Shown here one piece after another: positions 1 to 49,816 of a stretch of 49,816 bases of DNA; position 1 is the first letter of the stretch, and each line of letters starts with the position of its first letter. Origin of the DNA: an uncultured Paraprevotella sp. (lineage in GTDB: Bacteria > Bacteroidota > Bacteroidia > Bacteroidales > Bacteroidaceae). The notes under the pieces were generated by a model. It had not been told where the DNA came from. It worked only from the letters and a program-made list of their open reading frames with translations, and did not search any database. The position numbers and the translations under genes were made by a program. The DNA is taken from assembly GCA_944320775.1 (NCBI GenBank), contig CALUIV010000023.1, positions 1 through 49,816 on the forward strand, written 5' to 3'.

Positions 1-45
1 AAAGCTGTGAAGCAGGCTTTCGACAGGCTGACACCAGCCGCCTGA
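1..45 (+). CDS. possible C-terminal end of a gene running in from the left
   Basis: The first 45 bases read in frame 1 as KAVKQAFDRLTPAA followed by TGA at 43-45. The segment is more GC-rich than the AT-rich gap after it (46-97), as expected for coding DNA. Fourteen residues are too few to identify a family, so this is an inference from composition and the open frame only. Confidence 0.3.
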   Translation, partial: KAVKQAFDRLTPAA

Positions 46-97
46 GGAGCTACACTTTACTTGCGAAACTTAAGTTATTAAATTATGGGTAAAATAT

Positions 98-943
98 TTA
101 TTTTCTGAATTGTGGCTCTCCTAATTTTCGACATAGTTTTCCACCTAGCATACAATATAATCCTAATATAATAAACGGAATACTAAGTAATTGTCCCATA
201 TTCAGCAGCATATTAGCTTCGAATGCTTCTTGTACTTCCTTAGTGAATTCCAGAAGAAAGCGTGCCGTGAAAATAGTTGTCAGGCAAAATCCAAAATAGA
301 ATCCGCTTCCAACATAATTTGGGCGTTTTCGGTACAGATACAGGCCGATAATGAAAAAAGCCAGATAACAGAGAGCTTCATATAGTTGACCAGGATGTCG
401 TGGTTGCATATCGACACGTTCGAAAATAAAAGCCCATGGTACCGTAGTTGGATCACCGATGATTTCTGAATTCATCAGATTTCCTATACGAATAAAGAAG
501 GCACATATCGGTGTAGCGATAGCGATATTGTCTAATACACGCATCAGGTTTATTTTAGTACGGCGTACATACAACCAAAGCGCAATCATTAATCCAAGTG
601 TACCTCCATGGCTTGCTAAGCCTTCATAACCAGTAAAAATCCAACCGTTTGCTGTATGACGCATGGGAAGAATCATTTCCAGCGGATGACTGAGAAAATA
701 GCCAGGTTCGTAAAAAAGGCAATGTCCTAGACGGGCACCAATAAGAATACCCAAAAAGCAATAGAAAAAAAGAGGTTCAAAAAGTTCGTCTTTTATTTTT
801 TGCTGTTTATAGAGCTTTTGTACGATGAAATATCCCGATAATAAGGCCAGACACCAGCATAATGAATACCATCGGATGCTGAAATTACCAATATGGAATG
901 CCTCCACCGGAGGATTCCATAAAATATAGAGTAGGGAAGTCAT
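98..943 (-). CDS. lgt: prolipoprotein diacylglyceryl transferase
   Basis: Inner-membrane enzyme that moves a diacylglyceryl group from phosphatidylglycerol to the lipobox cysteine of prolipoproteins, the first step of lipoprotein maturation. The 281-aa length is normal for Lgt. Visible family features are an N-terminal segment with several hydrophobic helices, GARLGH at about 69-74, SHGGTLG at about 111-117 and the Lgt signature [12 protein letters not shown] at about 152-163, with PGQLYEAL after it. It starts 11 bp downstream of ychF on the same strand, so the two are probably co-transcribed. Confidence 0.96.
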
Positions 944-954
944 GAATTGAATAT

Positions 955-2058
955 TTATACATTAAAACGGAAATGCATAATATCGCCGTCTTGTACAACA
1001 TAGTCTTTACCTTCTACGCTCATTTTTCCGGCTTCGCGAACGGCTGCCTCAGAACCGTATTTGATATAATCGTCATACTTAATCACTTCTGCACGGATAA
1101 ATCCTTTCTCGAAATCGGTATGGATGACGCCGGCACATTGTGGCGCTTTCCAGCCTTTACGGAAGGTCCAGGCTTTTACTTCCATTTTTCCAGCTGTAAT
1201 ATAGGTCTGCAGATTCAAAAGATGATAAATGGATTTGATCAGGCGGTCACATCCTGATTCTTTTAAGCCCATATCTTCAAGAAACATTTGTTTTTCTTCA
1301 TAACTTTCCAGTTCTGCTATATCAGCTTCTGTTTGGGCTGAAATAATCAGTAATTCAGCATGTTCATCTTTGATTGCTTCGCGAACTGCATCTACATATT
1401 TATTACCATTTGCTGCTGACTGGTCGTCAACATTGCAAACATAAAGAACGGGTTTGGTTGTGAGTAAAAACAGGTTTTTAGCGGCTGCAATTTCTTCTTC
1501 TGTTTCAAAAACGACTGTACGGGCTGATTTTCCCTGAAGTAATGCCTCATGGTAACGAAGCAAAACGTCGTATTCGATTTTTGCTTGTTTGTCACCACCG
1601 ACTTTAGCTGCTTTTTCAACACGTTTCAGCCGGTTTTCTACTGTTTCTAAGTCTTTTAGCTGAAGTTCTGTGTCGATTATTTCTTTGTCGCGAACCGGAT
1701 CGACAGAACCGTCTACGTGTACAATATTGTCGTTGTCGAAGCACCGGAGTACGTGAATGATGGCATCTGTTTCACGGATATTTCCTAAAAACTGGTTTCC
1801 CAATCCTTCGCCTTTGCTGGCACCTTTTACGAGTCCGGCAATATCTACGATTTCACATGTTGCGGGTACGATACGATCCGGTTGTACTAATTCTGCTAAT
1901 TTTGTTAGTCGTTCATCAGGCACGGAAATTTGTCCAAGTTGAGCATCAATAGTACAAAACGGAAAATTTGCTGCCTGTGCCTTTGCACTTGATAAACAGT
2001 TGAATAGAGTAGACTTACCTACATTAGGCAGTCCAACGATACCTGCTTTTAAAGCCAT
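955..2058 (-). CDS. ychF: redox/ribosome-associated GTPase-like ATPase YchF (Obg family)
   Basis: Translation-associated P-loop NTPase; YchF proteins bind ribosomes and prefer ATP over GTP (family knowledge). The 367-aa length is standard. P-loop GLPNVGKST at 9-17, the switch sequence [28 protein letters not shown] for G3, NVDD in the G4 position (the non-canonical form that accounts for ATP preference) and a C-terminal TGS domain ending [10 protein letters not shown] are all visible. A promoter -7 element, TAATTTTG, lies at 2105-2098 upstream of the start. lgt follows 11 bp downstream. Confidence 0.96.
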
Positions 2059-2196
2059 AGTTTATGTTTTTTAAAAATGATTCTATTTTAACAGGCGCAA
2101 AATTACGAATAAATCCGGTAAGGAAAAAATAACCGGCTTTATCGGGTGGTGATTTTCGCCTTTTTATATATTGGTTTATATTTTATTTTTCTGTCC

Positions 2197-4965
2197 TTAA
2201 TGGGCTTCTAGCCAGTTGTTTCCCCAGCCAAAATCTGCTTCAAGCGGTACTTTCATTGTATAGGCTTTTTCCATTTCTTCTACTACAATTTGTTGTACTT
2301 TCTCTTTTTCTTCTGGATATACACTGAAATTAAGTTCGTCATGTACTTGCAAAATCATTTTAGAACGAATGTTTTCTTCTTGAAAACGTTTGTAAATATG
2401 AATCATGGCGATTTTAATGATATCGGCAGCACTTCCTTGAATCGGAGCGTTGATGGCATTCCGTTCTGCATAACCCCGGACAACGGCATTGTGGCTGTTG
2501 ATGTCGCGCAGATAACATTTACGATGATATACAGTTTCTGTATATCCTTTTTGGCGGGCCATATCAATACTGCGATTCATATATTCTTTTACCTTGGGAT
2601 AGGTTTGGAAGTATTCTTCAATTAAGTTTTTGGCTTCTGTACGACTGACATTCATTCGTTCTGCTAAACCGAATGCTGTTATGCCATAAATGATACCAAA
2701 ATTGGCTGTTTTAGCTTTACTTCTTTCTTCACGTGTTACTTCATCGATACTTTTTTTGAAAACTTTTGCTGCCGTAGCTGCATGAATGTCATGTCCTTCG
2801 CGGAAAGCTTCAATCATATTTGTATCGCCACTTAAATGAGCCATGATGCGCAATTCTATTTGTGAATAGTCGGCTGAAAAGAATATACATCCTTCTTCTG
2901 GAATAAACGCTTTTCGTATTTCTTTGCCATGTTCATTTCTTACAGGAATGTTTTGTAAATTCGGATTACTACTACTTAAACGTCCTGTAGCCGTAATAGT
3001 TTGGTTGAAAGACGTATGAATATGTCCGGTTTTTGGATTTATCAGTTTGGGTAGTGCATCAATGTAAGTTCCTAGAAGTTTTTTTAGTCCGCGATGTTCC
3101 AGGATTTTTTCGACAATTTCGTGTTTTGAACGTAGACTTTCCAAAACTTCTTCCGATGTAACGTATTGGCCGGTTTTCGTCTTTTTAGGTTTGTCAATTA
3201 TTTTAAGTCGGTCAAAAAGGATTTCACCTACTTGTTTGGGAGAGGCGATATTAAAGTCTGTTCCTGCTAGCGCATGAATTTCTTTTTCAATGCGTTTCAT
3301 CTCACTTGTGTAAAGTAGGGACGTTTCTTTAAGTCCTTCTGTATCGATACAAACTCCATTACGTTCCATATAAGCCAATACGGGCATTAGAGGCATTTCT
3401 ATGTCCCAAAAAAGTTGTTCACATCCGTTTTCCTTTAGGAGCGGTTCCAGAATATTTTTTAGTTTGAGTGTGACATCTGCGTCTTCACAAGCATATTCAT
3501 AAACTTCGGTAGGGGAGAGATCGGCCATATTTTTTTGGTTCTTTCCTTTGTTTCCGATGAGTTCCTCTATTTTTATGGTTTGATAGTTTAAATATACTTC
3601 AGCCATATAGTCCATGCCATGATGCAATTCTGGTTGTAGCAAATAATGGGCTATCATCGTATCGAAAATTTTTCCTTTCAGGTTGATCCCATAATTTTGC
3701 AATACCAGAAGATCATATTTTATATTTTGACCTATTTTAAGAATATTTTCATTTTCATATATCGGTTTAAATTCATTAACTATTTTTTGTGCTTCTTTGT
3801 CATTTTGTGGTATAGGTACATAAAATGCCTGATTTTCTTTTACACTAAAACTTAAACCTACCAATTTTGCTGAAATTGGATCAGTACCAGTTGTTTCTGT
3901 ATCTAGACTGATAAAATCTTTTGTAATGAATAAATCAATAATTTTTCTTCTTTTTTCTTCATTATCAATTAGTTGATAGTCAAAATAGCTCTTGTTATAG
4001 CGTTCAATACTCGTGTTTTTGGAATTTTCTTGGGATTCGTCCGTAAATTCTGCAAAGAGAGTGCCCTGAAAAAGATCTTTTTGGACGTAATTATTTTCTT
4101 TCTTAAATTTACGGTCGATCAGACTACGAAATTCCAATTCTTCAAATATCTTTTTTAATGAATTCTCATCTGCAGCTTCAGTTTTCAATTGTTCAAGATC
4201 TAGTTTGATCGGAACGTCAGTTTTAATAGTTGCCAGGAATTTCGAGAATTCAATCTGTTCTTTGTTATTTTCTATTTTTGTTTTAATTGCACCTTTAAGT
4301 TGATCGGTATTGGCCAACAGATTTTCTATGCTGTTGAATTGTTGGATTAATTTTCCGGCTGTTTTTTCACCAACACCTGGACAGCCTGGGATATTGTCGG
4401 CGCTGTCGCCCATCAATCCCAATAGGTCTATAACTTGTAGGGGAGATGTGAGACCATATTTTTCATTAATCTCGTTTACACCTAATATTTCAAATTCTTT
4501 ATCGCCATATTTAGGACGATACATTTTTATGTGTTCTGTGACCAGTTGTCCATAATCTTTGTCCGGAGTCATCATATAGGTGTCAATACCTAGTGAATCT
4601 GCTTGTTTGGCCAAAGTTCCGATAACATCGTCCGCTTCATATCCGGCTACTTCTAATATAGGTATATGATAAGCTCGGATGATTTCTTTAATGTAAGGTA
4701 CTGCTGTGCGTATTCCTTCTGGGGTTTCTTCGCGTTGAGCTTTATATTTCTCGTAAGCTTCGTGCCGGAAGGTTGGTCCTGCCGGGTCAAAAGCGATTCC
4801 AATGTGAGATGGCTTTTCTTTGTTTAAAACTTCTTCTAAGGTATTGACAAAGCCTAAAATAGCCGATGTATTCAGTCCTTTTGAATTGATACGTGGATTC
4901 TTGATAAAAGCATAGTAAGCTCTGAAGATGAGCGCATAGGCATCGAGCAAAAATAATTTCTTCAT
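2197..4965 (-). CDS. polA: DNA polymerase I
   Basis: Repair and lagging-strand maturation polymerase of 922 aa. Domain order is complete: N-terminal 5'-nuclease (LDAYALIFRAYYA, EADDVIG, MGDSADNIPG); 3'-5' exonuclease with all metal-binding acids visible (SLDTETTGTDP at about 352, NIKYD, YEYACEDAD), so proofreading should be active, unlike some Gram-positive and Taq enzymes; polymerase domain with motif A ADYSQIELRIMAHLSGD, motif B KTANFGIIYGITAFG and motif C LQVHDELNF. It is monocistronic in appearance and divergent from the prenyl synthase, with 90 bp between the starts. Confidence 0.98.
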   Translation of the reverse strand: MKKLFLLDAYALIFRAYYAFIKNPRINSKGLNTSAILGFVNTLEEVLNKEKPSHIGIAFDPAGPTFRHEAYEKYKAQREETPEGIRTAVPYIKEIIRAYHIPILEVAGYEADDVIGTLAKQADSLGIDTYMMTPDKDYGQLVTEHIKMYRPKYGDKEFEILGVNEINEKYGLTSPLQVIDLLGLMGDSADNIPGCPGVGEKTAGKLIQQFNSIENLLANTDQLKGAIKTKIENNKEQIEFSKFLATIKTDVPIKLDLEQLKTEAADENSLKKIFEELEFRSLIDRKFKKENNYVQKDLFQGTLFAEFTDESQENSKNTSIERYNKSYFDYQLIDNEEKRRKIIDLFITKDFISLDTETTGTDPISAKLVGLSFSVKENQAFYVPIPQNDKEAQKIVNEFKPIYENENILKIGQNIKYDLLVLQNYGINLKGKIFDTMIAHYLLQPELHHGMDYMAEVYLNYQTIKIEELIGNKGKNQKNMADLSPTEVYEYACEDADVTLKLKNILEPLLKENGCEQLFWDIEMPLMPVLAYMERNGVCIDTEGLKETSLLYTSEMKRIEKEIHALAGTDFNIASPKQVGEILFDRLKIIDKPKKTKTGQYVTSEEVLESLRSKHEIVEKILEHRGLKKLLGTYIDALPKLINPKTGHIHTSFNQTITATGRLSSSNPNLQNIPVRNEHGKEIRKAFIPEEGCIFFSADYSQIELRIMAHLSGDTNMIEAFREGHDIHAATAAKVFKKSIDEVTREERSKAKTANFGIIYGITAFGLAERMNVSRTEAKNLIEEYFQTYPKVKEYMNRSIDMARQKGYTETVYHRKCYLRDINSHNAVVRGYAERNAINAPIQGSAADIIKIAMIHIYKRFQEENIRSKMILQVHDELNFSVYPEEKEKVQQIVVEEMEKAYTMKVPLEADFGWGNNWLEAH

Positions 4966-5025
4966 AATGCAATAGTTTTCAGCGTAAAATTACGTAAAAA
5001 ATATCAGCTACTTTATTTTTTTATG

Positions 5026-5033
5026 TAATTTTG
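5026..5033 (+). promoter_or_regulatory. -7 promoter element for the polyprenyl synthase
   Basis: TAATTTTG matches the Bacteroidetes -7 consensus TAnnTTTG exactly and lies 22 bp before the ATG at 5056. I see no good TTTG -33 element at the usual spacing, so the promoter would rest mainly on the -7 box. Confidence 0.45.
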
Positions 5034-5055
5034 TGTCCCAATACAACCTTTTTAT

Positions 5056-6033
5056 ATGGATAAGTTATCAGAAATACGATTACCAGTTGAAAAAGAATTG
5101 GCTGAATATACAGCTCTTTTTCGTTCTTCATTGCAACATTCCAATCCTGTCTTGCAAGTCGCTTTGACACATCTTTCCAGTCGTACGGGTAAGATGATGC
5201 GTCCGGTATTATTGTTTCTGGTAGCTCGTTTATATGGAAAGGTTACATCTGAAATCTTACATGCGGCAGTAAGTCTTGAATTGTTGCATACTGCAAGTTT
5301 GGTACATGATGATATAGTTGATGAAAGCGATATGCGTCGTGGGCAAAGTTCTGTCAATGCACTTTTGAATAATAAGTCTGCGGTGTTGGTAGGAGATTAT
5401 TTGTTGTCTACTTCTTTGCAACATGCTGCTTTGACGAGTAATATTCGTGTGGTTGAGCTTATTTCCTGGTTGGGACAGACGCTTTCCGATGGAGAATTAT
5501 TGCAATTGGCCAATATTGAGCGCGAGTTGATTTCTGAGGATTCCTATTATGAGGTTATCAAGAAGAAGACAGCTGCATTATTTGCTGTTTGTGCCCAAAT
5601 GGGTGCTTACTTGGCTGATGCCAGCGATGAAATGGTGGAAAAGTCCAGACTTTTAGGAGAATATATTGGTATTTGTTTTCAATTGAGAGACGATATATTC
5701 GATTATTATGATAGCAAGGAAATTGGGAAGCCAACAGGAAACGACATGAAAGAAGGTAAGCTTACTTTACCTGTCATTTATGCTGTTAACCATTCCGGTT
5801 CTGCTGAAGTGCGACAATTGGCTTTAAAGGTTAAGGCCGGTACTACTACGGAGCAGGAGATTAGTTTTTTAGTGCAGTTTACTAAAGAACATGGTGGAAT
5901 TGATTATGCGGAACAGGTTATGGAAGAATATAAAGCTAAGGCTTTGGATCTGCTTCATTCGATGAATGGAGATGCAACGATTATTGGTGCTCTTGAAGCT
6001 TATTTGGATTTTGTGCTCATTCGCAAATTATAA
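5056..6033 (+). CDS. polyprenyl diphosphate synthase (trans-isoprenyl, IspA/IspB family)
   Basis: Condenses isopentenyl diphosphate onto allylic diphosphates to make a long prenyl chain, probably the menaquinone side chain in this group (inference). The 325-aa protein has the first aspartate-rich motif in HDDIVDESDMRRG at about 80-92 and the second in QLRDDIFDYYD at about 212-222, plus the GKMMRP substrate-binding segment near residue 45. Length and motifs match octaprenyl/heptaprenyl synthases rather than short farnesyl synthases; chain length cannot be read with certainty. Convergent with deoC, sharing a bidirectional terminator. Confidence 0.93.
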   Translation: MDKLSEIRLPVEKELAEYTALFRSSLQHSNPVLQVALTHLSSRTGKMMRPVLLFLVARLYGKVTSEILHAAVSLELLHTASLVHDDIVDESDMRRGQSSVNALLNNKSAVLVGDYLLSTSLQHAALTSNIRVVELISWLGQTLSDGELLQLANIERELISEDSYYEVIKKKTAALFAVCAQMGAYLADASDEMVEKSRLLGEYIGICFQLRDDIFDYYDSKEIGKPTGNDMKEGKLTLPVIYAVNHSGSAEVRQLALKVKAGTTTEQEISFLVQFTKEHGGIDYAEQVMEEYKAKALDLLHSMNGDATIIGALEAYLDFVLIRKL

Positions 6034-6062
6034 AAGAATAGATGATATTAGTGATAATATAG

Positions 6063-6096
6063 ATGCATCCCAAAAGTTTATGCTTTTGGGATGCAT
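6063..6096. terminator. bidirectional terminator between prenyl synthase and deoC
   Basis: Perfect 14-bp stem (ATGCATCCCAAAAG and its complement) with a 6-nt TTTATG loop, followed by TTCATTTTG on plus and an AT-rich tail on minus. It lies between two convergent genes. Confidence 0.85.
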
Positions 6097-6128
6097 TTCA
6101 TTTTGATTTATTTTTGTGCGCTCATATT

Positions 6129-7043
6129 TTAGAAAAATTTGATGGACTCACCAGTAATATCTTGCAGAAGTGGGTTTGCTAATTTACTTGTTCCTAACCG
6201 GAACCGTTCTGTTGTTAACCATTCTTCTCCCAATATTTCTTTAACAATTGTGTAATATGACAATGCCAGATCAACGTCATTGATACCTCCAGCTACTTTA
6301 AATCCTATCTGAATACCGGTTTTGTCATAGTATTCTTTTATGGCTTCACATATTGTATAGGCTGCTTCTGGACTAGCTCCCTGTATTTCTTTTCCTGTCG
6401 ATGTTTTGATGAAATCTGCTCCTGCATACATACATAATAAGGCTGCCTTTTTGATGTTTTCTGCGTTCATCAGGCACCCCGTCTCCAGTATGACCTTAAG
6501 CTTTTTTGTACCGCATGTGGCTTTTATTTCTTCGATTTCATCGCATAATGATTCATAATCTCCATTTAAGAAACTGCCTACAGACATGACAATATCAATC
6601 TCGGTTGCACCGTCTTTTAGGGCTAAGGCAGTTTCTGCAATTTTAATCTCAGTAAGGGCTTGTGATGATGGGAAATTACCGGATACGCAAGCAACTTCTA
6701 CACCTTCAACTTCCAACGATTGACTTACAATTTGGGCAAATTTTGGGAAAACACAGATACTGGCAACATGTGGCAATTCCGGATATTTATCCTCAAATGC
6801 ATTTACTTTTTCTGTGAGTTTTAGAATGCTTTCTTCGCTGTCGGTTACTTTAAGTGATGTTAGTTCAATGCAGCTGAACAAAAATTTTTTAACTTCCAGT
6901 GTATCGTTTTCCGCTTTCTTGTCTTTTAATATTTTGCCAACTTTATTTTTGATATCTGTATCAGAAATTTTTGTAGAATATAGGTTTAATGCTTGTTCGT
7001 ATTTGTTTTGATACATTTCGTCCGCTGATTTTATTGCTTCCAT
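6129..7043 (-). CDS. deoC: deoxyribose-phosphate aldolase
   Basis: Class I aldolase that splits 2-deoxyribose 5-phosphate into glyceraldehyde 3-phosphate and acetaldehyde during deoxynucleoside salvage. At 304 aa it is longer than the 220-aa bacterial type and resembles the longer DeoC subgroup with an extra N-terminal helical region of about 60 residues. Catalytic features visible: GATEIDIV with the conserved Asp, KVILETG, the Schiff-base lysine in ADFIKTSTGK, and the second active-site lysine in GFKVAGGI. It follows the MazG-like gene by 1 bp, so it belongs to the dtd-mazG-deoC unit. Confidence 0.95.
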   Translation of the reverse strand: MEAIKSADEMYQNKYEQALNLYSTKISDTDIKNKVGKILKDKKAENDTLEVKKFLFSCIELTSLKVTDSEESILKLTEKVNAFEDKYPELPHVASICVFPKFAQIVSQSLEVEGVEVACVSGNFPSSQALTEIKIAETALALKDGATEIDIVMSVGSFLNGDYESLCDEIEEIKATCGTKKLKVILETGCLMNAENIKKAALLCMYAGADFIKTSTGKEIQGASPEAAYTICEAIKEYYDKTGIQIGFKVAGGINDVDLALSYYTIVKEILGEEWLTTERFRLGTSKLANPLLQDITGESIKFF

Positions 7044-7044
7044 T

Positions 7045-7368
7045 TTATTTTAGTTTTTGATTATTTATATGTCGGTCTTTATCTCTGTTCGTTTTTTTGG
7101 CGAAACTTTGCTCGAGTGCCTTTGTTAGATTTACACCGGTTTGATTTGCCAGACAGATTAATACCCAGAGGACATCAGCCATTTCTTCCTCAAGATTCTC
7201 TTTTTCGCCGGTTTTAAAAGATTGATCGCCATATTTTCGAGCAATTACCCGGGCTAATTCACCGACTTCTTCTGTCAGGCAGGCCATATTAGTAAGCTCG
7301 CTAAAGTAGCGAACACCATATTTTTTTATCCAATCATCAACTGATTTTTGTGCTTCGTCAATAGTCAT
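7045..7368 (-). CDS. MazG-like nucleotide pyrophosphohydrolase
   Basis: Small (107 aa) all-alpha NTP pyrophosphatase of the MazG/dUTPase superfamily, expected to hydrolyse nucleoside triphosphates to monophosphate and pyrophosphate for pool cleaning. The metal-binding pattern EEVGELARVI followed by NLEEEMADVLWVL (EExxE...ExxD) is clear. Its start is 1 bp after the dtd stop and its stop 1 bp before the deoC start. Exact substrate is unknown. Confidence 0.9.
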   Translation of the reverse strand: MTIDEAQKSVDDWIKKYGVRYFSELTNMACLTEEVGELARVIARKYGDQSFKTGEKENLEEEMADVLWVLICLANQTGVNLTKALEQSFAKKTNRDKDRHINNQKLK

Positions 7369-7369
7369 A

Positions 7370-7822
7370 TTATTCTTTGTTTTTTGTGTCCATACAGATT
7401 GTCACGGGGCCATCGTTAAGTAGTTCTACTTTCATATCGGCACCAAATTCTCCTGTTTTTACCGTTTTTCCCAGTGCTTGGCTGAGTGTTTGGCAAAAAC
7501 TTGTGTAGAGTGGGATAGCTGTCTCATGTCGTGCAGCACGAATATACGAGGGGCGGTTTCCTTTTTTATAAGATGCCATTAGAGTGAATTGGCTGACCAA
7601 CAGAATTTCTCCTTCTGTATCTATGATATTTTTGTTCATAATCCCGTTTTCATCATCGAAAACTCTTAAACCAATGATTTTTTTGCATAGCCAATCTATA
7701 TCTTCTTGGTTATCAGCTTCTTCTATTCCTAAAAGTATGAGGAAACCGTTATTTATTTCTGATTTCTTTTTATTATTTATGGTCACAGAAGCGTGACTGA
7801 CTCGTTGAATGACAATTCTCAT
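7370..7822 (-). CDS. dtd: D-aminoacyl-tRNA deacylase
   Basis: Removes D-amino acids (and glycine from tRNA-Ala) mischarged onto tRNA, a chirality proofreading step. The 150-aa length and the sequence MRIVIQRVSHASVTI at the start are typical; the catalytic SQFTLMA segment at about 78-84 and the cross-subunit GPVTICMDT motif at about 137-145 are both present. First gene of the tight dtd-mazG-deoC group, 62 bp after uvrC. Confidence 0.96.
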   Translation of the reverse strand: MRIVIQRVSHASVTINNKKKSEINNGFLILLGIEEADNQEDIDWLCKKIIGLRVFDDENGIMNKNIIDTEGEILLVSQFTLMASYKKGNRPSYIRAARHETAIPLYTSFCQTLSQALGKTVKTGEFGADMKVELLNDGPVTICMDTKNKE

Positions 7823-7884
7823 TTTATTTGTTCTTTGTTAATGCAATATTCGTAAAAAAATAATAAAGATCCAAGCCGACAGGG

Positions 7885-9720
7885 TTATTTTTCTTTTGTT
7901 TCGATAAGAAACTCTTTGATGATTTTTGCTTTGGCAGAACCGATTGTTTCTGCTATTTCTGAAAGACTGGCTTCTTTAATTCGTTTGACACTTTTGAATT
8001 TTTTCAGCAGTTCTGCTTTTGTTTTCGGACCGATACCTTTAATTTCATCTAGCTCGGAAGCTGTTTGTTTTTTGCTTCTTTTATCCCGATGGAAACTGAT
8101 GGCGAAACGATGTACTTCATCTTGTATCTGGGTGAGTAGTTTGAATAATTGGCTGTCTGTTTTCATTCCGACAACTATTGGTGGAAAGCCGAAAAGTAAT
8201 TCGTTTGTTCTGTGCCGGTCATCTTTGGCTAATCCTGCTATTGGAATTTTAAGTCCCAATTCTTCTTCGACAACTTGTCGTACTACTTCCATTTGTCCCT
8301 TTCCTCCGTCTGTGATGATAAGGTCGGGTAGTGGTTTGTTTTCTTCCAAAAGTCTGGTATATCTCCGATGAACGACTTCTTTCATCGATGCATAGTCATC
8401 GGGTCCCGTGACTGTTTTTATATTGTATTTTCGATAGTCTTGTTTGCTTGGTTTGCATTTCTTAAAGACTACACATGCAGCGACAGCGTCCGTTCCTGAT
8501 ATGTTGGAGTTATCGAAACATTCAATTTGCATCGGTGGTTTTTCCAGTTTCAGTTGTGCTTGTATTTCTTTCATCAAGCGCATGCTTTTTTGCTCTGGAT
8601 TTAGTTTCTCAGCCTGTTTTAATCGGTCTAATTTATATTGCTTGACGTTTAACAGGGATAGTTCCAATAGTTTCTTTTTATCGCCCCGTTGCGGAATTGT
8701 AACGGTGATTCCTTCCATTTCCAAGTTGATTTCGATGGGCAGGATTATTTCTTTCGATGAGCTTTTATATCGTTCGCGCATTTCTGCAATACCCAAAGCA
8801 AGCAATTCTTCTTGTGTTTCGTTCAGTCTTTTTTTGTATTCAAAAGTAAAAGCCTGGTTGATACTTCCGTTCGTTACGTGCAAGTAATTGATATAAGCAG
8901 ACTGTTCATCGTCTTCTATCGAAAATACATCTATATTGTGCAATATCTGACTGACAACTTCGCTTTTGCTACGATAATTTTCGATCAGATCAAATTTTTG
9001 TTTGATCATTTGGGCTTCTTCAAAGCGCATTTCTGAAGCCAGCTGGTTCATTTCGGCCAGCATCTTTCTACTTATTTCAGCTGTATTTCCTCTGAGTATT
9101 TCTCGGGCTTCTTGAATATATTGCTGATAATTTTCGATGGATTCAGCACCAATGCATGGTCCTTTGCAGTTTTTTATGTGATATTCCAGACAAACATTGA
9201 ATTTTCCGTTCCGGATATTTTCAGGGGTTAATGGCAGATGGCATGTCCGTAATGGATATAGCTTTTTAATCAGTTCCAACAATGAATTCATCGTGGGGAT
9301 ATGGCTATATGGACCGAAGTATGTAGAACCATTGCGAACTATATTTCTGGTTTTAAAAATCCGAGGAAAAAACTCATTTGTGACACAGATAGAAGGATAA
9401 GTTTTATCGTCCTTCAACAGTACGTTGTAACGAGGCTTGTAGCGTTTAATCAGATTGTTTTCTAAAAGTAGGGCATCTTCTTCCGTATTGACTACAACAT
9501 ATCTGATATCTCTGATCTTGCTTACTAGTATAGCTGTTTTTCTACTCTGATGGTCTTTACTGAAATAAGAGTATACACGTCGTTTCAGATTTTTTGCCTT
9601 ACCGACATAAATGATCTCACCTTCCTCGTTCAGGTATTGATAGCATCCCGGACATTCGGGGAGATTGAGAACAATTCCTTTTAAGTATTTATCCAGTTCG
9701 TTTCTTTCGTCATTTGTCAT
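7885..9720 (-). CDS. uvrC: excinuclease ABC subunit C
   Basis: Nuclease of nucleotide excision repair that makes both incisions on damage loaded by UvrAB. The open frame extends up to 9834, but I choose the ATG at 9720 (MTNDERNELDKYL): residues after it match the normal UvrC N-terminus, and a terminator hairpin at 9773-9822 occupies the extension. This gives 611 aa. Visible: GIY-YIG-type domain (CPGCYQYL...IIYVGKAKNLKRRVYSYF), UVR segment (MRFEEAQMIKQKFD), RNase H-like endonuclease (IECFDNSN, DLIITDGGKGQ) and C-terminal helix-hairpin-helix repeats (IKGIGPKTKAELLKKF). Confidence 0.96.
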   Translation of the reverse strand: MTNDERNELDKYLKGIVLNLPECPGCYQYLNEEGEIIYVGKAKNLKRRVYSYFSKDHQSRKTAILVSKIRDIRYVVVNTEEDALLLENNLIKRYKPRYNVLLKDDKTYPSICVTNEFFPRIFKTRNIVRNGSTYFGPYSHIPTMNSLLELIKKLYPLRTCHLPLTPENIRNGKFNVCLEYHIKNCKGPCIGAESIENYQQYIQEAREILRGNTAEISRKMLAEMNQLASEMRFEEAQMIKQKFDLIENYRSKSEVVSQILHNIDVFSIEDDEQSAYINYLHVTNGSINQAFTFEYKKRLNETQEELLALGIAEMRERYKSSSKEIILPIEINLEMEGITVTIPQRGDKKKLLELSLLNVKQYKLDRLKQAEKLNPEQKSMRLMKEIQAQLKLEKPPMQIECFDNSNISGTDAVAACVVFKKCKPSKQDYRKYNIKTVTGPDDYASMKEVVHRRYTRLLEENKPLPDLIITDGGKGQMEVVRQVVEEELGLKIPIAGLAKDDRHRTNELLFGFPPIVVGMKTDSQLFKLLTQIQDEVHRFAISFHRDKRSKKQTASELDEIKGIGPKTKAELLKKFKSVKRIKEASLSEIAETIGSAKAKIIKEFLIETKEK

Positions 9721-9772
9721 AAGGAGATGATCACTTTTGTTTGTTGGCTTTTGGTTTATGCGATAAAAGAGT

Positions 9773-9822
9773 AAAAACAGCGTTTGAGAAATTAAACATA
9801 AATCTTTCAATACGCTGTTTTT
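9773..9822 (-). terminator. terminator between apt and uvrC
   Basis: Perfect 11-bp inverted repeat AAAAACAGCGT/ACGCTGTTTTT with a 28-nt loop, 20 bp downstream of the apt stop. On the minus strand the right arm ends in TTTTT and continues ACTCTTTT. It separates apt from uvrC and argues against a uvrC start at 9834. Confidence 0.65.
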
Positions 9823-9841
9823 ATGTTCTACCATGTTATTT

Positions 9842-10372
9842 TCAGATACGGATTAGTGTCGTAATCTCTGTGTTTTGATCGAAAGCCGTTCGTCCGCTCA
9901 GTCCTTCTCCTGTCAATTCAATAATAAAATTGATATAGGTTTTTTGAGGATGAAACTTTTGGACGAGGTCGTAAGCAGCTTTCATAGAACCACCGGTAGC
10001 CAGTAAGTCATCGTGAATAAGTACGACGTCGTTTTCATTTATGGCGTCTTTGTGGATTTCCAATGTGTCTTTACCATATTCTTTCATATAGCTCTGTTTA
10101 ATGGTCTCGGCTGGTAGCTTACCAGGTTTGCGACACATGATAAAACCGGCGTTCAGTCTGACTGCCAGTGCTGCGCCTAAAACAAAACCTCTGGATTCTA
10201 TTCCGACAATTTTTGTAATACCTTTGTCCTTATACAATTCGTATAATTCGTCTAGCATGATTTGCATGCATACCGGATTTTTGAATAGGGTTGTAACGTC
10301 TTTAAACTGTATTCCCGGGATGGGGAAGTCGGGAACATTTCTCAGGTTTTTGATTAATATTTCATTGTTCAT
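9842..10372 (-). CDS. apt: adenine phosphoribosyltransferase
   Basis: Purine salvage enzyme making AMP from adenine and PRPP. About 176 aa, the family size. The N-terminus NLRNVPDFPIPGIQFKD is typical, the adenine-side segment GIESRGFVLGAALA and the PRPP-binding motif VVLIHDDLLATGG are present. Two nearby ATGs exist (10378 and 10372); the second gives the usual short N-terminus. It follows mnmG across a 54-bp gap that contains the parS-like site. Confidence 0.95.
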   Translation of the reverse strand: MNNEILIKNLRNVPDFPIPGIQFKDVTTLFKNPVCMQIMLDELYELYKDKGITKIVGIESRGFVLGAALAVRLNAGFIMCRKPGKLPAETIKQSYMKEYGKDTLEIHKDAINENDVVLIHDDLLATGGSMKAAYDLVQKFHPQKTYINFIIELTGEGLSGRTAFDQNTEITTLIRI

Positions 10373-10415
10373 AACCAATGGATTATAGTGTTATAGTTTA
10401 AGTAATGTTTCACGT

Positions 10416-10431
10416 GAAACCTAGCTTGATT
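10416..10431. promoter_or_regulatory. parS-like ParB binding site
   Basis: TGTTTCACGTGAAACC agrees with the widely conserved chromosomal parS sequence TGTTTCACGTGAAACA at 15 of 16 positions and contains the perfect 14-bp palindrome GTTTCACGTGAAAC at 10417-10430. It lies directly after the mnmG stop codon. ParB sites of this type nucleate the segregation complex and usually cluster near oriC; mnmG (gidA) is origin-proximal in many bacteria. I saw no other copy in the window. Confidence 0.85.
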
Positions 10432-10432
10432 T

Positions 10433-12304
10433 TTATCGGCCGAGAAGCACGAGAAGGACATTGATATCGCTTGGGGAAACGCCGGGAATGCGTCCGGCTT
10501 GAGCCAGTGTTTCGGGATCTATTTTGGTTAGTTTCTGTCTTGCTTCCGTAGAAAGCGAATTCATGTTTGAATAGTCAAACCGCCCCTTGATCCGGATGTT
10601 CTCTAATCGTTGCATTTTATCAGCGATGACTCTTTCTCGTTCTATATAGCCGTGATATTTCATGAGAATTTCTGCTGCTTCCAGAGTCTCTTCTTTTCGG
10701 TCGTTTATCTGCGCCAGGAGTTCTTCGAATGCATGGATATGTGGGGCTATGTTCTGAATCGATATTTGTGGTCTATTGATGACATCAACCAGTTTGCAAC
10801 CGTAGCGGAGTGGTGTTGTTTCCAGTTGTTCCAATGCCGGATTGATTAGTGCTGGTTTTAAAGAGAAGTTCGAGCAGAAATCTATTATACGTTTTATATT
10901 TTCTTTTTTAGTTTGCCATTTATTATAACGTTCTTGTTTCGCTAATCCCATTTGATAGGCTTTCTCTGTGAGTCGTGCATCGGCATCATCTTGGCGCAAT
11001 AGAATGCGGTATTCTGCTCTTGATGTAAACATGCGATATGGTTCATCTACACCTTTAGTTACCAAATCATCTATGAGTACACCGATATAAGATTCGTCAC
11101 GATGCATGATGAATGGGTTACTTCCTGAACATTTCAGGGCGGCATTGATTCCTGCAACGATTCCTTGACCGCCTGCTTCTTCGTATCCGGTTGTACCGTT
11201 AACCTGGCCGGCCATGAAGAGTCCGGATATTATTTTTGATTCAAGAGAATGTTTTAGTTGGGTTGGATCAAAATAGTCATATTCGATGGCATAGCCCGGA
11301 CGGTAAACCACCAAGTCACGGAAAGCTGGGATTTTCCGGAGAGCCATAATTTGTATGTCAAGTGGTAGACTGGACGAAAAACCATTGAGATAATATTCTT
11401 GTGTATTTTCTCCTTCCGGTTCAAGGAATAGCTGATGTTGTTCTTTGTCGGGAAAAGTCATCAGTTTGGTTTCAATGCTGGGACAATAACGTGGTCCGAT
11501 ACTTTGGATCTGTCCGTTGTAGAGTGGAGAATCGGCCAGTCCTGAACGAAGCGTATCATGTACTTCTGGATTTGTAAAACAGGTCCAGCACGTCAGTTGT
11601 TTCAAGTTCCGTTCAACTTCATTGAAAGAAAAACGGTGGAAGTCCTTTTCTCCATATTGAATATCCATTTCATCGAAGTGAACACTGCGTCCGTCAATGC
11701 GGACCGGAGTTCCGGTTTTCATGCGTCCGGCGACAATACCATGGCGGGTGATCGATTCTGTCAGATGGTACGATGCTGGTTCGGACACTCGTCCTCCTGG
11801 TAGTTTGGTTCTTCCGATATGCATTAGTCCGTTCAGAAAGGTTCCTGCTGTAAGGATGACGCATGGCGCTTTAATAGTTACATCCAGATACGTTTGTACG
11901 CCTGTCACTTGTTTGTTTTCTACGAGTAGTTCTTTGACCTGATCTTGCCAAATATGCAAATTGGGGATATTCTCCAAAATTTCGCGCCAGGCCCAGATAA
12001 ATTTTCCCCGGTCGCATTGCGCTCTCGGACTCCACATGGCAGGTCCTTTTGAGCGGTTCAACATGCGAAACTGAATAGAGGTTCGGTCTGTTACAATACC
12101 CATGTATCCACCTAGTGCATCTATTTCGCGTACAATTTGTCCTTTGGCAATACCGCCGACTGCAGGATTGCAGCTCATTTGTGCAATCTTGTTCATATCC
12201 ATAGTGACCAGACAGGTTTTTGCGCCCATATTGGCTGCCGCTGCTGCGGCCTCACAACCTGCATGTCCACCACCGATAACAATCACATCATACTTAAAAT
12301 CCAT
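10433..12304 (-). CDS. mnmG: tRNA uridine-5-carboxymethylaminomethyl modification enzyme MnmG (GidA)
   Basis: FAD-dependent subunit that with MnmE installs the cmnm5 group on U34 of certain tRNAs. The 623-aa length is standard. FAD site VIVIGGGHAGCEAA at about 7-20, the signature SCNPAVGGIAKGQIVREIDALGG at about 44-66, GPAMWSPRAQCDR, and the second signature ITGLFMAGQVNGTTGYEEA-like segment (SGLFMAGQVNGTTGYEEAGGQG) are visible, with the C-terminal helical domain ending IPGVSPSDINVLLVLL. A -7 element TACTTTTG lies at 12341-12334, 30 bp upstream of the ATG. Confidence 0.98.
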   Translation of the reverse strand: MDFKYDVIVIGGGHAGCEAAAAAANMGAKTCLVTMDMNKIAQMSCNPAVGGIAKGQIVREIDALGGYMGIVTDRTSIQFRMLNRSKGPAMWSPRAQCDRGKFIWAWREILENIPNLHIWQDQVKELLVENKQVTGVQTYLDVTIKAPCVILTAGTFLNGLMHIGRTKLPGGRVSEPASYHLTESITRHGIVAGRMKTGTPVRIDGRSVHFDEMDIQYGEKDFHRFSFNEVERNLKQLTCWTCFTNPEVHDTLRSGLADSPLYNGQIQSIGPRYCPSIETKLMTFPDKEQHQLFLEPEGENTQEYYLNGFSSSLPLDIQIMALRKIPAFRDLVVYRPGYAIEYDYFDPTQLKHSLESKIISGLFMAGQVNGTTGYEEAGGQGIVAGINAALKCSGSNPFIMHRDESYIGVLIDDLVTKGVDEPYRMFTSRAEYRILLRQDDADARLTEKAYQMGLAKQERYNKWQTKKENIKRIIDFCSNFSLKPALINPALEQLETTPLRYGCKLVDVINRPQISIQNIAPHIHAFEELLAQINDRKEETLEAAEILMKYHGYIERERVIADKMQRLENIRIKGRFDYSNMNSLSTEARQKLTKIDPETLAQAGRIPGVSPSDINVLLVLLGR

Positions 12305-12372
12305 CTCTTAATTTTCCTTTTTTATATTAGGTGCAAAAGTAGCTTTTTTTTAGGAATATCTTTGATATTTCT

Positions 12373-12403
12373 TTTGCTCAATCAAGGATTTAGATTAAAT
12401 TTG
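12373..12403 (+). promoter_or_regulatory. promoter of the sdhCAB operon
   Basis: TTTG at 12373-12376, 19-bp spacer, TAAATTTG at 12396-12403: a full match to the Bacteroidetes consensus TTTG-N19-TAnnTTTG. It lies 72 bp before the sdhC ATG. Confidence 0.8.
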
Positions 12404-12475
12404 CATCTTGTAAAAGGTGCGTAAAAAAGATTCTTTTCTTAATTCATTTTTTAAATAATTTAATTTCAATCATTT

Positions 12476-13150
12476 ATGTGGTTATGTGATTCATCTATTG
12501 GACGTAAGGTAGTGATGTCAGTTACTGGTATTGCCCTCGTCTTGTTCTTGACGTTCCATGCGTCAATGAACGTTGTGGCGCTGTTCTCTGCAGAAGGCTA
12601 CAACATGATTTGTGAATTCCTGGGCGCAAACTGGTATGCTGTTGTGGCTACCTTGGGTTTGGCAGCCTTGGTTGTGATTCATATTATTTATGCGTTCTGG
12701 TTGACGATACAGAATCGTCAGGCTCGTGGTAACAATCGTTACGATGTAACAGCCAAGCCGGAGAAGGTAGAATGGGCATCACAGAACATGTTGGTACTTG
12801 GTATCATCGTTGTTTTGGGTTTGGCTTTGCACCTTTACAATTTCTGGTATAACATGATGTTTGCAGAATTATTGGGTCAGCCTTATTTGGGCGGTTTGCA
12901 TGCAGCTGATGGTTATGGCTACATTGTTCAGACGTTCTCTCAACCACTCTTCACTGTTCTTTATGTAATTTGGTTGGCTGCTCTTTGGTTCCATCTGACA
13001 CACGGTTTCTGGAGTGCTATGCAGACATTAGGATGGAGTGGCAAGATTTGGTTTAATCGTTGGAAAGTGATTGGTAACATCTATTCAACTATTGTTATCC
13101 TGATGTTCCTCGTAGTAGCCTTGTATTTCTCTTGCTGTGGTGGCTGCTGA
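12476..13150 (+). CDS. sdhC: succinate dehydrogenase/fumarate reductase cytochrome b subunit
   Basis: Membrane anchor (224 aa) of the type B succinate:quinone oxidoreductase, in which one subunit with five helices carries two hemes b and the quinone site. Five hydrophobic segments are visible (about 13-35, 55-78, 101-121, 152-176, 193-218), with histidines suited to heme ligation (FHASMN, VIHIIYAFW, LALHLYNFW, WFHLTHGFW). In anaerobic Bacteroidales this complex works chiefly as fumarate reductase. First gene of the sdhCAB operon, 38 bp before sdhA. Confidence 0.95.
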   Translation: MWLCDSSIGRKVVMSVTGIALVLFLTFHASMNVVALFSAEGYNMICEFLGANWYAVVATLGLAALVVIHIIYAFWLTIQNRQARGNNRYDVTAKPEKVEWASQNMLVLGIIVVLGLALHLYNFWYNMMFAELLGQPYLGGLHAADGYGYIVQTFSQPLFTVLYVIWLAALWFHLTHGFWSAMQTLGWSGKIWFNRWKVIGNIYSTIVILMFLVVALYFSCCGGC

Positions 13151-13188
13151 TAATTTTAATTCACGAATCATTAAATTGAAAAAGTATT

Positions 13189-15171
13189 ATGACTAAGATA
13201 ATCGATTCAAAAATACCTGAAGGTCCAATAGCTGAGAAATGGACCAACTATAAAGCACACCAGAAATTGGTGAACCCGGCTAACAAGCGTCGTTTGGACA
13301 TCATCGTTGTAGGTACTGGTTTGGCCGGAGCTTCTGCTGCTGCTTCGCTCGGTGAAATGGGATTCCGTGTTTTCAACTTCTGTATTCAGGACTCTCCTCG
13401 TCGTGCTCACTCTATCGCTGCTCAGGGTGGTATCAATGCTGCCAAGAATTATCAAAACGACGGTGACTCTGTTTATCGTTTGTTCTACGATACGGTGAAG
13501 GGTGGTGACTACCGTGCTCGTGAAGCAAACGTTTATCGTTTGGCTGAGGTTTCTAACGCCATTATCGACCAGTGCGTGGCTCAGGGTGTTCCTTTCGCTC
13601 GCGAATACGGCGGTATGTTGGCTAACCGTTCATTCGGTGGTGCTCAGGTATCTCGTACTTTCTATGCAAAGGGTCAGACAGGTCAGCAGTTGCTGTTGGG
13701 TGCTTACTCATCATTGAGCTGTCAGGTAAATGCTGGTACTGTTAAGTTATATACTCGTTATGAGATGATGGATCTGGTTATGATCGACGGCCGTGCTCGC
13801 GGTATCATCGCCCGTAACCTGGTAACCGGTAAGCTGGAGCGTTTCGCTGCTCATGCAGTAGTTATTGCAACCGGTGGTTATGGAAACACTTACTTCCTTT
13901 CTACTAACGCTATGGGATGTAACTGTTCTGCCGCTATGCAGTGCTACCGTAAGGGAGCTTGGTTCGCAAACCCTGCTTACGTTCAGATCCACCCGACTTG
14001 TATTCCGGTACACGGAGACAAGCAGTCTAAGCTGACTTTGATGTCTGAGTCTCTGCGTAACGATGGTCGTATCTGGGTTCCTAAGAAGATCGAAGATGCC
14101 AAGGCATTGCAGGCTGGTACCAAGAAGGGTAGCGACATTCCGGAAGAGGATCGTGACTACTACTTGGAGCGTCGTTATCCGGCATTCGGTAACTTGGTTC
14201 CTCGTGACGTGGCTTCACGTGCTGCCAAGGAGCGTTGCGACAAGGGCTTCGGCGTAAACAACACCGGCTTGGCTGTATTCCTCGACTTCTCAGAAAGTAT
14301 CGAGCGTTTGGGTATCGACGTTGTATTGCAGCGTTATGGTAACTTGTTCGATATGTACGAAGAGATCACTGACGTAAATCCAGGTGAGTTGGCTAAGGAA
14401 ATCAATGGTGTGAAGTATTACAACCCAATGATGATTTATCCGGCTATCCACTATACAATGGGTGGTATCTGGGTAGACTATGAGTTGCAGACTTCAATCA
14501 AGGGTCTGTTCGCTATCGGTGAGTGTAACTTCTCTGACCACGGTGCAAACCGTTTGGGTGCTTCTGCATTGATGCAGGGATTGGCTGACGGTTACTTCGT
14601 ATTGCCTTACACGATCCAGAATTATCTGGCTGACCAGATCACTGTTCCTCGTTTCTCTACCGATCTTCCTGAGTTCGCTGCAGCTGAAAAAGACGTACAG
14701 AGCCGTATCGATCATTTGATGGGTATTCACGGTAAGCGTTCTGTTGATTCTATCCATAAGGAATTGGGTCATATTATGTGGGAGTACGTAGGTATGGGCC
14801 GTACAGAAGAAGGTTTGAAGACAGCCTTGGTTCGTTTGAAAGAAATCCGCAAGGAATTCGAAAGTAACTTGTTCGTTCCAGGTTCTAAGGAAGGTGTGAA
14901 CGTTGAGTTGGAAAAGGCTTTGCGTTTGAACGACTTTATCACCATGGGTGAGTTGATTGCTTACGATGCATTGAACCGTAATGAATCTTGTGGTGGTCAC
15001 TTCCGTGAGGAGTACCAGACAGAAGAAGGTGAGGCTAAACGTGATGATGAAAACTACTTCTATGTAGCTTGCTGGGAGTATCAGGGTTCTGACGATAAGG
15101 CTCCGGTATTGTACAAAGAGCCTCTGGTTTACGAAGCAATTAAGGTTCAGACTCGTAACTACAAGAGCTAA
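13189..15171 (+). CDS. sdhA: succinate dehydrogenase/fumarate reductase flavoprotein subunit
   Basis: Catalytic subunit (660 aa) interconverting fumarate and succinate. FAD fold at [19 protein letters not shown] (about 39-57), the covalent-FAD histidine in [13 protein letters not shown], the substrate loop [11 protein letters not shown] and the flavin-binding [21 protein letters not shown] region are present. Codon use (AAC, TTC, CGT, GGT, CTG) differs from its neighbours and fits very high expression. It is co-transcribed with sdhC and sdhB. Confidence 0.97.
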
Positions 15172-15208
15172 TTAACGGTGTGTTCAACGATTATTAAAGA
15201 CAAAAACA

Positions 15209-15967
15209 ATGGAAAAAAATATTTCATTTAAACTCAGATATTGGCGTCAGAACGGACCGAAAGACAAAGGTCACTTTGACGAGCGCGAGATGAAAGACAT
15301 CCCGGGCGACACTTCATTCCTGGAAATGCTCGACATCCTGAACGAGCAGTTGGTTGAGGAAGGCAAGGAGCCATTCGTATTTGACCACGACTGCCGCGAG
15401 GGTATCTGCGGTATGTGTTCTCTGTACATCAACGGTACTCCACACGGTAAGACGGAGCGCGGTGCTACTACCTGTCAGCTGTATATGCGTAAGTTCAACG
15501 ATGGTGATACCATCACTGTTGAGCCATGGCGTTCTGCTGGTTTCCCAGTAATCAAAGACTGTATGGTAGACCGTACAGCATTTGATAAGATCATGCAGGC
15601 CGGTGGTTATGTAACTTTGCGTGCCGGACAGCCACAGGATGCTAATGCGATCCTGATTCCGAAGCAGAATGCTGACGAGGCTATGGACTGCGCAAGTTGT
15701 ATCGGTTGCGGTGCTTGTGTTGCTGCATGTAAGAACGGTTCTGCAATGCTGTTTGTATCTTCAAAGGTAAGTCAGTTGGCTCTGTTGCCACAGGGACGTC
15801 CTGAGGCTGCACGCCGTGCTAAGGCTATGATTGCGAAGATGGATGAGTTGGGCTTCGGTAACTGTACGAATACCCGTGCTTGTGAGGCTGTTTGTCCGAA
15901 GAACGAAAGCATCGCGAATATCGCACGTTTGAACCGTGAGTTTATCAAAGCTAAGCTGAACGACTAA
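15209..15967 (+). CDS. sdhB: succinate dehydrogenase/fumarate reductase iron-sulfur subunit
   Basis: Electron-transfer subunit of 252 aa with three clusters. The [2Fe-2S] ligands are in CREGICGMC plus the later TTCQLYM cysteine; the [4Fe-4S] group is CASCIGCGACVAAC near 166-179; the third group is CTNTRACEAVCPKNES near 222-237. It closes the operon, 38 bp after sdhA, and is followed by a strong terminator. Codon use is biased as in sdhA. Confidence 0.97.
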   Translation: MEKNISFKLRYWRQNGPKDKGHFDEREMKDIPGDTSFLEMLDILNEQLVEEGKEPFVFDHDCREGICGMCSLYINGTPHGKTERGATTCQLYMRKFNDGDTITVEPWRSAGFPVIKDCMVDRTAFDKIMQAGGYVTLRAGQPQDANAILIPKQNADEAMDCASCIGCGACVAACKNGSAMLFVSSKVSQLALLPQGRPEAARRAKAMIAKMDELGFGNCTNTRACEAVCPKNESIANIARLNREFIKAKLND

Positions 15968-16015
15968 TAATAGCTCAGCGGGGCTGAAAATAGTCTCAGA
16001 GCGTATTTAAATAAT

Positions 16016-16057
16016 AAGAAAGCGGAGTTGCCAACCGGGACTCCGCTTTCTTTTTTT
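16016..16057 (+). terminator. terminator of the sdhCAB operon
   Basis: Perfect 13-bp stem (AAGAAAGCGGAGT and complement) around an 11-nt loop, followed by TTTTT at 16053-16057, 49 bp after the sdhB stop. Confidence 0.92.
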
Positions 16058-16196
16058 ACTGAATCAGATTATTGATTTCATCAGATATACATCTGTTTCT
16101 TTGGTTCTTATTTTGTTATTTCGAGAGATTACAGTAGAACTCGTACCGGATATTTAAAAGAAGAGTTCTGTAAACTGTTTTGGGATTTTAATGGAT

Positions 16197-17411
16197 TTAT
16201 TTTTCTTCCGTCTGTTTCCGGTAACAATTTGGCGTCAGGCCGTCGTGACTTTGCACAAAGGCCCGATGGAATACAGAGGGAGAAGAAAAGCCACAAAGTT
16301 CGCCTACTTGTCCAACGGGAATATCCTTTCGGTTGACAAGTAACCATTCCGCTTCGCGCAGGCGGTAATTGCGTACTACGTCATTGAAGCTGTTTCCGAA
16401 TCCTTCGTTGAAAACACGTGAAAGATATGTTCGGTTCAGGGGTAAGATTTCGGAAACGTCGATAAGTTTGAAATTTGGATTCAGATATGGTTTTTTCTTG
16501 ATCATCCAGCTGGATATCTCGTCGCAGTATGTTGGTAATTTTTTGAGAAAAGCATTTTCATTTCCCTCAACCTCCAGAAGACAAACATTTTCTGTGGATG
16601 ATACTTTTTCTTTGAGCTCAGCTTTCTGACATGCTTCATTCTCGTCTAATGTATAACTGAAAAAATTCTCTGTATATGGATTGTCGTGAAAGAGTCCTTT
16701 GTAAAGAGTATAGCAGAAGAAGCATTGTACTGTTAGGTTATGTATAATAAAACTGTATGTGTTTCCGTCGAAAACACCCCAAAAATAGGCTACTCCAATT
16801 AGGACTACACCAATGCCATATTGTCGTAACCATGAAATATTCATGGTTTCATCATCCGAATAATTGTTGCGACACCATTGCTGATAAAATTCTTTATAAC
16901 GCCAGGTCAGTCGGAATAAATATGCAAGATACGCAGCGATGGAAAGGGTCATCAGAATACGGAACCAGACATTGAATTGTCCGATATGCTCCATGAACTG
17001 ATTTATATCACTCAGGATTAACGGTTTCTGGCCAAGTAATGACAATACAAAATAATAAAATAAAGTTACCCCTATATAGGGGAGTAATAAGAGACCTGTT
17101 CGTTTCAGGTTTAGCCATCCCGGACGTACGATTTCCAAAGGATAAAGCAACAGAATAATCAGATATAAATTACCGCTTGTCAATAAGAATACATTAGCTA
17201 TATCAACTTTGGTAAAATACAGGTTTTGATTACCCATAAGCATACCTACGATACGTATAACGTAGAAAATTCCCCATGCCAGCATGATACTTGCTAGCAG
17301 ACGTCGGGAACGATTATTTCGTCCGCGTAAGAAAAGAAGAGAAGCGCCGCCTAAACAGATGACAGCTGCCATCGTAATCAATATTGGTAATATGCTTGTA
17401 TAATCAAACAT
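16197..17411 (-). CDS. membrane-anchored AraC-family transcriptional regulator
   Basis: A 404-aa protein with six or seven predicted hydrophobic segments over about residues 6-245 (first ones SILPILITMAAVICLGGASLLF and LLASIMLAWGIFYVIRIVGML) and a C-terminal AraC HTH pair at about 300-400 (LIDVSEILPLNRTYLSRVF; VGQVGELCGFSSPSVFHRAF). The DNA-binding part should face the cytoplasm, so the membrane part may sense an envelope or lipophilic signal; the ligand is unknown. Its own -7 element TAACTTTG lies at 17453-17446. It is a single gene with no obvious target beside it. Confidence 0.85.
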   Translation of the reverse strand: MFDYTSILPILITMAAVICLGGASLLFLRGRNNRSRRLLASIMLAWGIFYVIRIVGMLMGNQNLYFTKVDIANVFLLTSGNLYLIILLLYPLEIVRPGWLNLKRTGLLLLPYIGVTLFYYFVLSLLGQKPLILSDINQFMEHIGQFNVWFRILMTLSIAAYLAYLFRLTWRYKEFYQQWCRNNYSDDETMNISWLRQYGIGVVLIGVAYFWGVFDGNTYSFIIHNLTVQCFFCYTLYKGLFHDNPYTENFFSYTLDENEACQKAELKEKVSSTENVCLLEVEGNENAFLKKLPTYCDEISSWMIKKKPYLNPNFKLIDVSEILPLNRTYLSRVFNEGFGNSFNDVVRNYRLREAEWLLVNRKDIPVGQVGELCGFSSPSVFHRAFVQSHDGLTPNCYRKQTEEK

Positions 17412-17561
17412 AATTTTTGTGGATGTTTTTCCGTAATGGATGTTGCAAAGTTAAAAAAATATTGTAAGGTTATTATCTTTTTTCTTACCAATTACGATTT
17501 TGTAATACTTCTTTTGGGGGCTTGATACAGATCGATATTAGATGCCCATCTCATGAAAATT

Positions 17562-17595
17562 AGTTGGGCATCTGATGTAAACCAGATGCCCAACT
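17562..17595 (-). terminator. hairpin after the AraC gene at 17631
   Basis: Perfect 13-bp stem AGTTGGGCATCTG/CAGATGCCCAACT with an 8-nt loop, 35 bp downstream of the minus-strand AraC stop. On minus it is followed by AATTTTCATG, only a weak U tract. A partial third copy of the arm (GATGCCCATCT) lies at 17541-17551, so a regulatory or repeat role is also possible. Confidence 0.5.
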
Positions 17596-17630
17596 CAGAA
17601 ATCGGTATAGTCCGACATGTTTATAATGTA

Positions 17631-18521
17631 TTATAATTGGTTCTGTTTCCTATATTGCAATGGAGTAATTCCCATCATTCTTTTAAATAGCGAAGCAAAG
17701 TAAGACTGATTGCCAAATCCAAGTTGAATAGCTATATCGTGGATGGACGATGCTTGAGTCAGTAAGGCAATTTGTGCTTTTTCTATACGTTTGTTTAGAA
17801 TAAATTCTACGGGAGTCATACCGGTTTCCCGTTTGAAGATTCGGATCAGACTGTCTTTGCATACTCCGACCATTTCCGCGAGTTCTTCTAAGGACAGACT
17901 TTCTGAAATATGTTGCAGGATGTATTGCTGTACTTGAAGAACGCGATTATCGTTTGTTTCGTTCACGCTAACAGCCTGTCTGTAAAAACGGGAAACGAGC
18001 ATCATCATAATAGCTTCCATTTCGTACAGTTCCTTTGCCGTATGTTGGTTGAAACGTTGGACTACCTGCATGATCGTTTGGCTATTATCATAGGTTGATG
18101 GGATAGAATGTTTCAAAAAACAATCAGGATTGAGTTCAACAAGTCGTTTAAACAGATCTAAGTCGTATGCATTGGCTTTAATTTCGAAAGGAAAGTTATT
18201 TTGTTCGTAAATATTGTTTTTTTGTATTTGCTGATCCAGAATATGCAAATAATAGTGTGTGAAAGGACCGTTACATTGATCGCTATGACGTGTGAAAGGG
18301 GGAATCATATAAATATGTCCTGGAGTAAGTTGATAAGTCTTATTGTGAATGAAGACTTCGGCTTGCCCATGTTCTACATAGTAGATTCTTAAAAATGGAC
18401 TGCAGAGGTTTTGAAAGTTCCAATCTGCATTCATTTCAATCCGTCCAATATGGAGCAAAACTAGTGGAGTGGACAGATGCGTTCCAAAAAACGCATTCTC
18501 GGAAGGTTTATTGTTGTGCAT
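17631..18521 (-). CDS. AraC-family transcriptional regulator with cupin sensor domain
   Basis: A 296-aa soluble regulator. The N-terminal half is an AraC-type cupin (PFLRIYYVEHGQAEVFI..YQLTPGHIYMIPPFTRHS at about 42-80), normally binding a small sugar-like ligand. The C-terminal half has two HTH motifs: SLEELAEMVGVCKDSLIRIFKRE and SIHDIAIQLGFGNQSYFASLFKRM, ending GITPLQYRK. Such proteins usually activate carbohydrate-use genes, but no catabolic operon adjoins it here, so the target is unknown. Confidence 0.9.
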   Translation of the reverse strand: MHNNKPSENAFFGTHLSTPLVLLHIGRIEMNADWNFQNLCSPFLRIYYVEHGQAEVFIHNKTYQLTPGHIYMIPPFTRHSDQCNGPFTHYYLHILDQQIQKNNIYEQNNFPFEIKANAYDLDLFKRLVELNPDCFLKHSIPSTYDNSQTIMQVVQRFNQHTAKELYEMEAIMMMLVSRFYRQAVSVNETNDNRVLQVQQYILQHISESLSLEELAEMVGVCKDSLIRIFKRETGMTPVEFILNKRIEKAQIALLTQASSIHDIAIQLGFGNQSYFASLFKRMMGITPLQYRKQNQL

Positions 18522-18633
18522 TTTTATCCTGATTTAGATTTTTAGTCTATTATATGTCTTATTTTTTATTGTAAAATCGATGATTTTTGATTTTATTTTT
18601 ACTTTCATTTTTTGTTGAAATAGCTAAAATTAG

Positions 18634-19758
18634 CTAGGATGAACAGATTCGATAGTTTCCGCCCTGAAGCATCTTTACAATACCTTTCATTTCGAGAGAA
18701 AATAATATGGAACTGACCCGACTGATCGGAATATTGGTTTCGATACAAATTTGGTTGATGGGTTTACAGTCTGTCTGTATCAGACAGTCTATGATTAATT
18801 GCTCTTCAGGGTTTAGTTCCGGAAAGAGTTGCAACTGGATCGTATTTGTTTGTTTTACTTTTTTATGATTTTGCCACCCCATGAGTTCTGCGAAATCTGC
18901 AGCGTTCTGTAATAATGTGGCGCGATTTTTTCGGATCAGTTCGTTACATCCTTGGGAATAGGGGTCGGTGATTCGTCCGGGAAAGGCAAATATATCCCGA
19001 CTATATCCTTCAGCTAATTCGGCTGTAATAAGTGCTCCTCCTTTTTCGGCAGATTCTACTACAACTGTTGCATCAGCTATTCCGGCTACAATACGGTTAC
19101 GTCGTACAAAATTAACTTTGTCCGCATTTGTTTTGCTCATAAATTCGGTAAGCAATCCCCCTTGTTGTATCATGGCTTCTGCCGTATGTCGGTGCATTCT
19201 GGGGTATATCTGATCCAGGCCGTGAGCTAACACACCAATAGTCTTTAACCCTTTCTCTAAGGCTTTTGTGTGAGCTTGTATATCAATTCCATAGGCTAAA
19301 CCACTTACAATAAGAGCATCTGGACAGATTTCTGCCAAGTCGGTAATGAAGCGTTGACATAAATCCTTACCATACTCTGTACAATGCCGGGTACCGACAA
19401 TATTGAGTATATGCCTGGAGTTCAAATCGGCATTTCCTTTGTAAAACAATACAATAGGAGCATCAGGGCATTCTTTGAGTCTGAGCGGGTAGTCCGGGTC
19501 GTTGAGGCAGATACAGCGGATCTGTTTTTCGCAGATATAGTTCAGTTCTTCTTCGGCTCTTTGCAGTCCTTGTTCCAAATCGTTCAATGCATGAACTAGT
19601 TTGTCGGTAGCCTGCGGAATTAATTCACGTATGTTTTTATGATATTCATATACTCTTGTTGCACTTCCGGCTTCTTCGAGTAACATACGTTGGTTTGTAC
19701 TGCCCAATTTGGAAATACGGCTTAAGGCCAATGTATAAAGAGTTTCATTTTCGGTCAT
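18634..19758 (-). CDS. dprA: DNA-processing protein DprA
   Basis: Loads RecA on incoming single-stranded DNA during natural transformation; widespread also in species not known to be competent. Of its 374 aa, the Rossmann core is clear: ILNIVGTRHCTEYG near 115, VSGLAYGIDIQAHTKAL near 154, NRIVAGIADATVVVES and GGALITAELA near 240, AFPGRITDPYSQGCNELI near 265. A C-terminal winged helix (residues about 315-374) is present. It lies 43 bp after the thioesterase gene. Confidence 0.96.
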   Translation of the reverse strand: MTENETLYTLALSRISKLGSTNQRMLLEEAGSATRVYEYHKNIRELIPQATDKLVHALNDLEQGLQRAEEELNYICEKQIRCICLNDPDYPLRLKECPDAPIVLFYKGNADLNSRHILNIVGTRHCTEYGKDLCQRFITDLAEICPDALIVSGLAYGIDIQAHTKALEKGLKTIGVLAHGLDQIYPRMHRHTAEAMIQQGGLLTEFMSKTNADKVNFVRRNRIVAGIADATVVVESAEKGGALITAELAEGYSRDIFAFPGRITDPYSQGCNELIRKNRATLLQNAADFAELMGWQNHKKVKQTNTIQLQLFPELNPEEQLIIDCLIQTDCKPINQICIETNIPISRVSSILFSLEMKGIVKMLQGGNYRICSS

Positions 19759-19800
19759 GTGTTTATCATAGATTATAGGTAAGGTATTTAAAAACGATCA

Positions 19801-20211
19801 TCATGTAGTGAGCCAGGGGGTCAGCAATTGGTCTAGTTCCGGACACTCAGAGAGTCGTCCGTTTACCAGACAGACTGTATCAACCTGGCTTTTTATGGCG
19901 CATTTCAGATCAGGAATACGGAAAATGTCCTGATAGAATACATATTTAATTCCGTCTTTTTTTACCTTTAATTTACAGACAAATTCGTCTCCGCTTTTTA
20001 AAGGTGTCTTGAATGCTATGTTCAGACGGGCTACAACTGCATCAATCCCTTGTTGGTGCATTTCTGCGAAACTGATACCTGCATGCAACAGAAATTCATG
20101 ACGTGTATGTTCCATATAGTGTTGGTAATTGGCATTATTGACAATACCTTGAAGATCGCATTCATAATCGCGAACTTTCATTTTCAGTTCGTAACAATAA
20201 ACATTTTCCAT
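19801..20211 (-). CDS. acyl-CoA thioesterase of the YbgC/4-hydroxybenzoyl-CoA type
   Basis: A 136-aa hot-dog-fold thioesterase. The signature YECDLQGIVNNANYQHYMEHTRHEFL at about 15-40 contains the catalytic aspartate (Asp in CDLQGIV) and the nearby HTRHEF segment. Substrate is probably a short or aromatic acyl-CoA or acyl-ACP, not determinable here. It precedes dprA on the same strand, and a -7 element TATCTTTG lies at 20260-20253. Confidence 0.88.
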   Translation of the reverse strand: MENVYCYELKMKVRDYECDLQGIVNNANYQHYMEHTRHEFLLHAGISFAEMHQQGIDAVVARLNIAFKTPLKSGDEFVCKLKVKKDGIKYVFYQDIFRIPDLKCAIKSQVDTVCLVNGRLSECPELDQLLTPWLTT

Positions 20212-20315
20212 TAGTTTTTGTCCTTTTTTTATTCTAAAATCTGCATTGGAAACAAAGATAAGAAATTTTGCTCTAAATCTGTTTATAAAAAATTTATTTA
20301 GTAGTTGTTCTGTGT

Positions 20316-20335
20316 GAATCGGATTGAATCGGATT
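20316..20335. repeat. two tandem copies of a 10-bp unit
   Basis: GAATCGGATT is repeated twice head-to-tail in the gap between the thioesterase and DUF2851 genes. It could be a replication-slippage product or a protein site; no function is supported. Confidence 0.5.
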
Positions 20336-20354
20336 GATGATACTATTTTATTTT

Positions 20355-21659
20355 TTATGTAGTATTGTTTTTACTCAGAAATTCATAGCCGAACCGACAG
20401 CGCAGACATTCCTGTTTGTCGCAATATTCCCGTTTTAGTTGGATGAGTGCTTGGGTATCAGCAGCATGTTCTACTTTCAGACCACATTCCTGCCATTGTC
20501 GGATGATGTAATTGTTCTCTGGTTTTATTTGTTCCAGTAAAGCAATAGCTTGCTCTGTATAATGTGATTCCTGTAAGAATGTACCATAAGCAAATAGGGT
20601 CGGTACGATCGTATTGATGATTATCAGATCAGCTGATATACGACTTATTTTTTTAGTGCTATGGGGCGATGGATAACCAAACAAATAATGATCTTCCCAA
20701 TATGGAGTCGTTTCCAATTGGAGTTTTTTACGTAACGGTTCTATTTCTGATATCTCCCGAATTAACGAAAAGCTAATTTGTTCCTCGTGGAACATTCGTG
20801 CTAATTGGGATATGCGTAGATGAGGGAAATTTTGTGGTCGGGTTCGCATGAATTTCCATATTTGCCAGGAAACTGGCTTCAGGCTGAATTTATGACTTAG
20901 ATAGGCATATTCTTTTTGAAGATTACAAAAATATTCATCTTGTATGCTTTCTTTTTGTCCGCGTTCGGGTAGTGACGCTTTGTCAAGTAGTCCTGCCTGT
21001 CCCATAAATAAAGCTTCCAGTTGGAAGAGATTGTCCCGATGTTTGGCTGCAGCCATAAGAGGAATGGTTCGTGCCCATTGTTCGAAGGCATCACCATTCA
21101 GACCGAAACCTAAATTACGGGCTAATGTGATAAAAAAAGCATTTTCCCAATCGTTGTTTAAGGTTTTCATTCGATTCAGGACAAGTTGGGCTTTTTCTTC
21201 CAGTCGTTCGTAAACTAAGGCACTCATCCAACTATGAATCATGAACGAACTTAAGTGGGGGATGATGGTATGACAACGTGGGTAATTTTCTGATTTTTTT
21301 AATGTTGCATAGTTCTTCTGGACAAAACTAGGGATCTCCAACTGGAGTTGTACCGGTGTTTTCCCGTTTTGAGTCTGTATTGGCTGGTCGCAATTTGCTA
21401 CAACGTGTAGAATTACGTTGTTGTAGGCGCTGTCTGTATGATGTCCGTGGCGAAACCAATCGGATGAAGACAGATGTATTTCAACATTTCCGGCCCAAAC
21501 AGTCGATCCGATTCGTACTTTTGCGTTGAAAAAATCAGGTCCGGCATTATTATTCGGTAGTCCTGGATCGATGATTTCCAAATCTTCCCCGTTGATGGTT
21601 TTTAATGGATGGAGAGGAAAAATACGGTGTTTCCAGGCATAATGCAAAAGTTTTTCCAT
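20355..21659 (-). CDS. DUF2851 family protein
   Basis: A 434-aa protein of unknown function restricted mainly to Bacteroidetes and relatives. The N-terminal signature (MEKLLHYAWKHRIFPLHPL, NNNAGPDFFNAKVRIG, VWAGNVEIHLSSSDWFRHGHHTD, YNNVILHVV) is the conserved part; the histidine/acid pattern has been compared with nucleases but this is not shown. The C-terminus has a cysteine set (CDKQECLRCRFGYEF) that could bind zinc. The frame is open to 21737, but the ATG at 21659 gives the usual start and leaves a 94-bp divergent gap to dapB. Confidence 0.9.
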   Translation of the reverse strand: MEKLLHYAWKHRIFPLHPLKTINGEDLEIIDPGLPNNNAGPDFFNAKVRIGSTVWAGNVEIHLSSSDWFRHGHHTDSAYNNVILHVVANCDQPIQTQNGKTPVQLQLEIPSFVQKNYATLKKSENYPRCHTIIPHLSSFMIHSWMSALVYERLEEKAQLVLNRMKTLNNDWENAFFITLARNLGFGLNGDAFEQWARTIPLMAAAKHRDNLFQLEALFMGQAGLLDKASLPERGQKESIQDEYFCNLQKEYAYLSHKFSLKPVSWQIWKFMRTRPQNFPHLRISQLARMFHEEQISFSLIREISEIEPLRKKLQLETTPYWEDHYLFGYPSPHSTKKISRISADLIIINTIVPTLFAYGTFLQESHYTEQAIALLEQIKPENNYIIRQWQECGLKVEHAADTQALIQLKREYCDKQECLRCRFGYEFLSKNNTT

Positions 21660-21724
21660 AGTACATAATGATTTAAGAAACATTATTTTCCCTACAAATT
21701 TAATGAAATTAAGTGCATTTCTTT

Positions 21725-21732
21725 TATCTTTG
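21725..21732 (+). promoter_or_regulatory. -7 promoter element of dapB
   Basis: TATCTTTG matches TAnnTTTG exactly, 21 bp before the ATG at 21754. It lies inside the upstream extension of the open frame and so supports the shorter start. Confidence 0.55.
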
Positions 21733-21753
21733 CCCAATAAAACTTTTTGGAAA

Positions 21754-22509
21754 ATGAAAATAGCATTAATTGGTTACGGCAAAATGGGTCGTATGATTGA
21801 GCAGATAGCTTTGCAGCGCGGTCATGAGATTGTATGCATTATAGATATTGACAACCAGCAGGATTTTGATTCTGATGCATTCCGGCATGCAGACGTAGCG
21901 ATTGAGTTTACGGCTCCGCATGTTGCTTATGATAATTATTTGCGTGCTTTTAAACATCATGTGAAGGTGGTTTCCGGTTCTACTGGTTGGATGACTGAGC
22001 ATGGGGAAGATGTACGCCGTATGTGTACTGAAGAAGGACAGACACTTTTCTGGAGTTCAAATTTCAGTTTGGGAGTATCTGTTTTTAGGGCGGTAAATAA
22101 ATATTTGGCCCGAATCATGAATCAGTTTCCGGAATATGATGTAAAAATGGAAGAAGTGCATCATATCCATAAGTTGGATGCTCCAAGTGGTACAGCCATT
22201 ACTTTGGCAGAAGAACTGATTGGACAGTTAGACCGTAAGGATAAATGGGTAAAAGGGCTTCAGACAGCTCCCGACGGAACTGTAAGTGGAACGGATGATT
22301 GTGCTCAGAATGAGGTTGCTATTGCCAGTGTCCGCCGTGATGAGGTTCCAGGCATTCATACGGTGATTTACAATAGTGATGCGGACTGTATATCCATTAC
22401 GCACGATGCACACAATCGTAAAGGATTTGCTTTGGGAGCCGTTTTAGCAGCAGAATATACCGTGCAACATGAGGGTTTGCTGACGATGGATGATTTGTTT
22501 CAGTTCTGA
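21754..22509 (+). CDS. dapB: 4-hydroxy-tetrahydrodipicolinate reductase
   Basis: Reduces 4-hydroxy-tetrahydrodipicolinate with NAD(P)H on the path to diaminopimelate and lysine. The chosen ATG gives 251 aa beginning MKIALIGYGKMG, the nucleotide-binding turn; the open frame to 21703 would add 17 unlikely residues that overlap the promoter. The catalytic motif HHIHKLDAPSGTA is at about 132-144 and FxGSTGW-type loop VVSGSTGW near 72. Followed by lepB after 32 bp. Confidence 0.96.
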   Translation: MKIALIGYGKMGRMIEQIALQRGHEIVCIIDIDNQQDFDSDAFRHADVAIEFTAPHVAYDNYLRAFKHHVKVVSGSTGWMTEHGEDVRRMCTEEGQTLFWSSNFSLGVSVFRAVNKYLARIMNQFPEYDVKMEEVHHIHKLDAPSGTAITLAEELIGQLDRKDKWVKGLQTAPDGTVSGTDDCAQNEVAIASVRRDEVPGIHTVIYNSDADCISITHDAHNRKGFALGAVLAAEYTVQHEGLLTMDDLFQF

Positions 22510-22541
22510 TAGGATTAAAAAAATATATTAAGGAAATCTGT

Positions 22542-23984
22542 ATGAAAAAGAAAACAGTGAAGCCGACAAAGATCCAATGGATCAAGATGTGTGTCGTCAT
22601 GGTCTTATATCTGGCTTTTCTCTTTTGGGTGAAAAGCTGGTGGGGATTAATCGTGGTTCCCTTTATATTTGATGCCTATATTACCAAAATAATACCTTGG
22701 ACTTGGTGGAAAGACTTGGAAAATCCGGTTTCGCGTACCATTATGAGCTGGGTTGACGCCATTGTTTTTGCTTTGGTAGCTGTCTATTTCGTGAATATTT
22801 ATTTTTTTCAGAATTATACGATTCCGTCTTCTTCACTTGAGAAATCATTGCTTGTAGGCGATTATCTTTTTGTCAGCAAAATGAGTTATGGCCCTCGTGT
22901 ACCTCAGACTCCACTTTCAATGCCATTGACCCAGCATACACTTCCGGTGTTTAACTGTAAGTCTTATTTGGAGAAACCTCAATGGGATTATAAGCGTGTT
23001 TCCGGTGGAAAGGTGCAATTGAATGATATTGTTGTTTTCAATTATCCGGCAGGGGATACTGTGGCCCTAAATCCAATGTATCAGGTTGATTATTATCCGA
23101 TGTGTTATGGGTATGGACAAGAATTGTATCGTCAACAATACGGAACATTGCCTGTATTGGATTCTTTGCCGATTATGGAGCAGCGGAAAATTTATGCCAT
23201 GTATTACGAAGCAGGAAGGCAGTATATCCGTCAGTATCCGCAGGAATTTGGCGAAGTGACCTGGCGTCCGGTGGATCGTCGGGAAAATTATGTGAAACGT
23301 TGTGTTGGTTTACCCGGACAGACCTTGCAGATCAAGGAACATATCATTTATCTGGATGGAAAGGCCAATAAGGAACCCGATGAAGTTCAATATAATTACC
23401 GGGTTGTTTTCCGTCAGCCGTTGCCCGAAAGTTTGATTCGTGAACTGGATTTAAGTCGGGAAGATATTGCCGGTTTGGGACAGCGCGGTGTGCTTCCGTT
23501 GACGAATCATGCATATCAGGTGCTTGCATCCCGTAAGGACTTGGTAGAAAGTATTGCCTACGATGATTCTGATGATACCGAAGGCATTTATCCGTTGAAT
23601 CAGGCCACCGGATGGACCCGTGACAATTATGGACCTGTATGGATTCCTGCTAAGGGAAAGTCCGTGAAACTGACTTTGGATAACATTGCCGTTTATGAGC
23701 GTCCGATCAAGGCCTATGAAGGAAATGATTTGCAGGTAAAGGACGGAAAAATCTTCATCAACGGACAGGAAACCGACAGTTATACTTTTAAAATGGATTA
23801 TTACTGGATGATGGGCGATAATCGGCACAATTCGGCTGATTCGCGTTATTGGGGTTTTGTACCCGAGGATCATATTGTCGGTAAGCCTATTCTGATCTGG
23901 CTTTCCTTAGATAAGGATCGCAGTTGGTTTGACGGTCATGTCCGTTGGGACCGTTTGTTCCGTTTAGTAGATAATATAAAATAA
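22542..23984 (+). CDS. lepB: signal peptidase I
   Basis: Membrane serine protease that removes Sec/Tat signal peptides. At 480 aa it is the long Bacteroidetes form with a large extra periplasmic insert. N-terminal helices lie at about 15-50 and 70-90. The catalytic serine is in YTIPSSSLEKSL (Ser98, with Leu in place of the usual Met), the catalytic lysine in NYVKRCVGLPGQ near 250, and box E is MMGDNRHNSADSRYWGFVP near 426-444. It is probably co-transcribed with dapB. Confidence 0.95.
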   Translation: MKKKTVKPTKIQWIKMCVVMVLYLAFLFWVKSWWGLIVVPFIFDAYITKIIPWTWWKDLENPVSRTIMSWVDAIVFALVAVYFVNIYFFQNYTIPSSSLEKSLLVGDYLFVSKMSYGPRVPQTPLSMPLTQHTLPVFNCKSYLEKPQWDYKRVSGGKVQLNDIVVFNYPAGDTVALNPMYQVDYYPMCYGYGQELYRQQYGTLPVLDSLPIMEQRKIYAMYYEAGRQYIRQYPQEFGEVTWRPVDRRENYVKRCVGLPGQTLQIKEHIIYLDGKANKEPDEVQYNYRVVFRQPLPESLIRELDLSREDIAGLGQRGVLPLTNHAYQVLASRKDLVESIAYDDSDDTEGIYPLNQATGWTRDNYGPVWIPAKGKSVKLTLDNIAVYERPIKAYEGNDLQVKDGKIFINGQETDSYTFKMDYYWMMGDNRHNSADSRYWGFVPEDHIVGKPILIWLSLDKDRSWFDGHVRWDRLFRLVDNIK

Positions 23985-24007
23985 TTTATACGTTGTATTC
24001 AACTAAA

Positions 24008-24062
24008 AACGAGCCTTTATCTTGTTCTGTTTGGTTAGAGACAAGAAGGCTCGTTCTTTTTT
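24008..24062 (+). terminator. terminator after lepB
   Basis: Stem AACGAGCCTT/AAGGCTCGTT (10 bp, extended inward by a partly paired ATCTTGT/ACAAG segment), followed by C and TTTTTT. It ends 11 bp before the next ATG at 24073. Confidence 0.85.
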
Positions 24063-24072
24063 CAAGTATTTT

Positions 24073-24738
24073 ATGATGTGTTCTTCTGAAAAAAAATCCT
24101 GTGTGCTTCTTTCTACGGCTTATTGGGGGCCTGTTCAGTACTATACTAAATTATATCAGTATCCTGAGGTGCTTTTGGAACAGTATGACCATTATATGAA
24201 GCAAACCTATCGTAACCGTTGCCTTATTGCCGGCCCCGATGGTGTTTTGCCGTTGACCGTTCCTGTTGTCAAACCGGATCAGCCTAAATTGTCCATGAAG
24301 GATATCCGCATCTCTGATCATGGCAACTGGCGTCATTTACATTGGAATGCATTAGAATCTGCTTATCGTAATAGTGCTTTTTTCGAGTATTATGCAGATG
24401 ATTTCCGACCGTTCTATGAGCAGAAATGGACATTTCTGATGGATTTCAATGAAGCCATTCAGCAGAAGGTTTGTGCATTATTAGATTTGGAACCGCACAT
24501 TGTTCGTACAAATAGTTATCAAAAATCCGACGAATTGCCATTTTATGTAGCTGATTTTCGTGAAGAAATTCATCCGAAGCACGATTTTCTTGCTGATCGT
24601 TCGTTTTATGCCCAACCGTATTATCAGGTGTTTCGTGAACGTCATGGCTTTCTGCCCAATTTGAGTATTGCTGATTTACTGTTTAATATGGGACCTGAAG
24701 GATTGCTGGTTCTACGAAATACTTGTAAGGGCGAATGA
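24073..24738 (+). CDS. WbqC family protein
   Basis: Member of the WbqC-like family, found in polysaccharide gene clusters and next to lepB in Bacteroidetes; the enzymatic role is not established. About 221 aa. The conserved N-terminus LLSTAYWGPVQYYTKLYQ, the TYRNRCLIAGPDGVLPLTVPV strand pair and HLHWNALESAYRNSAFFEYY are visible. The open frame begins at 24022, but that region is the lepB terminator, so the start is 24073 or 24076. Confidence 0.88.
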   Translation: MMCSSEKKSCVLLSTAYWGPVQYYTKLYQYPEVLLEQYDHYMKQTYRNRCLIAGPDGVLPLTVPVVKPDQPKLSMKDIRISDHGNWRHLHWNALESAYRNSAFFEYYADDFRPFYEQKWTFLMDFNEAIQQKVCALLDLEPHIVRTNSYQKSDELPFYVADFREEIHPKHDFLADRSFYAQPYYQVFRERHGFLPNLSIADLLFNMGPEGLLVLRNTCKGE

Positions 24739-24743
24739 CGGGT

Positions 24744-26033
24744 TTATTTGTAAATTAATGTTGTCAGATTCTCCGGTCGGAATAAATCTTTGGCTACTTC
24801 ATGCAGTTCTTCTGCAGTCAGGGCATCTATTCTGCGATAAAGTTCTTCCTGGCTTCTTCCGCGTTTGTAGTGAAGAAATGTTTTTCCTAAGGAAAGTGCT
24901 ACGTTTTCAGAGTTGTCGTATGAAATACCAATTTGTCCTTTAATCTGACGTTTTGCGGCATTCAGTTCTTTCTCAGAGATGGGTTTCTCAATCAATTTGT
25001 TTAGTTCCTTGGCTACAAGGCGCCGACAACGGTCGATGTCATGCTCATCACACCCGAAGTAGATACACCAGACTCCCGTGTCCGTATAGGTTGTCATGCT
25101 ACTTTCTACGGTATAAACCAGCCCGTTCTTTTCGCGCAGACTCAGATTCAGGCGAGAACTCATTCCTGGACCTCCCAGCATATTATTCAGTAGATAAAGG
25201 GCCAGATGTTTCGGATCTCGGGCACTGTAACTCCGGCATCCGATTAGGACATGGGCCTGATGCGTGTCTTTTTTTCGGGTGATTTCAACAGGAGTGTAGG
25301 GTGGTAGAGTATCAGTAACGTTCGTTTCTGTTTCAGGTGCAGGATTGGCGAATTGTTGGTAACGTTCAGAATCTTTGTCCAGTGAATCAACAGCACGTTT
25401 AATAGCCTTTTCCAGTTCCCTGCGGATGGTTTTAGGCTCAATATTTCCATAAAGGAAAAATGCCATGTTTTGTGGTAAATAATTTCGTGCTACGAAGCGT
25501 TGCATATCCGCGCTTTTATATTGTCTCAGGCGTTCTGCTTCGCCCAAAATGTTTTTGCCTAAGGCACATCCCTGAAAAATCAGGTTCTCGAATTCATCAT
25601 AAATTAATTCGGAAGGCGAGTCGTTATAGCTTTCTATTTCGTCTATAATCACTTCTACTTCTTTGTCCATTTCCGCTTGTTTGTAGGTACTGGCCAAAAC
25701 GATATCTGCAAGCAGTTCTACAGCACGTTGGAAATGTTCCTTCAGAAAGGCTGTATAATAAATCGTTTCTTCTTTGCCGGTATAAGCGTTCAGATCGCCC
25801 CCGACACATTCCATCTGGTTGATGACTTGTCGTGAACTGCGTCGTTGTGTGCCTTTAAAAGTCAGGTGTTCACAGAAGTGGGCAAGTCCGTTTTCGTCGG
25901 GTAATTCATCGCGCGTTCCGGCATCAATGGCGATGCCGCAATAAACTACGTTTGAGTTGGAAGGCGCGCTGATGATACGCAAGCCACATGACAGTGTATC
26001 CGTATGGAACTGATTGGAATGTTCCTGATTCAT
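24744..26033 (-). CDS. M16 family zinc metallopeptidase (mitochondrial-processing-peptidase-like)
   Basis: A 429-aa M16B peptidase with both halves of the fold. The inverted zinc motif is HFCEH in NGLAHFCEHLTFKGT near residue 48-52, and the third ligand is the Glu in IIDEIESYNDSP about 75 residues later. The C-terminal half carries the LNNMLGGPGMSSRLNLSLREKNGLVYTV segment near 285-312 expected for substrate binding. No signal peptide is seen, so it is probably cytoplasmic. Convergent with the WbqC gene, 5 bp apart. Confidence 0.94.
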   Translation of the reverse strand: MNQEHSNQFHTDTLSCGLRIISAPSNSNVVYCGIAIDAGTRDELPDENGLAHFCEHLTFKGTQRRSSRQVINQMECVGGDLNAYTGKEETIYYTAFLKEHFQRAVELLADIVLASTYKQAEMDKEVEVIIDEIESYNDSPSELIYDEFENLIFQGCALGKNILGEAERLRQYKSADMQRFVARNYLPQNMAFFLYGNIEPKTIRRELEKAIKRAVDSLDKDSERYQQFANPAPETETNVTDTLPPYTPVEITRKKDTHQAHVLIGCRSYSARDPKHLALYLLNNMLGGPGMSSRLNLSLREKNGLVYTVESSMTTYTDTGVWCIYFGCDEHDIDRCRRLVAKELNKLIEKPISEKELNAAKRQIKGQIGISYDNSENVALSLGKTFLHYKRGRSQEELYRRIDALTAEELHEVAKDLFRPENLTTLIYK

Positions 26034-26124
26034 ATCTTGGTTTAATTACATTTTTCAGGATACAAAGATACGACAATTCATGAATATACGGATGTTATAA
26101 AAATGTATATTGGGAAAATATAAG

Positions 26125-26153
26125 AAAGCTCCTGTACGAAAAACAGGAGCTTT
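26125..26153. terminator. bidirectional-type terminator upstream of the M16 gene
   Basis: Perfect 11-bp stem AAAGCTCCTGT/ACAGGAGCTTT with a 7-nt loop; TTTTTC follows on plus and TCTTATATTTT on minus. Its position 14 bp after the stop at 26167 fits termination of the small secreted-protein gene on minus. Confidence 0.85.
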
Positions 26154-26166
26154 TTCTTTAAAATTT

Positions 26167-26613
26167 CTATTTTGTGAAGATGTTGGACAATGAGCAAGGA
26201 CGTATATCTCCCTCCAAAGAAATGATTGTGTAACGTTTTGGAGCTTCATTAATCAGTAAATAGGAGGATCGGGCTGTTTTATAAATGGTAAGATTGTGGT
26301 CTTTCTTATTGATTTGCATGAGGATTTTACTGTCTTTCCCAATATTTTTCTTTCCTTCTTTTTTCAGTGAACGAACAGCACGTCGTTTGGTTGCGGAAAG
26401 ATATTCCAGACTTTTTATACGTCGCCAGTCTAAAACAGACAGATTAGCATCTTCATTCTGTATGTTTTTCAGTTCCGCGCTTCTCATCATATCCTGTGAA
26501 TAATAGAATGATTCTATTCCGGATTTTTGAGATGTTTTATTATAAAGTATACTTTGTGCCTGACTGGTTGCAGTTGTAGCCAGTAAACAAATAAATAATA
26601 ACAGTTTTTTCAT
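26167..26613 (-). CDS. small exported protein of unknown function
   Basis: About 148 aa when started at the second ATG (MKKLLLFICLLATTATSQAQS), which is a clean signal peptide ending near residue 20. The mature part is short, basic and probably alpha-beta (SVLDWRRIKSLEYLSATKRRAVRSLKKEGK in the middle; NLTIYKTARSSYLLINE near the end). I do not recognise a characterised family; similar proteins seem confined to Bacteroidales. It is monocistronic and ends in its own terminator. Confidence 0.8.
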   Translation of the reverse strand: MKKLLLFICLLATTATSQAQSILYNKTSQKSGIESFYYSQDMMRSAELKNIQNEDANLSVLDWRRIKSLEYLSATKRRAVRSLKKEGKKNIGKDSKILMQINKKDHNLTIYKTARSSYLLINEAPKRYTIISLEGDIRPCSLSNIFTK

Positions 26614-26815
26614 AATCATTTGAGTTAAGTTTTTATATCAGTAAAAGTATAAAGAAGTTATTTAATTTGCAAGGATTACTCTTTAATTTTAAAAGAATTG
26701 GAGATATAAATAATCCACCGAAAGCAAGGATTTTGGGGGTTGCCTGTGGAAAAACGGAATAAGAGTGTGATAATAAAAGTAAAATCTGAACATACGTGTT
26801 TTTGTCATTTTTTCT

Positions 26816-26847
26816 ATTGTATATTGAATTAATTTTTATTATTTTTG
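26816..26847 (+). promoter_or_regulatory. promoter of the structured leader RNA and exported-protein operon
   Basis: ATTG at 26816-26819, a 20-bp spacer and TATTTTTG at 26840-26847, an exact TAnnTTTG. The predicted start point is near 26854. The same ATTG-N20-TAnnTTTG arrangement occurs at two promoters near feoB. A second -7-like box TATATTTG is at 26855-26862. The stretch 26620-26815 before the promoter is AT-rich and I see nothing else in it. Confidence 0.6.
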
Positions 26848-26853
26848 TGTTGT

Positions 26854-27168
26854 CTATATTTGCTGGAAGCCCCAAAGGGCATAGGTGGGTATGACACATA
26901 TACATAAAATGCGTATCTGTACGCTTTGGTTTTGACGATCTAAGAACTTCGCAACTTCATCGGTAAGTCAAGGACAAAGCAACGGGAACGCCTTATGGGG
27001 TGTACTATATATACCCTCATTGTTATTCATGCTTGTAGTGTGGAGACAAAAGGGATTGTTATATACATACACTGGCGTGGGGCTTTCAGCGTTGCTCGTT
27101 TCGACTTACCGGGCAATGCGAAGGCCTTTAGATCGTGGAACGGGTGACAGACTGGCTCCACGTTTTTT
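26854..27168 (+). ncRNA. candidate structured leader RNA or independent ncRNA
   Basis: The region from the predicted start to a U-rich hairpin is folded by four perfect pairing blocks in register: 26935-26943 with 27128-27136 (9 bp), 26947-26953 with 27117-27123 (7 bp), 26961-26969 with 27103-27111 (9 bp) and 26978-26984 with 27090-27096 (7 bp). A local hairpin GCGTA-TCTG-TACGC lies at 26911-26924. In addition 26862-26873 can pair with 27079-27090 over 12 positions with one G-U; because 27079-27090 lies inside the loop of the long stem, this would be a pseudoknot or an alternative fold. Whether it regulates the operon in cis or acts on its own is unknown. I do not recognise a known Rfam family from sequence. 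Confidence 0.6.
27134..27168 (+). terminator. terminator-like hairpin at the end of the leader RNA
   Basis: Stem CGTGGA (27134-27139) with TCCACG (27157-27162), then TTTTTT (27163-27168). The left arm shares bases 27134-27136 with the foot of the long upstream stem, so the two helices compete, as in attenuators. Confidence 0.55.
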
Positions 27169-27237
27169 ATGTCTATGAGAAAACTGTTATCAACACGCTT
27201 CATCGGAGCCGTGAGGCATCATAATATCATACCATGA
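27169..27237 (+). CDS. 22-codon leader ORF overlapping the operon's first gene
   Basis: ATG at 27169 (or 27175) opens MSMRKLLSTRFIGAVRHHN and stops at TGA 27235-27237. Its stop overlaps the ATG of the next gene as ATGA, the arrangement used for translational coupling. It begins directly after the U run of the upstream hairpin. A real peptide is not proven; the overlap is what makes it notable. Confidence 0.35.
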   Translation: MSMRKLLSTRFIGAVRHHNIIP

Positions 27238-28178
27238 AAGTGAAATTCTGGCTCATTGGCTTTGCATTCTTCTTTTCGTTTTGTGCATTTGCCCAGAAAA
27301 AGCCTACCATCATGATTCTTCCCAGCGACAACTGGTGCAATCAGCGTTATTTCATGACATCATTTTCCAATCAGGGAAGTACGGTTAAAGTTCCCAATTA
27401 CCAACAAGCCTTTATGGAAGATACCGAGCTGCCGCAAGTCATCAGCAAGGTGGGAGGCGTACTTACCGAATTGGGATATAGCTTGAAAGATGCCGAACAG
27501 GAAATAAAGAGTATTGCCACAAAAACAGCCGAGGATAATGTGACTTCCAGTAAGACAAGTGGTGCCGCGCTCAACGAAACCCCACTGGATGTGCTGAAGC
27601 GTCGGGTAAAGTCTGATATTGTAGTTCAAATATGGTGGCAACTGAATCGGGATTCAAAAGGGCATTCTGCATCCTTTACTCTCGAAGCCTTTGATGCCTA
27701 TACCAATAAGCGCATAGCTACCTCTACCGGTACCACCAAAACATCTAAAGAGATCATTCCTGTACTTTTGGAACAGGCCGTGAAAGAAAATATCAAGCCG
27801 TTTGACGAACAAATGTCGCGTTGGTATGACGAACAAAAGAAAAACGGACGGGAAATCATCCTGACTGTGCGTTGTTGGGATAGTTGGGAAAATGATTTGG
27901 AAACGGAATATGGCGGTAACGAATTGACTGACTGCATACAGGATTGGCTGGCGCAACATACGGTAAATGCTACCTATAATTTGAGTGACGGTACGGAAAC
28001 TTTTGCCCAATTTGAACAGGTACGCATTCCGTTGTTTGATGAACGTGGCAGGGCAATGGATGCCCGTTCTTTTGCTACAGAACTGAGGAAATATCTACAG
28101 AAGCCACCCTATAACATTACATCAAAAGTAATGATGAGAGGATTAGGAGAAGTTATTATTGTATTAGGAGAAAAATAG
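27234..28178 (+). CDS. exported protein, DUF6175-like
   Basis: A 314-aa protein with a signal peptide (MKVKFWLIGFAFFFSFCAFA, cut near 20). The mature N-terminus KKPTIMILPSDNWCNQRY has the strand-like form of CsgG/TolB-N/LPP20-related periplasmic domains, followed by helix PQVISKVGGVLTELGYSLKDAE and strands SDIVVQIWWQLN and HSASFTLEAFDAY. A second similar half follows (GREIILTVRCWDSWENDLE... to SKVMMRGLGEVIIVLGEK). I believe it matches the Bacteroidetes family DUF6175, whose function is unknown. First gene of a five-gene operon. Confidence 0.75.
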   Translation: MKVKFWLIGFAFFFSFCAFAQKKPTIMILPSDNWCNQRYFMTSFSNQGSTVKVPNYQQAFMEDTELPQVISKVGGVLTELGYSLKDAEQEIKSIATKTAEDNVTSSKTSGAALNETPLDVLKRRVKSDIVVQIWWQLNRDSKGHSASFTLEAFDAYTNKRIATSTGTTKTSKEIIPVLLEQAVKENIKPFDEQMSRWYDEQKKNGREIILTVRCWDSWENDLETEYGGNELTDCIQDWLAQHTVNATYNLSDGTETFAQFEQVRIPLFDERGRAMDARSFATELRKYLQKPPYNITSKVMMRGLGEVIIVLGEK

Positions 28179-28184
28179 AAAGTT

Positions 28185-29141
28185 ATGAAAGTACGTATAA
28201 TATTATCGTGGATAATGGCATTCTACTGTTCCGCTGCCTTATTCTCGCAAACTTTATCTGATGAAGGCCGTATCTCGCTGAATGCGGTAGTAGCTGATGA
28301 AGATATTCCCTCCGAGGCTTGCCGTAATTTGGAAAACAGACTCACACGTGCTATTGTTGCTAATGGTTACGCTGACAACGGTTACAGCGATCGCTTTGTG
28401 TTGGCTGCTAAGGTGGATATTCTATCAAAGGATGTGATACCATCCACGCCGGCTCGTATATCTCAAAAGTTGGATATTACTTTTATAGTGGGTGATGTGA
28501 TAGAAAATAAGGTATATTCTACCTGTTCCGTATCATTGACGGGTATTGGTACTAATGAAACCAAGGCGTTTATTTCCGCTTTCTCGAAAGTTAATCCCAA
28601 TCATAAAGAACTGCAAGCTATGCTGTTGGAAGCTCGTCAGAAAATTGTGGCATTCTATATTGACCATTGCGACGAAATCGTGCATAATGCTCAAACTTTG
28701 GCCAATATGCAAAAGTATGATGAGGCCATCTTTCGTTTGATGTCTGTGCCAAACGTCTGTGCAGAATGTTACCAAAAATGTCAAGGCACTGCTTCTGCCA
28801 TTTATTCCCGAAAGATAGACAGTGAGGCCGTTACATTACTGAATCAGGCCAAGGCAGAGTGGATGAGTCATCCTGATGCTACTGGAGCACAGATAGTAGC
28901 TGGCATTATCAGCCAAATAAACCCTCAGGCAAAGAATTATAACGAGGTGGCTGCTTTTCGTGAAGAAATCTCGTCTAAATTAGAAGCGGATACCAAAAAG
29001 GAATGGGGCTTTCGGATGAAACAATATGAAGACAAACAGGTTTTTAAACGCAGTATTGTGGATGCCTGTAAAGCTATAGGTGTGGCTTTTGGAAACGGAC
29101 AACCGAAAAATGTAACAAGAAATATAGTTAACAGATGGTAG
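28185..29141 (+). CDS. exported protein with CsgG/LPP20-like N-terminus and TPR-like C-terminus, unknown function
   Basis: 318 aa, signal peptide to about residue 22 (MKVRIILSWIMAFYCSAALF). Residues about 30-130 look like a CsgG-type domain: CRNLENRLTRAIVANGY (helix), RFVLAAKVDIL (strand), QKLDITFIVGDV and YSTCSVSLTGIG (strands), ETKAFISAFSKV (helix). Residues about 165-260 look like helical repeats (NMQKYDEAIFRLMSV, EAVTLLNQAKAEWM). The C-terminus is basic (KKEWGFRMKQYEDKQ). No characterised family is recognised. It begins 6 bp after the previous stop. Confidence 0.72.
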   Translation: MKVRIILSWIMAFYCSAALFSQTLSDEGRISLNAVVADEDIPSEACRNLENRLTRAIVANGYADNGYSDRFVLAAKVDILSKDVIPSTPARISQKLDITFIVGDVIENKVYSTCSVSLTGIGTNETKAFISAFSKVNPNHKELQAMLLEARQKIVAFYIDHCDEIVHNAQTLANMQKYDEAIFRLMSVPNVCAECYQKCQGTASAIYSRKIDSEAVTLLNQAKAEWMSHPDATGAQIVAGIISQINPQAKNYNEVAAFREEISSKLEADTKKEWGFRMKQYEDKQVFKRSIVDACKAIGVAFGNGQPKNVTRNIVNRW

Positions 29142-29163
29142 TAATTTAAATCATTAGAAAAGT

Positions 29164-30498
29164 ATGAAAAATTTAAAATTATTTTTGTTGATATTTGTTG
29201 CATGTATTATTTGTAATGTGGTATATGCGCAACAAACAGATGAAGTGACATTAGTGGTTTCCGCTGACGGACCAACAAAAGATGAAGCTACAAAGATAGC
29301 TCTTCGTAGTGCTATTGAACAAGCTTACGGTACATTTGTTTCAGCTAATACAACTATCCTGAACGATGAGTTGGTAAAAGACGAAATTGTAACCATTTCA
29401 AGTGGGAATATCAAAAACTATTCCGAAATGTCATCCAATATTATGCCTGACGGTAAGTTTTTCGTAACGTTAAAAGCTACTGTGAGTATCTCAAAACTGG
29501 TAAGTTATGCACAGAGTAAAGGGGCTGAGACTGAGTTTGCCGGAGCAACGTTCGGGATGAACATGAAGATGAAAGAATTGAATAAGAAAAATGAGAAAAT
29601 AGCGTTAAATAATTTGGCAGATCAAGTCCTTGCACTATATCCATCGGCTTTTTCTTACAGTTTAACAGTAAGTGAACCCAAATTAATTCCGGGAAGAGAA
29701 AGTGTGTCTTATGGTGAACCTGGTTCCCCACGTAATGCTTCTCTCTATATGCCAGATGTTTGGTCTACTCTTGGATTACCTGGTACTTATGAGGACTATT
29801 ATGTCTCTTCTGTTTCAGTAGGTATCGAACCCAATCAACAAATGAAAAGCATAGTAGAACTTATATTAACTACAGTGAATTCATTGGCCTTGTCACGAGA
29901 GGAAAGAAAAGAGTATGAAAACCTGAATTTAAAAACGCATGCGTCTTTTATATTTCATGGTAGTACACTTGACCAGAATAAAAGAAATACGATTGATAGT
30001 ATCTGTGATGAAAATAAATACATGATCTACCACAATAGTACGCCAAGGTTTGAGTTTCGATCTAATACTTTTAGCCTACTATCTTCCTTGATAAATAATA
30101 AAATTATCAGAATACTAAATAGCTTTCAGATTGTAGATAACTTAGGTAATATTTCTAAAATTACATCTTGGAAAAGTTGTTGGGCAAATGGCAATAGTGT
30201 TTCACTTTATGCGACATCCGGAACAAATCTTCTTTCAGCTTTTGCCAATTACTCTAAAGAAGAAAAGAAAGAAAGACATCCTTCAACTTCCGAATATTAT
30301 TATATAAACGGGAGAGGCGTAAATCTTTTTGATAACTCTTATTTCGGGAAAAGAATTTTTTTTCAAGCGTTTATTTTATTTCCTAAAGATGAAATCAGTA
30401 AGTATTCTAATTTTAAGATTGAGCCTGTTTCTGTTGAAAATATTACAATAGATGATTCTGACGAATTATTAGATATAGATAATAAATTTATCAGGTAA
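29164..30498 (+). CDS. exported protein with FlgT-N/LPP20-like domain
   Basis: 444 aa with a signal peptide (MKNLKLFLLIFVACIICNVVYA, cut near 22). Residues about 26-115 follow the FlgT N-terminal/LPP20 pattern: EVTLVVSADGPTKDEATKIA, LRSAIEQAYGTFVSANT, NDELVKDEIVTISSGNIKNY and KFFVTLKATVSISKL. This domain occurs in outer-membrane or periplasmic assembly proteins, but there are no flagellar genes here. The remaining 330 residues are not recognised. Third gene of the operon, 22 bp after the second. It is more AT-rich than the first two genes. Confidence 0.72.
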   Translation: MKNLKLFLLIFVACIICNVVYAQQTDEVTLVVSADGPTKDEATKIALRSAIEQAYGTFVSANTTILNDELVKDEIVTISSGNIKNYSEMSSNIMPDGKFFVTLKATVSISKLVSYAQSKGAETEFAGATFGMNMKMKELNKKNEKIALNNLADQVLALYPSAFSYSLTVSEPKLIPGRESVSYGEPGSPRNASLYMPDVWSTLGLPGTYEDYYVSSVSVGIEPNQQMKSIVELILTTVNSLALSREERKEYENLNLKTHASFIFHGSTLDQNKRNTIDSICDENKYMIYHNSTPRFEFRSNTFSLLSSLINNKIIRILNSFQIVDNLGNISKITSWKSCWANGNSVSLYATSGTNLLSAFANYSKEEKKERHPSTSEYYYINGRGVNLFDNSYFGKRIFFQAFILFPKDEISKYSNFKIEPVSVENITIDDSDELLDIDNKFIR

Positions 30499-30506
30499 AA
30501 TAACAT

Positions 30507-31097
30507 ATGGAATCCCTATCCTCAAAGTTGTCATTCTACGATTTCCTGAACATATTGGTGACAGGATTTTTATGGCTGAATCTATTTTATGAGCCAATAG
30601 GAAATGGAGTAAGTTGGGTTTATACCTCTGTTATTTCCTTTTTAATAGGAATAATATATCATCAGCTGATGGAATGCTCTATTGCGAAATTTATCCGTAA
30701 TTGTCCTTTAATCAGAAAAAGTGCTTTTCAGGCCGTAGAGAAGGTCCTAAATGAACACCCCATGCCTGATAGTAGTGAGAAAAGTTATTTATATGCCTAT
30801 TATTTAGTGGCAAAAAATAACTGTTTGATGAATATTCCTGTTTTGGAGGCTCATATTGCCTTTATTCGGAATATATGGATTGTATTGCTTTTTTATTTGG
30901 TGGCATTGTGCTCATCTTGTCCATTAGTGGATAGACTAAGAGGTATTTGTGCCTCTTGCGATATTGTTATTGTCATTACAGTGCTTTTAATTACACTGCC
31001 ATTTGTTTGGTATAAGCTACAGAGTAAGGTCTCATATTTGGTTTGGGAAGGAGTTTATTTTATACAAAAGGAAATAACGAAAGAAAGTAGAGTATGA
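30507..31097 (+). CDS. inner-membrane protein of unknown function
   Basis: 196 aa with no signal peptide and about four hydrophobic segments: NILVTGFLWLNLFY (about 16-30), VYTSVISFLIGIIYH (38-52), NIWIVLLFYLVALCSS (124-140) and IVIVITVLLITLPFVW (151-167). Between the pairs is a charged cytoplasmic or periplasmic loop (about 56-118). No family is recognised. It is the only membrane-embedded product of the operon and overlaps the next gene by ATGA (31094-31097). Confidence 0.72.
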   Translation: MESLSSKLSFYDFLNILVTGFLWLNLFYEPIGNGVSWVYTSVISFLIGIIYHQLMECSIAKFIRNCPLIRKSAFQAVEKVLNEHPMPDSSEKSYLYAYYLVAKNNCLMNIPVLEAHIAFIRNIWIVLLFYLVALCSSCPLVDRLRGICASCDIVIVITVLLITLPFVWYKLQSKVSYLVWEGVYFIQKEITKESRV

Positions 31098-31564
31098 AAA
31101 AGATAATATTGGGTAGCATCTTGCTGTTTGTAGCTTTGGGCATTCATGCCCAAAGCTACAGCAGTGATAAAGTATCGTTTACCAACTTCTTGGTACGCAT
31201 GTATAACAATGCCCCTTTTGAAGGTGTTCGTGCTGTGGATGATTATGACCATGCTTATCTTATCTCCGTATTGGCATTAGACAAAGCAAAGTATAAAACA
31301 GAATCTGCCTTGAATCGCGTTGCATCTGTCAAAGCCATGGCACAGGCTTCACGCTATTTCAACGGTTCGAACATCACGCAGGACATGATTATCCGCACAT
31401 CTGAAAAATCGAATGGCAGTACAGATACGGAAATCATAGAGAATATCCGCGAAAATTCGGTAGGCTACGTCAAGGCATTGGAACAGTTGACCAATTTCAC
31501 TCGTGAAGACGGGATGCAGGTGTTTATATACATCAAGCAATTGGACGCACTAAAATGTGATTAG
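31094..31564 (+). CDS. small exported protein, possibly LPP20-like
   Basis: 156 aa with a signal peptide (MKKIILGSILLFVALGIHA). The mature part has a helix SVKAMAQASRYFNG, then TQDMIIRTSEKSNG, EIIENIRENSVGYVKALEQL and a final strand DGMQVFIYIKQLDAL, an order that recalls LPP20 domains; this is inference from pattern only. A very stable 13-bp hairpin in its mRNA lies across the signal-peptide codons (31130-31161). Last gene of the operon; convergent with the TonB receptor 28 bp away. Confidence 0.7.
   Translation: MKKIILGSILLFVALGIHAQSYSSDKVSFTNFLVRMYNNAPFEGVRAVDDYDHAYLISVLALDKAKYKTESALNRVASVKAMAQASRYFNGSNITQDMIIRTSEKSNGSTDTEIIENIRENSVGYVKALEQLTNFTREDGMQVFIYIKQLDALKCD
31130..31161 (+). repeat. 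13-bp perfect inverted repeat in the start region of the last operon gene
   Basis: TGTAGCTTTGGGC at 31130-31142, loop ATTCAT, and its exact complement at 31149-31161, extended by CTG/CAG on the outside. It begins 36 nt after the ATG, inside the signal-peptide codons. Confidence 0.8.
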
Positions 31565-31592
31565 GCGTTTTAATGCTTCTATAAAATTACAT

Positions 31593-33929
31593 TTAATAAG
31601 TCAGCTTGCATCCCAGGAAGAAACGGCGTGGGAGTCCCGGTCCGTAAATATAGCCGGCATCGCGTTTGGCTCCCTCGTCAAAATCATTCTGATAAGCGTT
31701 CAGGATATTCTGTACGCCACCGTTCAACTGGAGTGTGGTGGTCTTGAATAGTGGAATGTCGTAGGCTACTTTGGCGTTCAAATCCCAAAAATCGGGTGTC
31801 GTCACTTCGCGGTCTTCCGGAATATATCCGGCCAGGTGCTGTACGAGCATGCTTCCGGTGTATGTTCCAGTCAGCGCGATGGAAAGATTTTTCACGGGTG
31901 TCATTGTGGCTGTGAAATATCCGTAAAGGTCCGGTGAGCGGAACATCCGTTTTTGTGGAGCGATGTTTTCGTTTTCGCTCCAGGTTTCTGCTTCCTTGTA
32001 ACGGCTTTGTTGCAGGGTGGCTCCGGCTTGTATTTGCATCCATTGATAAGCGGCTTTGCCTTCCAGATTGATACCCATGACGCGTGCTCCTTTCTTGTTA
32101 GTTCGCATGAAAACCAGATTACCTTTTTCATCTTCGCCCTGTTCGTCGAGGAAGAACACGTCTTTCAGGTCGTTGAAGAAACCTTCTATCAGGAAATTGG
32201 TCTGTACCGGTCCGAACTGCCGGTAATAGTCCATCGAAAGACTGAGACTCTGTGAACTTTCTTTTTTCAGGTTCGGGTCTATTTTAATCAGCATGGCCCG
32301 AGCGCCTACAGCTGCAATGTGGAGGTCTTCGTCGAAAGCCTGTGGAGCACGGAAACCACTGGCATAGGAGAAACGGAAATTCAGGTTATCCGTAGGATTA
32401 TATCGCAGATTGACACGAGGATTGAATACCAGATTGTCCAGGAGATTGTGTTTGTCCATACGTCCTCCCAATAGGATACCCCAGTGTTTGTTTTTCCATT
32501 CATTCTGAACAAAGACACTTCCGTTGTGAATCGTTTGTGCAATGGTACGGTCATAGCCGGGCATTTCATCGTGCAGATCGTTGTAGTTGTATTCCGACCC
32601 AGCGGTCAGTTCGGCCGGCAGTCGCAGATTGTGTCCCCAACTATAAGTATATTGTGCACCGCCTACGACGGTCAAGTCGCGTGTACGTCCATAAGCGTCG
32701 GCATCCTGATCTGCTCCATAATAGCTTTTCCGCGAGGTGTGTTGGGACGAAGCGTATATTGTGAGCCGGTGGTTCAGGTTTCGGCTGGACAGTTCATATT
32801 TCAATCCGCCGCCGTTAATGACATGTTCCGTCTGTTCGGCTATGTTGGCCAGATGAGGCTGCAGTTTCAGACTGTCGCCACCACGGCGGTATTCGTTCAG
32901 GTTATGATATTCTAAGGTGAGTTTTGAGAAATCCGTTGTCTTCAGATAAGAACGGAATCCTATGGTCTTGGCTTCTAAGATGCCGACTTCTGTAAAACCG
33001 TCGTTGTTGGCATCGTAGGGAGCACGGTGCCGGCTCTGTCCGAAAATATAAATTCCGGCTTTCTGGTCGTCTGTCACCAAAGACGCGTTGATGGTTGTGT
33101 TGTTGTCCGGTTTGTTGCCCACCATGGTCAGCGTATGCGCCACTTGTGCGGAATTACGCTGAGGCTCTTTGGTGATGATGTTGATGGTTCCGGCTATGGC
33201 TGAAGAACCGAACAGGGCAGAACCACCTCCGCGTACTACTTCCACGCGCTCAATCATGCTCGTGGGAATCTGTTCCAGGCCATATACACCCGTCAGTGAG
33301 CTGAAAATAGGGCGGCTGTCTACCATAATCTGGGTGTAAGGACCGTCCAGACCATTGATGCGTACTTGCTGAAAACCGCAGTTCTGACAATTGGTTTCCA
33401 ATCGTGCACCCGGCTGAAAGCTTAGTCCGTCGGCCAGACAGGTTGCATTAGTTGTTTCAAACATTTTTGAATCGAGTATGTTGACCAGTGAAGGAGCCAT
33501 GCGGCGGCTGGTTTCGTTGCGGTTTGCCGACACAACGACGGCATCGAGTGCAATCTGTTCCTCCTCGGCTGTAAAATTGATTTCTATCGTTTTTTCTTTG
33601 GTCAGGGTGACTGTCCGTCTGACTGTTTTGAATCCCATGGCCTGCATGACCAATGTGAATTGGCCTTCCGGCAGATTCTTCAGGAAATAGTGTCCGGTTG
33701 CATCGGTTGTTGTTCCTATCGTAGTTCCTGCTATAAATACCTTGATAAAAGGTAAATGCTCTCCGGTTTTTTTGTCGGTGATATGACCGATAATGTTGGC
33801 ATCAGTAGGATTCAGTGCCGGATATTCCATGCGTGGGTCAGTCTGGCTGGTTGTGTTTTTGATTTCCGCTTTCATGCTTCTGCAAAAGAAGACAGAAAGG
33901 ATAATCATAAGCGAAAGAATTTTTTTCAT
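31593..33929 (-). CDS. TonB-dependent outer-membrane receptor
   Basis: A 778-aa receptor. After the signal peptide (to about 21) come a carboxypeptidase-regulatory-like domain at about 45-120 (IIGHITDKKTGEHLPFIKVFI), a plug at about 140-260 (IMVDSRPIFSSLTGVYGLEQIP, VEVVRGGGSALFGSSAIAGTINIITK) and a 22-strand barrel ending in an aromatic-rich C-terminus (RRFFLGCKLTY). It follows the FeoA-FeoB gene by 60 bp on the same strand, so import of an iron compound is the likely role; the substrate is an inference. Cys181 and Cys184 (TNCQNCG) in the plug could form a disulfide or bind metal. Confidence 0.93.
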   Translation of the reverse strand: MKKILSLMIILSVFFCRSMKAEIKNTTSQTDPRMEYPALNPTDANIIGHITDKKTGEHLPFIKVFIAGTTIGTTTDATGHYFLKNLPEGQFTLVMQAMGFKTVRRTVTLTKEKTIEINFTAEEEQIALDAVVVSANRNETSRRMAPSLVNILDSKMFETTNATCLADGLSFQPGARLETNCQNCGFQQVRINGLDGPYTQIMVDSRPIFSSLTGVYGLEQIPTSMIERVEVVRGGGSALFGSSAIAGTINIITKEPQRNSAQVAHTLTMVGNKPDNNTTINASLVTDDQKAGIYIFGQSRHRAPYDANNDGFTEVGILEAKTIGFRSYLKTTDFSKLTLEYHNLNEYRRGGDSLKLQPHLANIAEQTEHVINGGGLKYELSSRNLNHRLTIYASSQHTSRKSYYGADQDADAYGRTRDLTVVGGAQYTYSWGHNLRLPAELTAGSEYNYNDLHDEMPGYDRTIAQTIHNGSVFVQNEWKNKHWGILLGGRMDKHNLLDNLVFNPRVNLRYNPTDNLNFRFSYASGFRAPQAFDEDLHIAAVGARAMLIKIDPNLKKESSQSLSLSMDYYRQFGPVQTNFLIEGFFNDLKDVFFLDEQGEDEKGNLVFMRTNKKGARVMGINLEGKAAYQWMQIQAGATLQQSRYKEAETWSENENIAPQKRMFRSPDLYGYFTATMTPVKNLSIALTGTYTGSMLVQHLAGYIPEDREVTTPDFWDLNAKVAYDIPLFKTTTLQLNGGVQNILNAYQNDFDEGAKRDAGYIYGPGLPRRFFLGCKLTY

Positions 33930-33989
33930 ACTTTACTTTGTATTTATGGGTTATATATTTTTTATGTTTGTGTTTCGTTTTTGGATTTA

Positions 33990-36284
33990 TTAAAACCAGA
34001 AAGCAATTCGATAAACGATAAAAGCCATGATGTAGGCAAGAGCCGTGGTGTAGAACATGGTGAAGAATGCCCATTTCCAGTGTCCGCTTTCACCAGCAAT
34101 GGCAGCTATGGTGGCTAAGCATGGAAAATAGAGCAGGGCAAACACCATATAGCCTAAGGCGGCCTGTGGCGTAATGGAAGCGGCGAGTACTTGAGCCAGT
34201 CTGGTCGACGAAGCTTCTGCCACGGTCTCTGCCGAACTATCTTCTTCAGGGATCTGATAAAGAACTCCTAATGTACTTATCATTAATTCTTTTGCTCCAA
34301 CACCGGCGATGATGCCCACGCCCATTCGCCAGTCGTATCCCAACGGACGGATGATCGGCTCCAGGGCATGACCAATTTGCCCCATGTAGGATTGTTCTTG
34401 CTGTTCCATACCGGAAAGCTCCTGTTCCGGTCTTGGGAAGTATCCTAAAGCCCAGACAATGATACTGGCCACCAAAATGATTCCACCCATTTTGTGTAAA
34501 TATTGCCGCCCTTTTTCCCAAGTGTGCCGGAGGATGCCTTTCCAGGCCGGAAGGCGGTAGGGAGGTATTTCCATGACAAAATTAGACTCCTGTTCCCGTT
34601 TGTAGATCCGGCTCATAATCCAGGCCGACAGCAGGGCCAGCAAAATCCCCAGCAGATAAAGGCCAAACAGAACAAACGCGGCATGCTTGGGAAAGAAAGC
34701 TCCGGCCAGAATCACGTACACCGGAATCCGGGCACTGCAAGACATGAAAGGGATTACCAGCATGGTGATGAGCCGGCTTTTGTGGTCTTCGATAGTGCGT
34801 GTTGCCATGATGGCCGGTACATTGCAGCCAAAACCGGTCAGCATCGGGATGAATGATTTTCCGTGCAGTCCCATGCGGTTCAGGAAAGGGTCGGCGAGCA
34901 TGGCTGTCCGGGCCAGATAGCCAGAATCTTCAAGTAAGGAGATAAAGAAATACAGTATGAGAATGTTAGGCAGGAAGACAATGACACTGCCCACACCGCC
35001 AATGATTCCATCGGTAATCAGATCACGGAGGGCTCCTTCAGACATGCTGTTTCCTACTGTTTCGGCCAGTAATCCGATGCCATTGTCAATCCATTCCATG
35101 GGCCAGGCGCCAAGGATAAACGTTGCCCAAAAGATGAATCCCATAACCAGAAAAAACAAGGGATAGGCTGTCCATCGGTTAGCCAGAATCTTGTCGGCCA
35201 GATCGGTGAACCGATCCGTGGGGCCTTTGCAGCGGGTATAGACATTTTGCAATAATTGCCTGATTTGCTGATACCGCAATTCGTCATCGTGTTCGCGCTC
35301 CGGACAAGGGCAGTTTTCGTCCTGGTGTCTGTCGGAATGACGATGCGCCGTGCAGGGATGAGCCATGGATTCTTTTTGTTCTCCGTTTCGTGCCTCTTGG
35401 GCTATTTGGATGGCTTTGTCGAGCAATTTCTCCTTGCCTTTGCCATTTCGTCCGACAGTGGGACAAAAACTCATTCCCATGCGTTCTTCGAGAAGCCTGA
35501 TGTCCAGATGGCTTTCACTTTTTTCCAGCTCATCGTACATGTTCAGGGCGCCAACCATCGGAACCTTACGTTCGCGAAGCTGCAGTGTCAGCAAGAGGTT
35601 CCGCTCGAGATTGGTTGCATCGAGCACATTGATGACGGCGTCAATATGTCCTTTTTCCAGTTCGTGGGCCACATAAGCTTCCTCCGGACTGAATGCACGC
35701 AGTGAATAGGTTCCCGGCAGGTCGATGATGCGTAACGTGTTCTGTTTGAATACCGTTTGTCCTACGGTGCTGCAGACAGTAACTCCGCTGTAGTTTCCCG
35801 TCCGTTCGTGTCCGCCACAGATGGCGTTGAACAGTGATGTTTTTCCACTGTTTGGATTACCGATCAGTGCAATTGTGATGGTTTCGTCCGAAGTTGGGGC
35901 TACGTTGTTTCTATGGTTTTTGCTACAAGAGCAGTGATAATGCGTATTGCAGGAATTGCAGGTAGGTTGATGTTCTGCGAAGCACGATGTAATGGTGCAT
36001 TCATTCTTTTTTTCCAGATTCTCTTCAAAAAAACTTTCATCTTCAGGTTCGGTCAGTACGGGTTCGTCCGAAACACTGATTCGTTGTGCTTCTTTTCGGC
36101 GAAGAGCAATTCTGCTGCCCATCAGTTCTACGACAATTTGCTTGTTTGCCGGTGTATTATAAAGTCGTGTTATGGCCTGACCTCGTACGAAACCCATTTC
36201 TCCAAGTCTGGCTCTGAACGCTCCGCTTCCTTTGACGGAAGCAATATAGAATGATTTACCTTGAATACAGTCGGTTAGTGTCAT
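33990..36284 (-). CDS. feoB: FeoA-FeoB fusion ferrous iron transporter
   Basis: 764-aa Fe2+ importer. Residues 1-74 are a FeoA SH3-like domain (LGEMGFVRGQ). The G domain starts near 136 (GNPNSGKTS at 142-150, DLPGTYSL at 188, NMYDE at 248). The membrane part carries the two Gate motifs (PMLTGFGCNVPAIMATRTI; MSCSARIPVYVIL) and ends in hydrophobic helices. Two Cys/His-rich inserts stand out: 96-124 (5 Cys in CxxC/CxC form plus His) and 309-332 (HxC, HRH, CPC). Its own promoter is at 36341-36310. Confidence 0.95.
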   Translation of the reverse strand: MTLTDCIQGKSFYIASVKGSGAFRARLGEMGFVRGQAITRLYNTPANKQIVVELMGSRIALRRKEAQRISVSDEPVLTEPEDESFFEENLEKKNECTITSCFAEHQPTCNSCNTHYHCSCSKNHRNNVAPTSDETITIALIGNPNSGKTSLFNAICGGHERTGNYSGVTVCSTVGQTVFKQNTLRIIDLPGTYSLRAFSPEEAYVAHELEKGHIDAVINVLDATNLERNLLLTLQLRERKVPMVGALNMYDELEKSESHLDIRLLEERMGMSFCPTVGRNGKGKEKLLDKAIQIAQEARNGEQKESMAHPCTAHRHSDRHQDENCPCPEREHDDELRYQQIRQLLQNVYTRCKGPTDRFTDLADKILANRWTAYPLFFLVMGFIFWATFILGAWPMEWIDNGIGLLAETVGNSMSEGALRDLITDGIIGGVGSVIVFLPNILILYFFISLLEDSGYLARTAMLADPFLNRMGLHGKSFIPMLTGFGCNVPAIMATRTIEDHKSRLITMLVIPFMSCSARIPVYVILAGAFFPKHAAFVLFGLYLLGILLALLSAWIMSRIYKREQESNFVMEIPPYRLPAWKGILRHTWEKGRQYLHKMGGIILVASIIVWALGYFPRPEQELSGMEQQEQSYMGQIGHALEPIIRPLGYDWRMGVGIIAGVGAKELMISTLGVLYQIPEEDSSAETVAEASSTRLAQVLAASITPQAALGYMVFALLYFPCLATIAAIAGESGHWKWAFFTMFYTTALAYIMAFIVYRIAFWF

Positions 36285-36309
36285 ATTCTCTTTCTTTTTT
36301 TTAACGCGG

Positions 36310-36341
36310 CAAAGTTATAACTGTCAGTCAGGAACTGCAAT
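36310..36341 (-). promoter_or_regulatory. promoter of feoB
   Basis: On minus: ATTG (36341-36338), 20-bp spacer, TAACTTTG (36317-36310), an exact TAnnTTTG, 25 bp before the ATG at 36284. No convincing Fur-type palindrome was seen. Confidence 0.65.
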
Positions 36342-36504
36342 ACCCATTTTTATGATTTTTTTAACCTTTTCTCATGTCTTACTGTAGATTTCTCATGGTT
36401 TTTAGGTATTGGTCGTTTTGGGGATACTGTTTGATGATAAAGCTTTGCTTGGGGTGAACTGGTATACCTTTTATCACTAAATGGTGTTGATATGTATGAA
36501 AACA

Positions 36505-36534
36505 AAAAGGCGCGCCTCGGCCGGCGCACCTTTT
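36505..36534 (-). terminator. terminator of the candidate small RNA
   Basis: 12-bp GC-rich hairpin with loop TCGGCC on plus. Read on minus it pairs fully (one G-U) and ends TTTTTGTTTTC; read on plus it has a C-A mismatch. The asymmetry shows that it serves a minus-strand transcript. Confidence 0.75.
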
Positions 36535-36606
36535 CGTGTAGATTTTTTAAATCTTAAATGTACTAATACTAAACTAATAAAAATGGTTATTATGGTTCAT
36601 TTGTTC
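36505..36606 (-). ncRNA. candidate about 100-nt small RNA or leader upstream of feoB
   Basis: A good promoter (36644-36613) and a strong terminator (36534-36505) bracket about 100 nt on minus with no gene between. Near its 5' end is an 8-codon ORF, MNHNNHFY, from 36600 to stop at 36574, almost leaderless. feoB has its own promoter downstream, so this unit looks independent; an attenuator leader peptide is the alternative. The stretches 36342-36500 and 36645-36830 around it hold nothing else I can support. Confidence 0.45.
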
Positions 36607-36612
36607 TGTTTG

Positions 36613-36644
36613 CAAAATTAGTTGGAAGTGAACAATGTTGCAAT
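36613..36644 (-). promoter_or_regulatory. promoter of the candidate small RNA
   Basis: On minus: ATTG (36644-36641), 20-bp spacer, TAATTTTG (36620-36613), same form and spacing as the feoB promoter. Confidence 0.6.
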
Positions 36645-36830
36645 ACTCTTTTTGAGGGATTTTATTTTAGCTTCAACTCCTGAATATTGAGTATTTCGTT
36701 GTTCAAAAACGATGGAATAATAGAATTCTCAGGATTAAATACCTAATTTTGTGTATTGTTTTGTTTTTTACTTTTTTGTTTCTTTGCATTGATTAATAGT
36801 CAGGAGTTGTGGATTCCGACAAAATAAATA

Positions 36831-37826
36831 ATGATGACTGGAAAGTATAAGGAAACAGACAAAATGAGCGACTTGATCTGTGACGACTATCGTCTTCTGC
36901 AAGTGCTGACCCGTTTTGGATTGACTTTTGGTTTTGGAGATCAAACCGTTTCTGCTGCTTGTGCGGCACAGCAGGTGGATGTGCCGACTTTTCTGGCGGT
37001 CGTTAATTTTGTTACTTCCGGAGGGCGGATTGATGCAATGGCTTTGGCTGAAAATATTTCTGTTGAAGCGATGACCCGTTATTTAGAACATTCGCATACT
37101 TATTTTACCCGTTTCCGAGTTCCGGCTATTCGGCGTAAATTGATTGAAAGTATAGACTGTTCAGCTCGTAATCAGATTGCTTTTCTTATTTTGAAGTTTT
37201 ATGATGAGTTTGCGCTCGAGGTTAGTCGGCATATGGATTATGAGGACCAGTATATTCATACTTATGTCCGTCAGCTGTTAGGAGGGAAATTGCCATCTTC
37301 TTCGGAGCAGACAAATATAGATTCTTTGGAAGAACGTCATCGGGAGAATCATATTCAGATAGAGAAAAGTCTTTCGGAACTGAAAAGTATTATCATTAAA
37401 TATTATCCTAATGACAGTAAGGTGGAACTTCTGAACGAGGTACTAATGGATCTGTATATTTTGGAAGAAGATCTTGAGGCACATTGCCTGATGGAAGATG
37501 AAGTTTACATTGAGGCTGTGCGGCGGTTAGAAGTGGAATGCGCTCTCAAAGCCGCGGATACAAATGAATCAGACGATTTGTCTGTGACCGGTGAAGGTAA
37601 TTCTGGAAATACCGATACGTTAAGCGAACGTGAACGTGAAGTCATTGTTTGTGTTGTGCGCGGTTTGTCGAATAAAGAGATTGCCGAGAAATTGTTTATA
37701 TCGGTCAATACCGTCATGACTCATCGTCGTAATATCAGCAGGAAACTTCAGATTCATTCTCCGGCTGGTCTGACAATTTATGCGATTGTAAACGGATTGA
37801 TTAATTTGGACGAAGTGAAGCTCTGA
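36831..37826 (+). CDS. hemerythrin-domain LuxR-type transcriptional regulator
   Basis: 331 aa fusing a RIC/ScdA-like sensor to a DNA-binding domain. The first 75 residues resemble the ScdA N-terminal helical part. Residues about 84-235 carry the four-helix hemerythrin pattern with candidate di-iron ligands (LEHSHTYF, RHMDYEDQYIH, EERHRENH, LEAHCLMEDEVY). The C-terminal 65 residues are a LuxR/NarL HTH (LSEREREVIVCVVRGLSNKEIAEKLFISVNTVMTH). RIC proteins repair Fe-S centres or respond to nitric oxide and oxygen, so this is probably an iron or NO/O2-responsive regulator. Divergent from feoB and the small RNA. A stop-proximal terminator follows. Confidence 0.88.
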   Translation: MMTGKYKETDKMSDLICDDYRLLQVLTRFGLTFGFGDQTVSAACAAQQVDVPTFLAVVNFVTSGGRIDAMALAENISVEAMTRYLEHSHTYFTRFRVPAIRRKLIESIDCSARNQIAFLILKFYDEFALEVSRHMDYEDQYIHTYVRQLLGGKLPSSSEQTNIDSLEERHRENHIQIEKSLSELKSIIIKYYPNDSKVELLNEVLMDLYILEEDLEAHCLMEDEVYIEAVRRLEVECALKAADTNESDDLSVTGEGNSGNTDTLSEREREVIVCVVRGLSNKEIAEKLFISVNTVMTHRRNISRKLQIHSPAGLTIYAIVNGLINLDEVKL

Positions 37827-37874
37827 CAGTATATTATTTAAGTTTCAGATATTTGTCTTTATTAACAAGTGTTT

Positions 37875-37905
37875 TGCGCTTTTCTAACTGGAAAAGCGCA
37901 TTTTT
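37875..37905 (+). terminator. terminator after the hemerythrin-LuxR gene
   Basis: 10-bp perfect stem TGCGCTTTTC/GAAAAGCGCA with a 6-nt loop, then TTTTT, 49 bp after the stop codon. Confidence 0.88.
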
Positions 37906-37927
37906 GTACATATAAAAATCAATAGCC

Positions 37928-38464
37928 ATGAAACGTATAGGAGTATTTTGTGCGGCTTCCGATCTGTTGGAGCCTACATTTTATGAAGAAGCTTATGCTT
38001 TAGGTGTGTGGATGGGAAACCAACGGCTGACACTTGTCTATGGTGGTGCAAATTCCGGATTAATGGAAGCTGTAGCACGTGGAGTTCATGAAGGAGGAGG
38101 GCATATTGTAGGTGTTGTACCTCGCATTTTGGAGGAACGTCGTCGGGAAAGCATTTATCTGGACGAGATTATTCGTTGTGAGGATCTTACAGAACGAAAA
38201 ACGATTATGCAGGAACAGAGTGATGCCTTTTTGGCACTTCCAGGAGGAATTGGAACACTTGATGAGGTCTTTACCGTAATGGCCTCAGCTAGTATCGGCT
38301 ATCATGTCAAGCCCGTATTACTTTATAATTCTTCCGGATTCTGGAATGATTTGTTTGAATGGTTTTCTAGACTTGACAGGCAGCATTTTATTAATCGTCC
38401 TTTATCCGATTATCTGCATGAGGTCCGTTCTTTGTCTGATTTGGCTCGATTGCTCTCTGTTTGA
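37928..38464 (+). CDS. LOG family (TIGR00730) nucleotide phosphoribohydrolase
   Basis: 178-aa Rossmann-fold protein of the LOG family, often misannotated as lysine decarboxylase. Members release free base from nucleoside 5'-monophosphates. The phosphate/substrate motif PGGIGTLDEVF at about 99-109 and YGGANSGLMEAVA near 38-50 are present. It precedes the sugar cassette on the same strand with a 112-bp gap; a functional link is not evident. Confidence 0.92.
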   Translation: MKRIGVFCAASDLLEPTFYEEAYALGVWMGNQRLTLVYGGANSGLMEAVARGVHEGGGHIVGVVPRILEERRRESIYLDEIIRCEDLTERKTIMQEQSDAFLALPGGIGTLDEVFTVMASASIGYHVKPVLLYNSSGFWNDLFEWFSRLDRQHFINRPLSDYLHEVRSLSDLARLLSV

Positions 38465-38576
38465 TAGGAACTTTAGCTTGTGAATGGGCTTTTATCCAGA
38501 TATAAGCCAGTTTTTCGGATGTTCTTCCGTTTTTCTGAAATCTTTTTGCTTATTTTGTATTCAGAAATTGAATATT

Positions 38577-38966
38577 ATGAATCATCTGCATACATATGAA
38601 GATGTTCGCGGCAAATTGACTTTACTCCGTTCGGGGTTGGATGTTCCTTTTGACGTGAAACGTATTTATTGGATTTACGATGTTCCTTCCGAGCAAAATC
38701 GAGGCCGACATGCTAATCACATTACTTGGCAGTATCTCGTGGCGGTCAAGGGTAGTTTGCGTGTTACGATAGAAGACCGAGACGGACGTAGGGATTATTG
38801 TTTACAGTCTCCTGATGAGGGACTGCTTGTTCCGCCCATGACTTGGAATGAGCTTTATGATTTTTCGGAAGGAGCTGTTTTGTTGGTTCTGGCATCTCAC
38901 GATTATGAGCCGGAAACCTATATAAATTCTTTGGATGAATTCCGAAAACTGATTGCCGAAAAATAG
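38577..38966 (+). CDS. FdtA/QdtA-type dTDP-sugar 3,4-ketoisomerase (cupin)
   Basis: The ATG at 38577 gives 129 aa (MNHLHTYEDVRGKLTLLRSG); the frame is open 31 codons further but without homology-like sequence. The small cupin shows RGRHANHITWQYLVAVKG, where the histidines fit the active-site His pair of FdtA/QdtA, then GLLVPPMTWNELYDF and VLASHDYEPETYINSLDEF, a conserved ending of the family. It isomerises dTDP-4-keto-6-deoxyglucose to the 3-keto sugar, the step before 3-amination by the DegT enzyme two genes on. Confidence 0.88.
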   Translation: MNHLHTYEDVRGKLTLLRSGLDVPFDVKRIYWIYDVPSEQNRGRHANHITWQYLVAVKGSLRVTIEDRDGRRDYCLQSPDEGLLVPPMTWNELYDFSEGAVLLVLASHDYEPETYINSLDEFRKLIAEK

Positions 38967-38971
38967 TCAAA

Positions 38972-39952
38972 ATGATGAATCACGCTGATATTTCCGGATG
39001 GACAATCAGACAATATGCGTCTGCAGACAAGTTTTTATGGGATGATTTTCTGGTTGATGCCCGAAATGCCACTTTCCTTTTTTACCGTGACTACATGGAT
39101 TATCATGCCGACCGTTTTAAGGATGCTTCATTGCTTTGTTTTCGGGAAGGCAGACTGGAGGCCTTGTTGCCTGCACATTTTTCTGAAGGCATTTTTCATT
39201 CACACGGTGGATTAACCTATGGCGGATTCATTGTATCCCGGGAGTTTACGTTATTGCATGCCTTGGAATTGTGGCCGGCCGTTTGTCGTTTTGTAGTAGA
39301 GACTATGGGAGCCCGATTGTTGCGTTATGCTCCGTTGCCCGTAATTTATGCCCAATATCCGGCACAGGAAGATTTGTATGTATTGTTTCGTTTGGGAGCA
39401 AGACTGGTGAATCGTCGCGCTGCAGCTGTTATTCCTTTGACTGATGCCTTGCCTTTTGGAGTCAAGCGTCGGCAGAAGGTTCGAAAGGCGGGTAGACAAG
39501 GGTTAATTGCCAGACGTTCTGATTGTTGGGATGAATTTTGGACATTGTTGAATAATAATCTTTATGATCGTTATGAAGCCAGACCGGTTCATACCTTATC
39601 TGAGATAGAATTGTTGCATCAACGTTTTCCAAATCAGATCTGTTTTTACGAAGCTCGTTTTCCTGATGGAGAAATGGCTGCCGGTTGTGTGATTTACAAG
39701 ACCGATCGGGTCGCTCATGCTCAATATATTTCTTCAACTCCGCGCGGACGTTCAGCTGGTGCTGTTGATTTCCTGTTGGACTATCTGATTCATGAAGAAT
39801 GTTCCTCGATGGCTTATTTTGATTTAGGTACTTCTGCTGATGATACACCTTCCGGATTGAATGAAAGTCTGATGTATCAGAAAGAGGATATGGGAGCGCG
39901 TACGGTGATTTATGATACTTATGAACTTGATTTGGACAAATTGACGTTGTAG
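38972..39952 (+). CDS. GNAT/FemAB-type acyltransferase
   Basis: 326 aa with the two-lobed GNAT (FemAB/BioF2-like) form: residues [23 protein letters not shown] near 24-46 match the conserved start of these proteins in Bacteroidetes surface-sugar loci, and [41 protein letters not shown] near 235-275 is the acyl-donor lobe. Between the ketoisomerase and aminotransferase genes (gaps 5 and 2 bp), it is likely to N-acylate the 3-amino sugar, taking the place of the left-handed beta-helix FdtC enzyme. That role is inference. Confidence 0.82.
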
Positions 39953-39954
39953 TT

Positions 39955-41097
39955 ATGATATCTTATTTGGATCTGGAAGCAATAAATCGTTCGTTTGAAC
40001 CGGATTTGACTGATGCTTTGTTGCGTGCAGTTCATTCGGGATGGTATATCCGTGGACGAGAAGATCAGGCTTTCGAACAAGTCTTTGCCCGGTATATCGG
40101 AACGACACATTGTGTTGGCGTGGGAAACGGACTTGATGCATTGACTTTGGTGTTTTTAGCCTGGAAAACCATGGGACTTATGGCTGATGGAGATGAGGTG
40201 ATTGTGCCAGCCAATACCTATATTGCTTCTATTTTGTCCATACAGAGGGCTGGTCTGATACCGGTACTTTGTGAACCCGATCCGCATACCTATAATCTGG
40301 ATCCAAATCAGATTGAAACTTTAATTTCGCCACGTACCAAAGCTATTTTAGCTGTTCATCTTTATGGAAACTGTTGTCCGATGGATCGTATTGTGACAAT
40401 AGCCCGTCGTTACGGGCTGAAGACTTTGGAGGATGTTGCTCAGGCTCATGGAGCTACCTGGATGGGGCGCAAGGCTGGGAGTTGGGCCGATGCAGGTGCT
40501 TTCAGTTTTTATCCCGGAAAGAACCTTGGCGCTTTGGGTGATGCCGGAGCGGTGACGACCGATGATGAGGTTTTAGCCGATCGAGTCCGAGCTTTGGCCA
40601 ATTACGGATCGACGGAGAAATATGTACATCCGTTTCGGGGGATGAATAGCCGATTGGATGAGTTGCAGGCTGCCATACTTAGTGTCAAATTACCACGTTT
40701 GGATGTAGATAATGCTCGCAGAAGGGCGTTGGCAACCCGTTATCTGGCAGAGTTGAATTCTGAGGTTGTGAAATTGCCGGAGGTAGATTTGTCGGCAGAA
40801 GAAGAACTGCGTCATGGTGGTTTTACACATGTATTCCATATATTTCCGGTACTGTGTGCCGATCGTATTGAGTTGCAGCGCCATTTGGCCGATTGTGGTA
40901 TACAGACTCTAGTACATTATCCCATAGCACCTCATCATCAGAAGTCGATGGTAGAATATGCCAGTCTGTCGTTTCCGGTGAGTGAACGGATTCATCGGGA
41001 AGAATTGAGTTTGCCGCTTTATCCTACGATGACCGAGGAACAGGTCGATGCTGTTATTCGGGCGGTGAACGGATTTGTATATCATACTTCTTGTTGA
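39955..41097 (+). CDS. DegT/DnrJ/EryC1/StrS sugar aminotransferase (FdtB/QdtB-like)
   Basis: 380-aa PLP enzyme that aminates a keto sugar nucleotide, here probably dTDP-3-keto-6-deoxyhexose. The N-terminus [20 protein letters not shown], the [10 protein letters not shown] loop, [11 protein letters not shown], the PLP lysine in [18 protein letters not shown] near 180-195 and the substrate segment [14 protein letters not shown] are typical of FdtB/QdtB rather than ArnB. Starts 2 bp after the acyltransferase stop and closes the cassette. No RmlA or RmlB and no glycosyltransferase lies nearby. Confidence 0.92.
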
Positions 41098-41176
41098 TTT
41101 TTTAATATTCTCGGGGTGATCAATTTCGGAAAATAGTCTTGTCGCTTTTATTTTTCAGAAGATTATTCAGGTTTTA

Positions 41177-41218
41177 TTTGGTTTCCATTAATTTTTCCTA
41201 TCTTTAGAAACGCTTTCA
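41177..41218 (+). promoter_or_regulatory. promoter with overlapping LacI/cre-like operator
   Basis: TTTG (41177-41180), 18-bp spacer and TATCTTTA (41199-41206, one off TAnnTTTG). At 41205-41218 the sequence TAGAAACGCTTTCA, read on the opposite strand, matches 13 of 14 positions of the LacI-family/cre consensus TGWAARCGYTWNCW. A repressor bound there would cover the start point. The gene 82 bp downstream encodes a secreted beta-helix protein. Confidence 0.45.
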
Positions 41219-41299
41219 AAATCTGTTTCAGAATCACAAATAGAGTTTTTCTGATTTTTGAGCATTCATGTTAAATCGTAACCTTGGAAAATTAATGAA

Positions 41300-43426
41300 A
41301 TGAAAAAAACACTGATCTTATTGTTAGCTATGACTTTCGGAACAGTTCATAACTTTTGGGCTGATACAGAGATATATGTTTCTCCAAAAGGGAACGATAA
41401 AGCTTCCGGTTCTTTTCACAAACCATTAAAAACAATTGATGCCGCCTTGCAAAAGATTAATTCTATTGATCGGGAATCTGTGACGATTATTTTAAGACAA
41501 GGTGTTTATGAATTGGATTCTACTTTAGTGGTCGGAAGAAAAGGAAATTTTAGGTCGTTAACTATTTGTCCTTATGAACATGAGGAGGTTCGTATTTCCG
41601 GAGGAAGAAAAATACCGCTTGCTCAGGTGAAGAAGATTCGTGATGCAAAAATCAACGAACGGCTTCAAAGCCCAATGCGCGGAGTTGTACGTGAATTGGA
41701 TTTGGGTAAACTTAATATTCCAATGACGGATTTAAGAGCTTCTGGTTTTGGTCGTCCGAGTAGTCCGGCGTGGACAGAACTTTTTGCTGATGATGCACCG
41801 TTAAGTCTGTCTCGATGGCCTAATGATTCAACAGTACGGATAGGGAAGATTTTGGAACCAGGTAACGGAGAATATGTGGAAAGTGAAAAGTTTCCTGTTT
41901 TTCAATATTACGAGGATCGGCCGGCAGCTTGGAATAAGGCTGGAAGTTTCTGGATAAGTGGTTATTTTGCTCATGGATATGCCAGCGATCAGATTCGGGT
42001 GGATCATATTGATCCGGCGACAAAGACTATTTATACAGCACAGCAGACTGTTTATGGTTTTATGACCGGTGCCGATTGGCGAAGATGGTATGCCGTTAAT
42101 TTACTTGAAGAGCTGGATCGTCCCGGAGAATATGTTTTGGATAAGGAACGGGAAAAAATATATGTTTATTTGCCTGAAGGAACTAAGAGTTTAAATGTTT
42201 CTGTTTTAGGGGAACCATTGATGGCAATAGAGAATTGTGCCCATGTGACAGTTCGTGGTATTACTTTTGAATACGGCCGTTCTATGGGTATATATTTGGA
42301 GAATACCCAGCATGTGCGTATACAGGATTGTATTGTCCGGAATATGGGTGGAGTCGGTATTTCTGTTGGCATGGGTTCGGAAACTCCTGATAAAACAGTT
42401 TTGAAACCGCATGCGGCTGAAGCCGGTGGATTGCCAAAGTCTCGTGTTGTTGGAGATTTGCAAGGTAAAATTTATCAGGATGTATTATTTAATCGTAATG
42501 GTGGTCAGGATAATGGGATCATCAATTGTCGTCTTTATCAATTAGGTAGTGGTGGTATTAGTTTGGGAGGAGGTGATCGTAAGACACTGACTCCTGCAGG
42601 AAATTTTGTTCAAAACTGTCTGATCCATGATTTTAATCGGGTGGAGAAATCTTATCGCCCGGGAGTATGGATAGATGGAGTTGGTAATCGGGTCAGTCAA
42701 TGCAATATTTATAATGCCCCGAGTATGGCTATTTTGTTTCATGGAAACAATCATATTATTGAATATTGTAAGATAACGAATGTATGTAGTGAGGTGGACG
42801 ATCAGGGAGCTATTTATTATGGCCGTGATCCGTCTGAATTAGGTCATGTAATTCGATATTGTTATTTCTATAAACTTAGTCCTCGTCATCGGGTTACAGC
42901 AACATATCATGATGATGGTGCCTGTGGGGCTGAAGTTTACGGAAATATTTATTATCATGCAGGTTCTTTGCCTGTATTGATAGGAGGAGGACATTATAAT
43001 CGATATCATCATAATATTTTTATCGATTCTCCGACAGCAATTCATTTGGATAATAGAATGCAGAATTGGGGTACAGGTATGGTAGCTCCTAACGGAATTA
43101 TCGATCAGCGTTTGCGGGCTGTTGATCATAAGAATCCTCCTTATAGTACAGCCTATCCGTTTTTAGCACGTTATTGGGATGAAAATCCTGCTTATCCTCA
43201 CGGGAATGTCATAGAGGGCAATTTGTTTTATCGTATTCAAAATGTAGTACATGGACAGACGCAATGGGCGGAATTTTGGAATAATTGGATCACTGATAAG
43301 GATCCTGGATTTGTAGATCCGAAACAGCCATTGAAGGGTTTTAGAAAAGATGCACCCATATATAAGATGATTGCCGGATTTCCAGAACTTCCGTTTGAAA
43401 AAATTGGATGTACTTTGGAAGAATAA
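41300..43426 (+). CDS. secreted right-handed parallel beta-helix protein, putative polysaccharide hydrolase or lyase
   Basis: 708 aa with signal peptide (MKKTLILLLAMTFGTVHNFWA). EIYVSPKGNDKASGSFHKPLKTIDAALQKI near the start is the usual opening of these proteins, and residues about 315-640 hold repeated N/G-rich beta-helix coils (AHVTVRGITFEYGRSMGIYL, QDCIVRNMGGVGISVG, NHIIEYCKITN). The architecture resembles GH141/GH120 or pectate-lyase-like enzymes from gut Bacteroidetes; I cannot choose between them and no catalytic residues are assigned. Single gene without SusCD partners. Confidence 0.83.
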   Translation: MKKTLILLLAMTFGTVHNFWADTEIYVSPKGNDKASGSFHKPLKTIDAALQKINSIDRESVTIILRQGVYELDSTLVVGRKGNFRSLTICPYEHEEVRISGGRKIPLAQVKKIRDAKINERLQSPMRGVVRELDLGKLNIPMTDLRASGFGRPSSPAWTELFADDAPLSLSRWPNDSTVRIGKILEPGNGEYVESEKFPVFQYYEDRPAAWNKAGSFWISGYFAHGYASDQIRVDHIDPATKTIYTAQQTVYGFMTGADWRRWYAVNLLEELDRPGEYVLDKEREKIYVYLPEGTKSLNVSVLGEPLMAIENCAHVTVRGITFEYGRSMGIYLENTQHVRIQDCIVRNMGGVGISVGMGSETPDKTVLKPHAAEAGGLPKSRVVGDLQGKIYQDVLFNRNGGQDNGIINCRLYQLGSGGISLGGGDRKTLTPAGNFVQNCLIHDFNRVEKSYRPGVWIDGVGNRVSQCNIYNAPSMAILFHGNNHIIEYCKITNVCSEVDDQGAIYYGRDPSELGHVIRYCYFYKLSPRHRVTATYHDDGACGAEVYGNIYYHAGSLPVLIGGGHYNRYHHNIFIDSPTAIHLDNRMQNWGTGMVAPNGIIDQRLRAVDHKNPPYSTAYPFLARYWDENPAYPHGNVIEGNLFYRIQNVVHGQTQWAEFWNNWITDKDPGFVDPKQPLKGFRKDAPIYKMIAGFPELPFEKIGCTLEE

Positions 43427-43552
43427 GCGTTTTTTAAAAGATTACTTGTTGCGAATAAAAGAGATGTAGATGCTGGCTTGGGTAGCATAAAATATATTAC
43501 AGATGGTAAGTGGCAGTCAGAGGCTGTTATATCCAAGGGGGCTAGACTTTAA
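43427..43552 (+). pseudogene. possible coding remnant in frame after the beta-helix gene
   Basis: In the same frame as the beta-helix gene, the 41 codons after its TAA stay open to a second TAA at 43550 and read like protein (DVDAGLGSIKYITDGKWQS and on), recalling a fragment of a discoidin-type domain. It could be an eroded C-terminal domain cut off by a stop mutation. Chance is not excluded. Confidence 0.3.
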
Positions 43553-43586
43553 TTAGAAGATTACAGATAAATCTGTAATCTTCTAA
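43553..43586. repeat. 15-bp perfect inverted repeat
   Basis: TTAGAAGATTACAGA and its exact complement around a TAAA loop. No U run follows on either strand, so it is a weak terminator candidate. The sequence 43587-43733 after it holds nothing I can support. Confidence 0.7.
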
Positions 43587-43733
43587 CCGATAGAAACTGT
43601 TTTCATCCGCGTTTCGCTTACTGAATAGCTGCAGATTATGGTATATGATGTATCTCAGAGTATTCGTATAACTGATACTCGATGCTTTGAGAAATATGAG
43701 AGATCTCGTTTAATTCATTTTATAATTTTACAT

Positions 43734-44265
43734 ATGGAAAGAACTGTCTGATAATATATTTTTCGATATAGAAGAAGCCAAAGTCATATCCATTCCAACT
43801 AAAACGGTATTATTAGAGGAAGGTAAGGTAGCAGATAGAATATTCTTTATCCGTAAAGGATGTTTGAGACTGTTTTTCTACAATGAAGGAAAGGATATAA
43901 CCTTTCAGTTTTTCTTTGAAGGGGATTTTGTCGCTTCATTTGAGAGTCTGTATAAAGGTACACCAAGTTTGTTTTCATTGGAAAGTATTGAGTCGTCAGA
44001 AATTCTGTTTATAAAGAAAGAAGATTTTTACAAGAAGATAGAAAGCAATCTTTCATTAAAAAAGTTATATGAAGAGAAAATTATAGAGCGTTTCTGCTTT
44101 TACCAGCACTTGTTCCTGTCCCGTATTAAAAATACGCCACAGCAGAGGTACGAAGAGTTGTTGAAGGAATATCCTAATATCATTCAACGGGTGCCGCAAC
44201 ATTATATTGCTTCCTATCTAGGTATTACTTCAGTTTCGCTGTCCCGTATCAGAAATCGCCGCTAA
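43734..44265 (+). pseudogene. Crp/Fnr-family transcriptional regulator with a frameshift at codon 2-3
   Basis: The reading frame ending at 44265 has cyclic-nucleotide-binding fold sequence from about 43741 (LSDNIFFDIEEAKVISIPTKT, LLEEGKVADRIFFIRKGCLRL) and a C-terminal HTH (VPQHYIASYLGITSVSLSRIRNR), about 175 aa in total, normal for the family. It contains no ATG anywhere. The ATG at 43734 is one frame off: it gives MERTV and a stop. Deleting one A from the AAA at 43738-43740 joins it to MEELSDNIFFDI. So the gene is frameshifted, or the assembly has one extra A. It precedes the DUF4405 gene. Confidence 0.7.
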
Positions 44266-44340
44266 TCTCCATTTCTTTACAATTGTTATCGTTCGTTTTC
44301 GACAAATTAGTGACCTTTGCACTGTGAAAATTGAAAATGT

Positions 44341-44802
44341 ATGAAGAGAATTTTTGTAATTGATTGGATTTTAATCGTTGTATTTATCGTGTCTGTTATT
44401 TCTGGATTTAGTCTGCATATAGTTGGACATGGCAACAATCATGAACTCTGGCATAATTGGGCTGTGTTTCATGTTTTTGGTAGTGTGTTATTTCTTTATG
44501 TCATAATATTTCATGTGACAACACACTGGGGATGGTATAAAGGAATCATAAAAAATGGAATAGGTAGAAAAAGTAAGGTTACGGCAGTTCTGTCCATTAT
44601 ATTTTTATTGCTGTCTGTTACAGGTATCGCATTACTTGGCGTAAACGGGATAAACTCTCCACTTGGGCTATGGCATTATAAAATAGGTATTATAACGACT
44701 GTCATAGCTGTTGGGCACATTATAAAGCGATTGCCCGCTCTTCACAAGTCCTTAAATACAAAAAACAGTAGTTCCCACGATTTGTTAAATCCCCAAGAAT
44801 AA
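44341..44802 (+). CDS. DUF4405 cytochrome b-like membrane protein
   Basis: 153 aa with four hydrophobic segments (about 7-26, 42-60, 80-101, 112-130). Histidines lie in or next to the helices (LHIVGHGNNHELWHNW, AVFHVFG, IIFHVTTHWGW, LWHYKIG, VGHIIKR), as expected for a b-type heme protein, which is the usual view of DUF4405. It lies 75 bp after the Crp/Fnr gene, an arrangement that suggests redox control by that regulator. The role is unknown. Confidence 0.85.
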   Translation: MKRIFVIDWILIVVFIVSVISGFSLHIVGHGNNHELWHNWAVFHVFGSVLFLYVIIFHVTTHWGWYKGIIKNGIGRKSKVTAVLSIIFLLLSVTGIALLGVNGINSPLGLWHYKIGIITTVIAVGHIIKRLPALHKSLNTKNSSSHDLLNPQE

Positions 44803-44857
44803 TAAGTGACCCAGAATAATGACTGATCCAAAATGTGGGGAAAGTCTTGGTAAAAGA

Positions 44858-44894
44858 AAAGGCTAAGTAATTGATAATTCATTACTTAGCCTTT
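44858..44894. terminator. terminator of tRNA-Leu (minus), also facing the DUF4405 gene
   Basis: 14-bp perfect stem AAAGGCTAAGTAAT and complement with a 9-nt loop, 7 bp past the tRNA 3' end; on minus the arm ends CCTTTTCTTTTACC. Confidence 0.85.
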
Positions 44895-44901
44895 GTTTCT
44901 G

Positions 44902-44983
44902 TACCCAGACCCGGGATCGAACCGGGATGGGTTTCCCCACTGGTGTTTGAGACCAGCGCGTCTACCTATTCCGCCATCTGGGC
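44902..44983 (-). tRNA. tRNA-Leu (anticodon CAA)
   Basis: Read on minus it starts GCCCAGATGGCGGAATAGG, has the anticodon stem CTGGT/ACCAG with loop CTCAAAC (anticodon CAA, codon UUG), a long variable arm typical of class II tRNAs, T arm CCCGG-TTCGATC-CCGGG and acceptor end TCTGGGTA. CCA is not fully encoded. G1 faces U72. A promoter lies at 45040-45009 and a terminator after the 3' end. Confidence 0.95.
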
Positions 44984-45008
44984 GCGCTTATCTTTTCGAT
45001 TGCGAGTG

Positions 45009-45040
45009 CAAAGGTAGAACTTTTTTTTATCATTTCCAAA
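45009..45040 (-). promoter_or_regulatory. promoter of tRNA-Leu
   Basis: On minus: TTTG (45040-45037), 20-bp spacer, TACCTTTG (45016-45009), full Bacteroidetes consensus, 25 bp before the tRNA 5' end. Confidence 0.8.
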
Positions 45041-45080
45041 TTTTGAAGCAAAAAAATGCTCTAGAACTTATATTTAAATA

Positions 45081-46367
45081 TTAAATCAGATATTTCAGTA
45101 AGAAGAAAAGAACCAGAATACACATGGAAACTGTGAGTTTCTTTCGATTTCCTGATAATAGGTTAAGCACGACATAGCAAATAGTACCCATGGCAATTCC
45201 TTCAGATATACTGTATGCCAGTGGCATAATAATCAGACAGATGAAGGCTGGTATTGCTTCTGAGTAATTGGTGAAGTCGATGGTTTTGACAGTAGTCATC
45301 ATCATCAGGCCTACTAAAATCAATATAGGAGCGGTAGCAGCCGAAGGAACAGCAAGGAAAAATGGAGAGAAAAATAGAGCCAGTAAGAATCCCATGGCAG
45401 TAACAAATGAGGTCAGACCGCTTCGACCACCTTCGTTTACACCGGCTGCACTTTCCATATATGTGGTTACCGTACTGCTTCCCATGATAGCACCGAACGT
45501 GGTTCCTAAGGCATCAACTAAGAAGGCTTTATTTAGATTATGAATCTTTCCGTTTTTGTCTACCATACCAGCTTTTGTTGCTACACCAACCATGGTTCCG
45601 ATGGTGTCGAATAAATCAACAAATAGGAATGTGAATACAACAATCAACATATCCAGACTGAAAACCTGATCTAAGGTGAATTGGAAAAAAATGGGGGCTG
45701 GTGATGGAGGAATGCTGAATAAACCTTGCCAATGAGTAACGCCAAAAGGTATTCCTAATATAGTCGTTCCCAGGATTCCAATGAGTAGTGCTCCAGTGAC
45801 ATTACGGATAAGTAGAGTACCGGTTAGGAGCAGTCCGACGAAAGTGAGCAGTACTTGCGGGCTGCTGATATCGCCTAAAGTTACCAGAGTTGCTTCATTT
45901 TTGACCACAATTCCAGATAATTGCAAGCCGTTAAAAGCGATAAAAAGACCGATACTGGGGGCTATTGCATTTCGGATAACTAAGGGTAGGGCTGTGACGA
46001 TTTTTTCACGAAGACCGGAAAGTGTCAATAAAATAAATATAACTCCTTCGATAAGTACAGCTGTGAGCGCAAATTGCCAGGTATATCCCATGGCCAGACA
46101 GACAGTATAGGCAAAGAAGGCATTCAGTCCCATGCCAGGAGCGAGTGCGAAGGGGAGTTTAGCGTAGAAGGCCATCAGTAATGTGGCAAAGATGGCAGAA
46201 ACTACGGTTGTTGTAAATAAAGCACCACGGTCCATTCCTGTTGCACTGAGAACGCTTGGATTAACGGCCAGGATATAAGCCATCGTCAAAAAGGTGGTCA
46301 TTCCGGCGATAATCTCTTTGCGGACGGTCATGGTACGCGGGTTGAAATCAAAAAGTTTTTGAAGCAT
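45081..46367 (-). CDS. NCS2/AzgA-type purine permease
   Basis: 428-aa, about 12 to 14 membrane segments. The family signature FALAPGMGLNAFFAYTV near 72-88 and GTMVGVATKAGMVDKNGKI near 263-281 are those of the AzgA/PbuG group (guanine, hypoxanthine or adenine import by proton symport). Start MLQKLFDFNPRTMTVRKEIIAGMTTFLTMAYIL is typical. Upstream is the cytochrome peroxidase terminator, so it is transcribed alone. Exact purine is not determinable. Confidence 0.93.
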   Translation of the reverse strand: MLQKLFDFNPRTMTVRKEIIAGMTTFLTMAYILAVNPSVLSATGMDRGALFTTTVVSAIFATLLMAFYAKLPFALAPGMGLNAFFAYTVCLAMGYTWQFALTAVLIEGVIFILLTLSGLREKIVTALPLVIRNAIAPSIGLFIAFNGLQLSGIVVKNEATLVTLGDISSPQVLLTFVGLLLTGTLLIRNVTGALLIGILGTTILGIPFGVTHWQGLFSIPPSPAPIFFQFTLDQVFSLDMLIVVFTFLFVDLFDTIGTMVGVATKAGMVDKNGKIHNLNKAFLVDALGTTFGAIMGSSTVTTYMESAAGVNEGGRSGLTSFVTAMGFLLALFFSPFFLAVPSAATAPILILVGLMMMTTVKTIDFTNYSEAIPAFICLIIMPLAYSISEGIAMGTICYVVLNLLSGNRKKLTVSMCILVLFFLLKYLI

Positions 46368-46408
46368 TTTCTTAAGATTTTATATGGACTATAAATAAAC
46401 AAGGGCTG

Positions 46409-46437
46409 ACTGCTTTCCGCTGCCAGCCCTTGTTTTT
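46409..46437. terminator. terminator after the cytochrome c peroxidase gene
   Basis: Stem AACAAGGGCTG/CAGCCCTTGTT around a short GC-rich loop, ending 2 bp before the stop codon at 46439 (minus). TTTATTTATAG follows on minus and TTTTG on plus. Confidence 0.8.
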
Positions 46438-46438
46438 G

Positions 46439-47821
46439 TTATTTCATAGAATCGTTGGTCAGCAATTTTCCTTTGTATTCACCGGTGAGGGTATTCAGGA
46501 AGGCTACGATTTTTTTCACTTCTTCGTTTGTCAGATCGACGCCGACTTCGTATTTAGCCATGGCAATAACAGCTTCATCCATGGTCTTCATGGTTCCGTC
46601 GTGGAAATAAGGAGCTGTTAAGGCAATATTACGCAGTCCGGGTACTTTGAAACGATGTTTGTCACGATCTGCTTTTGTTTCTTTGTAACGTCCATTATCT
46701 TCTATGGTCAGTTCTGTACCGCGATCAGCAAAATAATCAGCTTTAATGCCCATCAGCTCATAAGATTGTCCACCCATATTTTCGCCGACATGGCAAGTGG
46801 CACAATTGTACAGTTTGAACAGATCATATCCGGCAATTTCTTCTTCTGTCATGGCTGTTTTGTCTCCTTTCAGGTATTTGTCGAAACGTGAATTTGGAGT
46901 CAGCAATGTTCTTTCAAATTCTTGGATTGCATCAGTAATGTTGTCTTGGGTGATTCCATCAGGATAAACTGCGGTGAAAGCTTCGTTGAATTGTTTGTCG
47001 GCTTTGAGCTTTTCGCAGATTTCATCGAATGATTCACAGGCCATTTCTACAGGATTCAACGGTGGTCCTGCAGCCTGGTCGGCAAGTGTTGCGGCACGGC
47101 CATCCCAGAACTGTACAAAATTATAATGTGCATTGAATACAGTCGGGGCATTGACTCCGCCGAATTGTCCGCGTACACCTTCAGAGAATTGTTTGTTATC
47201 GACGCCACCAGTGTTCAAACCGTGACATGTTGCACAAGATACGGTATTGTCTACAGACAGACGAACATCGTGGAAAAGCAAATTACCCAAAATCACTTTG
47301 CGCATATCGACTGCAACAGAATCCTCAATTGGACGAATTGGTTCGTTGGCAAATTCAGTACAAGCAAGTTTGTTTGGATAGAATGTGGCACGATGCTCTT
47401 TTGCCCAATCCAGAATCATTTGTTTTTCTGTATTGTTGATGGCTGCTCCCCAGTGTACCAGGTAATATTTAGCCATTGGCATAGTTCCGTCGAGAATGAC
47501 TTTTTCGACTTTGGAAAAGTCTACTTCACTAACTGCTTCTCCGGTACGGATAGCTGTAAGCATAGGTTCCATGTCAAAAGAACGATATCCCAAACGAATA
47601 TCTTCTTTAACCAAATTACCTGCAATCGGGAAGTTCGCATAGAATGGAAGTTTGGGGTCAGCACTATGGCATTCCATACAACCTGCACTGGCAATGATGG
47701 CCTCCATCTGTTCGTTTTTACCCAAATCGGCAGGAGGAGCAGTGTTGACTGCCCGATAGACAACTGCAAGAACAGCTGCTGCTACCAATACCGTCAGAAT
47801 GATTTTTGTCTTCTTTTTCAT
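46439..47821 (-). CDS. triheme cytochrome c peroxidase (CcpA/MauG superfamily with extra N-terminal heme domain)
   Basis: 460 aa. A single N-terminal membrane anchor (about 6-24) is followed by a heme c domain with CMECH at 48-52, then a classical diheme peroxidase with CATCH at 196-200 and CATCH at 340-344. The conserved DGRAATLADQAAGPPLNPVEM and FKVPGLRNIALTAPYFHDG segments of bacterial cytochrome c peroxidases are present. It reduces H2O2 in the periplasm with electrons from the quinol pool through the extra heme (as in E. coli YhjA; inference). Downstream of two cytochrome c maturation genes on the same strand. Confidence 0.93.
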   Translation of the reverse strand: MKKKTKIILTVLVAAAVLAVVYRAVNTAPPADLGKNEQMEAIIASAGCMECHSADPKLPFYANFPIAGNLVKEDIRLGYRSFDMEPMLTAIRTGEAVSEVDFSKVEKVILDGTMPMAKYYLVHWGAAINNTEKQMILDWAKEHRATFYPNKLACTEFANEPIRPIEDSVAVDMRKVILGNLLFHDVRLSVDNTVSCATCHGLNTGGVDNKQFSEGVRGQFGGVNAPTVFNAHYNFVQFWDGRAATLADQAAGPPLNPVEMACESFDEICEKLKADKQFNEAFTAVYPDGITQDNITDAIQEFERTLLTPNSRFDKYLKGDKTAMTEEEIAGYDLFKLYNCATCHVGENMGGQSYELMGIKADYFADRGTELTIEDNGRYKETKADRDKHRFKVPGLRNIALTAPYFHDGTMKTMDEAVIAMAKYEVGVDLTNEEVKKIVAFLNTLTGEYKGKLLTNDSMK

Positions 47822-47867
47822 AAGATTCTCAATAATAGTTTTCGTTTAGTAAAGTTTATATTATTAG

Positions 47868-48650
47868 TTATTTCCTGTTATAAAGATGAACACTTTGTTG
47901 TGCTGCGGGTAAATAATTGACTCCATACCAGCACATCTGGAGGGCTAGAAAGGATATAATTAGTACAGTATACAAGATTCTTGGTTTGAGACTCTTCATT
48001 AAGCGCAGATGAATGTAGAGCAAATATCCGGCCCAAGTGATGGCTGCCCAAGTCTCTTTTGGATCCCAACTCCAGTAATTTCCCCAGGCTGCTTTTGCCC
48101 AAATAGAACCCGTGAGCATACCAAGTGTCAGAAAGGCTGTTCCTGTATATACCAATTTGTCGGCTGCTTCGAGATAATGTTCCCGATGGTGAAATAAACC
48201 AATGCAACCCAGTAAGAATGCACAGCCCAGCACCGAGTAGGAAAACATATAGACCGTAACATGAGGAACAAACCAGAAACTTTGTAGCGCTGGCATTAAG
48301 GACTGATCATGGATTTCTGGTTTTATGAGGTTTATGAGAATGAATACTGCTGATACCGTTGTAGAAAAAAGCAGAATCCATCGGTATTTCCATCGAATAT
48401 AGGTAAGTAGTCCCGCGATACTCATGAAAAAAGAGTACCATAATCGGGTTTCACCCATAGTACGTAACGGCGGTCGCTGTAGGGCAATCCAGAAACCTGT
48501 AATGAACAGGGCAAAAATGACAGTTCCAGCCAATGTGAGTCCAATACTGATACGTTGTTTTTCAGAAAACAAGGCGTAGAAAGCTCCGAAAGTCCACAAG
48601 ATAAGGGCTACGGAAGCAAATATATGGAAATTATCCCAACTGACATTCAT
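47868..48650 (-). CDS. cytochrome c biogenesis protein CcsA/ResC-like
   Basis: 260 aa with about seven hydrophobic helices and the tryptophan-rich heme-handling motif WGNYWSWDPKETWAAITWAGY near 188-208, diagnostic of CcsA/CcmF/CcmC. Nearby conserved histidines (FVPHVTVYMFSY; HLRLM) fit axial heme ligation. With the ResB-like protein it forms a system II heme export and ligation complex. It starts 12 bp after the previous gene and lies 46 bp before the peroxidase gene that needs it. Confidence 0.92.
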   Translation of the reverse strand: MNVSWDNFHIFASVALILWTFGAFYALFSEKQRISIGLTLAGTVIFALFITGFWIALQRPPLRTMGETRLWYSFFMSIAGLLTYIRWKYRWILLFSTTVSAVFILINLIKPEIHDQSLMPALQSFWFVPHVTVYMFSYSVLGCAFLLGCIGLFHHREHYLEAADKLVYTGTAFLTLGMLTGSIWAKAAWGNYWSWDPKETWAAITWAGYLLYIHLRLMKSLKPRILYTVLIISFLALQMCWYGVNYLPAAQQSVHLYNRK

Positions 48651-48662
48651 CTTGTTTGAATA

Positions 48663-49547
48663 TTATTTATTTCTATTAGTTTTTGAGGAGTTTGGTCCTT
48701 CTATAAATAAAAGCAGAGCGCCGGATAAGGTCATGATGATACCGATCAGCAACAAGTATTTCCATGGTTGCTTGACAATCTGTATAATGCAATAATCTGG
48801 AGGATTGTTTTGCATGTCGTATCCGGTTAGATAAAGATCTTCTCCCCAGCGAAGGCTATATGGGTGGTTTACTTCAAGCAAAATATTTTGATTCGCAACA
48901 TGAATATGAGCCTGATAATGTTGAGGCATTCCGTTTGGGTAGAATTCAACTTGAAAATCAATTAGCTGAAAAGAGTCTTTCAGGAATGTGATTTCTTTGT
49001 TTTCCGAATAGGCCTCCTGATTTGGAAAGTCCCGATATACAGGAATTCGAAGAACTTTTTCGTCTGCTCCTCCAAAAAAGCCCGCAAAAAGTGTCAGCCA
49101 TAGACCTGCGTGATTGAGAAAAAAACGCCATTTGTGTTTTTTACTTGATAGTATTCTTTTGATGGTAATGAGTCCTAAGTGGGTTAGCAACCATAGTAGT
49201 ATGGTTACGAATGGCCATGATGACATAAAGTTATAGAAGCCCAATGAACCTGATATTCCGTCTTTCTGATTTGCTTCGATATCAGAAAGTTGTGGGAAAA
49301 GTCCGATAATCAGACATGCAGAGATGAATATAATAATGGTTAAAACAGTCATTTTTAGCGATATAGCCTGGATTAACCATTTTGTATGGCGCTTTTCCTT
49401 ATATAATACCCAAAGTGAGCAAATCCATAGAACGGCGAATATTATGTTTAAAGGAAATGAGAAGAAGTTTACAGGAAAATTACCCCAGATAATTTGAGGG
49501 ATAATAGAAATCAGTAATACTAAAGCAAGCAAGACATAAGTGTTCAT
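48663..49547 (-). CDS. ResB/CcsB-like cytochrome c biogenesis protein
   Basis: 294 aa, shorter than classic ResB. It has N-terminal hydrophobic helices (about 3-17, 25-48, 64-85, 110-128), a helix followed by HAGLWLTLFAGFFGGADEK, a periplasmic domain (about 165-255: VYRDFPNQEAYSENKEITFL, LTGYDMQNNPPDYCIIQIVKQP) and a final helix (YLLLIGIIMTLSGALLLFIEG). The ending matches the ResB fold. First gene of the operon with ccsA and the triheme peroxidase. Confidence 0.85.
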   Translation of the reverse strand: MNTYVLLALVLLISIIPQIIWGNFPVNFFSFPLNIIFAVLWICSLWVLYKEKRHTKWLIQAISLKMTVLTIIIFISACLIIGLFPQLSDIEANQKDGISGSLGFYNFMSSWPFVTILLWLLTHLGLITIKRILSSKKHKWRFFLNHAGLWLTLFAGFFGGADEKVLRIPVYRDFPNQEAYSENKEITFLKDSFQLIDFQVEFYPNGMPQHYQAHIHVANQNILLEVNHPYSLRWGEDLYLTGYDMQNNPPDYCIIQIVKQPWKYLLLIGIIMTLSGALLLFIEGPNSSKTNRNK

Positions 49548-49577
49548 GCTGGTTCTTGTTAAAGTTTAGTTTGAAAA

Positions 49578-49609
49578 AAGTCCTTGATAACCGAGATTAT
49601 CAAGGACTT
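49578..49609 (-). terminator. terminator of a displaced tRNA gene
   Basis: 13-bp perfect stem AAGTCCTTGATAA and complement with a 6-nt loop; on minus it ends in TTTTTTC. It lies just past the 14-bp tRNA-Leu 3'-end copy, exactly as the terminator at 44858 does for the intact tRNA. Confidence 0.85.
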
Positions 49610-49611
49610 CC

Positions 49612-49625
49612 GTACCCAGACCCGG
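49612..49625 (-). mobile_element. attachment-site remnant: 3' end of a tRNA-Leu gene
   Basis: GTACCCAGACCCGG is identical to 44901-44914, the 3' end of the tRNA-Leu above, but the next bases (TACAAGG) are unrelated, so only the tRNA 3' tail is present. With the terminator beside it, this is the expected outer attachment site left by an element integrated in a second tRNA-Leu gene; the element would run right, past the window end. Confidence 0.7.
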
Positions 49626-49739
49626 TACAAGGCATAGAAATTATAGGAAAATAAAAGAATTTATCTTCCTTATTATCAATTATTTGCATCTTTCTTATTT
49701 TCTCTATTTTTGCCATATTTTGCCCATTTTTCGTCATTA

Positions 49740-49761
49740 AGTACACTTTTAGTACACTTTG
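49740..49761. repeat. two tandem copies of an 11-bp unit near the element end
   Basis: AGTACACTTTT is followed directly by AGTACACTTTG, 115 bp inside the presumed element. Such repeats can be arm-type integrase or repressor sites; function is inferred from position only. The second copy overlaps the -33 TTTG of the promoter at 49758. Confidence 0.6.
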
Positions 49762-49787
49762 AAATTCCATTTTCTTTTGTACCTTTG
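49758..49787 (+). promoter_or_regulatory. promoter facing out of the window to the right
   Basis: TTTG (49758-49761), 18-bp spacer, TACCTTTG (49780-49787). It would drive the first gene of the element, which begins after 49816; an integrase gene is common in that position but is not visible here. Confidence 0.6.
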
Positions 49788-49816
49788 CAATATCGGAAAA
49801 CAAAAGAAAATCAATT

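Follow-up and report, generated by a model that had tools for sequence, protein, structure and literature searches.

In the window, by which we mean the whole 49,816-nucleotide stretch of Paraprevotella DNA that was analysed, a leftward DUF4252 gene (26167-26619) is separated by an unusually structured gap from a DUF6175 gene (27234-28178, forward strand; Pfam PF19672, E 1.8e-107), beyond which lie four more rightward genes, none of them matching Pfam (E 0.01). The question raised by this locus is what kind of RNA the gap encodes and what that RNA does. An earlier note, made from the sequence alone, read positions 26854-27168 of the gap as a discrete structured RNA with a possible pseudoknot, folded beyond what chance would give. 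The computed fold of this stretch reaches -118.4 kcal/mol, whereas 100 dinucleotide shuffles of the same bases average -84.0 (sd 5.4) and none does as well (z -6.4). Combined with the family-wide covariation described below, this upholds the excess of structure over chance and leaves next to no weight for a fortuitous fold in an AT-rich gap, a reading for which no support was found.

The pairings listed in the earlier note are all present, on the forward strand. Four perfect helices join 26935-26984 with 27090-27136 in register: Pa (ACGATCTAA, 26935-26943, with TTAGATCGT, 27128-27136; 9 bp), Pb (CTTCGCA, 26947-26953, within the conserved AACTTCGCAA, with TGCGAAG, 27117-27123; 7 bp), Pc (CGGTAAGTC, 26961-26969, with GACTTACCG, 27103-27111; 9 bp) and Pd (AGCAACG, 26978-26984, with CGTTGCT, 27090-27096; 7 bp). 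Between the two arms lies an apical hairpin (26985-27078) whose length and sequence vary among relatives, and on the 5' side the GCGTA/TACGC hairpin P2 (26911-26924) is kept as GCGTTTAC..ACGC in most of the relatives shown. A crossing helix, PK5, joins GCTGGAAGCCCC (26862-26873) to GGGGCTTTCAGC (27079-27090) over 12 positions with one G-U. Since the 3' strand of PK5, as read from the sequence, sits immediately next to the 3' half of Pd, PK5 and the register have the topology of a classical pseudoknot and, being adjacent, could form together. Two further elements compete with the register and make alternative folds likely as well. One is a local helix, P3 (26930-26936 with 26967-26974; TTTTGAC with GTCAAGG), which overlaps Pa and the left strand of Pc by a few nucleotides; the other is the GTTGCTCGTT strand (27091-27100), which has three possible partners, namely the left strand of Pd, a GGGCAAT hairpin (27110-27119) and AACGGGTGAC of the terminator region (27139-27148). 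The earlier note had left a choice between a pseudoknot and a mutually exclusive fold; the crossing helix and the register could coexist, and the competing pairings make additional folds likely. The structure continues with a terminator-like hairpin (CGTGGA/TCCACG with a T6 tail, 27134-27168), the first three nucleotides of which are common to Pa, and with GGAGCC at 27205-27210, which lies 23 nucleotides 5' of the ATG at 27234 and complements GGCTCC (27154-27159) in the 3' arm of the terminator.

Relatives of this element are numerous. A blastn search with the 315 bases picked up relatives, often several per genome, in 21 genomes out of 61 (counting the window's own), and 27 of the relatives so found, when aligned, displayed a common architecture. 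The exact core pattern was recovered in at least 118 stretches on named genome contigs and on 2 viral contigs, the carriers being labelled, with few exceptions, as members of the Bacteroidales: Prevotella, Segatella copri, Paraprevotella xylaniphila, Bacteroides caecigallinarum, Phocaeicola and Parabacteroides distasonis, together with Muribaculaceae, Paludibacteraceae, Alistipes and others. Five core-pattern loci (L051, L081, L135, L137 and L141) bear Firmicutes-type labels, and these contigs are probably mis-binned. A scan with a covariance model, one of the checks proposed in the earlier note, was run with a model of the 3' domain built from 50 copies (R1); including the window's own genome it matched 93 of the 151 genomes in a family-level sample, with 1-17 copies each, and 22 of 198 in an order-level sample, and in a phylum-level sample of 296 it found the window's genome and none of the 295 others. 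The window's genome has two copies of the element; the second (G000:C21:33189-33281, L173) lies 5' of a gene for a 195-aa protein that looks membrane-bound. Plasmids searched with the window copy gave no match, and with the core of locus L084 they gave a single one, on the B. finegoldii plasmid NZ_OY725942.1 (R1, 54 bits); a phage search returned two unannotated faecal contigs.

For a quantitative comparison, 146 core matches were located in 150 loci; of these matches, 10 had too little downstream sequence, 3 had no open reading frame and 133 had one. Enough flanking sequence was available for 126 copies, from which 2 duplicates were dropped; exactly one TCGCAA anchor was present in 111, and 107 were left after redundancy filtering. 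Most copies had been gathered by the exact core motif, and the conservation of the core is therefore partly a product of selection. For every helix, the pairing of a copy's own two strands was then compared with that of strands mismatched between copies. Over the 107 non-redundant copies, this own-versus-cross comparison yielded z values of 46.6 for Pa, 37.7 for Pc, 10.6 for Pb and 5.9 for Pd (the 3' halves of Pc, Pb and Pa together occupy 27103-27136), and values of 9.2 for the complement downstream of the terminator, 8.0 for PK5, 7.9 for the terminator helix, 6.1 for the apical stem and 5.3 for P3. No covariation was found for P2 (z -0.6), for which the scoring windows were badly placed.

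A further comparison used an alignment of 35 copies whose apical loops are short, that of the window among them. At the pairs of Pa, Pb, Pd and the apical stem, 110 cells are changed on both sides, compared with 34.3 (sd 4.6) after shuffling and at most 17 when the structure is slid along the alignment, and the true structure is 95% paired; the count of further pair types was no higher than in the shuffles (36 versus 36.2). Individual helices contribute unequally: at one pair of Pa both sides are changed in up to 22 of the 35 sequences, in Pb both partners are exchanged at two pairs in 9 of the 35 sequences and five pairs are invariant, and in Pd 96.7% of the cells are paired and a single pair out of six shows changes in both partners. 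Covariation in homologs, the absence of which the earlier note had named in advance as fatal to its proposal, is strong for the register and positive for the crossing pairing. In 59 promoter-anchored copies PK5 scored 20.2, above all of 2000 permutations (17.6, sd 0.43; best 19.5), with examples such as TGCGGAAGCC/GGCTTCCGCA, GCAGAAAGCCT/GGGCTTTCTGC and GCAGAGGCC/GGCCTCTGC in relatives. The signal is weaker than that of the long-range helices: a strong PK5 (score at least 22) occurs in 37% of these 59 copies versus 18% of mismatched pairs, and the helix is weak in many copies.

The type of mismatch tolerated also bears on the strand. G-U exceeds A-C in Pa (48 versus 3), in P3 (95 versus 18) and in the downstream complement (67 versus 48), and is likewise in excess in PK5, which points to an RNA of the forward strand; this strand signal is missing in Pc, where A-C outnumbers G-U (28 versus 17), and in the terminator, where the two are about equal (39 A-C, 37 G-U). 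As to the partners of GTTGCTCGTT, covariation is unable to choose among them, because the strand hardly varies, partly as a result of copies having been selected by it (its invariance in alignments A2 and A3 stems in part from selection by the core pattern); variants are present in the blastn-found copies L005, L028 and L030. Over the 107 copies neither of its alternative pairings covaries (hpR, z -0.1; antiterminator, z 2.0). The partner in the terminator region approximates ACGRGYRAC in the 35- and 50-copy alignments, with changes that are mostly wobble-compatible, and its pairing with GTTGCTCGTT is part of the RNAalifold consensus that was used for R1.

Two points of the first description need correcting. 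TAnnTTTG, which we take to be the Bacteroidetes -7 box, peaks 100-119 nucleotides before TCGCAA, with 60 occurrences in two 10-nucleotide bins versus 1-9 in the other non-empty bins (111 copies), and a box at the expected distance of 96-123 nucleotides is found in 59 of the 107 copies. The box with the family's spacing in the window is TATTTTTG (26840-26847), 109 nucleotides before TCGCAA, and not TATATTTG (26855-26862). With TATTTTTG as the promoter box, RNA would be expected to start at about 26853, and the whole 5' strand of PK5 should be transcribed. At the other end, the idea of a unit that stops at 27168 has to be given up, as conserved pairing that covaries in relatives reaches 27205-27210.

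What lies further downstream was assessed in the 133 copies with an open reading frame, which in 124 of them spans 50 aa or more. Counted from the 3' edge of the core motif, the start codon lies at a median distance of 113 nucleotides (middle half 100-122, 5-95% range 74-196, n = 124). As the procedure for picking start codons was confined to 55-260 nucleotides, a control with random positions was run: 66% of the 124 copies have their start codon 95-130 nucleotides past the core, compared with 19% of 420 random picks in the same loci. This clustering, together with the covarying pairing past the terminator, indicates a 5' leader that acts in cis on the next gene and contains a terminator inside it. 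The structured RNA of the earlier note is therefore borne out by covariation, and its discreteness is not. The same two observations speak against a stand-alone small RNA acting in trans, with its 3' end at the terminator and the next gene as a mere neighbour; we regard such an RNA as improbable, even if a promoter box of its own, a terminator-like hairpin, many copies and diverse neighbours would all suit it.

We put at about two in three the probability that the element, a leader of some 380 nucleotides, acts in cis and gates the next gene by transcription attenuation, a reading built on sequence comparison. The relation between Pa and the terminator is central to it. When helices were picked strictly (Watson-Crick, at least 4 bp, followed by a U-tract), 90 of the 107 copies showed both Pa and the terminator; the two overlap by at least 1 nucleotide in 67 and by at least 2 in 64 of these 90 and do not overlap in 23. 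Permissive picking with G-U allowed found sharing in 102 of 107, with some picks running into the U-tract, and at least four T in the eight nucleotides after the terminator stem in 93 of 107. Under the attenuation reading, one fold would join the 5' and 3' domains through Pa-Pd, with PK5 as a lock; Pa, the outermost of these helices, would then take up the beginning of the terminator stem and serve as the antiterminator, and polymerase would continue into the gene. The alternative fold would keep the 5' domain in P3 and let the 3' domain pair with itself, whereupon the terminator would form and stop transcription. Upon read-through, the GGGAG-type sequence beside the start codon would pair with the freed terminator arm. 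The antiterminator step and its direction, with the long-range fold allowing read-through, are what we infer from these overlaps in the sequence. Computed energies for the window, with the pseudoknot outside the model, are -112.8 kcal/mol with the terminator forced, -114.7 with Pa forced and -115.2 unforced; the two forced folds are almost equal in cost, and as forcing the terminator leaves the register intact except for 3 bp of Pa, the energies show no full refolding. A simple terminator scan restricted to loops of up to 8 nucleotides did not list the window's terminator, the stem of which has only 6 bp and a long loop.

Three loci (L031, L044 and L150) lack the U-tract behind the terminator stem and have in its place similar sequences of the TGAAC...TGATAATCA type. 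Judged by eye, L044 adjoins Vsr-like and AlbA-like genes and L150 OLD-like and UvrD-like genes, which gives them the look of defence or mobile islands, and in these three loci the leader terminator may be an integration site.

The genes behind the leader are very diverse. Family scans covered 116 of the 124 first-gene reading frames (the 8 left out include orthologues and one UpxY) and returned 102 Pfam families, the commonest being BspA-type LRR in 6 of the 116 proteins, with LytTR and BACON_2 in 3 each; among the first 25 families listed for each scan, no common pathway was seen. Six small HTH-like proteins cluster together by blast, and first genes of this kind recur across genera (L028, L047, L052, L069, L138 and L169), as do those for three LytTR-like proteins of 119-121 aa (L082, L085 and L136). 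An FkbH-like protein (below the curated cut-off) and a weakly acyl-carrier-like protein are also encoded behind the leader. On a viral contig (L149:648-2378) the element lies 5' of an EF-Tu-like gene that scores 500.6 bits, below the curated equivalog cut-off of 522.4 and above a subfamily cut-off, with a match that begins only at residue 55.

Such scatter could also be produced by a non-coding mobile element that spreads among genes and comes to lie before start codons by chance, and both the number of copies (up to 17 per genome) and their patchy distribution would fit, as would one pair of copies in genome G203 that are 92% identical, where comparisons of G203 with other genomes reach 77% at most. 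Against such an element, copies from one genome are just as alike (median identity 0.65-0.67) as copies from different genomes (0.65-0.66), a comparison made in four genomes that each offered 15-21 within-genome pairs; moreover, the large fold covaries strongly, and the leader can stay with one gene across species; we hold a mobile element to be very unlikely. In 15 of 54 cases the nearest element accompanied a homologous gene. Leader and DUF6175 gene occur together in different species (G000, G087 and G084), with a similar gene in B. caecigallinarum (L064), and among 13 matches to DUF6175-like genes the leader is missing at three relatives of 40-44% identity and at seven others. The DUF6175 protein of the window is 91% identical to a protein from another genus (G087), where the leader is present too; this identity and the similar L064 gene suggest a recent horizontal transfer of the leader-gene unit, the loci concerned being 27234-28178 of the window, L064 and L152.

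Because the genes behind the leader are unrelated, its core probably senses a global signal. A small molecule or an ion is a plausible candidate at rather less than even odds and a protein antiterminator a weaker one, the remainder falling to another RNA or to co-transcriptional kinetics. A specific version of the protein alternative is that the leader is the target of a NusG-paralogue antiterminator, UpxY or similar, which binds the RNA or the polymerase and suppresses the terminator. Seven of 26 upxY-like loci have the element directly 5' of the gene, with the UpxY identity established by NCBIfam NF033644 (151 bits at L142 and 133 bits at L113, cut-off 100), and UpxY antiterminators were recognized by eye behind the leader at L186, L188 and L191. 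In B. fragilis, UpxY prevents premature termination in the 5' leaders that precede upxY (PMC7819879). Yet the element is absent from the other 19 of the 26 loci (some of them near contig ends), most of the listed elements precede genes other than upxY, and six genomes with 4-6 copies each (G002, G007, G063, G066, G081 and G087) have no UpxY match at 1e-12. These counts leave UpxY unsupported as a universal factor, and we consider the dependence on a NusG paralogue unlikely.

To return to the attenuation reading, if it is true, a leader of some 380 nucleotides before unrelated accessory genes would constitute a major layer of gene control in many gut Bacteroidales, and the set of elements would be a list of candidate co-regulated loci. 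Cultured carriers, among them Paraprevotella xylaniphila, Parabacteroides distasonis and Segatella copri, allow tests of the switch.

How does the element compare with known systems? Searched with the whole window, Rfam 15 gave no match at the gathering threshold, so the family resemblance that the earlier note had thought worth seeking there did not materialize; at lax E-values there were only sub-threshold matches, two in the window stretch and ten in 20 of 30 related loci. Weak matches to Plasmodium RNase P, to miRNA and to CsrC were among candidates taken for chance, being sub-threshold. The leader is not described in the titles and abstract openings among the literature matches listed, the subscription literature being mostly beyond reach. 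Judged by the conservation and covariation of its sequence, the element stands for a real family of structured leader RNAs that occurs widely among Bacteroidales and has no counterpart in Rfam 15. A comparative-genomic survey of gut metagenomes (HMP2; PMC8040213) comprises 3161 intergenic RNA candidates of 27-219 bp, some of which could contain fragments of the element. The UpxY-regulated capsule leaders of B. fragilis, as presented in PMC7819879, are, like the element, Bacteroidales 5' leaders with an early transcription stop. Some elements likewise lie directly 5' of upxY genes, whereas the window copy precedes a DUF6175 gene and most of the listed copies precede other genes. We take the family to be new within a known kind. 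In B. thetaiotaomicron most mRNAs have a 5' UTR of 23 nucleotides (PMC7366714); the family is unusual in its size, its knotted fold and its independence of particular genes.

Two classes of regulatory leader offer the closest parallels, and the element is set beside each of them here. T-box leaders are long and have competing antiterminators and terminators; unlike them, the element gave no Rfam T-box match at the thresholds used, and neither aminoacyl-tRNA nor amino-acid functions stand out among the 25 commonest Pfam families of the genes behind it. Terminator-type riboswitches possess large knotted aptamers with a conserved core, alternative pairings, a terminator that overlaps the antiterminator, and a position in the leader. 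A conserved folded core, possible alternative pairings, a terminator-like hairpin overlapped by a putative antiterminator and the leader position recur in the element, for which comparison of sequences indicates a structured RNA in an mRNA 5' leader, whereas the context of the leader family is tied to no one ligand or pathway and its genes have no pathway in common. We tentatively entertain, with distinctly less than even confidence, that the family represents an undescribed, gene-independent class of sensor RNA with a knotted, aptamer-like core and up to 17 copies per genome, responding to a global signal (a second messenger, an ion, tRNA or the translation state) and controlling an accessory regulon that would comprise capsule antiterminators, BspA-like surface proteins, small LytTR/HTH regulators and biosynthetic genes. 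In its overall design, the predicted structure suggests a resemblance to a terminator-controlled riboswitch or an antiterminator leader.
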